Origin: Bacteroidaceae bacterium | Lineage (GTDB): Bacteria > Bacteroidota > Bacteroidia > Bacteroidales > Bacteroidaceae | Reading direction: 5' to 3' | NCBI GenBank assembly: GCA_017616445.1 | Contig: JAFZYE010000028.1 | Location: 1-55,810, forward strand | Length of the DNA stretch: 55,810 nucleotides | Part shown: positions 1 through 55,810 of the stretch, piece by piece | Numbering within the stretch: the stretch's first letter is position 1 | Layout of the letters: each line of letters starts with the position of its first letter | Program-made: the position numbers and the translations under genes | Notes under the pieces: generated by a model | The model's database searches: none | Seen by the model: the letters and a program-made list of their open reading frames with translations, nothing else | Told to the model about the DNA's origin: nothing

Positions 1-120
1 GTCAAAGTCAGCAGTTTCTTATGAAAATATGACGTCGCCGCCACCTTTTTCCTAAAAACCTATTGCCGTTTCAAATAAAATTCACACTTTTGATGAGTCA
101 AATCCATAAAGGTTTAAATA

Positions 121-822
121 ATGAAAAAACTCGTATTCCTAACAGGAGCAGGCATTAGCGCAGAAAGTGGTATCACAACCTTCCGCGACTCAGGGGGCTT
201 GTGGGAGCAGTATCCAGTGGAGGCAGTGGCAAGTATACAAGGGTATTACCGTGACCCTGCTTTGGTGATTCAATTCTATAATGAACGACGTCGTCAACTG
301 AAATCGGTAGAGCCAAATAAGGCTCATCAGCTCGTGGCTGCGCTCGAGAAGAATTATGATGTGTGTGTGGTTACACAGAATGTTGATAACTTGCACGAAC
401 GTGCTGGCTCTCATCGTATCATCCACCTGCACGGTGAACTCATCAAGGCTACTTCGACCGAGAATCCGAACGACCCCTCGCAAGTGGTTACATTGGCGGA
501 TGATGAAGATATCCATATTGGTGATAAGGCGAAGGACGGAAGTCAGTTGCGCCCTTTCATCGTGTGGTTTGGTGAAGCTGTGCCGATGATTGAACCAGCT
601 GCTGAAGCTGTTAGCGAGGCCGACATCGTTGTTGTCATTGGTACTTCGCTGAATGTTTATCCAGCCGCTGGATTGCTTGGCTATGCACGGCGGGATGCCG
701 ATATTTATCTCATCGACCCTTCTCCGAATAACGTACCAGGATATCTTCCTGTGCATATAATTGCAAAAAAAGCGACTGAAGGAATGCAGGAACTCTATGA
801 CAAGCTGACCTGTAAAGGATAA
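121..822 (+). CDS. cobB: Sir2-family NAD-dependent protein deacylase (CobB-like)
   Basis: Sirtuins remove acyl groups from lysines using NAD. The N-terminal Rossmann motif GAGISAESGITTFRD (residues 9-23), the TQNVDNLHERAGS segment (85-97), catalytic His104 in HLHGE, and GTSLNVYPA are all present. FYNERRRQL carries the Tyr53/Arg56 pair that in CobB/SIRT5-type enzymes binds acidic acyl groups, so desuccinylase or demalonylase activity is possible (inference). The four zinc-ribbon cysteines usual in sirtuins are missing: the only cysteines are Cys82 and one near the C-terminus. The length of 233 aa is normal for the class. The gene lies 40 bp before comEC on the same strand and may share a transcript with it. 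No clear TAnnTTTG promoter was seen in bases 1-120. Confidence 0.93.
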   Translation: MKKLVFLTGAGISAESGITTFRDSGGLWEQYPVEAVASIQGYYRDPALVIQFYNERRRQLKSVEPNKAHQLVAALEKNYDVCVVTQNVDNLHERAGSHRIIHLHGELIKATSTENPNDPSQVVTLADDEDIHIGDKAKDGSQLRPFIVWFGEAVPMIEPAAEAVSEADIVVVIGTSLNVYPAAGLLGYARRDADIYLIDPSPNNVPGYLPVHIIAKKATEGMQELYDKLTCKG

Positions 823-862
823 TGTTTACAGATAGCTGACATCAAGCCATAAATCCATCGCA

Positions 863-2449
863 ATGCGACGAGTACTGATAGCGTTCGTCATCGGACTGGC
901 GATAGGCTGTCTGATGATAGGCAGAGTGGATGTCCTTTCACTCCCAGCAGGTGTGTCTGTGCCGGTGATGGGAGTGCTCTTGGGATTGATGCTGGTGTTG
1001 GTGTTAGTCATGTTTTTTCTCCACCGAAGGCGACATCTCTATGCTTTCAGTTTTTCTGCTTTTATATTCTTCATTGTGTTGGGTAGTGTGGCTTTCCAAC
1101 TCAAGTACCAACATTGTCAGTCCAAGCAGTCGTCCCTAGTCGGGAAGCATGTTGTGCAGGGGGTGGTGACGAAACGTCCCCAACGCAAAACCCTTTCGTT
1201 GGCTGTTGAGATGCAGACATCTCAAGGGGTATCTTTTATCTGTTATCTGAATCACGATCCGGTGATTGCTAACCCTGTATCTGAACCCGATATTGGTGAT
1301 ACACTTCTAATCTTTTCGAAACATGGGTTGACTCCTTCTTCTTTCCTTCCGGATTCTACTGACGAGTTTGCTGCCTATCGACGTTATTTGTTCTTGCACG
1401 AGATTGCAGGCACATGTTATGCCGAATCCCGGCATGTGACAAAAGGGCAGCCTGATGGCTTGATGGCTGTGAGGAAGATGCTTAATAATCAATTACAGCA
1501 ATTACTCGATACTGCCCTTCCCATAGGCGATCGTGACGAACTATCTGTAGTGACAGCGATGACTACAGGTGATAAAAGTGAACTGAGCAAAGAATTACGG
1601 GAGCAGTATTCACACGCTGGCGTTAGCCACGTATTGGCGCTGTCGGGTTTCCATCTCACCATCATATATATGCTGTTGCAACTGATGCTGTTGGCATGGG
1701 TCGGATCGGATAGGTGGAGAAAAGTTGCTCGAGGACTGATTATCATTGCGATTTGGGCGTTTGTCGCAGTTACGGGTTTTCCTCCTTCATTGGTACGTGC
1801 TGCCATCATGTTCTCCATCCTCTTGTTGACTCAAATCGTGAGAAGGAGAGTTAACTCCGTTGATGTGTTGTGTGTGACAGTGATGGTGATGCTTTGCGTG
1901 AATCCGTTTATGTTGCTTGATGTAGGATTTGAACTATCAGTCCTCTCGATGCTGGGTTTGTTGACGATGGGCACCTGGCTGTTTGGATGGTGGACGGATC
2001 AGAGACGTAAAATAGGACGCGACGGATGGCTGAAACGGATGGCAGGAAAGGTAGCCGACTTTGTTGTTGGAAGTGTCATCACTACTGTGGTTTGTAGTAT
2101 GATGACGCTACCATTGGTATCGTATTATTTCGGCATCGTACCCCTCTTATCCGTTGGTTCGAATCTGGTGATGAGTCTCTTGGCTACAGCCTTAATGGCT
2201 GTTGCGGCAGTTTGGTGGATGGTGAGTTGGCAACAGCAGCTGAGTGCTTGGGTTGGTACTGGTGTGATGGGAATTGCAGCCATGATGAACGGAGTGACCT
2301 CATGGTTTTCGTCCATCGATTTCGCTGTTATCCCTTGGCGTGCAAACGCATGGGGTATAGCCATGTGGTATTTCCTGATTGCTTTCTTACTTATTTATGG
2401 TGCTCGGTACCTGCCCACTTACGGAAACGGCGTCGGACGGCGTAAGTGA
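863..2449 (+). CDS. comEC: ComEC/Rec2-family DNA-uptake channel protein, without metallo-beta-lactamase domain
   Basis: This is a polytopic membrane protein of 528 aa. Two or three hydrophobic segments at the N-terminus lead into a DUF4131-like soluble region (about residues 80-190). The Competence domain follows, with the diagnostic HAGVSHVLALSGFHLTIIY-type motif at about residues 245-265 and roughly eight further membrane spans. Known ComEC proteins carry DNA across the inner membrane during transformation. The C-terminal metallo-beta-lactamase domain present in many homologues is absent, and the protein ends shortly after the last membrane span. The last 59 bp overlap the 3' end of the convergent glycosyltransferase gene. 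Whether this organism is competent cannot be told from the window. Confidence 0.9.
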   Translation: MRRVLIAFVIGLAIGCLMIGRVDVLSLPAGVSVPVMGVLLGLMLVLVLVMFFLHRRRHLYAFSFSAFIFFIVLGSVAFQLKYQHCQSKQSSLVGKHVVQGVVTKRPQRKTLSLAVEMQTSQGVSFICYLNHDPVIANPVSEPDIGDTLLIFSKHGLTPSSFLPDSTDEFAAYRRYLFLHEIAGTCYAESRHVTKGQPDGLMAVRKMLNNQLQQLLDTALPIGDRDELSVVTAMTTGDKSELSKELREQYSHAGVSHVLALSGFHLTIIYMLLQLMLLAWVGSDRWRKVARGLIIIAIWAFVAVTGFPPSLVRAAIMFSILLLTQIVRRRVNSVDVLCVTVMVMLCVNPFMLLDVGFELSVLSMLGLLTMGTWLFGWWTDQRRKIGRDGWLKRMAGKVADFVVGSVITTVVCSMMTLPLVSYYFGIVPLLSVGSNLVMSLLATALMAVAAVWWMVSWQQQLSAWVGTGVMGIAAMMNGVTSWFSSIDFAVIPWRANAWGIAMWYFLIAFLLIYGARYLPTYGNGVGRRK

Positions 2450-3413
2450 TGTTACCGAAGTTACCTTGGCGGAGGTTGAGCCACAGTTCCTCGAACGAAT
2501 ACTGAATCTTGCGCCAAGGGTTGTTCCATGCGTTACGCAGATAGTGTAACCGCTGGTATTCTGGATATTCTTTTATTTCTGTTGGATGTGTGAGTGGGAA
2601 CGTGAGTTCGCGACGAGGCATCGTGAACACATGACGTAGTCGACGTGGGATGAGGTTGAGTTGGGCAGAGAAATGGGTACCATCCTCCATTCCGATGTTA
2701 TTGATGAGGTTCTGACTTGGTATGATGGCCAACCCATCATGGAGGAGCATATAAGCCCAGAAGATGGATTCGAAGTACTGCTTGCCGCTACGGGCATGGT
2801 CGATACACATCTGCGGCATGTCGCTACGCTGATGGTATTGCTCTACTTTTTCTTTCAACAGTTGGAACTGCTGTGGGTCGTTCACGAATCCATAGTTGCC
2901 ATCACGGTTCAGGATGACACGGCTCCAGGATGCCCAACCCCAGATGGAGAACACACGTGAGAAGAAATAGGACTGACCTGAGAGCTGTAAGTTTGTGTCT
3001 TCGGTGTTGAAACCGCTGATGAGGGTGATACGTGGGTCATCTTCGTAGCGGTCCAGCAACTCTTTGCAGAAAGGGAAGAACGACTGACTCGGTACCACAT
3101 CGTCTTCCAACACGATACATTTATCGGTCAGGGAGAATGCCCATTGTTGCGACATGTATCCAGAAGGGTCACATCCGTAGTTCTGGGTTTGATAGTTACG
3201 ATGCACCTCACATTCCCAATCGATGTTCTCGTCACTCACCAGTTCCCTGCAAGCCAGGATGCCCGGCATGTCGTCGCGTCCTTCACGAGGTCCGTCTTGA
3301 TAGAGGAAGAGTCGTGCAGGACGTGCTTTCTTCACCTCTGCCCATACTTTGGAGAAATGGTCGGGACGGTTGAAGAACAGCATCAAGACTGATATGTCGG
3401 TGGTTGGGGGCAT
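2391..3413 (-). CDS. Glycosyltransferase, GNT-I/HlpA-like family
   Basis: The 340-aa protein begins with a GT-A type fold: ISVLMLFFNRPDHF (7-20), LFLYQDGPR (35-43), and an acidic metal-binding LEDDVVPS motif with EDD at residues 103-105. The middle part, YFFSRVFSIWGWASW, matches proteins often annotated 'hemolysin HlpA' in Bacteroidales, which are glycosyltransferases related to GNT-I. No signal peptide or membrane span is evident, so it is probably cytoplasmic and acts on surface glycans; the acceptor is unknown. The start codon is abutted by a four-unit heptanucleotide repeat (3416-3443). The 3' end overlaps comEC by 59 bp on the opposite strand. Confidence 0.8.
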   Translation of the reverse strand: MPPTTDISVLMLFFNRPDHFSKVWAEVKKARPARLFLYQDGPREGRDDMPGILACRELVSDENIDWECEVHRNYQTQNYGCDPSGYMSQQWAFSLTDKCIVLEDDVVPSQSFFPFCKELLDRYEDDPRITLISGFNTEDTNLQLSGQSYFFSRVFSIWGWASWSRVILNRDGNYGFVNDPQQFQLLKEKVEQYHQRSDMPQMCIDHARSGKQYFESIFWAYMLLHDGLAIIPSQNLINNIGMEDGTHFSAQLNLIPRRLRHVFTMPRRELTFPLTHPTEIKEYPEYQRLHYLRNAWNNPWRKIQYSFEELWLNLRQGNFGNITYAVRRRFRKWAGTEHHK

Positions 3414-3415
3414 AT

Positions 3416-3443
3416 GAGTTAAGAATTAAGAATTAAGAGTTAA
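3416..3443. repeat. Heptanucleotide tandem repeat (GARTTAA x4)
   Basis: Four perfect-period 7-bp units (GAGTTAA, GAATTAA, GAATTAA, GAGTTAA) lie immediately upstream of the glycosyltransferase start codon. They belong to the same family as 9475-9530 and 38830-38857. Confidence 0.9.
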
Positions 3444-3463
3444 GAAACTTTAGTTCGATGATG

Positions 3464-4300
3464 TCAATTATTATTTAAAGTAGGCTTTCGCCAATAGTAG
3501 ATGAAGAGTGGAATGCAGATGGCTGCTGCTACGACAGCTGCACTATAGAGAACAGGGGGTGTCTCGAAGATATCTGCCGTGGGGTCTTGCTCTTTTCCGG
3601 TAATCAACATCACAGCGACTGCAAAACCATTGTTGATGATATGATAGAGTAGCGAAGGTATGATGCTCTGTGATTTGGTGTAGAGGATGCCTAACATCAC
3701 ACCTAAAGCACTGGCAAAGAGTATCTGTATGGGGTTCCAATGAATAATGCCGAACAAGAGTGATGACACCAAGATGGCAATCCATGGGTTGACTCCTCGC
3801 CGCAACATGCCGCCCAGCATTCCGTGACGGAAGATGATTTCCTCACTCAGGGGACCTATGAGGACAATCGTAATGACACCTACGGGGTTGTTGGCCAATC
3901 CTTGCATGGTGTCTTCTAATGTGTCTTCTACTCCCAACGCTTGGCCCAGACAACCTGTTGAAACGGCACCTGCGAAGGTGGCAATCAGCATCACTGGAGC
4001 CAAACGCCAACGTAGTCGACCAGGGTTGATTTCTGCGATGAAATGGGGTTTTTCTAACCATTTTGTCGATGTGAGTTTGTATCGGACGGCAATCATAAGA
4101 CCGATGGTGACGAGAGAGGCAAAGCACAACGCAAGGGCAGTCATCCAAGCATAAGATGAGCCTCCTGTCATTTTAGAGACAAGGCCACCCAATAGAGCAC
4201 CTACGATGCCACCCACCAATTGTCCAATTCCGAATATCACCAAGATGCAGGCGATGTCGAGGATGGATTTGTAAGTCTTTGATTGTTTGTTTATCTTCAT
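3464..4300 (-). CDS. CPBP-family intramembrane metalloprotease
   Basis: The 278-aa polytopic membrane protein has about eight hydrophobic segments. The CPBP/ABI signature is intact: GPLSEEIIFRHG with Glu153/Glu154 and Arg158 (EExxxR), FGIIHWNP with His187, and SLLYHIINNGFA with His220 and Asn224. Family members related to Rce1 cleave within the membrane; several protect against bacteriocins or process prenylated substrates, but the target here cannot be inferred. It is the last gene of a likely minus-strand run ompH-murI-CPBP, starting 27 bp after the murI stop. Confidence 0.88.
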   Translation of the reverse strand: MKINKQSKTYKSILDIACILVIFGIGQLVGGIVGALLGGLVSKMTGGSSYAWMTALALCFASLVTIGLMIAVRYKLTSTKWLEKPHFIAEINPGRLRWRLAPVMLIATFAGAVSTGCLGQALGVEDTLEDTMQGLANNPVGVITIVLIGPLSEEIIFRHGMLGGMLRRGVNPWIAILVSSLLFGIIHWNPIQILFASALGVMLGILYTKSQSIIPSLLYHIINNGFAVAVMLITGKEQDPTADIFETPPVLYSAAVVAAAICIPLFIYYWRKPTLNNN

Positions 4301-4327
4301 GGGAGCAGTTTCTTTATGATGATAGGT

Positions 4328-5143
4328 TCATAACCTCTCTACTTCGATCTGTTCGTTGAGGAATAAGGATGCATTCCCGCTGAAACGTTCAGGTGACTCA
4401 GAAGTGAAATACCGACATGTAGCACCGTTTTTAATGCGGCATTCCATCTCAGGATGGCGTAGGAGATAGTTTTTCAAACTATGAGCGATGTATTGCCCTT
4501 GGGTCAGTATACTGATGTTGGATGGGCAGAACTTACGTATCTTCTCCATCAGCAAAGGATAGTGTGTGCAACCCAGGATGATGGTGTCGATGAGCGGATC
4601 TGTTTGCAACAGTGTGTTGATACGTTCTTGTACGAAGTAATCGGCACTTGGTTTGTCGTACTCGCCGTTCTCAACCAGCGGAACCCACATGGGACAAGCC
4701 AATCCTGTCACCTTACTATTGGGGAATAGCTTGAGGATTTCCATGTTGTAAGATTCTGACTTGATGGTTCCCTCTGTGGCCAGTACACCGATATGTCCGT
4801 TACGAGTGATAGTGCCTACCACTTCAGCAGTAGGACGAATCACTCCCAACACGCGGTTGTTGGGAGCGTGCTCTGGTAGGTAATGCTGTTGAATGGTACG
4901 TAGAGCCTTCGCTGATGCGGTATTGCAACCCAATATGACCAGAGGGCAACCCAAGGCAAAGAGTTTCTCGACGGCTTCGAGTGTGTACTGATAGACTACT
5001 TCGAACGAGCGGGTGCCGTAAGGAGCACGAGCATTATCACCGAAATATACATAATCGTATTTCGGCATGTGTCGACGGATGGCATCCAAGATAGTCAGTC
5101 CACCGTACCCCGAATCAAATACTCCTATCGGTCCTTCGTTCAT
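4328..5143 (-). CDS. murI: Glutamate racemase
   Basis: This cytoplasmic enzyme interconverts L- and D-glutamate to supply D-Glu for peptidoglycan. The N-terminal GVFDSGYGGLTI motif holds the Asp10/Ser11 pair. The two catalytic cysteines are present in LGCNTASA (Cys73) and LGCTHYPLL (Cys192). The length of 271 aa is typical. Its ATG overlaps the stop of the upstream ompH-like gene by 4 bp (ATGA), indicating translational coupling of a periplasmic chaperone-like protein with a wall precursor enzyme. Confidence 0.96.
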   Translation of the reverse strand: MNEGPIGVFDSGYGGLTILDAIRRHMPKYDYVYFGDNARAPYGTRSFEVVYQYTLEAVEKLFALGCPLVILGCNTASAKALRTIQQHYLPEHAPNNRVLGVIRPTAEVVGTITRNGHIGVLATEGTIKSESYNMEILKLFPNSKVTGLACPMWVPLVENGEYDKPSADYFVQERINTLLQTDPLIDTIILGCTHYPLLMEKIRKFCPSNISILTQGQYIAHSLKNYLLRHPEMECRIKNGATCRYFTSESPERFSGNASLFLNEQIEVERL

Positions 5144-5661
5144 CTCGATACTGCGCTGATAGCTTCTGAAGTGATATCTTCACCCGCTTGGGTGTTCACG
5201 AACGGATAGCTGTTGTTATCTGTATTGAGGATGTAGTCGTAGCCTCGCTCCATACCAATCTTATATAGGGCTTCCTTCAGTTTCTGATTAACAGGTTGCA
5301 TCAGCTCCTTCTCTGCTTTGTCAAGCAATTGCTGTGCTTCCTGTTTGAATGACAGACTCTGTTCCATCAGTTGCTGCAACTCTTTTTGACGCTTCAGCAG
5401 GATATTCTCAGGGAACGTCTTCTGTCCGTCTACGTACTCTGCAAACTGCTTGCTGAATTCCGATTCCGAACGTTCAAGCTCTTTTGCGTAGCTGGCCTTC
5501 AAATCGTTGAAACTCTTCTGGGCTTCTGCATAGGCAGGCATTGCTTTCAGAACGGCATCATAGCTGAGATAGCCAAACTTCTTGACTGCTGTGCTGTCTT
5601 GTGCGTCAGCAAATGTGAATACTGCTGCTACAAGAACAAGCGATAATATGACTCTTTTCAT
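5140..5661 (-). CDS. OmpH/Skp-family periplasmic chaperone (paralogue 1)
   Basis: A signal peptide (about residues 1-20, MKRVILSLVLVAAVFTFADA) is followed by KFGYLSYDAVLKAMPAYAEA and a long helical, coiled-coil-prone region (about 45-125) rich in Lys, Glu and Gln. It ends in the family-typical YDYILNTDNNSYPF segment. Skp-type proteins are trimeric 'jellyfish' chaperones that hold unfolded outer-membrane proteins. The 173-aa length fits. It is coupled by 4 bp to murI and lies 12 bp after deoC. Two further homologues lie at 45.2-46.3 kb behind bamA. Confidence 0.88.
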   Translation of the reverse strand: MKRVILSLVLVAAVFTFADAQDSTAVKKFGYLSYDAVLKAMPAYAEAQKSFNDLKASYAKELERSESEFSKQFAEYVDGQKTFPENILLKRQKELQQLMEQSLSFKQEAQQLLDKAEKELMQPVNQKLKEALYKIGMERGYDYILNTDNNSYPFVNTQAGEDITSEAISAVSR

Positions 5662-5673
5662 AGTGATTGGGGA

Positions 5674-6564
5674 TTAAAAGAATTGTATGGTTTCTCCTTG
5701 AATGTCACTCAATAGTTTGTTGGCAAGGCTACTTGTGCCCAGTCGCAACATTGTGTTGTTGAGCCATTGCTCTCCAAGTACTTCTTTCACGATGGTGTAG
5801 TAGGTAAGGGCGTCTTCCACGGTTTTCATACCGCCAGCAGGTTTGAAACCAATTTGGATGCCAGTCTCTTCGTAGTACTCCTTGATGGCCTGGCACATCA
5901 CGTATGCGGCCTCTGGAGTCGCTGCTGGTTCGAGTTTGCCTGTAGAGGTCTTGATGTAATCTGCTCCTGCATACATTGCCAATAATGATGCTTTCTTGAT
6001 GTTGGAGGCGGTTTTCAGACATCCTGTCTCAAGAATGACTTTGAGTTTCTTGTCTCCACACACCTCTTTCAATTCAGATATCTCATCCGCCACCGATTCA
6101 TAGTCGCCTGCCAGGAATTTTCCGACTGACTGAACGATATCGATCTCTGTGGCTCCGTCCTTGATGGCGAGAGCTGTCTCTGCAATCTTCACTTCAATGA
6201 ACGTCTGTGAAGAAGGGAAGCAAGCTGATACGCAGGCAATCTCTACCTCTTCGTTCTCGAGTGTATCGTGGCAGATGGAGGCGAAACATGGGTAGACGCA
6301 AACGGTGGCTACATGTCCCAAATCTGGGTATACGTCATCAAACTTATTGACTTTCTCCACAAATCGCATCACGCTGTCTTCGCTGTCATCTGTCTTTAAG
6401 GTGGTGAGTTCCACACTATTCAGCAGGAACTTCTTCACGGCAATAGTATTATTTTCTTCACGGTGGTTGGCAATCAGCGCAGCCACTTCTCGTTTTACTT
6501 GTTCATCGTCAAGCTCCAAGTTATACTTGGCAAATGCTTGCTGGATTTTACTGTCTGTCATCAT
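5674..6564 (-). CDS. deoC: Deoxyribose-phosphate aldolase
   Basis: The enzyme cleaves 2-deoxyribose-5-phosphate to glyceraldehyde-3-phosphate and acetaldehyde during deoxynucleoside catabolism. The Schiff-base lysine is Lys205 in YIKTSTGKLEPAA, and the second lysine lies in GFKPAGGMK. The acidic residue of TEIDIVQSVG (around 142) is also conserved. The length of 296 aa includes an N-terminal helical extension of about 50 aa compared with short bacterial forms. It sits between dtd and the ompH-like gene on the same strand. A 9-bp tandem repeat array occupies its 5' flank. Confidence 0.95.
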   Translation of the reverse strand: MMTDSKIQQAFAKYNLELDDEQVKREVAALIANHREENNTIAVKKFLLNSVELTTLKTDDSEDSVMRFVEKVNKFDDVYPDLGHVATVCVYPCFASICHDTLENEEVEIACVSACFPSSQTFIEVKIAETALAIKDGATEIDIVQSVGKFLAGDYESVADEISELKEVCGDKKLKVILETGCLKTASNIKKASLLAMYAGADYIKTSTGKLEPAATPEAAYVMCQAIKEYYEETGIQIGFKPAGGMKTVEDALTYYTIVKEVLGEQWLNNTMLRLGTSSLANKLLSDIQGETIQFF

Positions 6565-6576
6565 ATTGTGATTATT

Positions 6577-6640
6577 GGGGTCTTATGGGTCTTATGGGTC
6601 TTATGGGGCTAATGGGGCTAATGGGCCTGATGAGGCTTAT
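6577..6640. repeat. G-rich 9-bp tandem repeat (GGGSYTWAT x7)
   Basis: About seven consecutive units run from GGGGTCTTAT through GGGGCTAAT x2 to GAGGCTTAT with a 9-bp period. They fill the whole gap between deoC and dtd and end at the dtd stop codon. A second array of the same family is at 23191-23264. Confidence 0.88.
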
Positions 6641-7089
6641 TCTTTGTTTTTTGTATCCATGCAGATGGTTACAGGACCATCGTTCACCAGGGCCACTTTC
6701 ATGTCGGCTCCAAACTCGCCTGTCGCTACTTCCTTACCCAGGTCGGCAGAGAGTTGGCGGCAGAACTGCTCATAGAGTGGAATGGTTATTTCGTGGCTGC
6801 CTGCTCTGAGGTAGCTGGGGCGGTTCCCTTTCTTGTAGGATGCCCAGAGGGTGAACTGGCTGACAACCAGTATCTCACCACCTATATCTAATATAGAGCG
6901 GTTCATCACTCCGTTTTCATCATCGAATACACGTAGGTTCACCACTTTCTTACTCAACCACTCGATGTCCTCCTGCGTGTCTGCGTTCTCGCAGCCCAAC
7001 AGCACCAGATAGCCTTTCCCTATCTGTGCTTTGACTGCTCCGTCGATGGTGACAGATGCTTCGCTCACTCGTTGTATCACTGCTCTCAT
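6637..7089 (-). CDS. dtd: D-aminoacyl-tRNA deacylase
   Basis: Dtd hydrolyses D-aminoacyl-tRNAs (and Gly-tRNA-Ala) as a proofreading step. The N-terminus MRAVIQRVSEASVTIDG, the SQFTLWAS motif and the C-terminal VNDGPVTICMDT with the cross-subunit Gly-Pro motif are all intact in 150 aa. The start overlaps the uvrC stop by 4 bp, so the two are translationally coupled. Confidence 0.96.
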   Translation of the reverse strand: MRAVIQRVSEASVTIDGAVKAQIGKGYLVLLGCENADTQEDIEWLSKKVVNLRVFDDENGVMNRSILDIGGEILVVSQFTLWASYKKGNRPSYLRAGSHEITIPLYEQFCRQLSADLGKEVATGEFGADMKVALVNDGPVTICMDTKNKE

Positions 7090-8909
7090 AATGCTTCCTT
7101 GATAATTCTCGCTTTTGCTTTTCCTACCACCTCTGCAATGGCATCCTCGCTTGCTTCTCGTATGCGTTTCACACTCTTGAACTGCTTCAGCAAAGCTGTT
7201 TTTGTGGCTGCCCCCACACCTTTTATCGTATCTAACTCAGAGGCTACCTGTGCCTTCGAGCGTTTGTCGCGATGGAACTGGATGGCATATCTATGCACTT
7301 CATCCTGTATTCTTGTCAGGAACTGGAACAGCGCACTTTTTATCTCTACACCTACTGTCACGATCTGCCCGTCCTGATACGTCAGCAACTCTGAGGTGCG
7401 GTGTTTGCCGTCCTTGGCCAATCCAGCGATAGGTATCTGCAGTTGGAGTTCGTCTTCCACCACATGTTTGATGATGCCCATCTGTCCCTTTCCTCCGTCT
7501 GCGATGATGAGGCTTGGCAGTTCACCTGCTTCGTCCATCAGCCGCTTGTATCTGCGATATACCACCTCTGCCATTGAAGCATAGTCGTCAGGTCCTTCTA
7601 CCGTCTTGATGATGTATTTCCTATATTCCGACTTCGCAGGTTTGGCTTTTTTGAACACGACACATCCAGCTACAGCTTCTGCGCCTTGTATGTTCGAGTT
7701 GTCGAAACACTCGATATGAATCGGTAATCTGTCCAGTTTCAGCTTCGTCTGCAATTCTTTCAACAGGTTGGTGGCACGTTGCTCAGGGTTGAGTTTCTCT
7801 GCCTGCTTCGCCTTGTCGAACTTATACTGCCTTACGTTAGCGAGTGAGAGATCCAACAGGTGTTTCTTGTCGCCTCGCTGGGGCACGGTGATGGTGACAT
7901 CTTTCAACTCTACTTCTATTGGGAATGGAACGATAATCTCCTTAGAGTCGCTGTGGTAGCGTTCTCTCATCTCCACGATACCCAGTGCCAGAAGGTCCTC
8001 AGGTACTTCATCCATCCGCTTGGCATATTCGAAGGTGAATGCCTGGTTGATGCAGCCGTTGGTGACATGCAGGTAGTTGATGAAAGCAGACTTCTCGTCA
8101 TCTGCGATGGAGAAGACATCGATGTTGTGCTCGTATGGCGCAATCACCTCACTTTTCTCGCAGAAATCCAACGCGAGGTCGTACTTACGTTTCAGCTCCT
8201 GTGCTTCCTCGAATCGCATCTCCTCTGCGAGGGCATTCATCCGCTGTAGCAACTTTTCGCACACCTTGCGTGTGTTGCCTTTCAGTATTTCCTTCACTTC
8301 TGCCACACTCTCCATGTACTCCTCCTTCGATTGCAATCCCACACAGGGAGCTTTGCAGTTCTTGATGTGGTATTCCAGACAGGCTTTGAACTTACAGTTC
8401 TCTATCTGCTGGCTCGACATCGTAAAGCGGCAACGGCGGAGAGGATAGATGCGGTTGATGAGTTCCAACATGTTGTTGAGGGTACCTGCGTGACTGAACG
8501 GACCGTAATAGGTTCCCACACCTGGGAATATTTTACGTGTCTTGAATACCCTTGGAAATTCCTCATTGGTGACACAGACGGAAGGGTAGGTCTTATCGTC
8601 CTTCAGCAGGATGTTGTACCTTGGCTTGTACTTCTTGATAAGGTTATTCTCCAGCAGCAGGGCATCTTCGTCTGTGGGTACGACCACGTAGTTGATGTCT
8701 TGAATCTTGCTGACCAGTATCTGTGTCTTCCTCGTCTGGACGGTCTTGTTGAAATACGAACTGACACGACGTTTCAGGTTCTTGGCTTTACCCACATAGA
8801 TGATGGTACCTTCGCCGTCGAAGTACTGATAGCATCCAGGACTCTCAGGGAGTGCCAATACGATGCGTTTCAGCCGTTCAAGCCGTTTTCCGTCCTCGTC
8901 CTTTGTCAT
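7086..8909 (-). CDS. uvrC: Excinuclease ABC subunit C
   Basis: UvrC makes both incisions around UvrB-marked lesions in nucleotide excision repair. Domain order is normal over 607 aa: GIY-YIG nuclease (PESPGCYQYFDGEGTIIYVG, about 16-36), a cysteine cluster around residues 150-190, UVR motif (about 210-245), RNase H-like C-terminal nuclease (IECFDNSNIQGAEAVAG), and terminal helix-hairpin-helix (LDTIKGVGAATKTALLKQF). It lies 6 bp downstream of apt and overlaps dtd by 4 bp. Confidence 0.97.
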   Translation of the reverse strand: MTKDEDGKRLERLKRIVLALPESPGCYQYFDGEGTIIYVGKAKNLKRRVSSYFNKTVQTRKTQILVSKIQDINYVVVPTDEDALLLENNLIKKYKPRYNILLKDDKTYPSVCVTNEEFPRVFKTRKIFPGVGTYYGPFSHAGTLNNMLELINRIYPLRRCRFTMSSQQIENCKFKACLEYHIKNCKAPCVGLQSKEEYMESVAEVKEILKGNTRKVCEKLLQRMNALAEEMRFEEAQELKRKYDLALDFCEKSEVIAPYEHNIDVFSIADDEKSAFINYLHVTNGCINQAFTFEYAKRMDEVPEDLLALGIVEMRERYHSDSKEIIVPFPIEVELKDVTITVPQRGDKKHLLDLSLANVRQYKFDKAKQAEKLNPEQRATNLLKELQTKLKLDRLPIHIECFDNSNIQGAEAVAGCVVFKKAKPAKSEYRKYIIKTVEGPDDYASMAEVVYRRYKRLMDEAGELPSLIIADGGKGQMGIIKHVVEDELQLQIPIAGLAKDGKHRTSELLTYQDGQIVTVGVEIKSALFQFLTRIQDEVHRYAIQFHRDKRSKAQVASELDTIKGVGAATKTALLKQFKSVKRIREASEDAIAEVVGKAKARIIKEAL

Positions 8910-8915
8910 TTATGT

Positions 8916-9443
8916 TTAGATAACCATGAGGGTCGTCAAATCAATGTCCTTAAAGAGGTCACGCCCATGCAGTCCCTCGTCAGTGATTTCAATGATGAAG
9001 TTCATATAGACCTTCTTGGGATGAAAATGTTGTACAAGTTTGTATGCAGCCTTCGCTGTACCACCTGTAGCCAACAAATCATCATGGATCAGTACGACAT
9101 CGTTTTCGTCAATGGAGTCTAAATGCATCTCGATGGTGTCAACCCCATATTCTTTTGAGAATGATTCCTTGATGACTGTTGCTGGAAGTTTGCCAGGCTT
9201 ACGTGCCAAGACAATACCACAACCCAATCTGCCAGCCAATGCTGAAGCCATCACAAACCCTCGACTTTCAATGCCGACAATTTTGGTGATACCCTTATCT
9301 TTGTAGAGTTCCTCCAATTCGTCGAGCATAATCTTTACACACTCCGCATTTTTGTAGAGAGTGGTCACATCACGGAAGTTGATTCCTTTCTTGGGGAAAT
9401 CTGGTATCGCACGCAGATTGTCCAATAGTACTTTGTTATTCAT
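8916..9443 (-). CDS. apt: Adenine phosphoribosyltransferase
   Basis: Apt salvages adenine to AMP with PRPP. The PRPP-binding motif VVLIHDDLLATGGTAKAA is intact, and IPDFPKKGINFRDVTTL at the N-terminus and GIESRGFVMASALA are typical of type I PRTases. The 175-aa length is standard. It sits between mnmG and uvrC on the same strand, separated from mnmG by a heptanucleotide repeat array. Confidence 0.97.
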   Translation of the reverse strand: MNNKVLLDNLRAIPDFPKKGINFRDVTTLYKNAECVKIMLDELEELYKDKGITKIVGIESRGFVMASALAGRLGCGIVLARKPGKLPATVIKESFSKEYGVDTIEMHLDSIDENDVVLIHDDLLATGGTAKAAYKLVQHFHPKKVYMNFIIEITDEGLHGRDLFKDIDLTTLMVI

Positions 9444-9474
9444 TTCTAAATAAACTTAGTCGAACTATAATTTC

Positions 9475-9530
9475 TTAATTCTTAACTCTTAATTCTTAAC
9501 TCTTAACTCTTAATTCTTAACTCTTAACCT
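9475..9530. repeat. Heptanucleotide tandem repeat (TTAAYTC x8)
   Basis: Eight units of exactly 7 bp (TTAATTC or TTAACTC, the last TTAACCT) fill most of the mnmG-apt gap and run into the mnmG stop codon at 9529-9531. Confidence 0.95.
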
Positions 9531-11415
9531 ACCTTCCCATCAGCACCAGCATCACATTGATGTCACAAGGTGAGACACCTGGGATGCGGCTTGCCTGGGC
9601 CAGTGTTTCTGGGTTGATGGCCGCGAGTTTCTGGCGAGCTTCGATGGTGATTTGGTTCATGTTCATGTAGTCGAACTTCCCCTGAATCTTGATATTCTCC
9701 AGTCGCAGCATCTTCTCAGCCACCATGTTTTCGCGTTCTATGTAGCCTTTGTACTTGATGCGTATCTCAGCAGCTTCGAGGATTTCTTCCTTCCGCTCCT
9801 TGATCTTGTCCATCTCGCTCTTGAGAGCTTTGATATGTGGAGCCAGATTCTCGATGGTGACATTGGGTCGTCCTAATAGGTCAACCAATTTGCAGCCACG
9901 TTCCAGTGGAGTGGTACCAATTTGGGTCAATGCATCGTTGATGAGGGCGGGTTTGATGGAGAAGTTCTGTGCGAACTCGATAAAATGCTCGATTTCATCG
10001 CGTTTCTTTACTAGATACTGGTAGCGCTCTTCTGATGCCAGTCCAAGTTTGTAGCTACGTTCCGTCAGGCGCATATCAGCATCGTCCTGACGCAACAGGA
10101 TGCGGTACTCTGCTCTCGAGGTGAACATACGATAGGGCTCATCCACTCCTTTCGTCACCAAGTCGTCAATCAGTACCCCTATATAGGCTTCGTTGCGTTT
10201 CAAGGTAAATGGTTCGCCTCCACCACATTTGAGGGCTGCGTTGATGCCAGCTATCAGTCCTTGTCCTGCCGCCTCTTCGTATCCTGTAGTGCCATTTACC
10301 TGACCAGCGAGGAATAGTCCCTCTACCACCTTCGACTCCAACGAGTGGGTCAGTTGGGTGGGGTCGAAGAAGTCGTACTCGATGGCGTAACCAGGACGGT
10401 ACACCACAAGGTTCCTTAGGGCAGGTATCTTCTTCAGCGCCTCGATCTGGATGTCCATTGGGAGGGACGATGAGAAGCCGTTGAGGTAGAGCTCGTTGGT
10501 CGTTTCGCCTTCTGGTTCCAAGAATAGTTGGTGCTCCTCCTTATCTGGGAAGGTATGCAGTTTGGTCTCGATGCTGGGACAGTAGCGAGGACCTATGCTC
10601 TGTATCTGTCCGTTGTAAAGGGGTGAGTCTGCCAATCCTGAACGTAGTATCTCATGTACTTCTTTGTTCGTCTTGAACATCCAGCAAGGGAGCTGCTGTA
10701 ACTTACGCGGCTCTGACATGAACGAGAAGCGGTGGAAGGTGTTGTCGCCATCCTGGATATCTACCTGTGAGAAGTCCACGCTCCGCTTGTCGATACGTAC
10801 AGGCGTTCCTGTCTTCATCCTTCCGCTACGGATGCCAAGTTTGGTGATGGATTCTGTCAAGCCGCTCACAGCAGGTTCTGCGATACGTCCACCTGCAATC
10901 TGCTTCCTTCCGATATGCATCAATCCATTGAGGAAGGTGCCAGCGGTAATGACCACACACTTCGCCCTCAGTTCAGCACCCCAAATGGTCTTGACACCTC
11001 TCACCTCTAACCTCTCACCTCTCACCTCTTCAACTTCTAGTTCGCACACCTGATCTTGCCAGATGTGTAGGTTGGGTGTGTTCTCCAGCACCTCGCGCCA
11101 AGCCCAGATGAACTTTCCTCTGTCGCACTGAGCACGAGGACTCCATACGGCAGGACCTTTCGAGAGGTTCAGCATACGGAACTGGATGGAGCAACGGTCA
11201 GTCACGATGCCCATCATACCACCCAGTGCATCGATCTCACGTACAATCTGACCCTTCGCAATACCACCTACAGCAGGATTGCACGACATCTGTGCAATCT
11301 TGTTCATATCCATCGTCACCAGACAGGTCTTGGCACCAAGACGAGCGGCAGCACATGCTGCCTCACATCCTGCATGTCCTGCTCCTACTACTATGACATC
11401 GTAATTCATTATCAT
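9529..11415 (-). CDS. mnmG: tRNA uridine-5-carboxymethylaminomethyl modification enzyme MnmG
   Basis: MnmG (GidA), with MnmE, modifies U34 of tRNAs reading NNA/NNG codons. The FAD dinucleotide motif VVGAGHAGCEAACAAARLGA (9-28), the SCNPAVGGIAKG motif, and the C-terminal helical domain ending ASRIPGVSPCDINVMLVLM are present. Length is 628 aa, normal. Residues about 129-141 (EEVRGERLEVRGV) are encoded by five 7-bp repeats (10996-11030), in a segment where homologues usually have a short variable turn. A CAAAnnTA promoter complement lies 9 bp upstream of the start. It is probably the first gene of the run mnmG-apt-uvrC-dtd-deoC. Confidence 0.97.
   Translation of the reverse strand: MIMNYDVIVVGAGHAGCEAACAAARLGAKTCLVTMDMNKIAQMSCNPAVGGIAKGQIVREIDALGGMMGIVTDRCSIQFRMLNLSKGPAVWSPRAQCDRGKFIWAWREVLENTPNLHIWQDQVCELEVEEVRGERLEVRGVKTIWGAELRAKCVVITAGTFLNGLMHIGRKQIAGGRIAEPAVSGLTESITKLGIRSGRMKTGTPVRIDKRSVDFSQVDIQDGDNTFHRFSFMSEPRKLQQLPCWMFKTNKEVHEILRSGLADSPLYNGQIQSIGPRYCPSIETKLHTFPDKEEHQLFLEPEGETTNELYLNGFSSSLPMDIQIEALKKIPALRNLVVYRPGYAIEYDFFDPTQLTHSLESKVVEGLFLAGQVNGTTGYEEAAGQGLIAGINAALKCGGGEPFTLKRNEAYIGVLIDDLVTKGVDEPYRMFTSRAEYRILLRQDDADMRLTERSYKLGLASEERYQYLVKKRDEIEHFIEFAQNFSIKPALINDALTQIGTTPLERGCKLVDLLGRPNVTIENLAPHIKALKSEMDKIKERKEEILEAAEIRIKYKGYIERENMVAEKMLRLENIKIQGKFDYMNMNQITIEARQKLAAINPETLAQASRIPGVSPCDINVMLVLMGR
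10996..11030. repeat. Heptanucleotide repeat inside mnmG (ACCTCTM x5)
   Basis: Five consecutive 7-bp units (ACCTCTC, ACCTCTA, ACCTCTC, ACCTCTC, ACCTCTT) lie within the coding sequence. Read in the other phase they are TNAMCTC, the same family as TTAAYTC/TTACCTC units elsewhere in the window. Confidence 0.9.
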
Positions 11416-11423
11416 TTCGGCAG

Positions 11424-11431
11424 CAAAGTTA
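11424..11431 (-). promoter_or_regulatory. Predicted mnmG promoter -7 box
   Basis: CAAAGTTA on the plus strand is TAACTTTG on the minus strand, matching the Bacteroidetes TAnnTTTG -7 consensus, 9 bp before the mnmG start codon. Confidence 0.6.
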
Positions 11432-11481
11432 CGAAATATATTTTAATTATGAGTGATGATTTTAGAAATATTATACAAACA

Positions 11482-11513
11482 AAAGGTGCACGAACGATTG
11501 TTCGAGCACCTTT
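11482..11513 (-). terminator. Intrinsic terminator-like hairpin downstream of blaR1-like gene
   Basis: The stem AAAGGTGC-x-CGAAC is closed by GTTCG-x-GCACCTTT around a GATT loop (about 13 pairs plus one mismatch). On the plus side it is followed by a T-rich tract; on the minus side by TTGTTTG. It shares 29 of 33 positions with the hairpin at 26959-26991. Confidence 0.65.
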
Positions 11514-11596
11514 GCTTTTTTCTTTTCCCCCAAAGGACTTACATTTTTTAATTTTTCAATTTTTACATTTTCCTATAGAGGGGTAGGCTGGGTCTT

Positions 11597-13405
11597 TTAC
11601 TTCATCAGCTTGAAACTGATAGGAATGGTCATCTCTGTTTCGAAACGCAACCCATTGCGACGGCTGGGTTCCCAACGCGACATGCTACGTACCAAATGGA
11701 TGGCTTCTTCCTTCAGGGCTTCAATTGCATTGTAGTAAGCTTTCATCGTCTCGACAGCTTCTGGGTCATATTCGTCTGCTGCCTTGCTGACTTCTGCAGT
11801 TACCAATGGAGAAGAGGAACTACATTCGACTACTCTGGCAGAGGAAACCAATCCCGTCTTGCCGACTGTGAATTCCACGATGATGTCTGCTTCTACTTGG
11901 TTCTCCTTTGCAATGACAGGATACCTCAGGTTCATGTTTATATACTCCCTAAGGGCTTCTGCGCCTCCTGGATAAGCCGCCATCTTTTCCACAACTTGGA
12001 AAGTGCCGTCTTGAGGCAAGGCTTCGTCCTTGAAGTGTGAGTTTTCCTCCCTTATCGCATTGGCTGCTGTGTACACTGTCGCCCCATCGAGTTTTGCATT
12101 ATGTTTCAGGGTGACGTTCAACTCTTTGTCCTTGATGTCCAACGTTTGTGTGGCAAAGCCAGGACAAGACACAGTCAGCTTATGCTGAGGGTTGACCAAC
12201 TTGAAGGCGAAATCGCCATTCAGGTCGCTCACTGCATGGGCTACGATACGACCAAACTCATCTTTTTCAAAGATATTCACCATCATCAACGGCATATTTT
12301 TGTCGTCTGTGACACAACCTGTGACCATTTCGCCAGGCTTCACATCATCGATGGCTTCGATTGGTTCTACCTCTTCCACAGGTGTAGGACCCTGTGGTTC
12401 AGTGAGTTCGCTCTCTTCTGCTTCAGCAGTGAGTGCTTCGACTATAGGCCTTTCAATAATTTTAACACTACTGTCCACCACTTCTTTCAAGGCCTCTTTT
12501 GGTTTCGAGAACGCTGTAAGCGCAATGCCTACGAGCGGAATGGTGACTGCAATCCACATCATGCGCCACCAATGTGACTGATTCTTCTTCATCATAATAA
12601 TTCTTTTTTTAATGTTAAGATTAAACGAACTGGCAAGAGCGTAGGCCTCCGCTCCAACTGTCCGCAGTACTAATAATCGCTGATAGTCGCGACTCTGAAT
12701 GTGATAATGATTGATCACTTCATCATCTGCCTCATATTCGTGAACTACCTTTATTTCTTTCATGATAAACCAACATACAGGGTTGACCAATGTACACAAC
12801 AGGAGGAACACCAAATCCAGGTGATGCATCAGCACGATGTGCGACAGCTCATGGCGCATACTGGCACGACGGGCAAAGCCGTTCTCCTTGTTTGAGATGA
12901 CCATATAGTTCATCCAGCTGAATGGTCCGTATTCTTCGTCGTGTACCACCAGTCGTATCCAACGACCCACTCTCCTTGTGCGCTTTCCTCTGAGGAACAG
13001 CAGCATCTTCACAAACGACCTCATCCATCCCACTACCTGTATAGCTATATAAATAAGGTATGTGATAGCGATAGCGAGGAAAACTTTCTGGGAAGTTGAA
13101 AGTTGAGAATTGACAGTTGAAAGTTGTTCTTGCGTCTCAGCTACTTGCATCTGAAGGGTTTCGACTACAGGCAAGGGCGCCAGCTCTTCTGTATTCAGAC
13201 GGCACACCTCTGCGATGGGTTCCATCTCTTCGTTGGTGGTGATATGAATCATAGGCAGCAAAGCAGCTACGACCACACTGCCCAAGAGGAACAAGCGGTT
13301 AAAACGATGGAATGTACTGCCGCTGAAGCACATCTTGTACAGCAGCAGGAATGCTGAGAGACACAATGCCCATTCGAGAATATATATTACAAAACTACCC
13401 ATCAC
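11597..13405 (-). CDS. BlaR1-like M56 metallopeptidase sensor with carboxypeptidase-regulatory and TonB C-terminal domains
   Basis: The 602-aa membrane protein starts with three or four spans (about 5-22, 37-55, 108-127 and one near 285-305). The cytoplasmic M56 zinc peptidase has RHELSHIVLMHH, with His185, Glu186 and His189. BlaR1 homologues cleave the BlaI repressor when triggered. In place of a penicillin-binding sensor, the outer part has a CarboxypepD_reg-like beta domain (about 355-430, VTGCVTDDKNMPLMMVNIFE) and a TonB C-terminal domain (about 465-602, YPGGAEALREYINMNLRYP). Residues about 95-106 (QLSTVNSQLSTS) come from a 7-bp repeat array. The blaI-like gene lies 81 bp upstream on the same strand. 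Confidence 0.88.
   Translation of the reverse strand: MMGSFVIYILEWALCLSAFLLLYKMCFSGSTFHRFNRLFLLGSVVVAALLPMIHITTNEEMEPIAEVCRLNTEELAPLPVVETLQMQVAETQEQLSTVNSQLSTSQKVFLAIAITYLIYIAIQVVGWMRSFVKMLLFLRGKRTRRVGRWIRLVVHDEEYGPFSWMNYMVISNKENGFARRASMRHELSHIVLMHHLDLVFLLLCTLVNPVCWFIMKEIKVVHEYEADDEVINHYHIQSRDYQRLLVLRTVGAEAYALASSFNLNIKKRIIMMKKNQSHWWRMMWIAVTIPLVGIALTAFSKPKEALKEVVDSSVKIIERPIVEALTAEAEESELTEPQGPTPVEEVEPIEAIDDVKPGEMVTGCVTDDKNMPLMMVNIFEKDEFGRIVAHAVSDLNGDFAFKLVNPQHKLTVSCPGFATQTLDIKDKELNVTLKHNAKLDGATVYTAANAIREENSHFKDEALPQDGTFQVVEKMAAYPGGAEALREYINMNLRYPVIAKENQVEADIIVEFTVGKTGLVSSARVVECSSSSPLVTAEVSKAADEYDPEAVETMKAYYNAIEALKEEAIHLVRSMSRWEPSRRNGLRFETEMTIPISFKLMK
13093..13127. repeat. Heptanucleotide repeat inside the blaR1-like gene (NARTTGA x5)
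   Basis: Five 7-bp units (AAGTTGA, AAGTTGA, GAATTGA, CAGTTGA, AAGTTGT) with exact period lie in frame in coding DNA. They encode the periplasmic or linker segment before the third membrane span. Confidence 0.9.
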
Positions 13406-13486
13406 TTTGATTTACTATTTGACAATTTACTATTTACTATTTTACTTCAATTTTTACATTTTACATTCTACATTTTCCATTTTTTA

Positions 13487-13843
13487 CTACCCCTCCACCA
13501 TCTTTATCAACTCCTTCAACTCGTCCACACTCACGTCATGCTCTTTCACCAGATTCGAGATGAAACTCATGTACGAGCCTCCAAACAGTTTGTTGACATT
13601 ATCCTTGTTGATGGCATTGATATACTGTTCGCGCGTTACCGCTGCATCGTACAAGTAGAACTTTGGACTTAACTCTTTATGCGAAATCATGCCGTGCATC
13701 TCCAATCTGCGCACGTATGTGGCAATTGTATTGAAGTGAGCAGCAGGCCCTGGGAGGTAGTTGATGAGGTCGCGAATCGATTGCTCGCCATGCTCCCACA
13801 GGGTTTCCATGATTGTCAGTTCTTTATCTGTCAGTTTCTTCAT
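13487..13843 (-). CDS. BlaI/MecI/CopY-family transcriptional repressor
   Basis: The 118-aa winged-helix repressor begins KKLTDKELTIMETLWEHGEQSIRDL and has the recognition-helix region AAHFNTIATYVRRLEMHGMI. Its C-terminal dimerisation part (VTREQYINAINKDNVNKLF) contains the region that BlaR1-type peptidases usually cut. It is followed by the blaR1-like sensor and preceded by a TACAnnnTGTA palindrome, so autoregulation is likely. The regulated function beyond the pair itself is not visible; no beta-lactamase is nearby. Confidence 0.92.
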   Translation of the reverse strand: MKKLTDKELTIMETLWEHGEQSIRDLINYLPGPAAHFNTIATYVRRLEMHGMISHKELSPKFYLYDAAVTREQYINAINKDNVNKLFGGSYMSFISNLVKEHDVSVDELKELIKMVEG

Positions 13844-13872
13844 CGTCTTGTTTTTTTTAGTTCCGCTACAAA

Positions 13873-13893
13873 GTAACTACATTTTGTAGTAAC
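13873..13893. promoter_or_regulatory. Predicted BlaI-type operator
   Basis: An inverted repeat with core ACTACATTTTGTAGT (13876-13890; outer arms GTAACTACA / TGTAGTAAC) lies 30-50 bp upstream of the repressor start. BlaI/MecI operators have a TACA...TGTA core, so this is a good candidate for autoregulation. Confidence 0.6.
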
Positions 13894-14040
13894 CACCAAA
13901 TATTTTAAAACTAATTAACATTATTTGTGTAGTTGTTAACAATGCGTTGCGTTCTCTATTCCCTCATTTTTTTCTTTATCTCAGGCAATCTTTGTTTATG
14001 AGCTTCGTCTAATTTTTTCTAATCCCTAATACTTTTTCTT

Positions 14041-14124
14041 GTTCGTGGGCCACGAACACAGGTTCGCAGCCCACGAACACAGGTTCGAGCCCCACGAACC
14101 AGTGTTCGTCGTCCTTGAACAACA
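14041..14124. repeat. Array 1 of four palindromes at 21-bp period
   Basis: GTTCG starts at 14041, 14062, 14083 and 14104, exactly 21 bp apart. Each unit is a 17-bp imperfect palindrome (the first, GTTCGTGGGCCACGAAC, is perfect around one central base) plus a 4-bp linker. It is about 80% identical to array 2 at 32161-32244 (my hand count, 17 differences in 84). The rest of the 13844-14251 gap holds the BlaI operator, AT-rich sequence and the sigma-factor promoter. Confidence 0.92.
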
Positions 14125-14227
14125 TTTTCCCTTAATAACGTCAACAATTCTCTTTAGGCCTTATAACTTTTTTTCATGGCAGTAAAAAAATAGGACATTC
14201 GAGGGTGCGTTTTCAGAGAAAAAACGT

Positions 14228-14235
14228 TATCTTTG
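14228..14235 (+). promoter_or_regulatory. Predicted ECF sigma gene promoter -7 box
   Basis: TATCTTTG matches TAnnTTTG and is followed by a transcript start expected about 14241, giving a leader of only about 10 nt before the start codon. Confidence 0.65.
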
Positions 14236-14251
14236 CAGAAAAGTATCAAAT

Positions 14252-14776
14252 TTGGTGTCAGAACGTTCGACATACAAACAGGAAGTAGAGTCTTTCGAGC
14301 GTATTGTGAGAGGTCTGCGTGAGCGGATGGTGACAACAGCAATGGGCTATCTGCACGATGCAGAGGAAGCAGAAGATGCGGTGCAGGAAGCATTGATGCG
14401 GAGCTGGATCACACGAAAGAGACTCGAAACGATCGATGAATTGCCGGCTTTTGCCATGCGAACTGTACGGAACATCTGTATCGACAGACTTCGCAGGCAG
14501 GTTAATCGCAAGCAGACATCGGCTGAATGTATTGTGACTCCTGATGATGCACCCATCGCAGATACGAAGATGATGCTGCAGGAGCAGCAGGCGAGGATGA
14601 TGAAGTGCCTGATGCAATTGCCACCAAGCTTGCGAGCTGTCATTCAGTTGAAAGGAATTGACGACCTGTCGTATCAGGAGATAGCTGCCATCCTGGGCAC
14701 CACAGAGGCAGTTGTCCGCTCGAAAGTGTCGAAAGCAAGGCAGCGATTGTGGGAGATGTATAGAAGGACCCCCTAA
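14252..14776 (+). CDS. ECF-type RNA polymerase sigma factor
   Basis: The 174-aa protein has sigma region 2 (MGYLHDAEEAEDAVQEALMR, about 31-50) and region 4 (IDDLSYQEIAAILGTTEAVV, about 138-157). It most likely directs transcription of the genes that follow. The start is not ATG: adjacent TTG (14252) and GTG (14255) codons are candidates, just after a TATCTTTG promoter box. The last codons and stop (Thr-Pro-TAA) lie inside a dispersed C/G-run palindrome, so the original C-terminus may have been altered. The next gene, 47 bp downstream, encodes a probable membrane-bound regulator. Confidence 0.9.
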   Translation: MVSERSTYKQEVESFERIVRGLRERMVTTAMGYLHDAEEAEDAVQEALMRSWITRKRLETIDELPAFAMRTVRNICIDRLRRQVNRKQTSAECIVTPDDAPIADTKMMLQEQQARMMKCLMQLPPSLRAVIQLKGIDDLSYQEIAAILGTTEAVVRSKVSKARQRLWEMYRRTP

Positions 14777-14793
14777 CCCCCTTTAGGGGGAAT
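14767..14793. repeat. C/G-run palindromic repeat, copy a
   Basis: A 27-bp element (GACCCCCTAA + CCCCCTTTAGGGGG + AAT) is identical to 18457-18483. It provides the stop codon of the sigma factor at 14774-14776. Confidence 0.92.
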
Positions 14794-14823
14794 GAGTAAC
14801 GTGATAACTTCTAACAGAAATTT

Positions 14824-15795
14824 ATGAATGATGACTTAAATAGAATCAAACAGTTGTTGAAGCTATACGACGAGGCAAAGACAACAGATGCAGAAGAGGC
14901 TGAATTGGCAGACTTCTTCCGCACAGTTACTGATATTCCTGAGGACTTGCAGGACTATGCTGTGCTGTTCTCTGTGCTTGACTCTGCTGACACCTTATTT
15001 AATGATAAGGAACTGGAGGTGAAGCCACAGAAGACTACACACAAATGGTGGTGGGCTGCTGGTATCGCTGCCGCAATCATCGTGGTTATAGGTCTTTTCT
15101 TATGGAGCAACGACACAAAAGAGAAGGTGATGCCAAATCGTGCAAGCGTGAACCCTACTTTGTCTGCACACGACACTACGGAATATGTGACAGACCCTCC
15201 AATGCCTGTCGTTTCGCAAGAAGTGACGAATCAGGTGGCTGAAGCGAGGGAAGTCACTATTGCCCAGAACAAAGGATGGAACAGACAGCTAAGGGCAAGG
15301 TTTTTTGATCAGCTGACGGAATTGATGTATGCTGACCGCCAAGTAGAACGCATTGATGAAGCCTGTGAGGACAAGAAGGGTGTATATCTACCACTCATCA
15401 GAGATGCAAGAATCATAGCCGACAACTCGACGGTAGATGCGCTGATAGCTGAGTTCTTGAAAGCAGCTGTCTCTGCCGATACGTTCGTCAGTTTTGAGGA
15501 TTCCTTGCGGTATATGGCCTTCATCTATGGGGGGAAGGTGTCGCAAACACGTCCCTATCATAGCGATTACTTCGACTGGGAATTAGAGCGGAAGAGTGTG
15601 TTCAACTTCCTTGTATCCGATACAGCATCTTCTGCCTGGTGGGCAGAACTGCATGTCTATCCTAACACCATCTATAACACCAAAGCCGAACTGCATATCC
15701 ACTCTGTTGACAAGTTCTATGCGAAGGACGGCATCAAGATACAGATAGACCGCCAGTATGTTCTGGAAACAGCTTGCGATTCAGATGGGAAATAA
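14824..15795 (+). CDS. Putative anti-sigma factor, single-pass membrane protein
   Basis: The 323-aa protein has a cytoplasmic N-terminal helical region (about 1-75) with LYDEAKTTDAEEAELADFF, reminiscent of FecR-type anti-sigma N-termini. One membrane span follows (about 77-95, WWAAGIAAAIIVVIGLFLW), then a long, presumably periplasmic part of unknown fold (about 100-323). Position directly behind an ECF sigma gene supports an anti-sigma role (inference). No family was recognised for the C-terminal part, which contains an FFDQLTELMYADRQVERID segment and an aromatic-rich end. It is probably co-transcribed with the DUF4419 gene 55 bp downstream. Confidence 0.65.
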   Translation: MNDDLNRIKQLLKLYDEAKTTDAEEAELADFFRTVTDIPEDLQDYAVLFSVLDSADTLFNDKELEVKPQKTTHKWWWAAGIAAAIIVVIGLFLWSNDTKEKVMPNRASVNPTLSAHDTTEYVTDPPMPVVSQEVTNQVAEAREVTIAQNKGWNRQLRARFFDQLTELMYADRQVERIDEACEDKKGVYLPLIRDARIIADNSTVDALIAEFLKAAVSADTFVSFEDSLRYMAFIYGGKVSQTRPYHSDYFDWELERKSVFNFLVSDTASSAWWAELHVYPNTIYNTKAELHIHSVDKFYAKDGIKIQIDRQYVLETACDSDGK

Positions 15796-15850
15796 ACGAA
15801 AGAAAGGAAGAAATATCAAATTGAAGTGAATAACTAAAACTGAATAGAAT

Positions 15851-17302
15851 ATGAAACGAATCCTTTTACCAATAATACTCTGTTGCTTTGTAGTTTGTCA
15901 GCTGCCTGCTCAAACCAAAGATTGCAAGATTCTGAACAAATCGGAAGGAGCCATCACCTTTGAGGTGGATGAGGGCTTGGAAGTCATACAGGAGGAGTAT
16001 CCTCGTCGACATTACCCTCCTACGGTCACGATTAGGGGAATGTTGCAGGCAATGCAAATATCAGAATCGGATTTCAATGTTGTTGCACACGGCATTCCAG
16101 ACAGCATTCAGTATATGGGCGAAGATGCGTTCTATCAAACACTGGTGCGGGCATACGCCTATCATCGCCCTTTGGTGCTCTCGCCTGATATGATCTGGTT
16201 GCTCATCAGCCAGAGCTTTGGCGAGTTTGTCTACAAAAATGCAGAAGAACTCCGCTCGCAGATTGTGAGCCATGAGGGGCAAAAGGAGATTAAGATCTAT
16301 TCGAAGCATGACCTGCTCAGCGACAAGGATGTGGATTGGGACGACATCTTCAATCAATTCGAGCAGCAGTTGGCAGCCAACACCAAAGGTGATATTGCCA
16401 AGACCATCACAGCCGACTTCACTACCACTGGGCGTACAGAACGCATCGCATCGCAGATTACGCTGATGAATGCCTTGAAGCAATATTTCAAATATGTAGT
16501 AGCGTACATGATTTGTGGTATTCCCAGCATCACCCTGCAAGGAACAGTAGCCGACTGGGAGAAGGTGCTGAAGAAGACGCAGACATTGGAAAAGTACGGA
16601 ATGGGTTGGTGGACCACACAACTGGAACCGATCCTGGAAGAGTTTGTGAAAGCTGCCGCAGGACATCCCAACAGCAAATTCTGGAAAGACATCGTGATGC
16701 AGGATCGTCCTGACCGTCTGCGAGGCGGAGGATGCAGCACCGAACAGCCAACGAACATCGATGGTTGGTTCCTGAAGCTGTTCCCTGATGTGGAGAAGAA
16801 AACGGTACCTTTGACTGTTCCTCATAACAAGACGATGAAGTCGGAGCAGGTGAGGGTTCCATTTAAGTACGTCATTGAGAATCGGATTGGGGAGGTGCTC
16901 AAGACCTACGATATGGAAATGATTGCAGGGTTCGTGGGCGTAGAGGAAGACAGCCAGACCTATGCGCTGACGCCTAAGATAGGATGGGTTGTACGCAGGG
17001 GAAACGAAGAGGAAGATGCGATTGCGAGAATTATAGGTATGACAAATGAGAGCCACTACATCCTGCCAGCAGAGGAAGTGATGCCTATCCTACAGAAAAT
17101 AAAACATGCAAAATATCTCCAACTATCGTTCGAAGGTAAGGTGGAATTGCCTGATTGGATGGACGACATGCAGATAGATCACTTTACCATTTATAACGAC
17201 ATCAGTACAAAAGAAGAGGAAGCACTCAAAAAGCGGTTCCCTCAACTGGAAGTAAAAAGGGGGAAGCACTATCGACTGTATATTACCAAATTCATCAAAT
17301 AG
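15851..17302 (+). CDS. DUF4419 domain protein, exported
   Basis: A signal peptide (about residues 1-20, ending QLPAQT) precedes a region with DUF4419 hallmarks: HRPLVLSPDMIWLLISQSFG (about 111-130), NAEELRSQIVSHEGQKEI, DVDWDDIFNQFEQQL, the TTGRTERIASQITLMNAL motif and a GIPSITLQGTVADWEKVLKK segment. The function of DUF4419 is unknown. The 483-aa length fits the family. It is the third gene behind an ECF sigma factor, so it may be part of an envelope-stress or surface regulon (inference). A short C-run repeat remnant follows the stop at 17302. Confidence 0.8.
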   Translation: MKRILLPIILCCFVVCQLPAQTKDCKILNKSEGAITFEVDEGLEVIQEEYPRRHYPPTVTIRGMLQAMQISESDFNVVAHGIPDSIQYMGEDAFYQTLVRAYAYHRPLVLSPDMIWLLISQSFGEFVYKNAEELRSQIVSHEGQKEIKIYSKHDLLSDKDVDWDDIFNQFEQQLAANTKGDIAKTITADFTTTGRTERIASQITLMNALKQYFKYVVAYMICGIPSITLQGTVADWEKVLKKTQTLEKYGMGWWTTQLEPILEEFVKAAAGHPNSKFWKDIVMQDRPDRLRGGGCSTEQPTNIDGWFLKLFPDVEKKTVPLTVPHNKTMKSEQVRVPFKYVIENRIGEVLKTYDMEMIAGFVGVEEDSQTYALTPKIGWVVRRGNEEEDAIARIIGMTNESHYILPAEEVMPILQKIKHAKYLQLSFEGKVELPDWMDDMQIDHFTIYNDISTKEEEALKKRFPQLEVKRGKHYRLYITKFIK

Positions 17303-17345
17303 ACCCCCTTTTTTATCTTATCCTGCGAAAAAGTCTGGAGTTTTC

Positions 17346-17376
17346 TTTGCACTTATTTAGTTTTTTACTAATTTTG
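17346..17376 (+). promoter_or_regulatory. Predicted promoter of acyltransferase gene
   Basis: A -33 TTTG (17346-17349) and -7 TAATTTTG (17369-17376) are 19 bp apart, the usual Bacteroidetes spacing. The -7 box touches the perfect hairpin at 17376-17393 that overlaps the start codon. Confidence 0.65.
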
Positions 17377-17378
17377 CA

Positions 17379-18455
17379 ATGCTTATGCATTGCGATAACG
17401 GAAAAACTCGTTTGGAGTGGCTTGATGCATTGCGAGGATTCACCATGATTCTCGTAGTTGCTTATCATGTCAGCACGAACGGGTTCGGAGAGATTGAGAA
17501 GACCTCGATGGCACTGCCGTTCCTGGTGTTGTTCCGTATGCCGCTGTTCTTTTTCATCAGCGGATTCTTGGCTTTTAAGCCGGACTTCAACTGGACGGGA
17601 GGACGATTGGGGATGATGGTGTGGAAGAAGTTCAAGATTCAGGTGATTCCTACACTGGTGTTCATGCTGATCTCGCTCATCATGTACCACCCTCATTTCT
17701 GGAACCACATGGACAGGTACTTGGGTACACCCTACAAGACGGGCTACTGGTTCACGCTGGTGCTGTTGCAGATGTTCATCATCTACTATGTGTTTGCGTT
17801 CTTTGAAAGCAAAATGAAGCGTCAGTCATGGATTCCCATCACCCTGCTTTGGGTCATCGCCTTAGCTGCCTACGCTGTGTTGTACATGCCATCGTGGTTT
17901 AAGTTCCCTAAGCCGGCTGACGAGTCGTGGTTGAACTATACGAGCTTCATCCAGACGATGCGCTACTTCCATTTCTTCGTGTTTGGAAACATCGTGCATC
18001 GCTACTGGCGCGAATGGCAGCGGCTGTTCGACTCGAAGTGGTTCTTCCCTGTGCTGATAGTCCTTGTGGTGATTTGCTGCTCTGACATCTTCAAGTGGCA
18101 CTTGTTGAAGTACCAATGGACCAACCTGCCTCGCACCATCTCGATGTATGGCCTGATGCTGATTGTGTTCATCGCGTTCAGGTACTATCAGGAGCAGTTC
18201 ACGAAGAAACGTGTGGTGGGACGGTGTCTGCAGTTCATAGGTGTACGCACGCTCGACATCTACCTGCTCCACTTCCTGTTCTTACCGAACCTGAAGATGG
18301 TAGGCGATTTCATCAACGTGAACAACAAGAACTTCGTGATCGATGTCACGCAATCAGTGGTGGTTGCCCTGCTCGTCATAGGCTTCTGCTGCCTCGTCTC
18401 GAGTGTGCTGCGCATCAGTCCGTTCTTTAAGAAGTATTTATTTGGAAGGAAATAA
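17379..18455 (+). CDS. Acyltransferase 3 family membrane protein
   Basis: The 358-aa protein has about ten membrane spans. The N-terminal RLEWLDALRGFTMILVVAYH motif carries the family's invariant Arg and the catalytic-type His near residue 29, and FRMPLFFFISGFL follows. Such enzymes O-acylate surface polysaccharides or lipids. The ATG at 17379 lies only 3 nt after the promoter -7 box, so translation may begin at the second ATG (17385) or from a leaderless message. It is followed by a glycosyltransferase, which suggests a glycan role. Confidence 0.87.
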   Translation: MLMHCDNGKTRLEWLDALRGFTMILVVAYHVSTNGFGEIEKTSMALPFLVLFRMPLFFFISGFLAFKPDFNWTGGRLGMMVWKKFKIQVIPTLVFMLISLIMYHPHFWNHMDRYLGTPYKTGYWFTLVLLQMFIIYYVFAFFESKMKRQSWIPITLLWVIALAAYAVLYMPSWFKFPKPADESWLNYTSFIQTMRYFHFFVFGNIVHRYWREWQRLFDSKWFFPVLIVLVVICCSDIFKWHLLKYQWTNLPRTISMYGLMLIVFIAFRYYQEQFTKKRVVGRCLQFIGVRTLDIYLLHFLFLPNLKMVGDFINVNNKNFVIDVTQSVVVALLVIGFCCLVSSVLRISPFFKKYLFGRK

Positions 18456-18456
18456 G

Positions 18457-18483
18457 GACCCCCTAACCCCCTTTAGGGGGAAT
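18457..18483. repeat. C/G-run palindromic repeat, copy b
   Basis: This 27-bp copy is identical to 14767-14793 and starts 2 bp after the acyltransferase stop. It is followed directly by heptanucleotide-type units (AAGTTGA, TAATTTA, AAGTGAA, TAGTTAA; 18485-18512). Confidence 0.92.
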
Positions 18484-18484
18484 A

Positions 18485-18575
18485 AAGTTGATAATTTAAA
18501 GTGAATAGTTAAATTGCTAAATAATCAAATGACCCCATAAATAGTAAATGGTCAATTGCTAAATAGTAAATAAGA
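18485..18575. repeat. Degenerate heptanucleotide repeats
   Basis: AT-rich units with 7-bp period at the start (18485-18512) decay into AATAGTAAA/GTCAATTGCTAAA-type copies up to the next start codon. Confidence 0.7.
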
Positions 18576-18577
18576 AG

Positions 18578-20101
18578 GTGAAAGTATATTTTTATCATAC
18601 GCAGGATCTGAACATGATCCAGAAGAAATGGAAGGAGGGACGTTTCCCTGGTCACTTCCTTTATGGAGCCACTCATCTGCCAAAAGAAGGGGTGGATGTG
18701 GTGATGCATAAACATAAGGCAATCGAAAGCAGGTTCAAGCTGATGATGTATGTCGCTTGGCGAGTCCTGACGTGCAGGGAGCACTTCGATGCCATTTATG
18801 CAACCCACTGGGATGGTATGGAGCTCATCATCTTCTTGAGAGCGCTGCATCTGTATCCACATCCTATCATCATCTGGCATCATCAGCCTATTGTGGAGGC
18901 TGACAGTAAGTTCCGCGAGATGACGGCACGCCTGTTCTATAAGGGAATCGACCACATGTTCTTCTTCAGCGAGAAGCTGAAAGAAGTGTCGTTGAAGAGT
19001 CCGAAAGCGAACGAAGAGCGGATGCAGGTATGCCCTTGGGGTGCTGACCTGGACAATTACGACCGTCTGAAGATGGAATATCCTGTGGAGGAACACGTGG
19101 GATTCGTGTCGACAGGTAAGGAGAAACGCGATATGCCTACCCTGATCCGTGCTTTCAGTGCAACGGGTCAGGAACTCAACATCTACGTCGCCTACAATGC
19201 CTGTGGCGACAACTACGTAGAGATTCTGAACGACTTACGCCCATCGGCAAACGTACATATCAACTTCATCAAGGGCTTGATTCCAAACGAGTTGGCTCAG
19301 AAAGTGTGGGCAGCGAAGTGTGTGGTGATCTGTTGTCAGGAAACCAACTACACGGTAGGATTGACGACCCTCGTGGAGGCTTTAGCGTTAGGATTGCCTG
19401 TCATCTCGACTCGCAACGAGACCTATCCGTTCGATATCGAGAAGGAGGGAGTAGGTATTGTCGTTCCTTACTACGACTCTGTCGCATGGGAGAAAGCCAT
19501 CCGCTTCATCGTCAGCAACCCTGAGGAGGCTGAGGAGATGGGACGTAAAGCACGTCAGTTGGCAGAGAAGTCCTTCAACCTGGATATCTGTACACATGAA
19601 GTGGCAGAAGCCATCAAGAAGTTTGATAAACATAAAAAAGAAGATCCCCTCCCCGCTCCCCTTAAGAGGGGAGAGCAGAATGCAGTAAAAGAGCAGAAAG
19701 AGACTCAAGCTGTTCCTGAAGTATCAGTTGTTCCAGAACATAAAACTGTTCAGGAACCTACCATCTTCGATCAACCCGTAGAGCTTCAGAAACCTGAGCC
19801 TGCTGCACCTAAACTGCCTGAGTTCCGTGTGTCGAAGGAGATAGAGGACTTCTATGCCGATATGCCCAAAAACACTCGTGCGGCAGAATCACCCAAACCT
19901 CAGCCTGTAGCAGAACCTCAGAACAGCATCATCAGCATCAACACAGATGCATTGAAGGAGAAGATGCAAGGTGCACTGAAGGTATTGGTGAGATGGGGTG
20001 AAATGATAAAGGAACAACTGCCTGAGAAGGAACAAGTAGTAGGTCTGGGCAAGAAACTGAAGCTGTGGGGACAGAAGCAGATTGAGAAAATGAAGAAATG
20101 A
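18578..20101 (+). CDS. Glycosyltransferase family 1/4-like with extended C-terminal tail
   Basis: The GT-B fold occupies about residues 1-350, with the donor-binding GLTTLVEALALGLPVISTRN motif near 265-284. The start is GTG. After residue about 350 the protein changes character. A KEDPLPAPLKRGE segment (356-366) encoded by a dispersed palindromic repeat leads into a low-complexity Pro/Glu/Val-rich linker (about 370-450) and a Lys/Glu amphipathic helical end (IEKMKK). The sugar and acceptor are unknown. The adjacent acyltransferase suggests glycan modification (inference). Confidence 0.85.
   Translation: MKVYFYHTQDLNMIQKKWKEGRFPGHFLYGATHLPKEGVDVVMHKHKAIESRFKLMMYVAWRVLTCREHFDAIYATHWDGMELIIFLRALHLYPHPIIIWHHQPIVEADSKFREMTARLFYKGIDHMFFFSEKLKEVSLKSPKANEERMQVCPWGADLDNYDRLKMEYPVEEHVGFVSTGKEKRDMPTLIRAFSATGQELNIYVAYNACGDNYVEILNDLRPSANVHINFIKGLIPNELAQKVWAAKCVVICCQETNYTVGLTTLVEALALGLPVISTRNETYPFDIEKEGVGIVVPYYDSVAWEKAIRFIVSNPEEAEEMGRKARQLAEKSFNLDICTHEVAEAIKKFDKHKKEDPLPAPLKRGEQNAVKEQKETQAVPEVSVVPEHKTVQEPTIFDQPVELQKPEPAAPKLPEFRVSKEIEDFYADMPKNTRAAESPKPQPVAEPQNSIISINTDALKEKMQGALKVLVRWGEMIKEQLPEKEQVVGLGKKLKLWGQKQIEKMKK
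19643..19675. repeat. C/G-run palindromic repeat inside glycosyltransferase gene
   Basis: GATCCCCTCCCC...CCCCTTAAGAGGGG...AG lies in frame in coding DNA at the junction between the catalytic domain and the linker. Confidence 0.85.
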
Positions 20102-20215
20102 GACTTTAGCCTCTAGACCTTAGACTCTAGAGTCAATGACCAAATAGTTAAATTGTAAATCGTCAAATCGTAAATATAATCAACCTTTTTATTAACAATC
20201 AAAACCAAAACAATT

Positions 20216-20623
20216 ATGGATTACAAGATTATCGACATCGAAGGCGTAGGTGATGTTTACGCTGAGAAGCTGACAGCAGCTGGAATCAACAAGGTAAGTG
20301 AACTGCTTGAGAAGTGTGCAGCACCAAAGGGACGTAAGGAATTGGCAGATGCAACAGGTATCAGCGAGAAGCTGATTCTCCGTTGGACCAATCATGCAGA
20401 CCTCTTCCGTATCAATGGTGTAGGTCCTCAGTTTGCAGAATTGCTTGAGAAGGCTGGTGTAGACACTGTGAAGGAATTCCGTCATCGTGTAGCAGAGAAC
20501 CTGCAACCAAAGCTTGAGGAAATCAATGCTCAGTTCCACATCTGTGGACGTGTTCCTGCTGTGACTGAAGTACAGAAGATGATTGACCAGGCCAAGGAAC
20601 TGGAACCAAAGATGACATACTAA
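20216..20623 (+). CDS. DUF4332 domain protein (helix-hairpin-helix type)
   Basis: The 135-aa protein consists of tandem helix-hairpin-helix-like elements: IDIEGVGDVYAEKLTAAGI (5-23) and RINGVGPQFAELLEKAGVDT (64-83), each with a GVG hairpin. DUF4332 proteins are thought to bind nucleic acid or act as scaffolds; the role is unknown. No signal peptide is present. It ends at a strong bidirectional terminator shared with the convergent DUF2752 gene. Confidence 0.88.
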   Translation: MDYKIIDIEGVGDVYAEKLTAAGINKVSELLEKCAAPKGRKELADATGISEKLILRWTNHADLFRINGVGPQFAELLEKAGVDTVKEFRHRVAENLQPKLEEINAQFHICGRVPAVTEVQKMIDQAKELEPKMTY

Positions 20624-20627
20624 ACAG

Positions 20628-20650
20628 AAAGGCTGCAAACGCAGCCTTTT
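20628..20650. terminator. Bidirectional intrinsic terminator
   Basis: AAAGGCTGC-AAAC-GCAGCCTTT is followed by more T on the plus strand and is symmetric. It lies between the converging DUF4332 and DUF2752 genes. Confidence 0.88.
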
Positions 20651-20651
20651 T

Positions 20652-21038
20652 TTAGATACCTATGATATTGCGGGTAATCCACCATCCGATGGTGAGTATG
20701 CCCAGAATAATCATCGTATAGCGATTGTTGATGAGGCGTTTGGCCCAGTCGAACCAATGGTGGTAGTTGTACCATTCGCCAAGAGCCATCAGGAGCAGTA
20801 GGGGGATGATGACGATGATGAAGGCGTTGTAGTGTAAAGCCTCCATCACTTCGCCATGCAGCAACGCATGCACGGCTCGCTGTGAACCGCACCCAGGGCA
20901 TTGCAGGCCTGTGATCAGGTGGAAGGGACACTTGAAGAACCAGCTTTCAGACGACGGATTGAACACAAAATACAAGATTCCTGCTATCACGAGGATAACA
21001 GGAAACAAGATGGGCATTGTGAGAAAATCCTTCTTCAT
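20652..21038 (-). CDS. DUF2752 family small membrane protein
   Basis: The 128-aa protein has three hydrophobic segments. The diagnostic CPGCGSQRAVHALLHGEV motif lies near residues 48-65, after a short Cys-containing amphipathic stretch. The function is unknown. It starts 33 bp downstream of the S46 peptidase stop, with a C/G-run repeat (21046-21071) between them. Confidence 0.87.
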   Translation of the reverse strand: MKKDFLTMPILFPVILVIAGILYFVFNPSSESWFFKCPFHLITGLQCPGCGSQRAVHALLHGEVMEALHYNAFIIVIIPLLLLMALGEWYNYHHWFDWAKRLINNRYTMIILGILTIGWWITRNIIGI

Positions 21039-21045
21039 ACTTAAC

Positions 21046-21071
21046 GCTCCCTCTAAAGGGGCTGAGGGTTC
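21046..21071. repeat. C/G-run palindromic repeat, degenerate copy
   Basis: GCTCCCTCTAAAGGGGCTGAGGG resembles the minus-strand form of the 14767-14793 family. It fills the gap between the S46 peptidase stop and the DUF2752 start. Confidence 0.6.
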
Positions 21072-23174
21072 TTATTCTAACGTCAGTTCGTTGATCAGTC
21101 GCTTTCCCTTGCTGTAGGTATCGATGACTGAGAGCACATAGCGGATGTCCACTCCGATACAACGCTGCAACTTCGTGTCGAACTTCAGGTCGCTACTCAT
21201 CGCTTCCCAGTTGCCATCGAATGCCAATCCGATGAGACGTCCTTTGCCGTCGAACATACCACTACCGCTGTTTCCACCTGTGATGTCGTTGTTGGTGAGG
21301 AAGCAGAGCGGCATCTGACCCAGTGACTTGTCGATGTAGCGATCGCCAAACTTGCCTTTCTTCAACCATTTGTACACAGATGGGATGAGTTGATAATCGT
21401 AGTTGTCAGGATTCTGTTCGTTCTTGTCAATCAGCGATTGAGGCAGGGTGTAGTGCACATAATTCAGGTCGGAAGAAGGTGAATAACCCTCTACGATACC
21501 AAAACTCATACGAAGGGTGAAGTTGGCATCTGGATAGTATTCCTTATCGCGGTTCATCTCTCTCAACGCATCACCCAGCAAGCGTTCGTACTCGTCGATG
21601 GAGTTGGATTGGTGGCTCTGGAAGATTTTGGTGATGACGCTGACAGCCAGATAGTAGATGGGGTCCTCATGCAGATCTTCCACAGACTCCAGACGATTGA
21701 CCTTCTCGCGATCGGTCAGGACAGAATTGGCATACAGGTTGTCTACAAAAGCATCGATATCGCCATCGAATTTCTCATCAATCTCCTCGTAGAAGTCAGG
21801 CAGGTCATCTTCGCTCAAGGCCTGCTGCTTGTAGTTCTTGATCATCGCAGCAAACACCTTCTTGTCCAAGTCGATATTGATGTCACGATAGGTCTTCTGC
21901 ACATCGTCCTTGAATCCATCGGTTTCTGCACCTGGACGCAAATAGCGAATCATGCTCTTCATGGCAAACTGCATGATGTCGCTTCCGCTATAGAACGACT
22001 CCTCGAGCAGGGTGACGGTATAGTCGCCAGGGAAGTTCTCCTTGTAGAGTGCTTTCAGCGAATCCAAGATACCGAAATACTGGGTCTTGTGGTTCTGTGC
22101 TGCCCACTCCATAATCTCTTTCTCCAACGCCTCTTTCTCTCCAATCACATTCAGCTCTTTCAGGGCTTTGTTCTGACCCAAAGAGAATTTCCAGTAGTTG
22201 GCGCTTGCAGCATACTTCGACGCATACATGATGCGGATGGCATCATCGCGTTTCATGGCTTCATCGAGGATGGCGAGTTTCACACCACGAACCTGATAGC
22301 GCAGGTCGTTTGATGTTCTCATGGTGTTCTCGATGCCATAGCTGCTGAGGTAGCGGTCCGTACTGCCTGGATAGCCGAATGTCATGCAGAAGGAACCTGG
22401 CTGATAGCCTTGCGTAGATACATGGGCATAGCTCACAGGGTGGTAAGGCACATTGTCCTTGCTGTACTCAGCAGGTTTGTTGTCCTTGTTGGCATAGATG
22501 CGGAACACACTGAAGTCGCAAGTCTGACGTGGCCACATCCAGTTGTCTGTGTCGCCTCCGAACTTACCAAGACTCTGAGGTGGGGCGAACACCAGTCGCA
22601 CGTCATCGAAACGCTGATAGACAGACAGAAAGTACTTACTACCTTTATAATAAGGTGTGATTTCACCATAGATGCAGTTGATGGTGTCGAGTACAGCCTC
22701 TTCCAGACTTGTTGCTACGCTGTCCATATAAGCTGCTTTTTGCATCTCGTCCATTCCTGGTTTCACCCCTCCGAGCATCTTGTCTGTCACATCCACTGTG
22801 CTGAGATGGAAGGCTACGTACAGTTCAGGATTGGGCAGCTCGTCCTTCAGCTTCTTAGCGAAGAAACCGTTCTTCAGGTAGTCGTTCTTCACGGTTGAGT
22901 GGTCCTGGATGGCATCGAAGCCGCAATGGTGGTTGGTGAACACCAATCCTTCGTTGCTGACCACCACACCAGAGCAGAAGCCGCCAAACATCACGATGGC
23001 GTTGTTCAGCGATGGACCGTTCGGATTGTAAATCTGGTCTGGAGTCAGTTCCAATCCCATTTCTTTCAGGAGTTTCTGGGTTTTCTCTGACATGTTACCC
23101 AGCATCCACATACCTTCGTCTGCTTTGGCGCTTAGGGCCATCAGACAGAATACTGCAAATAAAAGTTTTTTCAT
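21072..23174 (-). CDS. S46 family dipeptidyl-peptidase, DPP7-like
   Basis: The 700-aa exported serine peptidase has a signal peptide (1-18, ending LSAKA) and the catalytic His in FTNHHCGFDA (His83). The catalytic Ser is in TGGNSGSGMFDGKGRLIGL. The residue 18 positions after the catalytic Ser (FDGNWEAMSSD) is Gly. In Porphyromonas enzymes that position is Gly in DPP7 and Arg in DPP11, so a hydrophobic-P1 DPP7 specificity is predicted (inference from counting, not alignment). These enzymes feed peptide-dependent growth in the periplasm. Confidence 0.92.
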   Translation of the reverse strand: MKKLLFAVFCLMALSAKADEGMWMLGNMSEKTQKLLKEMGLELTPDQIYNPNGPSLNNAIVMFGGFCSGVVVSNEGLVFTNHHCGFDAIQDHSTVKNDYLKNGFFAKKLKDELPNPELYVAFHLSTVDVTDKMLGGVKPGMDEMQKAAYMDSVATSLEEAVLDTINCIYGEITPYYKGSKYFLSVYQRFDDVRLVFAPPQSLGKFGGDTDNWMWPRQTCDFSVFRIYANKDNKPAEYSKDNVPYHPVSYAHVSTQGYQPGSFCMTFGYPGSTDRYLSSYGIENTMRTSNDLRYQVRGVKLAILDEAMKRDDAIRIMYASKYAASANYWKFSLGQNKALKELNVIGEKEALEKEIMEWAAQNHKTQYFGILDSLKALYKENFPGDYTVTLLEESFYSGSDIMQFAMKSMIRYLRPGAETDGFKDDVQKTYRDINIDLDKKVFAAMIKNYKQQALSEDDLPDFYEEIDEKFDGDIDAFVDNLYANSVLTDREKVNRLESVEDLHEDPIYYLAVSVITKIFQSHQSNSIDEYERLLGDALREMNRDKEYYPDANFTLRMSFGIVEGYSPSSDLNYVHYTLPQSLIDKNEQNPDNYDYQLIPSVYKWLKKGKFGDRYIDKSLGQMPLCFLTNNDITGGNSGSGMFDGKGRLIGLAFDGNWEAMSSDLKFDTKLQRCIGVDIRYVLSVIDTYSKGKRLINELTLE

Positions 23175-23190
23175 ATGATTGTTTTTTTAT

Positions 23191-23264
23191 TGGGCTAATT
23201 GGGCTAATGGGCCTTATGGGGGTTATGGGGCCTTGTGGCCCTTGTGGGCCAGATGGGGCCTGAT
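23191..23264. repeat. G-rich 9-bp tandem repeat (GGGSYTWAT x8), entering a CDS
   Basis: Units TGGGCTAAT x2, GGGCCTTAT, GGGGGTTAT and four degenerate 9-10 bp units run from the S46 gene's upstream region into the last 13 codons of the flippase gene. Confidence 0.85.
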
Positions 23265-24680
23265 CTCGAAATAGTAGATGGGGGCTACGAACAGGAGGAC
23301 GAGTACTGTGTTGATACACATCCTCAGGATGTCGGAGCTGATTGCTGTGGCGATGTATTGCATTCCTGCGAACAGCACAGCTGTGATAAGCACATACAAG
23401 AAGATGCTCTTCAGGTCGTAGTTGATAGGGTTCTTCTGTTGTCCTACGAAATAGGAGAACAGCATCACTGTGCCGTAACCTGCGCAACCAGCCCAGGCAC
23501 AAGCCATATAGCCGTAGCGAGGGATGAAGAAGAAGTTCACCAGCAGCAGCACAGCACAGCCTGTGATGGAGAAGATGGCTCCCCAGATGGTCTTGTCGAT
23601 GAGCTTGTACCAGAACGACAGGTTGAAGTGGATGCCCATCATGATTTCTGCTACCATCACGATTGGGATGATGGCCAGTCCTTCACGATACTTCTCTTCG
23701 ATGATGAATTGGAACACATCGATGTAGGCCATCACGCAGAGGAAGGCAAGCAGGGTGAACATGATGAAATACTTCATTGCCTGGGCATACAGTTCCTTGC
23801 TGTTCTTGTCCTTTGCTGAACCAAACACAATCGGTTCGTAGGCAAAGCGGAATGCCTGGGTGATGAGTGCCATAATCATCGCTATCTTGATGCAGGCACC
23901 ATAGATGCCCAGTTGGCGACGTCCCTCTTCTGGGTCGAGGATACGTGGCAGCATCACCTGTCCTGCTACTTGGTTTAGGATACCTGCTACACCCAGCACC
24001 AGAAGTGGCCACGAGTAGCTCAGCATCTCTTTGCATTTCTGGGTGTCGAATCGCCACTTGAAGCCCACAAGCTCGCCAATGAGGCAGAATGAGATGATGG
24101 TGGTACAGGTGAGGTTGATAGCGAAGGCATAACCAATATGGATTTCCCACGATGGGTCAATCTTGGGCATCAGCCAATAGGCTACGAGGTTCAGCCCTAC
24201 GCTCATGACGATGAACAGCAGCTTCAGCCCTGCAAACTTATAGGGACGATGCTTGAATCGCAGGTAAGCGAAGGGGATTGACTGAAAGGCATCTTGCGCT
24301 ACTGTCAAGAACATGATGCCTACATACCATTTGTGGTTGGGGTAGTCGAGTAGGGAGGCAATCGGATTGATGAAAGCCAGGACGAGCACAGCGAAGGTGA
24401 GGCAAACGCTCCCAACCATGATGAGGGCTGTGCTGTACACTCGCATCTTGTCGCCTTCTTCCTTGTTCATGAAGCGGAAGAAGGTGGTCTCCATACCGAA
24501 TGTAAGCAGCACCAGCAGGAGTGCCGTCTGGGCATAGATGTCGTTGTAGATGCCGTAGTCGGAGCACGACTTCAGCGTATAGGTGTAAAGAGGCACCATC
24601 AGGTAGTTCAGAAACCTACCGATGATGCTACTCATCCCATACACTGCTGTGTCCTTGACCAATCCTTTTATACTTGCCAT
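23223..24680 (-). CDS. Polysaccharide flippase (MATE/Wzx-like)
   Basis: The 485-aa integral membrane protein has about fourteen hydrophobic segments. It begins MASIKGLVKDTAVYGMSSII, the usual start of Wzx-like oligosaccharide flippases, and has FGMETTFFRFMNKEE near residue 62. It likely moves lipid-linked glycans across the inner membrane. Its C-terminal residues (about RPHLAHKGHKAP) are encoded by a 9-bp tandem repeat and are unlikely to be ancestral. A 124-bp structured element and the GxxExxY gene lie upstream. Confidence 0.88.
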   Translation of the reverse strand: MASIKGLVKDTAVYGMSSIIGRFLNYLMVPLYTYTLKSCSDYGIYNDIYAQTALLLVLLTFGMETTFFRFMNKEEGDKMRVYSTALIMVGSVCLTFAVLVLAFINPIASLLDYPNHKWYVGIMFLTVAQDAFQSIPFAYLRFKHRPYKFAGLKLLFIVMSVGLNLVAYWLMPKIDPSWEIHIGYAFAINLTCTTIISFCLIGELVGFKWRFDTQKCKEMLSYSWPLLVLGVAGILNQVAGQVMLPRILDPEEGRRQLGIYGACIKIAMIMALITQAFRFAYEPIVFGSAKDKNSKELYAQAMKYFIMFTLLAFLCVMAYIDVFQFIIEEKYREGLAIIPIVMVAEIMMGIHFNLSFWYKLIDKTIWGAIFSITGCAVLLLVNFFFIPRYGYMACAWAGCAGYGTVMLFSYFVGQQKNPINYDLKSIFLYVLITAVLFAGMQYIATAISSDILRMCINTVLVLLFVAPIYYFEIRPHLAHKGHKAP

Positions 24681-24704
24681 TATACTTTATAATTAATAAA
24701 AAAG

Positions 24705-24828
24705 CTTTTCGAAGTGTTTAGTGCTTCGCACTATTTGTTGCAAGTCTCATCATTCTTGTAGTTAAGCAAGCTTTCCTACAATTCTGCTTAGCCTTCCAAC
24801 AAGCCTAATGGCTTAACACTTCAAAAAG
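24705..24828. other. 124-bp nested inverted-repeat element, possible structured RNA or MITE
   Basis: Terminal inverted repeats pair 15 of 17 positions (24705-24721 with 24812-24828). Inside are a hairpin GTGC-TTC-GCAC (24721-24731), an arm TTGTTGCAAG (24735-24744) with CTTCCAACAA (24793-24802), a nested TTGTAG/CTACAA hairpin (24756-24781) and AGCC-TAAT-GGCT (24802-24813). Together these suggest a multi-branch fold. It lies between the GxxExxY and flippase genes. Confidence 0.6.
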
Positions 24829-24844
24829 AGAAAAAAACTCATCC

Positions 24845-25399
24845 TCAGAAAGCAGTTAATGTCATATCCTTTTTGTCAAAAAAGTATCGCTCTATTTGTG
24901 GCTTCGGATAAGTCGCAAAGTTGATCAGTAGTCCGAATGGGAAGCTTGTCCCTGCCATATATCCAAACAACTGTGCTCTTTCTCTATTTGTTAATTCCTC
25001 GATTGCTTTTGTTTCTATGATTATATTGCCTTGTTCTCTTTCTATCATGAAATCCATCTTCAAGTATGACTGAAGAGGTTGACCGTTAAATAGCGGATGA
25101 AACATCCATTCTTTATGTGCTGTTATATGGTGATTTGAAAGGGTTGTGAAAAACGCTTCCTGATAAATGTATTCAGGCAGTCCGCATGGCAGTTGTCTAC
25201 ACACATCATGTGCGAACCCCACAATGTCATAAACATATTCTACCATCCATTTCCGTTGTTCTGCTGACAACTCTTTCTTAGGTAACAGCATATCTTTTTG
25301 TTTTTTGTCGCTTGCACTTTTTGTTTTTCTCTTTTGTTCAGGTTTATCCTGTAAGGATTGATGGTGTGACTGGGGGCTTTTATCTGTGAGCTTGCTCAC
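24845..25399 (-). CDS. GxxExxY protein
   Basis: The GLPEYIYQEAF motif (GxxExxY) and a PD-(D/E)xK-like core (LKMDFMIEREQGNIIIETKA) with LFGYMAGTSFPFGLLINF identify this family of unknown function, common near mobile DNA. The open frame begins at GTG 25399, but the first 36 residues are low-complexity Lys/Gln/Ser-rich. The family normally starts close to the motif, so ATG 25291 (MLLPKKELSAEQ) is the more likely start. The gene looks more AT-rich than its neighbours, which fits acquisition by transfer. A perfect GTGAGC-TT-GCTCAC palindrome lies at 25386-25399. Confidence 0.82.
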   Translation of the reverse strand: MSKLTDKSPQSHHQSLQDKPEQKRKTKSASDKKQKDMLLPKKELSAEQRKWMVEYVYDIVGFAHDVCRQLPCGLPEYIYQEAFFTTLSNHHITAHKEWMFHPLFNGQPLQSYLKMDFMIEREQGNIIIETKAIEELTNRERAQLFGYMAGTSFPFGLLINFATYPKPQIERYFFDKKDMTLTAF

Positions 25400-25466
25400 A
25401 AGGAAAAGTACGCAGACACTACATCAGAGACAAAGTCTCAACCTGAGCAAAAGTTTTTTTATCATA

Positions 25467-26510
25467 TTAATCAAACAAATTATTCATTCCACCATTGTTC
25501 GACTCATAGATGTTGCGACCAAGATGCTTGTAGGCCAGTTCTGTGACTTCGCGTCCTCGTGGGGTACGCCTGAGGAAGCCCTCCTTGATGAGGAACGGTT
25601 CGTACACCTCCTCCACTGTTCCAGCCTCTTCGCCTACCGCTGTGGCGATGGTGTTGATACCCACAGGACCACCCTTGAACTTGTCGATGATGGTGGTGAG
25701 GATCTTGTTGTCAATCTCATCGAGACCGTACTTGTCGATATTGAGCGCCTCGAGTGCCACCTTCGCAATCTTGGTGTCGATGCTACCGTTACCCTTCACC
25801 TGTGCGAAATCGCGTACACGACGCAGGAGGGCATTCGCGATACGAGGCGTACCACGACTGCGGCTTGCTATCTCGTAGGCTGACTCTTCGTTGATAGGGA
25901 TGTTGAGCAGGCGTGCAGATCGGATGATGATCTTGGCCAGCACGTCAGCATCGTAGTACTCCAAGTGGAGGTTGATGCCGAAACGGGCACGGAGGGGTGC
26001 TGTGAGCAATCCGCTACGGGTGGTTGCACCTACCAGCGTGAAGGGGCTCAGGTCTATCTGGATGCTGCGGGCAGAAGGACCTTTGTCAATCATGATGTCG
26101 ATACGGTAGTCCTCCATTGCTGAATACAGGTATTCCTCGACGATAGGGCTGAGACGATGGATCTCATCGATAAACAGCACATCGTTCTCTTCGAGCGAGG
26201 TGAGGATGCCGGCGAGGTCGCCAGGTTTGTCGAGCACTGGGCCTGATGTGATCTTGAAGCCTACTCCCAGTTCGTTAGCGATGATTTGCGACAGGGTGGT
26301 CTTTCCCAATCCTGGAGGACCATGCAGCAATGTGTGGTCGAGCGGCTCGCCACGATACTTCGCTGCCTCCACGAAGATCTTCAGGTTCTCCACGATCTTC
26401 GTCTGACCGCTGAAGTCCTGGAAGTGGAGTGGGCGCAAGGCGTTCTCGAAGTCTTTCTCCTTACCTCCTGCTACGTATTGTTCCTCGTGTATGTCAAAGT
26501 CTGTATTCAT
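25467..26510 (-). CDS. ruvB: Holliday junction branch migration helicase RuvB
   Basis: RuvB is the hexameric AAA+ motor that with RuvA drives branch migration. Walker A is [11 protein letters not shown] (63-73) and Walker B is [10 protein letters not shown]. The sensor and arginine-finger regions ([19 protein letters not shown]) and the C-terminal winged helix ending [20 protein letters not shown] are present. The 347-aa length is standard. A TAACTTTG promoter box lies about 26 bp upstream. Confidence 0.98.
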
Positions 26511-26535
26511 TACACCTTATTTATTATTATGTGTG

Positions 26536-26543
26536 CAAAGTTA
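26536..26543 (-). promoter_or_regulatory. Predicted ruvB promoter -7 box
   Basis: CAAAGTTA on the plus strand gives TAACTTTG on the minus strand, 26 bp upstream of the ruvB start codon. Confidence 0.6.
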
Positions 26544-26958
26544 CGAAATAATTCAGAATTCATAACTGATAATTTACAATTTTTTGAGAAAATGTGATGA
26601 AAGATATAATTTATGAATAAAAAAGCTTAGTCAAGGATGTAGCTCTATGGAGCTACTGCATAAGAGTATGTAAATCTGAGATTGTGAGCAAGCTCCCATC
26701 TCATCCTTACACCCTCTTCTGCATCCGTTCCGGCTTTTCTCCTTGATTAAGAGAAAAAGATTCAAAAGCAAAGACAGCCTTTTGGAAAACTTTTGTCTTT
26801 TTTTCTCTTCAAGAATTGAAAAAGCATGTAATGCTGGGTGGATGTTGCTGAAAATGGATGATGGAAGCAAATGCTTACAATCATACAGAATCAGCAGCAG
26901 ACACAGAATCGACGAAGGAGATTTTAATTCGACGAAGTTTTTTTTAAAATTTTAAAAA
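26544..26958. other. Gene-free interval with several hairpins
   Basis: No convincing gene was found. A 79-codon minus-strand frame (26631-26870) lacks any recognisable domain. Structured parts are GTAGCTC-TATG-GAGCTAC (26639-26656), a GAGAT...GAGC-AA-GCTC...ATCTC stem (26678-26702), and AAAGACA...TGTCTTT followed by a T run (26770-26804), which resembles a plus-strand terminator without an obvious upstream gene. Confidence 0.5.
26770..26804 (+). terminator. Orphan terminator-like hairpin
   Basis: AAAGACA pairs with TGTCTTT across 17 nt and is followed by TTTT. The nearest plus-strand gene upstream is far away, so it could end a small RNA, or be fortuitous. Confidence 0.4.
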
Positions 26959-26991
26959 CAAGGTGCTCGAACTGTTGTCCGAGCACCTTTG
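26959..26991 (-). terminator. Terminator-like hairpin downstream of the large secreted protein gene
   Basis: The stem AAGGTGCTCG / CGAGCACCTT has 10 pairs plus two inner pairs around a TGTT loop. On the minus strand it is followed by a short T-containing tract. It closely matches the hairpin at 11482-11513. Confidence 0.6.
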
Positions 26992-27008
26992 CATTATTTG
27001 TTCTCCTT

Positions 27009-27103
27009 CTCTCCCCCTTTGGGGGAGCGCGAAGGGGGAATAATTCGCTTTGTCCCCCCTCAGTCCCCCGAGGGGGAAGACTGAGGGGGAGTTAGAGGGG
27101 GTC
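27009..27103. repeat. Clustered C/G-run palindromes after the secreted-protein stop codon
   Basis: CTCCCCC-TTT-GGGGGAG (27011-27027) is perfect. A second, 11-bp-arm inverted repeat CCCCCTCAGTC / GACTGAGGGGG (27055-27065 with 27079-27089) encloses CCCCGAGGGG. The cluster ends 2 bp before the stop codon of the large secreted protein gene and would be very stable as RNA. Confidence 0.85.
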
Positions 27104-27105
27104 TA

Positions 27106-30100
27106 TTACTTCACGAAGTACTTCTTGCCATCGATGATGTTGAGGCCCTTCATAGGAGCTGCGAGCTTCTGACCAGCAAGGTTGAAGATGCCCTTAGCTG
27201 CCTTAACTGTGTTCATGATGTCAGAGATGCTGCTGTCGATAGCTGGGTCTGCACTTTCTGTTCCGAGGTAGTAGAGACGGAAGTTATCGCAGATGAACCA
27301 GTCAGCATCAATGTTACCATCTTTCTTTGCACCAATGCGGAGCTTACCATCTTCGCCAACCTGAACCTGGAGGAGGTGGTTGTAGTAGAGAGCACCATTT
27401 GTGTACTTGTCGAGTGCACTTGGTTCCTCAGCTACTTGGTTACACCAGAGCTGCATAGCCTGCATGGTGTTAGGCATGATATAGCCCTCACCAGAATCAG
27501 CAGTACCAACTGAACCAACCCATTCTGTACCTTTGAGTACGCGACCTTCGCTACAGTAAGCAGCTGGCAATTCAATTGTCTCTACGCTTGATTTTGCATA
27601 GAGGTAAGCTTCCTTGTCACTTACAGCAGCTCCACTGTACTTAGAATAGTCTGCGCCAGAGTTACCGTGACGATAGAATGCCTGAACATACAATACATAG
27701 TGACCTGCTGGCAGACCAGCGAGATCCTGATAAGTATCGAAGCCCATTGAGTAGCGCTCTGCGTTGGTTGACTTAGTACCACCAGCGCCCCAGCCTGTAC
27801 CATGCCAGCCTGTGAAGTCTTCCTGAACATCGAATGAACCGTTCACGATTACCTCAGTGAGGTCGATTGGGTTGTCAACAGATGCACCAGTTGTATCTGG
27901 AATCTTCAATGCTGACTTGTAGTAGTTAGCCTGATCAATGAGAGCTTCAACCTCTTCGTTGGTCTTGTCCATCTTCTCAAGAGCGCTCTGAGCTGCGTCG
28001 AATACAGCATTTGCCTTAGCCAGAATAGCTGGAGCTGCAGTTTCACCATAGTTGATGATGTCGTCGCTCAATTCACCCCAAGCGGTTTCAAGAGCTGCAT
28101 AGTCTTCAATTGACTTCTCTGCGTATTCCAAAGCTGCAGTACCAATATTGATTGCTTCGAGACACTTGTCGCCATCGTTGCTTGCAACAGCGGCATCGAG
28201 AGCTGTGACTGCGTCTTTAACCTTCTGCTCAGCGTCCTTACCACCAACGCCGTTCTCAAATACGTCAGCAAGTTTGGTCTTGAGAGTTTCAATAGCTTCC
28301 TTGTAAGCGCTTGCGTCAGAACCGTTGTAGAAGAGACGGAAGTTGTCGTAGATTACCCAGCTGTTAGTTGCTGTGTTCTTCAATCCGATGCGGATGCTGT
28401 CGCCAGCTTCTGCCAATGTGAAGTTCAACTCTACAAGATACATGTCTTCGCTGATGTTGAAGTAGAAGTTAGCACCATCCATTGAGTTTGGTACGTATGC
28501 CTCAAGTGTTGTAGAGTGAGTATCTGATGGGTAACCGTCTGAGCTGTTTGCACGGTAAACGAAGCTTTCCTGTGCACCTGCCATGATGTGGTTCACCTTC
28601 TCAGTGAAGTCGTTTGCATAGAGGACTGCGCTGATACCAACCTTTGGACCTTCGAGCCACTGGTTTTCCCAACCACCATCGTTACGCTCGAATGCCTGAC
28701 AAGTCAGCTTGAATGAACCCTTAGGCATGTCACGTACAACCTGGAACATATCGAATGCTGCGTGGAATACCTCTGCGTTACCACTTGATAACTTCTGAAT
28801 GTCACCAAGGTCGTTGAGACCGTTGCCACCCTTACCACCGAATGCAGGACGTGCACCTGTGTAGCTCCAGCTGTCAAAGCCTTCGTTGAAGTCTGGGTTC
28901 AGAATCAATGGAGTAAGCTCATCACCTGGCTTAACGTGTGCAGTGATGTACTCAACAATCATCTTGCTGACTGTTGGAGAGATTGATGCAATCAGTTCAG
29001 CAGTAGCTGTACCTTCGTTGTATTGATCACGCAATGTCATTTCGACATATTCGTCAAGTTGTTCACCAAGCTTTGGGAAGTCGCCATCGAGGAATGCTGT
29101 TGCCTTTTGCTGGATTTCGTCCATCAGTTGCTCCATCTTTTCATAGTCAGCAACTGACTGTACGAATAACTTGTAAGCCTCAGTCAGGATTGAGTCTTCC
29201 TTCTGGAAGTCTGATGTGCAGTTCTTTGCATTAGTGAGTTCTGCGCTATAAGCATCCTTTACGTCATTGTTTGCCATTACGCTTTCTACGTCTGGATACT
29301 CTTTCTCATACTGAGCAATCTTTGTGTCGAGAAGAACCTTGAATGGATCATCCTTAACTGGTCCGTAGTACTTCAGAGTGAAGTTGTCGGCACAGATCCA
29401 GTTTACAGTTGTGTTCTCAGTCATGAAACCAAACTCAAGGTCTGCCTCAGTAGCGTTGATGAACATCAACTCGAAGTGCTCTGGAGCGTTGTTGTTGGTG
29501 TGGATAGCTTCTTTGAAGATATTCTCGCCAGCCTTTGCAAAGAGGTATGCACCCTTCTCAAGACCCTGGTTCGATTCGTCCTGACGTGAAGAGATAGCGT
29601 CGCACTCGAATGTGTACTTACCTGCTGGCAAGTTCTTCACGAGCTGATAAACGCTACCGTCACCCAGTGTACGCTTGCCACCTGCGTCTTTGTTGAAGTT
29701 AGAGTTTGCCCATGCCTCGATGAACTTGTTAACTGTAACGTCACCATTCGTATAATTAGCACCCTGATAACCAAGGTTTGTTACAGTAGAGCCTTGTACA
29801 TAGTTCAGCGTCCAACCACTGATGTTACCAACCTCGAAGTCTGGGTTGACAAGCAGGTCTGTTGCATCAACAGGATTGTCATCTGAAGCCTGTTCGAAGC
29901 GGTATGCAAGAATAGCCTTCTTAACTGCAAGAATGGCTGCTTCAATATCTTCGTAGAGAACAGGAGAAGTAGAGTTCTGGATAGCTTTCAGCTTTGACAG
30001 ATCGAACTTGCTGCCGTAGTTGTCTTCAACCTCAGCAATGTACTCGTCCAACAAACCGTCTGCAAGGTAGTTCCATGCTTTCAGGTGTGACTCGTATTTC

Positions 30101-30900
30101 TCGAATTCTGATACTGGCATGAACATCCAGTCGATGCACAAATCAGCATCTTCCATTCGCTCTTCTTCATCTACGCCTGGATTGTAAGCCTTGTTGGTAA
30201 CACTCAACATAGGAGTCAAAGGCATTACGATAGCTGCGTCCTCAAGTGATGCATCGTAGTCGTTGTCGTTCTTGTTGAAACCAAGGTAGGTCTCTGGGTT
30301 GCCGAAGATGCTGTCTGCTGCATGTGAGTTCCAAGTTGGGTTGAGGTCAGATACGCTGATGCGATATACACCTTTACCCATAGACTTGATGTTCCACATG
30401 TAGTCGGCCTGACCGTTTCTATCAACGAACATTGCGTAAGTTGATGTTGGGAATACACCACGCCATGCTCCATTGTAATAGTCGAGCAGTTTGTAAGTCA
30501 CACCGTCCCATTCAGGAATCTCGATTTTCGTTGTGTCGAGTTTCATCACAGGTTCTTGTTGGTCCGGATCATCTACATAAGTAGTGTCAACCGTGAAGAT
30601 TGGGTCGAGACGATACTGAGCCATCATTACCTTGTTACCAGTCCCAATCTTAAGGGCAGCATGAGTAGCCCATTGTGCGTGGGTTGGACAAGTAGCGTTG
30701 GAAAGGAAACCGCCTGCCTCTACGTTGTAAAGGTAATAAACGGTAGTATCACCTTCCCAATACGGAGCGTTTGCTTGCAGAGAGGTCTTCATGTTCTCAG
30801 CGAACTGATAGTCAGTTACTTCTGGCATTCTCCAATTCTGCGCAAACATTGTAACTGATGCAAGCATCGTTACACAAAACAAAAGTAATTTTTTGTTCAT
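27106..30900 (-). CDS. Large secreted multi-domain protein with three repeated beta-sandwich-like modules
   Basis: The 1264-aa protein has a signal peptide (about 1-20, ending TMFAQ). After an N-terminal domain of about 330 aa, three related modules occur. Each begins with an N-x-[DS]-F...GW motif (NPDFEVGNISGW about 350, NPDFNEGFDSW about 668, NGSFDVQEDFTGW about 1018) and ends in a DNF-[TR]-L-x-Y-x-G motif (about 507, 850, 1206). Inside is a YQ...LPAGKY-type core. This resembles carbohydrate-binding jelly-roll repeats (inference). Helical spacers rich in Ala, Glu and Lys separate them. The C-terminus GIFNLAGQKL...IDGKKYFVK resembles short terminal motifs seen on many Prevotella secreted proteins. 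No catalytic motif was recognised. Confidence 0.75.
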   Translation of the reverse strand: MNKKLLLFCVTMLASVTMFAQNWRMPEVTDYQFAENMKTSLQANAPYWEGDTTVYYLYNVEAGGFLSNATCPTHAQWATHAALKIGTGNKVMMAQYRLDPIFTVDTTYVDDPDQQEPVMKLDTTKIEIPEWDGVTYKLLDYYNGAWRGVFPTSTYAMFVDRNGQADYMWNIKSMGKGVYRISVSDLNPTWNSHAADSIFGNPETYLGFNKNDNDYDASLEDAAIVMPLTPMLSVTNKAYNPGVDEEERMEDADLCIDWMFMPVSEFEKYESHLKAWNYLADGLLDEYIAEVEDNYGSKFDLSKLKAIQNSTSPVLYEDIEAAILAVKKAILAYRFEQASDDNPVDATDLLVNPDFEVGNISGWTLNYVQGSTVTNLGYQGANYTNGDVTVNKFIEAWANSNFNKDAGGKRTLGDGSVYQLVKNLPAGKYTFECDAISSRQDESNQGLEKGAYLFAKAGENIFKEAIHTNNNAPEHFELMFINATEADLEFGFMTENTTVNWICADNFTLKYYGPVKDDPFKVLLDTKIAQYEKEYPDVESVMANNDVKDAYSAELTNAKNCTSDFQKEDSILTEAYKLFVQSVADYEKMEQLMDEIQQKATAFLDGDFPKLGEQLDEYVEMTLRDQYNEGTATAELIASISPTVSKMIVEYITAHVKPGDELTPLILNPDFNEGFDSWSYTGARPAFGGKGGNGLNDLGDIQKLSSGNAEVFHAAFDMFQVVRDMPKGSFKLTCQAFERNDGGWENQWLEGPKVGISAVLYANDFTEKVNHIMAGAQESFVYRANSSDGYPSDTHSTTLEAYVPNSMDGANFYFNISEDMYLVELNFTLAEAGDSIRIGLKNTATNSWVIYDNFRLFYNGSDASAYKEAIETLKTKLADVFENGVGGKDAEQKVKDAVTALDAAVASNDGDKCLEAINIGTAALEYAEKSIEDYAALETAWGELSDDIINYGETAAPAILAKANAVFDAAQSALEKMDKTNEEVEALIDQANYYKSALKIPDTTGASVDNPIDLTEVIVNGSFDVQEDFTGWHGTGWGAGGTKSTNAERYSMGFDTYQDLAGLPAGHYVLYVQAFYRHGNSGADYSKYSGAAVSDKEAYLYAKSSVETIELPAAYCSEGRVLKGTEWVGSVGTADSGEGYIMPNTMQAMQLWCNQVAEEPSALDKYTNGALYYNHLLQVQVGEDGKLRIGAKKDGNIDADWFICDNFRLYYLGTESADPAIDSSISDIMNTVKAAKGIFNLAGQKLAAPMKGLNIIDGKKYFVK

Positions 30901-31091
30901 ACGTTTTTGGTTTTAATGAATTAGTTAATACTTAATTTAATTATCTCAATTGTTTTTGTTCTTTGTTATGGTTTTGTAAAAAGTAGTAGGGTGAATGCCA
31001 CACCTTCGTCTTTTATCCGTGCAAAGGAACACAATTTATTTGATATGACCAAATTTTTTAAGAAAAAGTTGCTGTTTATACCCCAAAATAC

Positions 31092-31122
31092 TTGCTCATA
31101 TTATAAATAAGGTGTAAATTTG
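31092..31122 (+). promoter_or_regulatory. Predicted promoter upstream of radical SAM gene
   Basis: TTG (31092-31094) and TAAATTTG (31115-31122) are spaced about 20 bp. The resulting leader of about 155 nt consists of a C/G-run palindrome and heptanucleotide repeats. Confidence 0.6.
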
Positions 31123-31132
31123 CAGCCAAAAA

Positions 31133-31157
31133 GACCCCTGCCCCCCTTAGGGGGAAT
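31133..31157. repeat. C/G-run palindromic repeat, copy c
   Basis: GACCCCTG followed by CCCCCCTTAGGGGG and AAT is a variant of the 14767-14793 element. As at 18457, it is followed at once by heptanucleotide units. Confidence 0.88.
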
Positions 31158-31158
31158 A

Positions 31159-31281
31159 AAGTTTAAAGTTGATAGTTGATAGTTTAAAGTCAGTTGAAAG
31201 AGTTGATAGTGAATAGTTAAATAGCCAAATGGCTAAATTGAAAATAAATTGTAAATTGTAAATGGTTAAATCGTAAATAAA
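31159..31281. repeat. Heptanucleotide and degenerate AT-rich repeats
   Basis: AAGTTTA, AAGTTGA, TAGTTGA, TAGTTTA (31159-31186, exact 7-bp period), then CAGTTGA and further decayed AATAGTTAAA-type copies up to the radical SAM start codon. The rest of the 30901-31284 interval holds the promoter above and AT-rich leader of the large secreted protein gene; nothing else was seen. Confidence 0.8.
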
Positions 31282-31284
31282 ACG

Positions 31285-32061
31285 ATGACAGTTTTATATT
31301 CTTCTCCTATCTTTGGTCCTGTTCACAGCCGCAGGCTGGGTGTGTCGCTGGGTATCAATCTGTTGCCCGCTGACGGAAAGTGCTGTTCGTTCGATTGTAT
31401 CTATTGCGAGTGTGGGTTCAACCACGATTTCGTGGCTCACGACCGCATGCCTTCGCGTCAGCAGGTATATGATGCGTTGCGCAACCAGCTGATGAAGATG
31501 CAGCAGGAAGGGCCTAAGCCCGATGTGCTGACCTTTGCAGGCAATGGTGAGCCTACGATGCATCCTCACTTCCCTGAAATCGTGGATGATGTCATCGCAC
31601 TTCGCAATGAGTTCTTCCCAGAGGCGAAGGTGAGCGTGCTGAGCAATGCCACTCAGATTCTCCATCCAAAGGTGTTCGATGCGTTGCTGAAGGTAGATAA
31701 CAATATATTGAAACTCGATACGGTTTCGAATGCATATATCCGTTTGTTGGATCGTCCTGTCAACAGCACTTATGATGTGAACCTGCTTGTGGAGAAGATG
31801 GCTGAATTCAAAGGACATTGCATCGTCCAGACGATGTTCCTGAATGGTGAGTTCGAGGGTAAGGATGTCTCGAACCTTGGCGACGAGTACGTAGAACCTT
31901 GGTTGGAGGCTCTCAAGCAGATAGGCCCAGAGGAGGTGATGATCTACACCATCGATCGCGAAACGCCTGCTCATCAGTTGCGCAAAGCAACGCATGAGGA
32001 ACTGGATGCCATAGCACAGAAAGTTGAGGCGCAAGGCATCAAGTGTCAAGTGTCATATTAA
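31285..32061 (+). CDS. Radical SAM protein
   Basis: The 258-aa protein has the CxxxCxxC iron-sulfur/SAM motif in KCCSFDCIYCECGF (about 34-47), preceded by FGPVHSRRLGVSLGINLLP. The TFAGNGEPTMHPHF motif (GEP-type SAM binding, near 86-99) and VSVLSNAT follow. This is the short COG0731-like class of unknown substrate. It is monocistronic by context, ending 38 bp before a good intrinsic terminator. Confidence 0.88.
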   Translation: MTVLYSSPIFGPVHSRRLGVSLGINLLPADGKCCSFDCIYCECGFNHDFVAHDRMPSRQQVYDALRNQLMKMQQEGPKPDVLTFAGNGEPTMHPHFPEIVDDVIALRNEFFPEAKVSVLSNATQILHPKVFDALLKVDNNILKLDTVSNAYIRLLDRPVNSTYDVNLLVEKMAEFKGHCIVQTMFLNGEFEGKDVSNLGDEYVEPWLEALKQIGPEEVMIYTIDRETPAHQLRKATHEELDAIAQKVEAQGIKCQVSY

Positions 32062-32063
32062 AA

Positions 32064-32092
32064 GCCCCCTTCTTATTCCCCCAAGGGGGAAA
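32064..32092. repeat. C/G-run palindromic repeat, copy d
   Basis: GCCCCC...TTCCCCCAAGGGGGAA lies immediately after the radical SAM stop codon. Confidence 0.75.
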
Positions 32093-32099
32093 GATTTTG

Positions 32100-32135
32100 C
32101 TCGAGGAGAAAATGTTTTTTCCTCGAGTGTTTTTT
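32100..32135 (+). terminator. Intrinsic terminator of radical SAM gene
   Basis: CTCGAGGA (32100-32107) pairs perfectly with TCCTCGAG (32120-32127) and is followed by TGTTTTTT. Confidence 0.85.
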
Positions 32136-32160
32136 GTTGTTTTCCTTAGTGATTTTTTCT

Positions 32161-32244
32161 GTTCGTGGCCCACGAACACTGATTCGCGGCCCACGAACCC
32201 AGGTTCGCAGTCCACGAACACAGGTTCGTCGCCCACGAACAAGA
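32161..32244. repeat. Array 2 of four palindromes at 21-bp period
   Basis: Units begin at 32161, 32182, 32203 and 32224, exactly 21 bp apart. The first is GTTCGTGGCCCACGAAC. It is homologous unit by unit to array 1 at 14041. It is flanked by an outer inverted repeat GTTGTTTTCC (32136-32145) / GGAAAACAAC (32256-32265) and lies about 160 bp upstream of the purL promoter. Confidence 0.92.
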
Positions 32245-32403
32245 TTTTCCTTTAGGGAAAACAACATGATTCTTCAAGGTCGACAAAACATTTCTCTGGC
32301 AAAAATCAGAGTCATCATCAAAGATGATGGAGTCAAACCTCTTTTTTGTTCCCAATTCTTACGTTTTTCGTCTCATCTCCTTTGCCGTTCAGATATTTTT
32401 TTG

Positions 32404-32411
32404 TAACTTTG
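32404..32411 (+). promoter_or_regulatory. Predicted purL promoter -7 box
   Basis: TAACTTTG matches the consensus. Transcription from about 32418 would give a leader of about 275 nt before the purL start codon. Confidence 0.65.
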
Positions 32412-32432
32412 CAGTGGGAATTAAAATTAACT

Positions 32433-32648
32433 CAACTTTTGCAAGTTGAAAGGAGTTAGCGAAGTTAACGGCCTACGGCCTAGAAGTTAATGGCCTATGG
32501 CCAAGAAGTTAACGCTTCGCTAGACGGAACCAAAGGCTGTATACATCTGCAGACTATCGTCCAGCCGAAGGCGATAACTCCTAGCGAAGCGATAACTCCT
32601 AGCCGAAGGCGATAACTTCGAGCGGTAAAACCGCGATAACTTCCATAG
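32433..32648 (+). repeat. purL leader: opposed arrays of hairpin-plus-TAACTTC units
   Basis: A small hairpin CAACTT-TTGC-AAGTTG (32433-32448) is followed by three 22-bp units starting GAAGTTAA at 32461, 32483 and 32505. A 40-nt centre follows, then four units in the opposite orientation with GATAACTCC/GATAACTTC at 32573, 32591, 32611 and 32635. Each unit has its own small palindrome with varying sequence: GGCC-TAC-GGCC, GGCC-TAT-GGCC, GCC-GAA-GGC (twice), GC-GAA-GC, GCGGT-AAA-ACCGC. The rest of the 32062-32692 interval holds the terminator, array 2 and promoter listed separately. Confidence 0.88.
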
Positions 32649-32692
32649 TTGAGCAAAAATGCGAAACTCAAAATACTTATCAATAAGAAACA

Positions 32693-35600
32693 ATGATTTA
32701 CTTTTTCAGTACACCGCAGAACAGCATCATCGCCGTGAGCATGGGTCATGAGATCAGCTCGAAGGAGACAGATGCCCTTCAGTGGCTTTTCAGTGGCGCT
32801 AAGAAGCTTGACGAGTTGACCGTCAGCGGACAGTTTGCAGGTCCACGCCGTGAGATGATTACTCCTTGGAGTACCAACGCCGTGGAGATAACCCAGAACA
32901 TGGGATTGACTGGTATTGAGCGTATCGAGGAGTTCTTCCCCATTACGGAACAGTCGGACATCGACCCTATGTTGCAGCGTAAATACAAGGAGTTGAATCA
33001 GGACATCTTCACCGTCAACATCAATCCTGCACCCATCCAGCACATCGACAACCTGGAGGAATACAACGAGCAGGAGGGTTTGGCGCTGAGTCCGGAGGAA
33101 ATAGAATACCTGCACAAGGTGGAGGGCCAGTTGGGTCGTAAACTGACTGACTCAGAGGTGTTTGGCTTTGCACAGATCAACTCAGAGCATTGCCGCCACA
33201 AGATATTCGGTGGCACATTCATCATCGACGGCAAGGAGCAGGAAAGCAGCCTGTTCCAGATGATCAAGAAGACAACGCAGGAGAATCCTAACAAGATTAT
33301 CTCTGCCTATAAAGATAATGTGGCATTTGCCCAGGGACCTATCGTGGAGCAGTTCGCCCCCAAGGACCACAGCACCAGCGACTATTTCGTGACGAAAGAC
33401 ATCGAGTCAGTCATCTCGCTGAAGGCTGAGACGCATAACTTCCCAACAACCGTAGAGCCGTTCAACGGTGCCGCTACAGGTACGGGTGGTGAGATTCGCG
33501 ACCGTATGGGTGGTGGAACTGGTTCGTGGCCAATTGCAGGAACAGCTGTCTATATGACCAGCTACCGCAATGGTGAGCATCCTCGTCATTGGCTCTATCA
33601 GACTCCTGAGCAGATACTGATCAAGGCTTCGAATGGTGCGAGCGACTTTGGTAACAAGTTCGGACAGCCACTCATCTGTGGTTCTGTGCTGACATTCGAG
33701 CACCAAGAGACCCCCCAGCCCCCTTTAGGGGGAGAGGAGCCGATGTATGGCTACGACAAGGTCATCATGCTGGCTGGTGGTGTGGGTTATGGCACCAAGC
33801 GCGACTGCCTGAAGGGTGAACCTCAGAAAGGCAACAAGATTGTGGTCGTAGGTGGTGACAACTACCGCATCGGATTGGGTGGCGGAAGTGTCAGCTCTGT
33901 CGATACAGGTCGCTACTCAAGCGGCATCGAGCTGAATGCCGTTCAGCGTGCCAACCCTGAGATGCAGAAACGTGCCAACAACCTGGTGCGTGCCCTCTGC
34001 GAGGAAGACGTGAACCCCATCGTATCTATCCACGATCATGGTAGCGCAGGACATGTGAACTGCCTCAGTGAGTTGGTCGAGGAGTGTGGTGGTACCATCG
34101 ATATGACCAAATTGCCGATTGGCGACACGACCCTCAGCTCGAAGGAAATCATCGCCAACGAGTCGCAGGAGCGTATGGGCCTCCTCATCGATGAGAAGCA
34201 CATCGATCATGTCCGCAAGATTGCAGAACGCGAACGTGCTCCATTGTATGTGGTGGGTGAGACGACAGGCGATGCTCACTTTGCTTTCGAGCAGGGTGAT
34301 GGTGTACGCCCGTTCGACCTCGAAGTGGCGCAGATGTTTGGCCACTCACCAAAGACCTATATGCGCGACGAGACTGTCGAGCATAAATATGCGAACGTTG
34401 AGTACAAACTAGATAATCTAGATATTCTAGGGTATCTAGAAAAAGTCTTGCGCCTTGAGGCTGTGGCTTGCAAAGACTGGCTGACCAATAAGGTGGACCG
34501 CTCTGTGACAGGTAAGATTGCCCGTCAGCAGTGTCAGGGTGAGTTGCAGTTGCCTTTGAGCGACTGTGGTGTGGTTGCCCTCGACTATCGTGGAAAGGCT
34601 GGTATCGCTACTGCTATCGGACATGCTCCGCAGGCAGGTCTGGCTGACCCAGCCGCAGGAAGTGTTCTCTCTGTGGCAGAGTCATTGACCAACATCGTGT
34701 GGGCACCATTGACTGAAGGTCTCGACAGCGTGAGCCTGTCTGCCAACTGGATGTGGCCTTGTCGCAGCCAGAAAGGTGAGGACGCGCGTCTGTTCGCTGG
34801 CGTGAAGGCTTTGAGCGACTTCTGCTGTGCCCTTCAGGTGAATGTGCCAACAGGTAAGGACTCACTCTCGATGACCCAGAAATATCCTGACGGCACAAAG
34901 GTCATCAGCCCAGGAACCGTGATTGTAAGTAGCGGTGGTGAGGTGAGCGACATCCGCAAGGTGGTTTCGCCTGTAGTTCAGAACGTGGATTCTGTGCTCT
35001 ATCATATCGACTTCTCGTTCGACGAACTGAAATTAGGTGGTAGCGCCTTTGCGCAGACTCAGGGAAAGGTAGGCAGCGATGTGCCAACCGTTCAGAACCC
35101 AGAGTATTTCCGTGATGCCTTCATGGCTGTGCAGGAGCTGGTGAACAACGAGCTGCTGCTGGCTGGACATGATATCAGCGCAGGTGGTCTGATTACCTGT
35201 CTGCTCGAGATGTGTTTCGCCAATACGAAGGGCGGATTGCAGATAAATCTCGATGAAATGGGCGAAAAAGACCTCGTGAAGCAGCTGTTTGCTGAGAATC
35301 CTGCTGTTGTGATTCAGGTTGCAAAGGCAAATACGGAGAAGGTGGAAAGCATACTGGCAGACGCTGGTGTGGGCTTTGCCAAGATTGGCGAACCAATTGC
35401 TGAGCGTGTCATCAAGATGAAGAGCGCACAGGGCAACACCTTATTTAATATAGATGAGTTGCGCGATGTGTGGTATTCAACCTCACACGAGCTGGACCGT
35501 CTGCAGAGCATGAACGGTCAGGCTGACGAGCGCTTTGCCAACTATAAGAACCAACCTGTAGAGCACAAGTTCAATGCAGACTTCACAGGAACGTTTGCTC

Positions 35601-36388
35601 AGTATGGCATCTGTCCGGATCGTGACTCAGAACCGTCTGCAGCACGTCCAAAGGCTGCAATCATTCGTGAAAAGGGTACGAATGGTGAGCGCGAAATGGC
35701 TTACTGCCTCTATCTCGCTGGCTTCGATGTGAAGGATGTGATGATGACTGACCTCGTCAGCGGACGTGAAACCCTCGAAGAGATTCAGATGATTGTGTTC
35801 TGTGGTGGATTCTCCAACTCAGACGTGCTGGGTAGTGCGAAGGGATGGGCAGGAGCCTTCCTCTTCAATCCAAAGGCAAAGCAGGCACTCGATAACTTCT
35901 ACGCTCGCAAGGACACCCTCTCGCTGGGTATCTGTAACGGCTGTCAGCTGATGATGGAACTGGGCTTGCTGGGTGTGAAGGGTAGCATGCAGCACAATAT
36001 CAGCCATAAGTTCGAGAGCGGATTCCTTACCCTCAGCATCCCACAGAACGAGTCTGTACTCTTTGGCTCGCTCAGCAACAACAAGTTGGGATTGTGGGTG
36101 GCTCATGGAGAAGGCCGCTTCTCATTGCCTGACCCAGAGAGTGCCTACAACGTGGTTGCGAAGTACAACTATCATGGCTATCCTGCAAATCCAAACGGTA
36201 GCGATTACGATATCGCAGGTATTTGTACAGCTGACGGACGCCATCTGGCGATGATGCCTCACTTGGAACGTGCCATCTTCCCTTGGCAGATGGGCCACTA
36301 CCCAGAGGAGCGCAAGCATGACGATGTGACCCCATGGATCGAAGCATTCGTGAATGGGCGCAAGTGGTGCGAGCAGCATAAAGGATAA
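32693..36388 (+). CDS. purL: Phosphoribosylformylglycinamidine synthase (large single-chain form)
   Basis: This purine-synthesis enzyme makes FGAM from FGAR, glutamine and ATP. It is the 1231-aa single-chain form: N-terminal domain, two AIRS-like halves (ETHNFPTTVEPFNGAATGTGGEIRDR-type region near 240-265; NVPTGKDSLSM near 720), and a C-terminal class I glutaminase (LGICNGCQLMMELG near 1080; HGEGRFSLP). Residues about 339-349 (ETPQPPLGGEE) are encoded by an in-frame C/G-run palindrome (33707-33736), between SVLTFEH and YGYDKVIMLAGGVGYG, where a short loop is expected. It has its own promoter and an unusual hairpin-rich leader, and ends at a bidirectional terminator. Confidence 0.97.
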   Translation: MIYFFSTPQNSIIAVSMGHEISSKETDALQWLFSGAKKLDELTVSGQFAGPRREMITPWSTNAVEITQNMGLTGIERIEEFFPITEQSDIDPMLQRKYKELNQDIFTVNINPAPIQHIDNLEEYNEQEGLALSPEEIEYLHKVEGQLGRKLTDSEVFGFAQINSEHCRHKIFGGTFIIDGKEQESSLFQMIKKTTQENPNKIISAYKDNVAFAQGPIVEQFAPKDHSTSDYFVTKDIESVISLKAETHNFPTTVEPFNGAATGTGGEIRDRMGGGTGSWPIAGTAVYMTSYRNGEHPRHWLYQTPEQILIKASNGASDFGNKFGQPLICGSVLTFEHQETPQPPLGGEEPMYGYDKVIMLAGGVGYGTKRDCLKGEPQKGNKIVVVGGDNYRIGLGGGSVSSVDTGRYSSGIELNAVQRANPEMQKRANNLVRALCEEDVNPIVSIHDHGSAGHVNCLSELVEECGGTIDMTKLPIGDTTLSSKEIIANESQERMGLLIDEKHIDHVRKIAERERAPLYVVGETTGDAHFAFEQGDGVRPFDLEVAQMFGHSPKTYMRDETVEHKYANVEYKLDNLDILGYLEKVLRLEAVACKDWLTNKVDRSVTGKIARQQCQGELQLPLSDCGVVALDYRGKAGIATAIGHAPQAGLADPAAGSVLSVAESLTNIVWAPLTEGLDSVSLSANWMWPCRSQKGEDARLFAGVKALSDFCCALQVNVPTGKDSLSMTQKYPDGTKVISPGTVIVSSGGEVSDIRKVVSPVVQNVDSVLYHIDFSFDELKLGGSAFAQTQGKVGSDVPTVQNPEYFRDAFMAVQELVNNELLLAGHDISAGGLITCLLEMCFANTKGGLQINLDEMGEKDLVKQLFAENPAVVIQVAKANTEKVESILADAGVGFAKIGEPIAERVIKMKSAQGNTLFNIDELRDVWYSTSHELDRLQSMNGQADERFANYKNQPVEHKFNADFTGTFAQYGICPDRDSEPSAARPKAAIIREKGTNGEREMAYCLYLAGFDVKDVMMTDLVSGRETLEEIQMIVFCGGFSNSDVLGSAKGWAGAFLFNPKAKQALDNFYARKDTLSLGICNGCQLMMELGLLGVKGSMQHNISHKFESGFLTLSIPQNESVLFGSLSNNKLGLWVAHGEGRFSLPDPESAYNVVAKYNYHGYPANPNGSDYDIAGICTADGRHLAMMPHLERAIFPWQMGHYPEERKHDDVTPWIEAFVNGRKWCEQHKG
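33707..33736. repeat. C/G-run palindromic repeat inside purL
   Basis: GAGACCCCCC + AGCCCCCTTTAGGGGGAGAG lies in frame in coding DNA. The core CCCCCTTTAGGGGG is identical to that of the intergenic copies at 14767 and 18457. Confidence 0.93.
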
Positions 36389-36398
36389 AAACAAAAAG

Positions 36399-36428
36399 CG
36401 GAGCCAACTTAGTTGACTCCGTTTTTTT
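36399..36428. terminator. Bidirectional intrinsic terminator between purL and lepB
   Basis: CGGAGCCAAC-TTA-GTTGACTCCG (one mismatch) is flanked by A-rich sequence on the left and TTTTTTT on the right, between converging genes. Confidence 0.88.
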
Positions 36429-36450
36429 GTTGCTGATGGCAGCAGATAGC

Positions 36451-37965
36451 TTATTTAATGTTGTCCACCCATTTGAACAGACGGTTCCAACGTATCTTCG
36501 AGGAAGCAGGATTACTGTCAGGACAGATAGACAGCCAGATAAAGAGCGGCTTACCTACTACGTGGTCCTCAGGAACGAATCCCCAATAGCGGCTGTCAGC
36601 TGAGTTGTGGCGATTGTCGCCCATCATCCAGTAGTAGTCCATCTTGAAGGTGTACTCGTCTGTTTCCTGACCGTTGATGAATATCTTGCCATTCTCGAGT
36701 TTCAGGGTGTTTCCCTCGTAAACGCGGATAGGACGGTCGTAGATGGCGATGTTATCCATCGTGAGGGTAATCTTCTTGCCCTTTGCAGGAATCCAGATAG
36801 GTCCGTAGTTGTCGCGTGTCCATCCATAGTCGTGGTTGAGCGGATATACGTGTCCTGAGTTGATATCCATAATCTCACCTATACTGTCGATGAGTTCCGG
36901 ATGGCTCAAGAGTGCTTGCTTCGAGTGCTCTGTGAGCGGAACACCCAAGCGATGCTCCTCAAACGGATGGTCAGGACGGTCGTGCCAGCGAGCGTAGGCT
37001 TCGTCGCTGATTTGCAACTCATCGCGCATCTCATCGCTGAGTTCTGCTTTCGCATAGACAAAGTAGTTGAACTGAGCCTCCGTAGGGGTCTTCTGAGGTT
37101 TTCCGTCGATGTAGATAATCTTATCCTTGATTTCCAAAGTCTGGTCAGGCAGGCCTACGCAACGTTTCACGTAGTTCTCGCGCCTGTCAACAGGGCGGCT
37201 GGTGATTTCGCCATATCTGAACTTCTCCTGTGCAACCAGTTGCTTTCCTACCTGATACAACTCGTCGAACATCTTCATCTGCTCTTCTGTGCTGAGGGTG
37301 TTCATCGCAGGCAGGTTATAGCCTTGATTCTTGTAGGCCTCGACACCATACATATAGCAGAGCTCGTAGAAGTCGTTTGGATAATTGACGGCAACCGTAT
37401 CGCCTGCAGGGTAGTTGAACACAACGATGTCGCCATACTCAACCTTGCCCAATCCTTTCACACGACGATACTCCCAATGTGGCCACTCGATGTACGACTT
37501 GGCATTGATGATGGGCAGTGTGTGCTGGGTGAGCGGCATCGTGAGTGGTGTCTGTGGAATACGAGGACCATAGCTCAGCTTGCTCACCAGCAGATAGTCG
37601 CCTGTCAGGAGTGACTTCTCGAGCGAACTACTTGGAATCTGGTAGTTCTGGAAGAAGAACTGATTGACGAAATAGACTGCCACGAGGGCAAATACCAATG
37701 CGTCAACCCAACTCATCAAGGTGCGACCTATTGGACTATCAAGGTCTTTCCACCATGTCCACTTGATTTTCTTGGAGATATAGACATCGAAGATGAAAGG
37801 TACGACCAGCAGGCCCCACCAACTGCCAACCCAATAGAGGAAAGCAAGGTAAAGCACCAGGACGATGATGAACATGATCCAGTTTTTCTTTTTCTCCGCT
37901 TTCTCGTTTTTCTCTGCGTTGGCTCTCTCTGCCTTTATCTGTTTGGTTCCCTTAAATTTTACCAT
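36451..37965 (-). CDS. lepB: Signal peptidase I, long Bacteroidetes type
   Basis: LepB cleaves signal peptides at the outer face of the inner membrane. At 504 aa it is much longer than the classic enzyme of about 320 aa, as is common in Bacteroidetes. Two or three N-terminal spans (about 28-60 and 85-105) precede the catalytic Ser region (NYQIPSSSLEKSLLTGDYLL), the Lys region (NYVKRCVGLPDQTLEI) and the GDNRHNSADSRYWGFVP box near the C-terminus. The extra length lies between these boxes. It lies 69 bp downstream of dapB on the same strand, a common Bacteroidales pairing. Confidence 0.95.
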   Translation of the reverse strand: MVKFKGTKQIKAERANAEKNEKAEKKKNWIMFIIVLVLYLAFLYWVGSWWGLLVVPFIFDVYISKKIKWTWWKDLDSPIGRTLMSWVDALVFALVAVYFVNQFFFQNYQIPSSSLEKSLLTGDYLLVSKLSYGPRIPQTPLTMPLTQHTLPIINAKSYIEWPHWEYRRVKGLGKVEYGDIVVFNYPAGDTVAVNYPNDFYELCYMYGVEAYKNQGYNLPAMNTLSTEEQMKMFDELYQVGKQLVAQEKFRYGEITSRPVDRRENYVKRCVGLPDQTLEIKDKIIYIDGKPQKTPTEAQFNYFVYAKAELSDEMRDELQISDEAYARWHDRPDHPFEEHRLGVPLTEHSKQALLSHPELIDSIGEIMDINSGHVYPLNHDYGWTRDNYGPIWIPAKGKKITLTMDNIAIYDRPIRVYEGNTLKLENGKIFINGQETDEYTFKMDYYWMMGDNRHNSADSRYWGFVPEDHVVGKPLFIWLSICPDSNPASSKIRWNRLFKWVDNIK

Positions 37966-38034
37966 AATGATTGTTTTTTAGTCGTTTGACTACGCCCCGT
38001 ATGAAAATACTACGGGATGCGCAGTTAATAATCC

Positions 38035-38751
38035 TTAAAACTGGAATAAATCGCTGGTAGTCAGCAGTCCTTGATGCGTTGCAGTATATTCTGCTGCCAA
38101 TACTGCACCTAACGCAAATCCCTTGCGGTTGTGGGCATCGTGGGTGATGGTGATGAGGTCGGCTTCGGAATCATAGCGAACGGTATGGATTCCTGGCACC
38201 TCTCCACGACGGATGTCATCTACACGCAAGAGCTTGGGATCTGTGGTTTCTTCTGCCCATCCTTCCTTGCGATCGAGTGCTTCCACGATCTCTTCTGCCA
38301 GTGTGATAGCTGTACCTGACGGGTGGTCGAGCTTGTGGACATGATGGGTCTCCTCCAACTCTACATCATACTGTGGGAATTGGTTCATCAACTTGGCCAG
38401 ATAGCGGTTTACTGCGGAAAAGATGGCTACGCCAATGCTGAAGTTAGAAGCCCAGAACAGGGTCTTTCCTCCCTCGCTGCATGCCTTACGGACATCGTCA
38501 CCATGCTCTTTCAACCAACCAGTACTACCTGAAACGACTTTTACATTCTGCTCCCATGCCTTCAGGTAGTTGTTGTAGGCTACTTGTGGAGCTGTAAACT
38601 CGATGGCTACATCTGCTGAGCGAAACTGTGGAGTGTCGAAATCGTCCTGGTTGTCAATATCGATGATGCTTACGATTTCGTGTCCACGACTGATGGCAAT
38701 CTGTTCAATCATCTTGCCCATCTTGCCATATCCGATTAACGCAATTTTCAT
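38035..38751 (-). CDS. dapB: 4-hydroxy-tetrahydrodipicolinate reductase
   Basis: DapB reduces HTPA in lysine and diaminopimelate synthesis. The nucleotide-binding motif is ALIGYGKMGKMIEQIA (3-18). The substrate-binding loop EETHHVHKLDHPSGTA carries the catalytic His/Lys region. At 238 aa it is the short Bacteroidetes form. A TATCTTTG promoter box lies 19-26 bp upstream, divergent from the DUF2851 gene. Confidence 0.95.
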   Translation of the reverse strand: MKIALIGYGKMGKMIEQIAISRGHEIVSIIDIDNQDDFDTPQFRSADVAIEFTAPQVAYNNYLKAWEQNVKVVSGSTGWLKEHGDDVRKACSEGGKTLFWASNFSIGVAIFSAVNRYLAKLMNQFPQYDVELEETHHVHKLDHPSGTAITLAEEIVEALDRKEGWAEETTDPKLLRVDDIRRGEVPGIHTVRYDSEADLITITHDAHNRKGFALGAVLAAEYTATHQGLLTTSDLFQF

Positions 38752-38769
38752 AAAACGTCAAATTTTTTG

Positions 38770-38777
38770 CAAAGATA
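38770..38777 (-). promoter_or_regulatory. Predicted dapB promoter -7 box
   Basis: CAAAGATA on the plus strand is TATCTTTG on the minus strand, 18 bp upstream of the dapB start. Confidence 0.65.
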
Positions 38778-38829
38778 CGAAAAGTTTACTGTTTATAGTT
38801 TACCGTTTAGGGTTTTTCTTCATTTTTTC

Positions 38830-38857
38830 TTAACTCTTACCTCTTAATTCTTAACTA
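38830..38857. repeat. Heptanucleotide tandem repeat (TTAMYTC x4)
   Basis: TTAACTC, TTACCTC, TTAATTC and TTAACTA with exact 7-bp period, directly in front of the DUF2851 promoter. The TTACCTC unit bridges the TTAAYTC and ACCTCTM variants. Confidence 0.88.
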
Positions 38858-38862
38858 TTTCG

Positions 38863-38870
38863 TATCTTTG
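38863..38870 (+). promoter_or_regulatory. Predicted DUF2851 promoter -7 box
   Basis: TATCTTTG lies 18 bp before ATG 38889. The longer reading frame opening at TTG 38868 would start inside this box, so ATG 38889 is preferred. Confidence 0.65.
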
Positions 38871-38888
38871 CAGCAAAGACTGCCAATT

Positions 38889-40202
38889 ATGGAATATATG
38901 CTTCATTACGCGTGGCAACATCGCATGTTCCCACTCGCTCAGCTACATACAGAACAAGGAGAACCCATTGAGGTTGTCAGTGTGGGTCGGCATAACTCAG
39001 ATGCAGGACCTGATTTCGTGGGTGCTCAGCTGAAGATTGGTGGTGTGATGTGGGCAGGAAACGTGGAGATACATCTTCGTTCGAGTGATTGGTATCGCCA
39101 TCACCACGACACAGATGCCGCCTACGATAATGTCATCCTGCATGTGGTGTCAGAAGCAGATTGTGAGGTTAAGACATCAAAAGGGTTGCTGATTCCACAA
39201 TTGAAACTGGAGATTCCTGTTTATGTTCAGGAGAATTACGATGCGTTGATGAAGTCAGACCGTTATCCTCGCTGCCGCAATTCTCTTGTTTCGTTGTCAA
39301 GGTTGACCATCACTTCCTGGTTCTCTGCCTTGTATGTGGAACGACTCGAGCAACGCACGATGCAAATCGCTGAACGAAGAAAACAATGTGGGTTGAGTTG
39401 GGAGCAGACGGCTTTTGTGACGATCGCGCGTAACTTTGGTTTTGGAAAGAATGGAGATGCCTTCGAACGTTGGGCGCTGTCGATTCCTATGAGTGCAATC
39501 AGCAAACATCGTGATGATTTGTTTCAGATTGAGGCCATCTTCTTTGGTCAGGCTGGCTTCTTGAATGACTCCTTCCAGTCAGACCATCCTGCTTTGTCGG
39601 ATTACTACTACAAGCTGAAGGCAGAATACAACTATTTAAGTAAGAAGTTCAACTTGCAGCATATCGATCCTACGCAGTGGAAGTTCATGCGGATGCGTCC
39701 CCAGAGTTTTCCTTATGTGCGAATGGCGCAACTTGCGATGCTCTATTACACCAATCGTCTTAACCTGTCTCGTTTGGTTGAGGCGAGTACGATAGATGAC
39801 CTATATGATTTGTTGGATATCACATTGGGCGACTATTGGCAACACCATTATTCGTTTGCTGATATAGAGGCAGCACAGGGGGTGAAGTCGCTTTCGAAGA
39901 CCACGAAAGACCTTATTGTCATCAATAGTGTTGTTCCTTTGTTGTTTGCATACGGAAAGTACAAGGCAGATGAGAATATGTGCCAGCGGGCAATCAGTTT
40001 TCTGGAACAAACAAAACCAGAGCGGAATCACATTATTGCGATGTGGAACGAGGCAGGAATAGAATGCCGTTCAGCCTCAGAATCGCAGGCAATCTTGCAG
40101 TTGACGACCCGTTATTGTGATGCGAAGGATTGTCTGCATTGCAGATTTGGCTATGAGTATATCAAACACACACCTTCTTATTTGAAGGAAGGGGAAAAGT
40201 AG
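38889..40202 (+). CDS. DUF2851 family protein
   Basis: The protein is about 437 aa from ATG 38889 (frame open from TTG 38868). Family hallmarks are an EYMLHYAWQHRMFP start, VGRHNSDAGPDFVGAQLKIG, WAGNVEIHLRSSDWYRHHHD (conserved Asp, Glu and His reminiscent of nucleases, inference) and the C-terminal Cys pattern CDAKDCLHCRFGYEYI. The function is unknown; the family is largely Bacteroidetes-specific. It is divergent from dapB and ends before a 28-bp tandem duplication and a terminator. Confidence 0.87.
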   Translation: MEYMLHYAWQHRMFPLAQLHTEQGEPIEVVSVGRHNSDAGPDFVGAQLKIGGVMWAGNVEIHLRSSDWYRHHHDTDAAYDNVILHVVSEADCEVKTSKGLLIPQLKLEIPVYVQENYDALMKSDRYPRCRNSLVSLSRLTITSWFSALYVERLEQRTMQIAERRKQCGLSWEQTAFVTIARNFGFGKNGDAFERWALSIPMSAISKHRDDLFQIEAIFFGQAGFLNDSFQSDHPALSDYYYKLKAEYNYLSKKFNLQHIDPTQWKFMRMRPQSFPYVRMAQLAMLYYTNRLNLSRLVEASTIDDLYDLLDITLGDYWQHHYSFADIEAAQGVKSLSKTTKDLIVINSVVPLLFAYGKYKADENMCQRAISFLEQTKPERNHIIAMWNEAGIECRSASESQAILQLTTRYCDAKDCLHCRFGYEYIKHTPSYLKEGEK

Positions 40203-40210
40203 AAGCAAGA

Positions 40211-40266
40211 ACAAGGTGACACAAAAGTAGCGACAAGTACAAGGTGACACAAAAGTGGCAACAAGA
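40211..40266. repeat. 28-bp direct repeat x2
   Basis: Two copies (40211-40238 and 40239-40266) begin ACAAGGTGACACAAAAGT and differ at three positions. They follow the DUF2851 stop codon. Confidence 0.88.
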
Positions 40267-40283
40267 TTTGGAATAAAAGCGTA

Positions 40284-40312
40284 AAAGGCCAGTCTCACGA
40301 CTGACCTTTTTC
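40284..40312. terminator. Bidirectional intrinsic terminator
   Basis: AAAGGCCAGTC-TCAC-GACTGACCTTT (one mismatch) is followed by TT, between the converging DUF2851 and gyrB genes. Confidence 0.85.
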
Positions 40313-40440
40313 CTTTGTTTGAAAGATGTGCCGACTCGGTCAGAATCACTTCTTTTTGGTCGGCACGAGAATATATGTAAGAATTGAATGAAATGTTTCT
40401 TCTTTTCTTAACAGTCAGGATAACCTGACTCTATGCCTGA

Positions 40441-42420
40441 TTACGCATCGATATTTGCGTATGTTGCATTGCGCTCGATGAACTCACGACGTGGTGGCAC
40501 ATCGTCACCCATCAACATAGAGAAGATATAATCTGCTTCTGCGGCATCTTCGATGGTGACCTGCTTAAGCAGACGGGTCTCTGGGTTCATGGTGGTCTCC
40601 CACAGCTGTTCTGGGTTCATCTCACCAAGACCTTTGTAGCGCTGAGTCTTGATGCTGTCTTGATTGCCATCACCATATTGGTCGATAAAGCGGAGACGTG
40701 CCTGTTCGTCGTAGCAATACTCGCTTATCTTGCCCTTGGTACACTTGTAAAGTGGTGGTGTAGCAATGTAGAGACGTCCGTCTTTGATGAGCTGTGGCAT
40801 GTAGCGGAAGAAGAGTGTGAGCAGCAGGGTGTCGATATGAGAACCATCGACATCGGCATCGGTCATGATGATGGTCTTGTAGTAGCGCAACTTCTCGTAG
40901 TTGGCTTCCTTGCTGTCTGTCTCGTCAATTCCGAAGCGAACACCAAGTGCGTTGATGATGTTGTTGACTTCCTCATGGTCGAATGCCTGGTGCCACTTCA
41001 CGCGTTCCACGTTGAAGATCTTACCACGAATAGGTAGGATGGCCTGGAAGTGACGGTCGCGTCCCTGCTTGGCTGATCCACCTGCGGAGTCTCCCTCGAC
41101 GATGAACATCTCGCAGTTAGCTGGGTCTTTGTCTGAACAGTCGGCAAGCTTACCTGGCAGTCCACCTCCTGACATAGGGTTCTTGCGCTGAACCTTCTCG
41201 CGTGCCGTACGAGCTGCGATACGTGCTTCTGCTGCCAATACCACCTTGTCGATGATGAGTTTAGCCTCTTTTGGATGCTCCTCAAGATAGTTGGTGAGTG
41301 CCTCGCCTACGGCTGAGTTGACTGCTCCCATGACTTCGTTGTTTCCTAACTTGGTCTTGGTCTGTCCCTCGAACTGAGGTTCTGCTACCTTCACAGAGAT
41401 GACGGCAGTAAGTCCCTCGCGGAAGTCCTCTGGGCTGATCTCAATCTTCTGCTTATTGAGACGATCCATCAGTTTCTGGTCATCAGACGTATATTTCTTC
41501 AGCACACGGGTCAAAGCGGTACGGAATCCCTGCAGATGGGTACCTCCTTCAATGGTGTTGATATTGTTGACGTAAGAATGGATGTTCTCAGAATAAGAGG
41601 TGTTGTACATGATGGCTGCCTCAATCGGTGTGTCGCCTTTCTCTGTGTTGAGATAGATGATGTCGTTGAAGAGGTGTGTGCGTGTGGAGTCGATGTACTT
41701 CACGAAGTCGCGAAGTCCACCTTCAGAGTAGAATACATCCTTACGTATACCTTCATAGCCAGCTTGTGCGTTCATGTCGAGACGCATATCCTGAAGGGTG
41801 ATGGTGATACCTGCATTGAGGTATGCCAACTCACGCATACGATTTGCCAAGATTTCGTAGCGGTAGGTGCGAGTGATGAAGATACTTCCATCAGGCCAGA
41901 ACTGCTGACGAGTACCTCTGAGGTCAGTAGTGCCGATTTCCTTCACGTCGTAAAGCGGCTTACCGCATGCGTACTCTTGCTGATAGATCTTTCCATCGCG
42001 GAACACCTGCGAAATCATGCGTGTTGAAAGAGCGTTTACACAGCTGACACCTACACCATGAAGTCCGCCTGATACCTTGTATGAGCCTTTGTCGAATTTA
42101 CCTCCGGCATGGAGCACTGTCATCACGACTTCGAGGGCAGAGCGATGCTCCTTCTCGTGCATATCAACAGGAATACCACGACCGTTGTCTTGAACGGTTA
42201 TGGAATTATCCTCGTTAATTGTTACCTCAATGTGGGTACAAAAACCAGCAAGTGCTTCGTCAATAGAGTTATCAACCACTTCATACACCAAGTGATGAAG
42301 TCCCTTTTCACTAATATCTCCAATGTACATTGCAGGACGCTTGCGCACAGCCTCCAAGCCTTCCAAGACTTGGATATTACTTGCGGAGTAATCAGCTCCT
42401 GCCTGAATCAAATCATCCAT
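40441..42420 (-). CDS. gyrB: DNA gyrase subunit B
   Basis: GyrB is the ATPase subunit of gyrase. The GHKL ATP site (EVVDNSIDEALAGFCTHIEV, GRGIPVDMHEKE, GGLHGVGVSCVNALS), the transducer, the TOPRIM motif (VEGDSAGGSAKQGRDR) and TDADVDGSHI are present, and the C-terminus is the standard QRYKGLGEMNPEQLWETTM. The 659-aa length is typical for the phylum. A promoter with both -33 and -7 elements lies 28-59 bp upstream. Confidence 0.97.
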   Translation of the reverse strand: MDDLIQAGADYSASNIQVLEGLEAVRKRPAMYIGDISEKGLHHLVYEVVDNSIDEALAGFCTHIEVTINEDNSITVQDNGRGIPVDMHEKEHRSALEVVMTVLHAGGKFDKGSYKVSGGLHGVGVSCVNALSTRMISQVFRDGKIYQQEYACGKPLYDVKEIGTTDLRGTRQQFWPDGSIFITRTYRYEILANRMRELAYLNAGITITLQDMRLDMNAQAGYEGIRKDVFYSEGGLRDFVKYIDSTRTHLFNDIIYLNTEKGDTPIEAAIMYNTSYSENIHSYVNNINTIEGGTHLQGFRTALTRVLKKYTSDDQKLMDRLNKQKIEISPEDFREGLTAVISVKVAEPQFEGQTKTKLGNNEVMGAVNSAVGEALTNYLEEHPKEAKLIIDKVVLAAEARIAARTAREKVQRKNPMSGGGLPGKLADCSDKDPANCEMFIVEGDSAGGSAKQGRDRHFQAILPIRGKIFNVERVKWHQAFDHEEVNNIINALGVRFGIDETDSKEANYEKLRYYKTIIMTDADVDGSHIDTLLLTLFFRYMPQLIKDGRLYIATPPLYKCTKGKISEYCYDEQARLRFIDQYGDGNQDSIKTQRYKGLGEMNPEQLWETTMNPETRLLKQVTIEDAAEADYIFSMLMGDDVPPRREFIERNATYANIDA

Positions 42421-42447
42421 TATTCGTTTAAATCACATTTTACGGTA

Positions 42448-42479
42448 CAAATTTACGATTTTTTCTTGAATTATGCAAA
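42448..42479 (-). promoter_or_regulatory. Predicted gyrB promoter
   Basis: CAAATTTA (42448-42455, -7 TAAATTTG on minus) and CAAA (42476-42479, -33 TTTG) are 20 bp apart. Confidence 0.7.
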
Positions 42480-42504
42480 CATTCTGCTCAAAAAAAACAT
42501 AAGA

Positions 42505-42660
42505 AATACACCTTTGGTGTATTATGTTGCGATTTGACCTTCAAACCCTAGAGAAATTGTGTGAATATAATAAATGTGTGTTTTCTCCTCCCTCGTTTGG
42601 AATCTGTTTCCGGCTGGTTAAGAAATAGTTCTTACTGGTTGCATAGCTGAATACCAAGGC
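42505..42660. other. Gene-free interval between gyrB promoter and rpsT
   Basis: It holds a perfect hairpin AATACACC-TTT-GGTGTATT (42505-42523) that on the minus strand is followed about 6 nt later by a T run, and a TAAGAA-ATAG-TTCTTA hairpin. No ORF and no clear promoter were seen. It could hold a small RNA or a second terminator for rpsT read-through; this is uncertain. Confidence 0.4.
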
Positions 42661-42673
42661 ATACAGACAAAAA

Positions 42674-42702
42674 AATAAGATGTCGAGATGACACCTTATT
42701 TA
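42674..42702 (-). terminator. Intrinsic terminator of rpsT
   Basis: On the minus strand AAATAAG-x-TGTC-ATCTC-GACA-x-CTTATTT is followed by TTTTT. Confidence 0.88.
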
Positions 42703-42736
42703 TTCTATAATGGCATGTAAACCAAGTTTACTGCGA

Positions 42737-42991
42737 TTAAGAGAGCTTAGAGATGTGAAGCATCGCACCTGACTTGAGGTTTGCGGCCTTCTTCCAGTGA
42801 ATAATGTTCTGCTTTGCGAGTTTGTCTAACATCTTCTGAAGCTGTGGATAGAGTTCCAAAGCTGCCTCTTTCTCCTTTGTAGCACGAAGCTTGCGGAGTG
42901 CATTACGCATAGTCTTTGCGTAATAACGGTTGTGCAGTCTGCGTGTTTCAGACTGGCGCATGCGCTTGATAGTTGATTTGTGATTTGCCAT
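42737..42991 (-). CDS. rpsT: 30S ribosomal protein S20
   Basis: The 84-aa, strongly basic helical protein begins [20 protein letters not shown], the S20 signature, and has [14 protein letters not shown] and [13 protein letters not shown]. It binds 16S rRNA early in 30S assembly. It lies 73 bp downstream of tRNA-Glu on the same strand and is probably read from the tRNA promoter. Confidence 0.97.
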
Positions 42992-43064
42992 TATTTAAGT
43001 TGATTATTTGTACTGTTACATGAGCTCAAAATAAGCCCGTTCTTCAATTCTTATTTACGCGAAG

Positions 43065-43136
43065 TAGTCCCTAGCAGAATCGAACTGCTCTTTAGAGAAT
43101 GAAAATCTCTCGTCCTAACCGATAGACGAAGGGACC
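43065..43136 (-). tRNA. tRNA-Glu (UUC)
   Basis: A 72-nt cloverleaf can be drawn on the minus strand: acceptor GGTCCCT/AGGGACT with G-U at the first pair, D arm with GGTTA loop part, anticodon stem AGAGA/TCTCT around TTTTCAT (anticodon TTC), and T arm AGCAG-TTCGATT-CTGCT. The discriminator is A and CCA is not encoded. Confidence 0.95.
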
Positions 43137-43183
43137 AGCCTCTGACTAACGTCAAGCAGAACCGCTTTCGCGATTTGCGGATG

Positions 43184-43214
43184 CAAAGGTACGGACATTA
43201 TTTTGACTGACAAA
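43184..43214 (-). promoter_or_regulatory. Predicted tRNA-Glu-rpsT promoter
   Basis: CAAAGGTA (43184-43191; TACCTTTG on minus) and CAAA (43211-43214) are 19 bp apart, a good consensus promoter 48 bp before the tRNA. Confidence 0.75.
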
Positions 43215-43265
43215 ATTTTTTTGCATTTTTTTTTCATAAACTGCGTTTTTTCCATATTTTTTTAA

Positions 43266-43273
43266 TACATTTG
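43266..43273 (+). promoter_or_regulatory. Predicted recO promoter -7 box
   Basis: TACATTTG matches TAnnTTTG, 34 bp before the recO ATG. Confidence 0.6.
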
Positions 43274-43307
43274 CAACCGCGAAAGATAGCGATTAAGGAA
43301 AAATGTG

Positions 43308-44060
43308 ATGGAAAGACTAAAAGGAATCGTTCTCAGAACCGTCAAATATGGCGAAAACGGATATGTAGTGGATATGTTCACAGACCATCGTGGACGTATG
43401 TCATTTGATGCTAAACGAACAGCTCATCGATCATCTAACCTAAAATCAGGAAGGGTCAATCCCTCCATAATCATGCCGTTGAGTCTGGTTGAGTTCGATT
43501 GCAACATACATGGGCAGATGAGATTGCCGACAGCCAAAGCCATCCAACCCTATCACACATTTCGTACGCTTCATTTCAATCCGGTAAAAGCTTCCATTGC
43601 ATTATTCATAGCTGAATGTTTGAGTAGCCTTCTGCGTGAAGAAGGCGAAAACCGCGTGTTGTACCAATATATTGAGGATTCTCTGAAGTGGTTGGATTAT
43701 GCAGAAGAAAGCTATGCTAATTTTCATATTGTATTCTTGATGAGGCTGACCCGCTTTGTGGGAATATATCCAAATACTGATGTGTCTTCAATGTATCGAA
43801 GCATCAATACGTTGTATTATGACTTGATGAACAGTGAATACAGAGCCGCACAACCCGAACATCAGCATTATCTTCAGCCTGCGGAAGCAAGGACGATACC
43901 TTATTTATTAAATATGGACTATGAAAATATGCATCTTTACCGGATGAATCGTCGTCAGCGATATCGCTGTCTTGAGGTCATCGTTGAGTACTATATGTTG
44001 CATTTCTCTGGATTTCGCGAGCCGAAATCACTCGAGGTATTACAAGACGTCTTTGAGTAG
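43308..44060 (+). CDS. recO: DNA repair protein RecO
   Basis: RecO helps RecR load RecA on SSB-coated DNA. The N-terminal OB-fold region (LKGIVLRTVKYGENGYVVDMF-like start, MSFDAKRTA) and the helical C-terminal part with LRLTRFVGIYP-type sequence fit the Bacteroidetes RecO family (about 250 aa). No zinc cysteines are present. ATG 43308 is preferred over GTG 43305, which would add one residue. It is divergent from tRNA-Glu, an order often kept in Bacteroidales. Confidence 0.9.
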   Translation: MERLKGIVLRTVKYGENGYVVDMFTDHRGRMSFDAKRTAHRSSNLKSGRVNPSIIMPLSLVEFDCNIHGQMRLPTAKAIQPYHTFRTLHFNPVKASIALFIAECLSSLLREEGENRVLYQYIEDSLKWLDYAEESYANFHIVFLMRLTRFVGIYPNTDVSSMYRSINTLYYDLMNSEYRAAQPEHQHYLQPAEARTIPYLLNMDYENMHLYRMNRRQRYRCLEVIVEYYMLHFSGFREPKSLEVLQDVFE

Positions 44061-44151
44061 GTGGAGTGGTTAGATGGCCGTTTTAGGTTGCTTTTCATGC
44101 TAAAAAAGAAACAAAACCGCCAAAAAGCATTGCCATTCAAAATAAAAGTTG

Positions 44152-44159
44152 TAACTTTG
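44152..44159 (+). promoter_or_regulatory. Predicted greA promoter -7 box
   Basis: TAACTTTG, with TTGCC at 44130-44134 as a possible -33 element. The leader to greA is about 105 nt. Confidence 0.65.
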
Positions 44160-44269
44160 CGGCGCAATAAGGGAAAAAGGGTTCCAATGCTTACGTGTTG
44201 GAATTCTTATTATTTTCTGTGCAAAACAAACTGAAATACCAAATTGAATAACAATAAAAACTAAAAGAT

Positions 44270-44734
44270 ATGGCTTATATGTCACAAGAAGGCTATGATA
44301 AAATCAGAGCCGAAATCAAGCAACTGGAGGAAGTCGAACGTCCAGAAGTGATACGTCAGATTCAGGAAGCTCGTGAAAAAGGCGACCTTTCAGAAAATGC
44401 GGAGTATGATGCTGCAAAGGAAGCTCAAGGTAAGCTTGAGACCAAGATTGCAGAGATGAAGGCGATGCTTGCTGACGCAAAGATTATCGATACATCGAAA
44501 GTGCAGACAGACGTGGTTCAGATTCTTTCTAAGGTAGAAATGAAGAATGTGAAGACTGGAATGGTCATGACGTATACGTTGGTGAGTGAGAGTGAAGCAA
44601 ACCTCAGAGAGGGCAAGATTTCTGTCGCTACTCCAATCGCACAGGGTCTGCTTGGCAAGAAAGTGGGTGATGTCGCAACAATTACAATTCCTCAGGGCGT
44701 CATCGAATTGGAAATCCTCAAGATATCTGTGTAA
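44270..44734 (+). CDS. greA: Transcription elongation factor GreA
   Basis: GreA stimulates RNA polymerase to cut backtracked transcripts. The coiled coil carries the tip acidic motif GDLSENAEYDAAKEAQGKLE (38-57), and the C-terminal FKBP-like domain ends with PIAQGLLGKKVGDVATI. The length is the normal 154 aa. The HIT gene follows 18 bp downstream in a conserved pair. Confidence 0.97.
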   Translation: MAYMSQEGYDKIRAEIKQLEEVERPEVIRQIQEAREKGDLSENAEYDAAKEAQGKLETKIAEMKAMLADAKIIDTSKVQTDVVQILSKVEMKNVKTGMVMTYTLVSESEANLREGKISVATPIAQGLLGKKVGDVATITIPQGVIELEILKISV

Positions 44735-44752
44735 TCAAAACAAAGTGTTTGT

Positions 44753-45154
44753 ATGGCTTCAATATTCGCTCGTATAGCAAACGGAGAGATTCCTAGTTAT
44801 AAGTGTGCAGAGAACGAGGAGTTCTATGCTTTTCTGGACATCAATCCAATGGTGAAGGGACACACCTTATGTATCCCACGCCGTGAAGTTGACTATATCT
44901 TTGATATGGAAGACGATGAGATTGCTCGTTTTCAGGTGTTTGCCAAGAAAGTGGCAATTGCCATTAAGGAAGTATTCCCTTGCGTGAAAGTCGGAGAGGC
45001 TGTTCTTGGTCTTGAAGTTCCTCATGCCCATATCCATCTGATCCCAATGCAATCAGAAAAGGATATGTTGTTCAGCAATCCTAAAAAGAGTTTCCCTGCT
45101 GAGGAGATGCAAGCAGCAGCAGATGCGATTTACGCTGCATACAAGAGATTGTAA
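44753..45154 (+). CDS. HIT family protein (HINT-like)
   Basis: The 133-aa nucleotide hydrolase or transferase of the HIT superfamily has the triad motif HAHIHLIPM (about residues 95-103) and the N-terminal IFARIANGEIPSYKCAENEE. The substrate is not known. It is co-directional with greA and ends before a bidirectional terminator. Confidence 0.94.
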   Translation: MASIFARIANGEIPSYKCAENEEFYAFLDINPMVKGHTLCIPRREVDYIFDMEDDEIARFQVFAKKVAIAIKEVFPCVKVGEAVLGLEVPHAHIHLIPMQSEKDMLFSNPKKSFPAEEMQAAADAIYAAYKRL

Positions 45155-45174
45155 TCCTTTTACATCGACAAGAT

Positions 45175-45208
45175 AAATGGGGAATAGCCGATTGGTTACT
45201 CCCCATTT
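45175..45208. terminator. Bidirectional intrinsic terminator
   Basis: AAATGGGGA...TCCCCATTT with an inner stem TAGCC/GGTTA around GATT gives about 16 pairs with one mismatch. It separates the converging HIT and ompH genes. Confidence 0.85.
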
Positions 45209-45228
45209 CGTTCATAAAAACGATTTGT

Positions 45229-45726
45229 TTATTTGATACCCAGTTTTGCCTTTACCTGGTCAGTCACATCTGTGCTGAGTGCTTCATTGATGAATGGAAT
45301 GTCACCAGCAGAGTCCATGATGTAAACATATCCACCTGCGATACCAACCTCTTTAACTGCTTTTGTTACTTTCTCAGAGATTTCTGCCAACTTCATATTT
45401 TCCTGCTTGGCAACATCGTTCTGGGCAGTCTGGTGATACTGAGTGAGGCGAGTATCGAGATCCTGTAACTCCTGCATACGGCGCTGCTTCATGGTCTCAG
45501 GTAATGATTCCCCATTCTTCTGATAGTCTTCAAGTTTAGTTTGGAGTTCATCCTGCATACGTTTCAATTCTTCCTGATACTGTTTTGACAGTTTCTGGAG
45601 TTCTTCCTGTGCTGCAGTGTATTCAGGCATTGCATTTACGATTGCAGGTGTGTTTACGTGTGCAAACTTCTGTGCAAAAGCACTCATGGGGAGTGCAATA
45701 AGCGCTAAAATGATAAGTTTCTTCAT
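45229..45726 (-). CDS. OmpH/Skp-family periplasmic chaperone (paralogue 2)
   Basis: A signal peptide (1-18, ending MSAFA) and KFAHVNTPAIVNAMPEYTAA precede a helical coiled-coil region (about 40-120) with QEELQKLSKQYQEELKRMQD. It ends GGYVYIMDSAGDIPFI. The 165-aa protein resembles paralogue 3, 30 bp upstream, and paralogue 1 at 5.1 kb. It is the last gene of the bamA cluster and probably helps deliver outer-membrane proteins to BamA. Confidence 0.9.
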   Translation of the reverse strand: MKKLIILALIALPMSAFAQKFAHVNTPAIVNAMPEYTAAQEELQKLSKQYQEELKRMQDELQTKLEDYQKNGESLPETMKQRRMQELQDLDTRLTQYHQTAQNDVAKQENMKLAEISEKVTKAVKEVGIAGGYVYIMDSAGDIPFINEALSTDVTDQVKAKLGIK

Positions 45727-45756
45727 TTTTTTTATGATTTTATTGATTACTATTTT

Positions 45757-46266
45757 TTAGTTTGAATATCCAAGTTTTTGCAGTACTTCATCACTAATGT
45801 CAATCTTAGGGGAAGCATATATAATACTACCGCCAGATGCACGGTCGAGAACCAACTGATAACCTTTTTGATCGCTAATGTCTCTTACGGCATTGTATAT
45901 TTCGTCTTGTATAGGAGACATCAAGCTTTGACGTTTCTTGAAGAGTTCACCTTCACTTCCAAAATACTTCTTCTTCAAGTCGCTTGCCTCTTTCTCTTTT
46001 GCCATAATTGCCTCTTCTGTCTTTTGTTTCTGTGCATCGGAGAGGAATACTGATTCCGATTGGTATTTCTTGTACATCGTCTCCACTTCTTTCAGCACAG
46101 CTTCAACTTCGCCTTCCCATTTTTTTGAGATTTGGTTCAGCTGTTCGTTGGCACGTTCATAAGCAGGAACATTCTTAAGAATATATTCCATGTCAACCAG
46201 CGCATATTTCTGCGCAAATACACTCATTGGTAATGCTAAGAGTGCGATGAATAATAGTTTTTTCAT
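45757..46266 (-). CDS. OmpH/Skp-family periplasmic chaperone (paralogue 3)
   Basis: The 169-aa protein has a signal peptide (1-18, ending MSVFA), YALVDMEYILKNVPAYERANE and a long charged helical segment with KEKEASDLKKKYFG. It ends YQLVLDRASGGSIIYASP. It lies 29 bp downstream of bamA, the position where Bacteroidales usually encode Skp-like partners of the BAM machine. Confidence 0.92.
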   Translation of the reverse strand: MKKLLFIALLALPMSVFAQKYALVDMEYILKNVPAYERANEQLNQISKKWEGEVEAVLKEVETMYKKYQSESVFLSDAQKQKTEEAIMAKEKEASDLKKKYFGSEGELFKKRQSLMSPIQDEIYNAVRDISDQKGYQLVLDRASGGSIIYASPKIDISDEVLQKLGYSN

Positions 46267-46295
46267 ATCCTTGACTCTTTAAGTTTGATACTATA

Positions 46296-48974
46296 TTAAA
46301 ACTCTTGTCCAAGAACGAAGTGGAAATGTCCGCCTCCGTAACTTGATGAACCGAATGCTTTGTCGAATCCGTATGCATAGTCAATTCCCATTAATCCGAC
46401 CATCGGGAGGAAGAGACGTACACCTACTCCTGCAGATCGTTTCATATCGAATGGGTTGAACTTACGAATGTTGTTCCATGCGTTTCCTCCTTCAAGGAAA
46501 GCAAGTGCATAGATATTGGTTGAGCCTTCCAAAAGCAATGGGTAACGTAGCTCTAACGTCATACGTGTGTAGGCATATCCTTCAGACCCTACGCTTGGGG
46601 TCAATGCACCATTCTCATAACCGCGTAAGCCTATGGTCTCTGAGTAGTAGCTTGTTGAATAGCCCGACATACCATCACCACCTACATAGAATGTCTCAAA
46701 TGGCGAACGTTTATTCTTGTTATAGTGTCCAAGGAAACCTGCATCCATACGAGCCATCAGCACAAAGCACTTCTTGGCACTTGTTAATGGTATATAGAGT
46801 TTAGAGTTGAATTTCCACTTGTGGTATTCAATCCAACGGTATTTCTTTTGGAGGTCGCGCTGGTAATTTGCATCACTTGTTGATGTGGCAAGTTGGCTAT
46901 AATCAGTGTTTTCCCACAAAGAATAAGGTGGGGTGGCACTAACTGATAACGAGATCTCTGAACCATGTCGTGGGAAGAAGGTTGCTCCGATTGATGAACG
47001 TATCAGTTGGAGTGTCAGGTTGATGTTGTTACAGTTACCGTTCGTGATGATAAAGTATTCCCAATCTTTCAACATGTATCGTGTATATGACAACGATGCG
47101 TTCAGATAGAAATTGTTATCTGGCCAATTCAGACGTTTTCCCCATCCGACAGAGAGTCCGAAGAGTTGGATGTATTTGTCTGGGTCATAATATGATGTAT
47201 AGTTATTGTAGTAGGTGTTGTTGTAGTTGCCATAGCCGTACAGCATGGAGTAATAGGAGTTGTAGTAACTGCTGTTATAGTAACTGCTATTTACGTCTGT
47301 CTGGCGTGAATAGAATGCAGAAACAGATAGGCGCGTTGGACGTTTCCCTCCGAACCAAGGGTCAGAGAACGATACACTATAAGATTGATAATAGCTTCCG
47401 TTGGTTGAACCACTCAGCTCGAACAATTGACCATGACCTTGAGGAAGGATACCTCTTCGAGCTTTGTTCTTTCCAAAGAGGTTTTGCATCGAGAAGTTGG
47501 AGAACTTAAGTCCTAACTTACCGATAACACCTGTTTGTCCCCAGCCCAATGAAAACTCAACCTGATCACTTGGTTTTGGAGTCAATCCGATGCTGAGGTC
47601 TACAGTTCCGTTTTGTTGGTCTGCTTTAATCCATTTGTTTGGATCGAGGGCCTCTGGATCAAAATGTCCCATCTGAGCAATCTCCTGTGCGGTTGTCTTG
47701 AATGCATCCATCGTGAACAGGTCACCAGGTTTCAGTTTTAACTCACGGCGAACGACTTCTTCATAGACCTTGTCGTTTCCGTAAATCTGGATTTTGTTGA
47801 TGGAAGCTTGTTTTCCTTCTGTCACATAGATGACAAGGTCGATAGAGTCACCATCGATTTCCTCTTCTCTTGGCTCGATGCGGCTGAATACGTATCCATG
47901 ATTATAGTATTGGTTGCCAATCGATGAGTCGTCACGATTCAGTCGGTCTTCGAGTTTCTTCATGTTGTAAACATCACCACGTTTCATCGACAACGCTTCT
48001 GACATCCTGTCGGAGTTGTAGATGGTGTTACCTACCCAACTTACATCGCGTAAATAATATTTTTGACCTTCGTAAATGTTGATATAGATGTCGATGAGAT
48101 TGTTTCCTAAGTCAACAATACTGTCGGATTCAATAATAGCGTCACGATAGCCAAGTTCGTTATATTTTTCAATGACACGTTCTTTGTCTTCCTCATACCT
48201 CTCATTGATGAATTTTTTAGCTTTAAGGAGACTCTTGAATCCTTTCTCGTTGGTCTTCTTCAGCAAACCTCCAGAGAAAAAGCCACCCATGAATTTCTTA
48301 CGTGGGATATTTTCATTACCTGTGATGTAAATCTTATTGATCTTTACTTTTTCGTTTTTGTCGATGTTGATGTCAACAATTAGCTGGTCGTTGTGTGCTA
48401 TATCGTCCTTCTGAACAATCTCAACTTCTGCGTTTTTGAATCCTTTCTCCTCAAAGTATCTTTTAATGACAATCTTGGCACGATCTACCATGTTAGGAGT
48501 AATCTGGTTTCCCTTGACGATACCGATTTTCTCCTCAAGTTCTTCACGTTCGTTCTTCTTAACGCCATAGATATTGACTTCAGAAACTCTTGGGCGGATA
48601 CCTAAAACGATATTAAGGAAAATGCTGTCGTTGCGGATTTCAGATGCTTCTATTTTGACATCGGAGAACAATCCATGTTTCCAATAGCGTTTTACTGCAT
48701 CTGTGATGTCATCTCCTGGTACTGTGATTGTCTCTCCGACATTTAGGCCAGAGATTCCGATAAGTATGTAGTCTTCGTATTTTTGCGCTCCTTCATTGGT
48801 GACTTCAACAGTAATACCTCCAATTGGATAGCTATGGGATTGCCCATATATAATGGTAGGTTTGTCCTGTGCTGTCACTGTATTTGCAGAGCCTAAGCAT
48901 AGGCAAAGACACGTCAATAATAAACTTTTTATGTATGTCAATGATTTCATCATCCTATTTGTTCGTTTCTTCAA
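46296..48974 (-). CDS. bamA: Outer membrane protein assembly factor BamA
   Basis: BamA inserts beta-barrel proteins into the outer membrane. A signal peptide precedes about five POTRA domains (about 40-470) and a C-terminal 16-strand barrel ending in the aromatic ...[34 protein letters not shown] contains the loop-6-type region and LRGYE (VRGF/Y) motif. Two starts are possible: ATG 48974, overlapping uppS by 20 bp, or the ATGATG at 48953-48948, which gives a cleaner signal peptide. A Tyr/Asn/Ser-rich stretch (about 47185-47300) interrupts the barrel. Confidence 0.95.
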
Positions 48975-49698
48975 CTATTTGTTCGCCAGTTTTTCCATAG
49001 CGTCTTTGACGCCCCTGATAGTCTGCAATGGCTTTCCGGAATTCGTCAATGGTGAAGTCTGGCCAATAAACATCTGTGAAATAAAACTCCGAATATGCGC
49101 ATTGCCATAACAGGAAGTTGCTGAGACGCAGTTCGCCGCCAGTTCGAATCATCAGTTCTGGTTCCGGCATATTTTTTGTTTCTAGATGTTGGTCTATGGT
49201 TTCCTCTGTGATATCTGTGCTTTTTATCTTACCTGCCTCGACCTCTGCGGCGATATCTTGCATGGCTTTGGTAAGTTCCCATTTTGATGAATAGCTCAAA
49301 GCTAGCACCATGCAGGTTTTGGTATTGTTTTTCGTTACTTCAGTCAGGTGTGTCAAACCATCCTGAACGATCTGGGGAAGTCTGCCAAAATCTCCTATCA
49401 CCTTAAAACGTGCGTTATTCTTCATGAATAATTCTACTTCAAGATGTTGTAGTACCAAAGCCATGAGGGTAGCGACTTCTTCGATAGGTCGATTCCAGTT
49501 TTCTGTAGAAAACGTATATAGAGTGAGGTAGTCAACACCAAGGTTTACGGCCTCTTCCATGATTTCATGAACCTGTTGTGCCCCTTGCTGATGACCGAAG
49601 GTGCGTTCCATCCCACGAGCCTTTGCCCATCTTCCATTTCCATCCATGATGATGGCGATATGGCGAGGTATTCTATTGAGGTCTAACTGAACTGACAT
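48955..49698 (-). CDS. uppS: Isoprenyl transferase (undecaprenyl diphosphate synthase)
   Basis: This cis-prenyltransferase makes the C55 carrier lipid for wall and surface glycans. [16 protein letters not shown] (15-30) contains catalytic Asp19. [12 protein letters not shown] and [18 protein letters not shown] with the substrate-binding Arg residues are intact in 247 aa. Its 3' end overlaps or abuts the bamA start; DUF6089 is 11 bp upstream. Confidence 0.96.
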
Positions 49699-49709
49699 AT
49701 CGTTTTGTT

Positions 49710-50378
49710 TTAATCGTTATTACATTCTCTATATTTAGGACTTAAGTCAAATGAGAGATAAACTTTGGTAAGGCAATATGAATCCTTATTTTTCAAAAAT
49801 CCACTTTTGATGGAGTAGGGATCACTGATTCCATCCAGCTTATCGCTCATGCTGAAGTGCATACTCCAATCCAAACCTATATTAAGTCGTTCTTTCAATT
49901 TATATTTTACGCCAAATCCGACTGGGATATTCATTGTCACATTTTTATTGCCATAGGTGAATCCCATTCCAACCTGAATGTAAGGAACCAGTCGCTTTGT
50001 TCCCTTGTAGCTGCGACCTGTACCATATCCCCAAAAACCAAGCTCGTATTGACAGCCTAAGTCAATCACTGAGTTGCTGAATTTCCATTCTTGTCCAGTT
50101 ACGTTTGGGTATTTGTTCTGTAGTTCAAGCGCATTTCCTGAGATGCCAGAATACATGAGGTCGAACTTCAACGCCATGCGCGGGTTTAAATTGTAGCGGA
50201 ACAACAGACCTCCTGCTACGTGATTGTTCTTGTATAACGAAGAATAGTTGGCGTCACCAAGATAGAACCCGGTGCCTAACATGCCACCGAACTCGTATCT
50301 GTATTCGAGTTCTTGTGCTTGCAACAAGAGGGGGCAGAGAACACCTATCAGCATTATGATGAGCTTGCGTAACTTCAT
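49710..50378 (-). CDS. DUF6089 family outer membrane beta-barrel protein
   Basis: The 222-aa protein has a signal peptide (about 1-20, ending LLLQA) and then a beta-strand-rich sequence with [20 protein letters not shown] at the start, as in DUF6089 proteins that sit before uppS-bamA in Bacteroidetes. The small barrel is predicted to be outer-membrane. Its function is unknown; location suggests a role in, or dependence on, the BAM machinery. It overlaps the DUF6242 gene by 4 bp. Confidence 0.85.
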
Positions 50379-51718
50379 TTCAGTTTATTGATTTTTCCTT
50401 TCCACATAGTAACGCAACCTGCGTTGTTTGATTGTATCATGATTACGTGTTCGCCGCTGATGGCTACGCTGACGGGTTTGTTGGCTATCAAAGTTGAGGG
50501 AGGGAACTGGTATTCTGTCACTTGTTTCCAGGTGATGCCATTATCCTCGGATTTATAAAACGATTTGTTGTCGCCGCCTAATGCATAAAGCGCATCATTG
50601 TAATGGAAGATTGTGAGGTTATCAAGGGCAGGCAGGGGATACGTATTCTCTGAGGTCACGGAAATGTAATCCCATTGCTGATTGCTGGCTTGTTCTTTCG
50701 CAGCGATCTTATACCATACCACAGCATTTTCTGTTTGTTGACTGGTTACTCCTGCCATTACATTCACCTGTAGATTTGAGTTGGTGCGTGTATCGTATGC
50801 AACAGATGATATGAATTGCTCTGGTAGCATATCGATGTGACGACTTCCATTCGCTGTCCATGTGTTGAGGTCGGCAGTAGCGATGATCTGTGAACCGTCG
50901 AATGCATAGAGGTAGAAGCGGTCAGCTGCCAATAGTTTCTGAACTGTCTGAGTGGAGGCTGCATCCCATGTCACACCGTCAGTTGATGCATAGATGGTGC
51001 CATCAGTGTCGAGCGCGTAAAACTTACCGTTGAAGTACTGTACAGACTGACAGTCGAGATGAGCGGCTGTGGTCGTCAGTTCGGGATAGAAGAGCCATAC
51101 GGAGCCGTCAACGTCGCCATAACTCACGGTTGGTTTACCTTCGTAGTCAGCAAAGAGATAAATTTGGTTGTTTGCTGTGATTACTTTTGGACTAGATGTG
51201 GGTAGGAAGTCAAAGTACGCGGGTTCTGCCCACAGCATTGAATCAGCATTCGCTGTATAGCGGTAAATGACGGCTGTATAGTGTTTGGATGAAACACCAT
51301 CCGATGCTACTACTAACAAGTCCAAAGGTGTTGATAGGTCTAATGAGTCTGACCCGTTTGAAACTGGATAATATAGCGAGTCTACTCTATAGCGTGCATA
51401 CAACGTTCCAGTATAACTGAAAGAGGCAACAACTCTTTTCAGATTTGTCCAACTTGGCAAAGAGTCGATAGAATAGATTCTTCCGTTTACTTGGTCAATA
51501 TTGAATTTGATATTTCTTCCGCTTATGGTTCTAGTATACATGCTGTCTGTGCCGTCTGATGCCTTTGTTGTAAGATAGGAGGTGATATCATCTACGGATA
51601 CAGAGGTGATCACGCAGGTGGGTGAATTCTCCACTTCGTCATCTTTGATGCATGAACAAACGCAGACGAGAACAAAGCATGTTACGACAAACGATATGAT
51701 TGAAATATACTTTCTCAT
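50375..51718 (-). CDS. DUF6242 domain lipoprotein
   Basis: The 447-aa protein has a lipoprotein-type signal with candidate lipidation Cys23 (VCSC). The N-terminal part (about 30-150) is an immunoglobulin-like domain with the DUF6242 pattern (RNIKFNIDQVNGRIYSIDSL). A beta-propeller/exo-alpha-sialidase-like repeat region follows, with FHYNDALYALGGDN and FYKSEDNGITWKQVTEY. It is the first gene of the DUF6242-DUF6089-uppS-bamA-ompH-ompH run and has its own promoter box (51745-51752). Confidence 0.85.
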   Translation of the reverse strand: MRKYISIISFVVTCFVLVCVCSCIKDDEVENSPTCVITSVSVDDITSYLTTKASDGTDSMYTRTISGRNIKFNIDQVNGRIYSIDSLPSWTNLKRVVASFSYTGTLYARYRVDSLYYPVSNGSDSLDLSTPLDLLVVASDGVSSKHYTAVIYRYTANADSMLWAEPAYFDFLPTSSPKVITANNQIYLFADYEGKPTVSYGDVDGSVWLFYPELTTTAAHLDCQSVQYFNGKFYALDTDGTIYASTDGVTWDAASTQTVQKLLAADRFYLYAFDGSQIIATADLNTWTANGSRHIDMLPEQFISSVAYDTRTNSNLQVNVMAGVTSQQTENAVVWYKIAAKEQASNQQWDYISVTSENTYPLPALDNLTIFHYNDALYALGGDNKSFYKSEDNGITWKQVTEYQFPPSTLIANKPVSVAISGEHVIMIQSNNAGCVTMWKGKINKLK

Positions 51719-51744
51719 TATACCAGTGTATGTATTTTAACATG

Positions 51745-51752
51745 CAAAAATA
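51745..51752 (-). promoter_or_regulatory. Predicted promoter -7 box of the DUF6242-bamA cluster
   Basis: CAAAAATA on the plus strand is TATTTTTG on the minus strand, 26 bp upstream of the DUF6242 start. Confidence 0.55.
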
Positions 51753-51876
51753 CGAACATTTTTTGCTATAAAGAAGTATATAGCGGACTTTTAATGTTTT
51801 TTAGGTGTTTTTTTTGTTCTTTTAAGGCCTAAACGCCTAAAAGAGGGTGTTTTTTCCGTGGTTTTTAGTGTAATTC

Positions 51877-52878
51877 TTATTGGATAAAATGTATCATTTT
51901 AACAATTCTTCTATCGAAGAAATAGATAGTTGATTGGCGTATGTTTGGTAGGCACGGAATCGTAGGAGCTTTGATTCCTTCTCCAATTGAGATGTCTCCT
52001 TTTTCGATGTACGCTTCGTCCCAGATTTGCTGGTCAATAAACTGTTGGAGGACATCCTTTCCACCTTCAACCAACAATGATTGAATGCCTTTGGTGTGTA
52101 GTTCTCGCATGATGTCTGGGATGGTTCCGCTCATACCGATCGTTGGCGCCTCATGGTCGAAAATGCGCAGGCTTTTGTCTGGGTTGCCGTGAGTCAATAC
52201 GATTCGGAGAGGATTTCTTCCTGTCCAATAGCGAGTGGTGAGCGATGGATTATCTGTCTGAAGGGTGGTTTTTCCCACGAGGATAGCTTGATGCTCTGCC
52301 CGTAATTTATGACAATGGATGCGGGTCTGTTCCGTTGAAATCTGAGTTGGCTGAGACTTCCCCTCTGAATCATTTTTTGCGATGAATCCGTCCTTACTTT
52401 CTGCCCATTTCAACGTGATAAAGGGGCGTTTTTGCCGATGAAATGTGAAGAAAACCTTATTCAGTTCTTCGCATTTTTCTTTGCAAACTCCAACCACAAC
52501 TTCAATACCTGCATCCTTGAGCTTCTGGATTCCTCGTCCTTGTACTTCTGCAAAAGGGTCTATACATCCGACGACAACTCTTTTTACACCTTTTCTGATG
52601 ATAAGGTCGGCGCATGGCGGGGTTTTCCCATAATGGCTACATGGCTCTAGACTGACATATATGGTTGCTTGTGAAAGCAGCGGCTCGTCCTCTTTCTTTA
52701 CGGAAGCAAAAGCGTTCACTTCCGCATGCCCTTCTCCACATCGCACATGATACCCTTCTCCAATGATACGGCCATTTGCTACAATGACTGCTCCTACCAT
52801 TGGATTAGGAGATGCATTCATCCTGCCATTCTTGGCAAGTTGAATGCATCTTCGCATATAGAGTTCGTCTAATGACAT
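51877..52878 (-). CDS. ribD: Bifunctional diaminohydroxyphosphoribosylaminopyrimidine deaminase / reductase
   Basis: RibD performs the second and third steps of riboflavin synthesis. The N-terminal deaminase has HAEVNAFASV and PCSHYGKTPPC zinc motifs (about 50-85). The C-terminal reductase (about 150-333) has ILVGKTTLQTDNPSLTTR and SLLVEGGKDVLQQFIDQ. The length of 333 aa is slightly short. It starts 1 bp after the korB stop, so it is likely translated from the kor transcript. A hairpin (about 51818-51842) follows, without a clear T-tract. Confidence 0.94.
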   Translation of the reverse strand: MSLDELYMRRCIQLAKNGRMNASPNPMVGAVIVANGRIIGEGYHVRCGEGHAEVNAFASVKKEDEPLLSQATIYVSLEPCSHYGKTPPCADLIIRKGVKRVVVGCIDPFAEVQGRGIQKLKDAGIEVVVGVCKEKCEELNKVFFTFHRQKRPFITLKWAESKDGFIAKNDSEGKSQPTQISTEQTRIHCHKLRAEHQAILVGKTTLQTDNPSLTTRYWTGRNPLRIVLTHGNPDKSLRIFDHEAPTIGMSGTIPDIMRELHTKGIQSLLVEGGKDVLQQFIDQQIWDEAYIEKGDISIGEGIKAPTIPCLPNIRQSTIYFFDRRIVKMIHFIQ

Positions 52879-52879
52879 G

Positions 52880-53884
52880 TTATTTCACTTCCCAGATATC
52901 GTTCGTCTCGAGTAGTTCTGCAAAGTTATGATACTTCTTCGCTGCTTTCACCTCTTCAATCTGAGCTGTGACGCTATCATCATAGGTTGGCGCTTCTACA
53001 TCACGAATGACACCAAGTGCGATTGGGAATCCGTCTCCATTACCCATGAGGGCGAGCTTCAGCTGTAAGGTGTTGTCCTCACAATGAGCATCGTGAACGA
53101 GGATGTCCTTTTCTGTGATGCCGTCCTTGCCGATTTCAACAATCTTCAGTCCGAATCCTTCTTGTACCAATCCGAATTCATTATTTTCTCCAAAGATGAG
53201 CGGTTTGCCATGTTCAACATAGATGGCGTTCTTGGCACGTCCTTCTTTCGTGTACACACTGTCATGAGTGCCATTGTTGAAGATGACACAGTTCTGGAGT
53301 ATCTCGCATACACTGGCACCTTTATGGTTGTAAGCTGCTTTCAAAATCTCTACGGTACCAGGGGCATCTGTCGCAACTGCACGAGCGAAGAAGTGTCCGC
53401 GTGCACCGAAGCAGAGTTCTGCTGGGCGGAATGGGTCTTCCACTGTTCCGTAAGGGCTCGATTTGCTGACGAAACCACGAGGACTGGTAGGACTATACTG
53501 TCCTTTGGTCAATCCATAGATGCGGTTGTTCAGCAATATCATGTTAAGGTTGATGTTGCGACGGTTTGCATGGATGAAATGGTTTCCTCCGATTGCAAGC
53601 CCGTCACCATCGCCGCTTACTTGCCAGACTGCAAGGTTTGGATTTGCGACCTTACATCCTGTTGCGATAGCTGCTGCACGTCCATGAATGGTGTTCATTC
53701 CGTAAGTTGCCATATAGTGAGGCAGACGGCTCGAACATCCGATACCAGAGATAACGGCAGTATTCCAAGGATCTACTCCAATCTCTGCCATTGCTTTGTG
53801 GAGCGATGCCAAGAAGAAGTGGTCTCCACATCCAGGACACCAACGTGGCTGTCCTTTCTTATAGTCTTGTGCTGTATAACTCAT
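52880..53884 (-). CDS. korB: 2-oxoacid:ferredoxin oxidoreductase, beta subunit
   Basis: This subunit binds thiamine diphosphate and part of the Fe-S set. RWCPGCGDHFF (14-24) gives the cysteine pair, and the ThDP motif GDGDGLAIGGNHFIHANRRN continues to the NNRIYGLTKGQYSPTS region. At 334 aa it matches 2-oxoglutarate:ferredoxin oxidoreductase beta subunits. It lies 6 bp after korA. 2-oxoglutarate is the most likely substrate from family resemblance. Confidence 0.92.
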   Translation of the reverse strand: MSYTAQDYKKGQPRWCPGCGDHFFLASLHKAMAEIGVDPWNTAVISGIGCSSRLPHYMATYGMNTIHGRAAAIATGCKVANPNLAVWQVSGDGDGLAIGGNHFIHANRRNINLNMILLNNRIYGLTKGQYSPTSPRGFVSKSSPYGTVEDPFRPAELCFGARGHFFARAVATDAPGTVEILKAAYNHKGASVCEILQNCVIFNNGTHDSVYTKEGRAKNAIYVEHGKPLIFGENNEFGLVQEGFGLKIVEIGKDGITEKDILVHDAHCEDNTLQLKLALMGNGDGFPIALGVIRDVEAPTYDDSVTAQIEEVKAAKKYHNFAELLETNDIWEVK

Positions 53885-53890
53885 AACTGT

Positions 53891-55741
53891 TTACTTCTTT
53901 AAAATGTCCTCGAATGCTTTGACTAACTCTGACACAACGAACGGTTGGCCCTTGACCTGATTGAATTGGTAGGGTACGAAGCCGTCAACTTTCATGCGGA
54001 GCCATGAAGCCAACTGACCCATGTTCTGTTCTGCAACAACCACTTTCTTGTACTTCTTGAGTACCTCTGCTGTATTGGCAGGAAGCGGGTTGATATATTT
54101 GAATTGAGCCATTGCAACTTTCTTTCCTGTTGCTCTCATCTCGTCCATCGCAGCATGCAGATGTCCGTATGTGCCTCCGAAGCCAACAATCAGCAAGTCG
54201 GCATCATCTTTGTCGCCCAAGACCTCAAGATCTGGAACCTGGATTTTGTCAACCTTCTCCTTGCGCAGACGAGTCATCAGGTCATGATTCTCTGGGTTCG
54301 TTGAAATTGCACCTGTCTGGTTGTCTTTTTCCAATCCTCCGAGGATGTGTTCGAATCCTTCTCGTCCAGGAACTGCCCAATAGCGAACCTTGGTGTCTTC
54401 ATTACGAAGATATGGTGCCCACTTGCCTTTGAGTTCCTCAGGAACGTATGGAGGTTTGATTTCGGGATACTTGCTGAGGTCTGGCAGTTTGAACGCTCCA
54501 GAGCCGTTAGCGATATATGCATCTGTCATCAAGATGACAGGAGTCATGTGCTCGAGTGCCATCTTTGATGCCTGATAGGCTGCATCGAAACAGTCAGTAG
54601 GACTGATGGCTGCAATCACAGGCATAGGGCTTTCTCCGTTACGTCCGAATAAGCATTGGAGCAAATCTGTCTGCTCTGACTTGGTTGGAAGACCAGTAGC
54701 AGGACCACCACGTTGTACATCGAGTACCACCAATGGGAGTTCCATGATGACGGCAAGGTTCATTGCTTCGCTCTTCAGACAGATTCCAGGGCCTGAAGTA
54801 GAGGTGACACCAAGTGCACCTGCGAACGATGCTCCAAGTGCTGATGCACATCCTGCAATCTCGTCCTCACATTGTACGGTGGTTACACCTAAAGATTTAT
54901 GCTTTGACAATTCATGCAGCACGTCAGTAGCTGGAGTGATAGGGTAGGAACCAAGATAGAGCTTCAGTCCGGCTTTCTCCGCTGCAGCGATGAATCCGTA
55001 TGCTGTCGCTTTGTTTCCTGTGATATCCATATATCGACCAGCAACCTTGTTCTTGGTCTCAATCCTATATACATTTGCTACTGAGCTATGGGTGTTGTGT
55101 CCATAGTCGTAACCTGCCTTGATAACCTTGATATTTGCCTCAGCAACACCTGCCTTCTTGGCAAATTTCTCTTTCAGGTAGTTGAATGCTACGTCTAGGT
55201 CACGATCGAAGAGCCAGCAAACCAATCCAAGGGCAAACATGTTACGGCTTTTGTACATTGCTTTCACATCCATTCCCGTATCTGCCAGACAGTCTTTCAC
55301 CATCTGGGTGATAGGGCAGGCAATTACACGGTCTGGGTCGATTCCCATCTCGCCGAGATAATCATTTGTCTTGAATGCTGCCTTCTCAAGATCTTTTGGA
55401 CCAAATGAGTCTGTGTCGATGATGATGGCTGCTCCTGGTTTCGCATAGCGATACTGTGTCTTCAATGCAGCTGCGTTCATTGCAACAAGTACATCACACA
55501 GGTCACCTGGAGTATAGACTTGTCCTGCACCGATATGTACTTGGAATCCCGACACACCAGTCAACGAGCCTTGCGGGGCGCGTATATCAGCTGGATAATC
55601 TGGGAATGTGCTGATGCTGTTACCTACTGTCGCTGAGACTGTGGAGAAGATATTTCCGGCGAGTTGCATTCCGTCGCCAGAGTCGCCCGAAAAGCGGACA
55701 ACGACTTCCTCTAATTCTTTAATTTCCAATTCGTCTGACAT
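53891..55741 (-). CDS. korA: 2-oxoacid:ferredoxin oxidoreductase, fused gamma-alpha subunit
   Basis: The 616-aa protein is a gamma-alpha fusion. Residues about 10-190 are the gamma domain (VRFSGDSGDGMQLAGNIFST, SFGPKDLEKAAFKTNDYLG). From about 230 the pyrimidine-binding alpha domain follows (YLGSYPITPATDVLHELSKH, TSGPGICLKSEAMNLAVIME, DVQRGGPATGLPTKSEQTDL). The C-terminal domain contains VVVAEQNMGQLASWLRMKV. With KorB it decarboxylates 2-oxoglutarate to succinyl-CoA with ferredoxin, serving the anaerobic TCA branch. A promoter box lies 33 bp upstream. Confidence 0.93.
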   Translation of the reverse strand: MSDELEIKELEEVVVRFSGDSGDGMQLAGNIFSTVSATVGNSISTFPDYPADIRAPQGSLTGVSGFQVHIGAGQVYTPGDLCDVLVAMNAAALKTQYRYAKPGAAIIIDTDSFGPKDLEKAAFKTNDYLGEMGIDPDRVIACPITQMVKDCLADTGMDVKAMYKSRNMFALGLVCWLFDRDLDVAFNYLKEKFAKKAGVAEANIKVIKAGYDYGHNTHSSVANVYRIETKNKVAGRYMDITGNKATAYGFIAAAEKAGLKLYLGSYPITPATDVLHELSKHKSLGVTTVQCEDEIAGCASALGASFAGALGVTSTSGPGICLKSEAMNLAVIMELPLVVLDVQRGGPATGLPTKSEQTDLLQCLFGRNGESPMPVIAAISPTDCFDAAYQASKMALEHMTPVILMTDAYIANGSGAFKLPDLSKYPEIKPPYVPEELKGKWAPYLRNEDTKVRYWAVPGREGFEHILGGLEKDNQTGAISTNPENHDLMTRLRKEKVDKIQVPDLEVLGDKDDADLLIVGFGGTYGHLHAAMDEMRATGKKVAMAQFKYINPLPANTAEVLKKYKKVVVAEQNMGQLASWLRMKVDGFVPYQFNQVKGQPFVVSELVKAFEDILKK

Positions 55742-55773
55742 AGTTTTTTATATTAGTTCCAAAGTCTTGGCTG

Positions 55774-55781
55774 CAAAGGTA
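55774..55781 (-). promoter_or_regulatory. Predicted korA-korB-ribD promoter -7 box
   Basis: CAAAGGTA on the plus strand is TACCTTTG on the minus strand, 33 bp upstream of the korA start. AT-rich TGTATAATG tandem units follow to the window end. Confidence 0.65.
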
Positions 55782-55810
55782 CAAAAAAAATGTATAATGT
55801 ATAATGTATA

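Follow-up and report, generated by a model that had tools for sequence, protein, structure and literature searches.

A probable gene-less miniature of an intervening-sequence-like IVP element in the purL leader of a Bacteroidaceae bacterium

Introduction

The systems already known that lie closest to the locus described here are the intervening sequences (IVSs) of 23S rRNA, MITEs, REPs, the BrickBuilt element, and the TAACTGA heptamer repeats. In the portion of the literature on 23S rRNA IVSs available to us, these sequences are described as being removed by RNase III, and the IVS of Coxiella is described as having a variable number of tandem heptamers ahead of its S23p ORF (PMC4990558). The S23/IVP protein is presented, in the accessible parts of two sources, as a protein without a known function (PMC4990558, PMC11270868). 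For the TAACTGA repeats, the part of the source available to us states that no transfer mechanism was evident (PMC4679880). Among the open-access papers listed on these subjects, we found none that treats IVP genes as repeat-armed intercistronic elements or that describes miniatures of them.

In this study, we analyzed a 55,810-nt stretch of DNA from a Bacteroidaceae bacterium (the window), in which a model reading the letters alone had noted opposed repeat arrays in front of purL and had interpreted them as the leader of that gene (the original prediction). The source genome assembly (G000) comprises 2.38 Mb in 81 contigs and is about 70% complete; other genomes and loci are cited by their G and L numbers where they must be told apart.

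Results

Structure of the purL-leader array

The original prediction described seven units, three (22-bp period) in one orientation and four in the other. The opposed arrays are indeed present in the sequence, but the left array has four modules and not three, so that four GRAGTTA modules face four TAACTYC modules, with hairpin spacers within the arrays and a 39-nt core between them. The left arm (32452..32520, minus strand) contains one GGAGTTA module (32452–32458) and three GAAGTTA modules (32461–32467, 32483–32489, and 32505–32511), and the 22-nt period holds for these three. Its spacers (32470–32480, 32492–32502, and 32514–32520) are the palindromes GGCCTACGGCC, GGCCTATGGCC, and GCTTCGC. 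The right arm (32564..32643, plus strand) has TAACTCC modules at 32575–32581 and 32593–32599 and TAACTTC modules at 32613–32619 and 32637–32643; here the spacing varies (18, 20, and 24). The right-arm hairpins (32564–32572, 32584–32590, 32602–32610, and 32622–32634) are the palindromes GCCGAAGGC, GCGAAGC, GCCGAAGGC, and GCGGTAAAACCGC. Three features had been overlooked: the core, GACGGAACC...ACTATCGTC (32523..32561, plus strand); the outer hairpins; and the copies elsewhere in the genome. Some other copies have, at their left end, sequence similar to the left outer hairpin, CAACTTTTGCAAGTTG (32433..32448), and the right outer hairpin, AGTTGAGCAAAAATGCGAAACT (about 32648..32668), was identified in the predicted fold.

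The purL gene itself (32693..36388, plus strand; 1,231 aa) lies downstream, outside the element; its name comes from the original prediction, and its homologues were collected by protein search. Upstream of the arrays is the box TAACTTTGC (32404..32412, plus strand), which we take to be a −7-like promoter element of the TAnnTTTG type, with TTTG at 32381–32384, 19 nt upstream of it. All five of the closest relatives (G001, G006, G007, G011, and G014) conserve this box before purL. The arrays thus do lie downstream of a promoter-like box and upstream of the purL start codon, as predicted, and because the box has been kept, the arrays are probably transcribed together with purL.

The element was found in the purL leaders of G000 and G001. 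The latter corresponds to contig CAMYYX010000039.1 of an uncultured-Prevotellaceae MAG, the sole exact match in the genome_contigs collection, and its copy is shorter by exactly 38 nt, i.e., by two right-arm units. In G006, G007, G011, and G014, in which the first 200 residues of PurL are 91–94% identical, the ACTTATCAATAAGAAACAATG start region is kept, as is the box, and the element is absent. The interval from the box to the purL ATG is 33 nt in G007, and the other three genomes have different sequence in it. This pattern of presence and absence points to an insertion common to two species, in a probably transcribed leader.

Other blocks were observed around this gene. The purL leader of G014 (L069) has an unrelated insert-like block of ∼240 nt that separates the box from the conserved start region. 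The window itself contains approximately four palindromic units resembling GTTCGTGGCCCACGAAC (32159–32243) in the interval that runs from the upstream gene to the purL promoter; at the matching stretch in G007 and G001, the units have another stem, GTTGCA...TGCAAC.

Predicted RNA folding and stem variation

The leader RNA (32433–32692) was predicted to fold at −85.2 kcal/mol, with a z score of −6.25 relative to dinucleotide shuffles, none of 200 being as stable. For the array alone (32433–32648), the best predicted fold had −79.8 kcal/mol, with 48 of its 71 pairs spanning the core, and a fold in which pairs were held to a short span had −50.0 kcal/mol. The two alternative structures of the original prediction, i.e., one long stem or separate local hairpins, are therefore both feasible in silico, and the long stem is predicted to be the more stable.

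The compensatory appearance of the stems does have a basis, although a modest one. The two stem pairs were standard in 30 and 33 of the 36 distinct 11-nt spacers (shuffle maxima, 29 and 30), and in the 27 distinct 15-nt spacers, one stem pair of the four exceeded all shuffles (26 of 27; shuffle maximum, 23). In the seven distinct 13-nt spacers, no stem pair rose above the shuffles. A GNA loop was present in 116 of the 132 occurrences of 11-nt spacers, in 5 of the 9 with 13 nt, and in 24 of the 39 with 15 nt. As read from the sequences, these statistics favour selection for hairpins, be it in DNA or in RNA. An absence of covariation among homologues, which had been named as grounds for refuting the prediction, was not what we found; the covariation detected belongs to the repeat family and not to purL.

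A scan of the window against Rfam at the gathering cut-offs returned a single match, a tRNA, and no riboswitch, in agreement with the earlier statement that no known purine riboswitch fits.

Dispersed copies in the genome and genus

The original prediction had proposed that the same units be sought elsewhere in the genome, and they proved abundant. When a 301-nt leader query was used, 54 places were detected in its own genome (E ≤ 0.001), and the core pattern with ≤ 3 mismatches had 31 occurrences in G000 and two each in G001 and G011. It was not detected in the other 14 of the 17 genus members, and the reversed control gave no match in any. A unit-pair pattern with ≤ 1 mismatch was found in 12 of 151 genomes of the family, belonging to 5 of 30 genera (reversed control, 0). 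In the viral_contigs collection, the core pattern matched no stretch and the unit pattern matched one.

The copies adjoin unrelated genes, often within ∼50 nt of a start codon. Among 34 cores tabulated for orientation, of which 6 came from genomes other than G000, 24 were in sense to both neighbours, 4 were antisense to both, and 6 were mixed or one-sided. A purL-specific leader device is difficult to reconcile with this distribution, in which the purL array is one of many dispersed copies beside unrelated genes and is missing from the purL leaders of four relatives.

Several loci had further repeats. At L012, L014, L025, and L028, there are intergenic tandem repeats of 7–9 nt (e.g., GGAGTGACA and AAAGTCT), which at some copies substitute for one arm. 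One genome of another genus has 90 unit-pair matches, many of them at about 877–965 kb of G111:C1 (L128–L130), where the units lie between protein genes and recur at longer tandem periods (65 or 73 nt). At L143 (G011:C4), two inverted copies with the same core (1858–2096 and 3739–4047) flank a 486-aa DUF3575 ORF that adjoins an AraC-type regulator, and this segment could be invertible; the hairpins at L143 are wholly unlike those of the purL leader in sequence.

Gene-bearing copies in the source genome

At two loci of G000, the arms stand apart with a single ORF between them: L013:2118–2510 (130 aa) and L024:4985–5368 (127 aa). Both ORFs belong to Pfam family PF05635, 23S_rRNA_IVP, whose S23 proteins are four-helix bundles (E = 9.1e-33 for L013 and 5.4e-34 for L024), and a copy of the L024 ORF at L160 matches PDB entry 2gsc, Xcc0516 (E = 4.9e-17). 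In these gene-bearing copies, the two halves of the core flank the IVP gene on either side, and the inner left end at L013, GACGAAACCAATGGGTGTTA, is one base off the left half of the miniature cores. The purL copy has the arms and the core and no S23/IVP ORF, which is present in the two split copies. By sequence, L013 and L024 read as the full element and the miniature as its internally deleted form; the reverse order, with a gene entering a core, is possible. Hairpin-bearing TAACTYC arms occurred at only two of the six IVP matches in G000; L177 is bounded by plain TAACTCC arms, and the remaining matches by other repeats.

IVP genes in related genomes

Of 26 chosen genomes, 24 have PF05635 genes, as do 61 of 80 Bacteroidota genomes (the match exceeds the family cut-off in 60); such genes also occur in genomes without the core. 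We sampled 54 rows from 106 matches in the 26 genomes; one place (G004:C23:238283) appeared twice, leaving 53 places. All 51 IVP rows in which both neighbours were called were co-directional with the two, compared with 86 of 164 controls (Fisher, 1.6e-12); the controls were 164 genes from 71 loci. An inverted flank score, calculated by local alignment of 200 nt on each side (L161, with a short flank, was omitted), was ≥ 14 in 36 of 53 IVP rows and in 6 of 164 controls (5.9e-22), whereas 17 of the 53 rows missed it. Among the 79 controls with gaps of ≥ 25 nt on both sides, 6 reached this score, as did 110 of 2,742 pairs of left and right flanks taken from different IVP loci. An earlier control set of 55 genes, largely derived from the window, had given 3 of 55 and was superseded by the 164-gene set. 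Two or more TAACTYC modules in both flanks, in inverted orientation, were present at 10 of 52 IVP genes and at none of the 164 controls; other IVP genes bear other short repeats, e.g., GATTCGTA with hairpins in G013 (L150).

Of 30 phylum-wide loci among more than 150 matches listed, 12 reached the inverted score and 18 did not; of the 29 with both sides available, 22 were co-directional with both neighbours, 5 were antisense to both, and 2 were mixed. Among 10 cyanobacterial plasmid loci, sampled from 25 records with an IVP match, 8 lay between co-directional genes and 2 were antisense to both. On cyanobacterial plasmids, an IVP gene ("four helix bundle protein") stood among CRISPR genes, as cas10-IVP-cmr3 and, twice, cas6-IVP-cas4 (L227, L232, and L234), and at L198, L208, and L214, the IVP ORFs seemed by eye to lie inside other coding genes, methylase-like as judged from the flanking frame.

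The TAACTYC arms follow the protein sequence. The 10 IVPs with such arms had a mean identity of 0.579, compared with 0.337 for random sets of ten, and none of 20,000 random sets was as high (n = 51). In a tree, from which L170 (a partial match) and two duplicate proteins were omitted, 9 of the 10 fell in one clade spanning four genera, with L177 outside it; four members of this clade were not scored as armed (L154, L159, L182, and L184).

We also searched for TAACTGA repeats. Three tandem copies were present in 12 of 296 Bacteroidota genomes, and the 30 loci listed represent 15 distinct arrays, of which one (G301:C5, L245) has an IVP ORF ∼67 nt away. This single case weakly suggests a link between TAACTGA arrays and IVP genes.

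Filled and near-empty sites

Some operon junctions are filled in certain genomes and nearly empty in others. Nine genus members have 1–11 nt from the frdA stop codon to the frdB start codon, and G010 and G012 have 121 nt, whereas in G011 (457 nt) and G014 (446 nt), the gap consists of an IVP ORF and its arms, exactly between the stop and start codons. In G003, 23 nt precede a match beginning at residue 6; these counts omit G001 and the second G011 copy. Between kduI and kduD, the gap is 11 nt in G007, 12 nt in G003, 23 nt in G004, and 35 nt in G002, and is 54, 107, and 160 nt in G011, G016, and G015, respectively; IVP elements are present in G013, G014, and G149, a remnant-like 131 nt in G162, and a miniature-like 125 nt in G000. 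Upstream of frr, there are 21–39 nt in six genomes (G001, G002, G003, G004, G010, and G012) and 53–101 nt in G000, G005, G006, G007, G149, and G162; IVP elements occur in G008 (with TAACTCC arms), G011, and G013, and a TAACTTC miniature of 147–151 nt occurs in G015 and G016. The region differs in five genomes of another genus.

The IVPs that share one site have identities of only 25/94 to 61/105, and this low identity makes repeated insertion at the same junctions likelier than common descent. By eye, neither purL nor frdA-frdB showed a target-site duplication, the purL copy having no exact empty site for comparison.

Discussion

We consider that the purL-leader array is probably a gene-less miniature of a mobile, IVS-like element that inserts into transcribed junctions. 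The full-size form would comprise two inverted arms of TAACTYC heptamers, with optional hairpin spacers, around one IVP (S23, PF05635) gene, and would lie in sense, flanked by co-directional genes and in many cases placed precisely at a stop/start junction. In the miniature, the arms would be retained, with their inner ends joined as the 39-nt core. In the transcript, the arms would pair into one long stem, which, by analogy with the 23S rRNA IVSs, may be cut by RNase III or may simply be tolerated. The IVP would recognise the arms and move both forms, and the miniatures would come from gene loss and not the reverse. The class overall, and L013 and L024 within it, have the makeup of what we propose to call an intercistronic IVP element, and the purL copy is without the gene. 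That this copy sits in a leader and not between two operon genes counts against the intercistronic model.

Other origins for the repeats were considered. The purL-leader element is small, has inverted ends, is present in many copies, and has no transposase gene, all features of a classical MITE, which the DDE transposase of an insertion sequence would mobilise. Its intergenic copies and changing unit number fit this explanation too, and BrickBuilt of Porphyromonas gingivalis, as far as the source text available to us describes it (PMC4596501), is comparable; yet the genes found between separated arms encode IVPs, no target duplication was seen, and the copies are biased toward the sense orientation, so that we regard a DDE-mobilised MITE as unlikely. 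We judge equally unlikely that a Y1 (RAYT) transposase spread these units as REP/BIME-like palindromes, even though they are short extragenic hairpins in inverted pairs, G000 contains one Y1 gene, and the core ends beside the innermost hairpins carry CGTC, like the CGTC-tagged REPs in the accessible part of PMC3733652. CGTC is confined to the core ends, and most units carry CTTC or CTCC and not GTAG or CGTC. In addition, the sole Y1 gene found has other palindromes, CGCCCCTTTGGGGC, and its 3.3-kb locus contains no TAACTYC module, a plain GGAGTTA triplet lying ∼4 kb off in L040. As the assembly reaches about 70% completeness, it may lack a different mobilising enzyme. The Y1 (IS200-like) gene, at L009:1489–1941 (G000:C65) between its own CGCCCCTTTGGGGC palindromes, constitutes a separate REP-like system.

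It is also conceivable, if rather doubtful, that the IVP genes are passengers that landed in older, slippage-prone repeats, the arms being host sequence outside the element. The richness of intergenic regions in other short tandem repeats and the many kinds of IVP arms are consistent with this, but at frdA-frdB, the arms and gene arrive together where nine other genomes have 1–11 nt, and the TAACTYC arms track one IVP clade over four genera. The explanation closest to the original prediction, an RNA regulator dedicated to purL (a riboswitch or an attenuator) that could adopt either of two structures, has in its favour the probable leader position, the strong fold with its alternatives, and the sharing of the element by G000 and G001. 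We rejected a purL riboswitch given the dozens of copies beside unrelated genes, the lack of an Rfam match, and the purL leaders of four close relatives without the element, and a regulator of this kind is now highly improbable. Nothing found points to purines. Under the preferred reading of a mobile IVS-like miniature, any influence on purL would be a by-product: no purine-specific role is expected, and mRNA stability or translation may change.

More tentatively, IVP/S23 proteins may be the mobility proteins of widespread mRNA-level IVSs, of which the rRNA IVSs would be one branch, and the heptamer and hairpin repeats of Prevotellaceae, perhaps with the TAACTGA repeats, would be gene-less miniatures. 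As part of the same tentative proposal, elements with inverted heptamer-array ends would insert in sense at operon stop/start junctions and in leaders, and their stem would be cut out or folded away, and hence tolerated. The relationship of IVP to the retroelement protein Avd raises the thought that movement might pass through RNA.

These observations bring together full-size and miniature forms of one family within one genome, and filled and near-empty operon sites. Arms tied to one protein clade provide a concrete protein/repeat pair to test. The findings also suggest where intergenic heptamer repeats might come from, the spread of which is described as unexplained in the available part of PMC4679880, and they caution against taking such repeat leaders for riboswitches.

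Among known systems, the 23S rRNA IVS with an S23p/IVP ORF, e.g., that of Coxiella burnetii, shares with the present element the gene family, complementary arms, sense orientation, and sporadic occurrence, as far as the accessible part of the source describes it (PMC4990558). The complementary-arm stem has its counterpart here in the inverted arms, with 48 of 71 predicted pairs across the core. In contrast, the present element lies in mRNA leaders or between protein genes and not in rRNA, its arms are arrays of heptamers and hairpins, its gene-less miniatures number in the dozens, and an RNase III step is only supposed. PF05635 is itself described as homologous to Avd of diversity-generating retroelements in the available section of PMC10053308. 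The BrickBuilt MITE is likewise intergenic and multi-copy, with tandem units of ∼20 nt in varying number; it differs in having 23-nt direct repeats in one block between a leader and a tail, and the part of the source available to us does not describe opposed arms or a link to IVP (PMC4596501). The GTAG- and CGTC-tagged REP/BIME sequences, as presented in the accessible text (PMC3733652), are also extragenic hairpins in inverted pairs, with a CGTC-like tag recurring at the present core ends, whereas the present element has TAACTYC linkers, a shared core, many-unit arms, and an IVP in place of RAYT. The TAACTGA repeats similarly place TAACTNN heptamers near start codons, with a reverse set noted after a stop codon, but they have another heptamer and, in the portion of the source at hand, are mostly plain direct repeats (PMC4679880).
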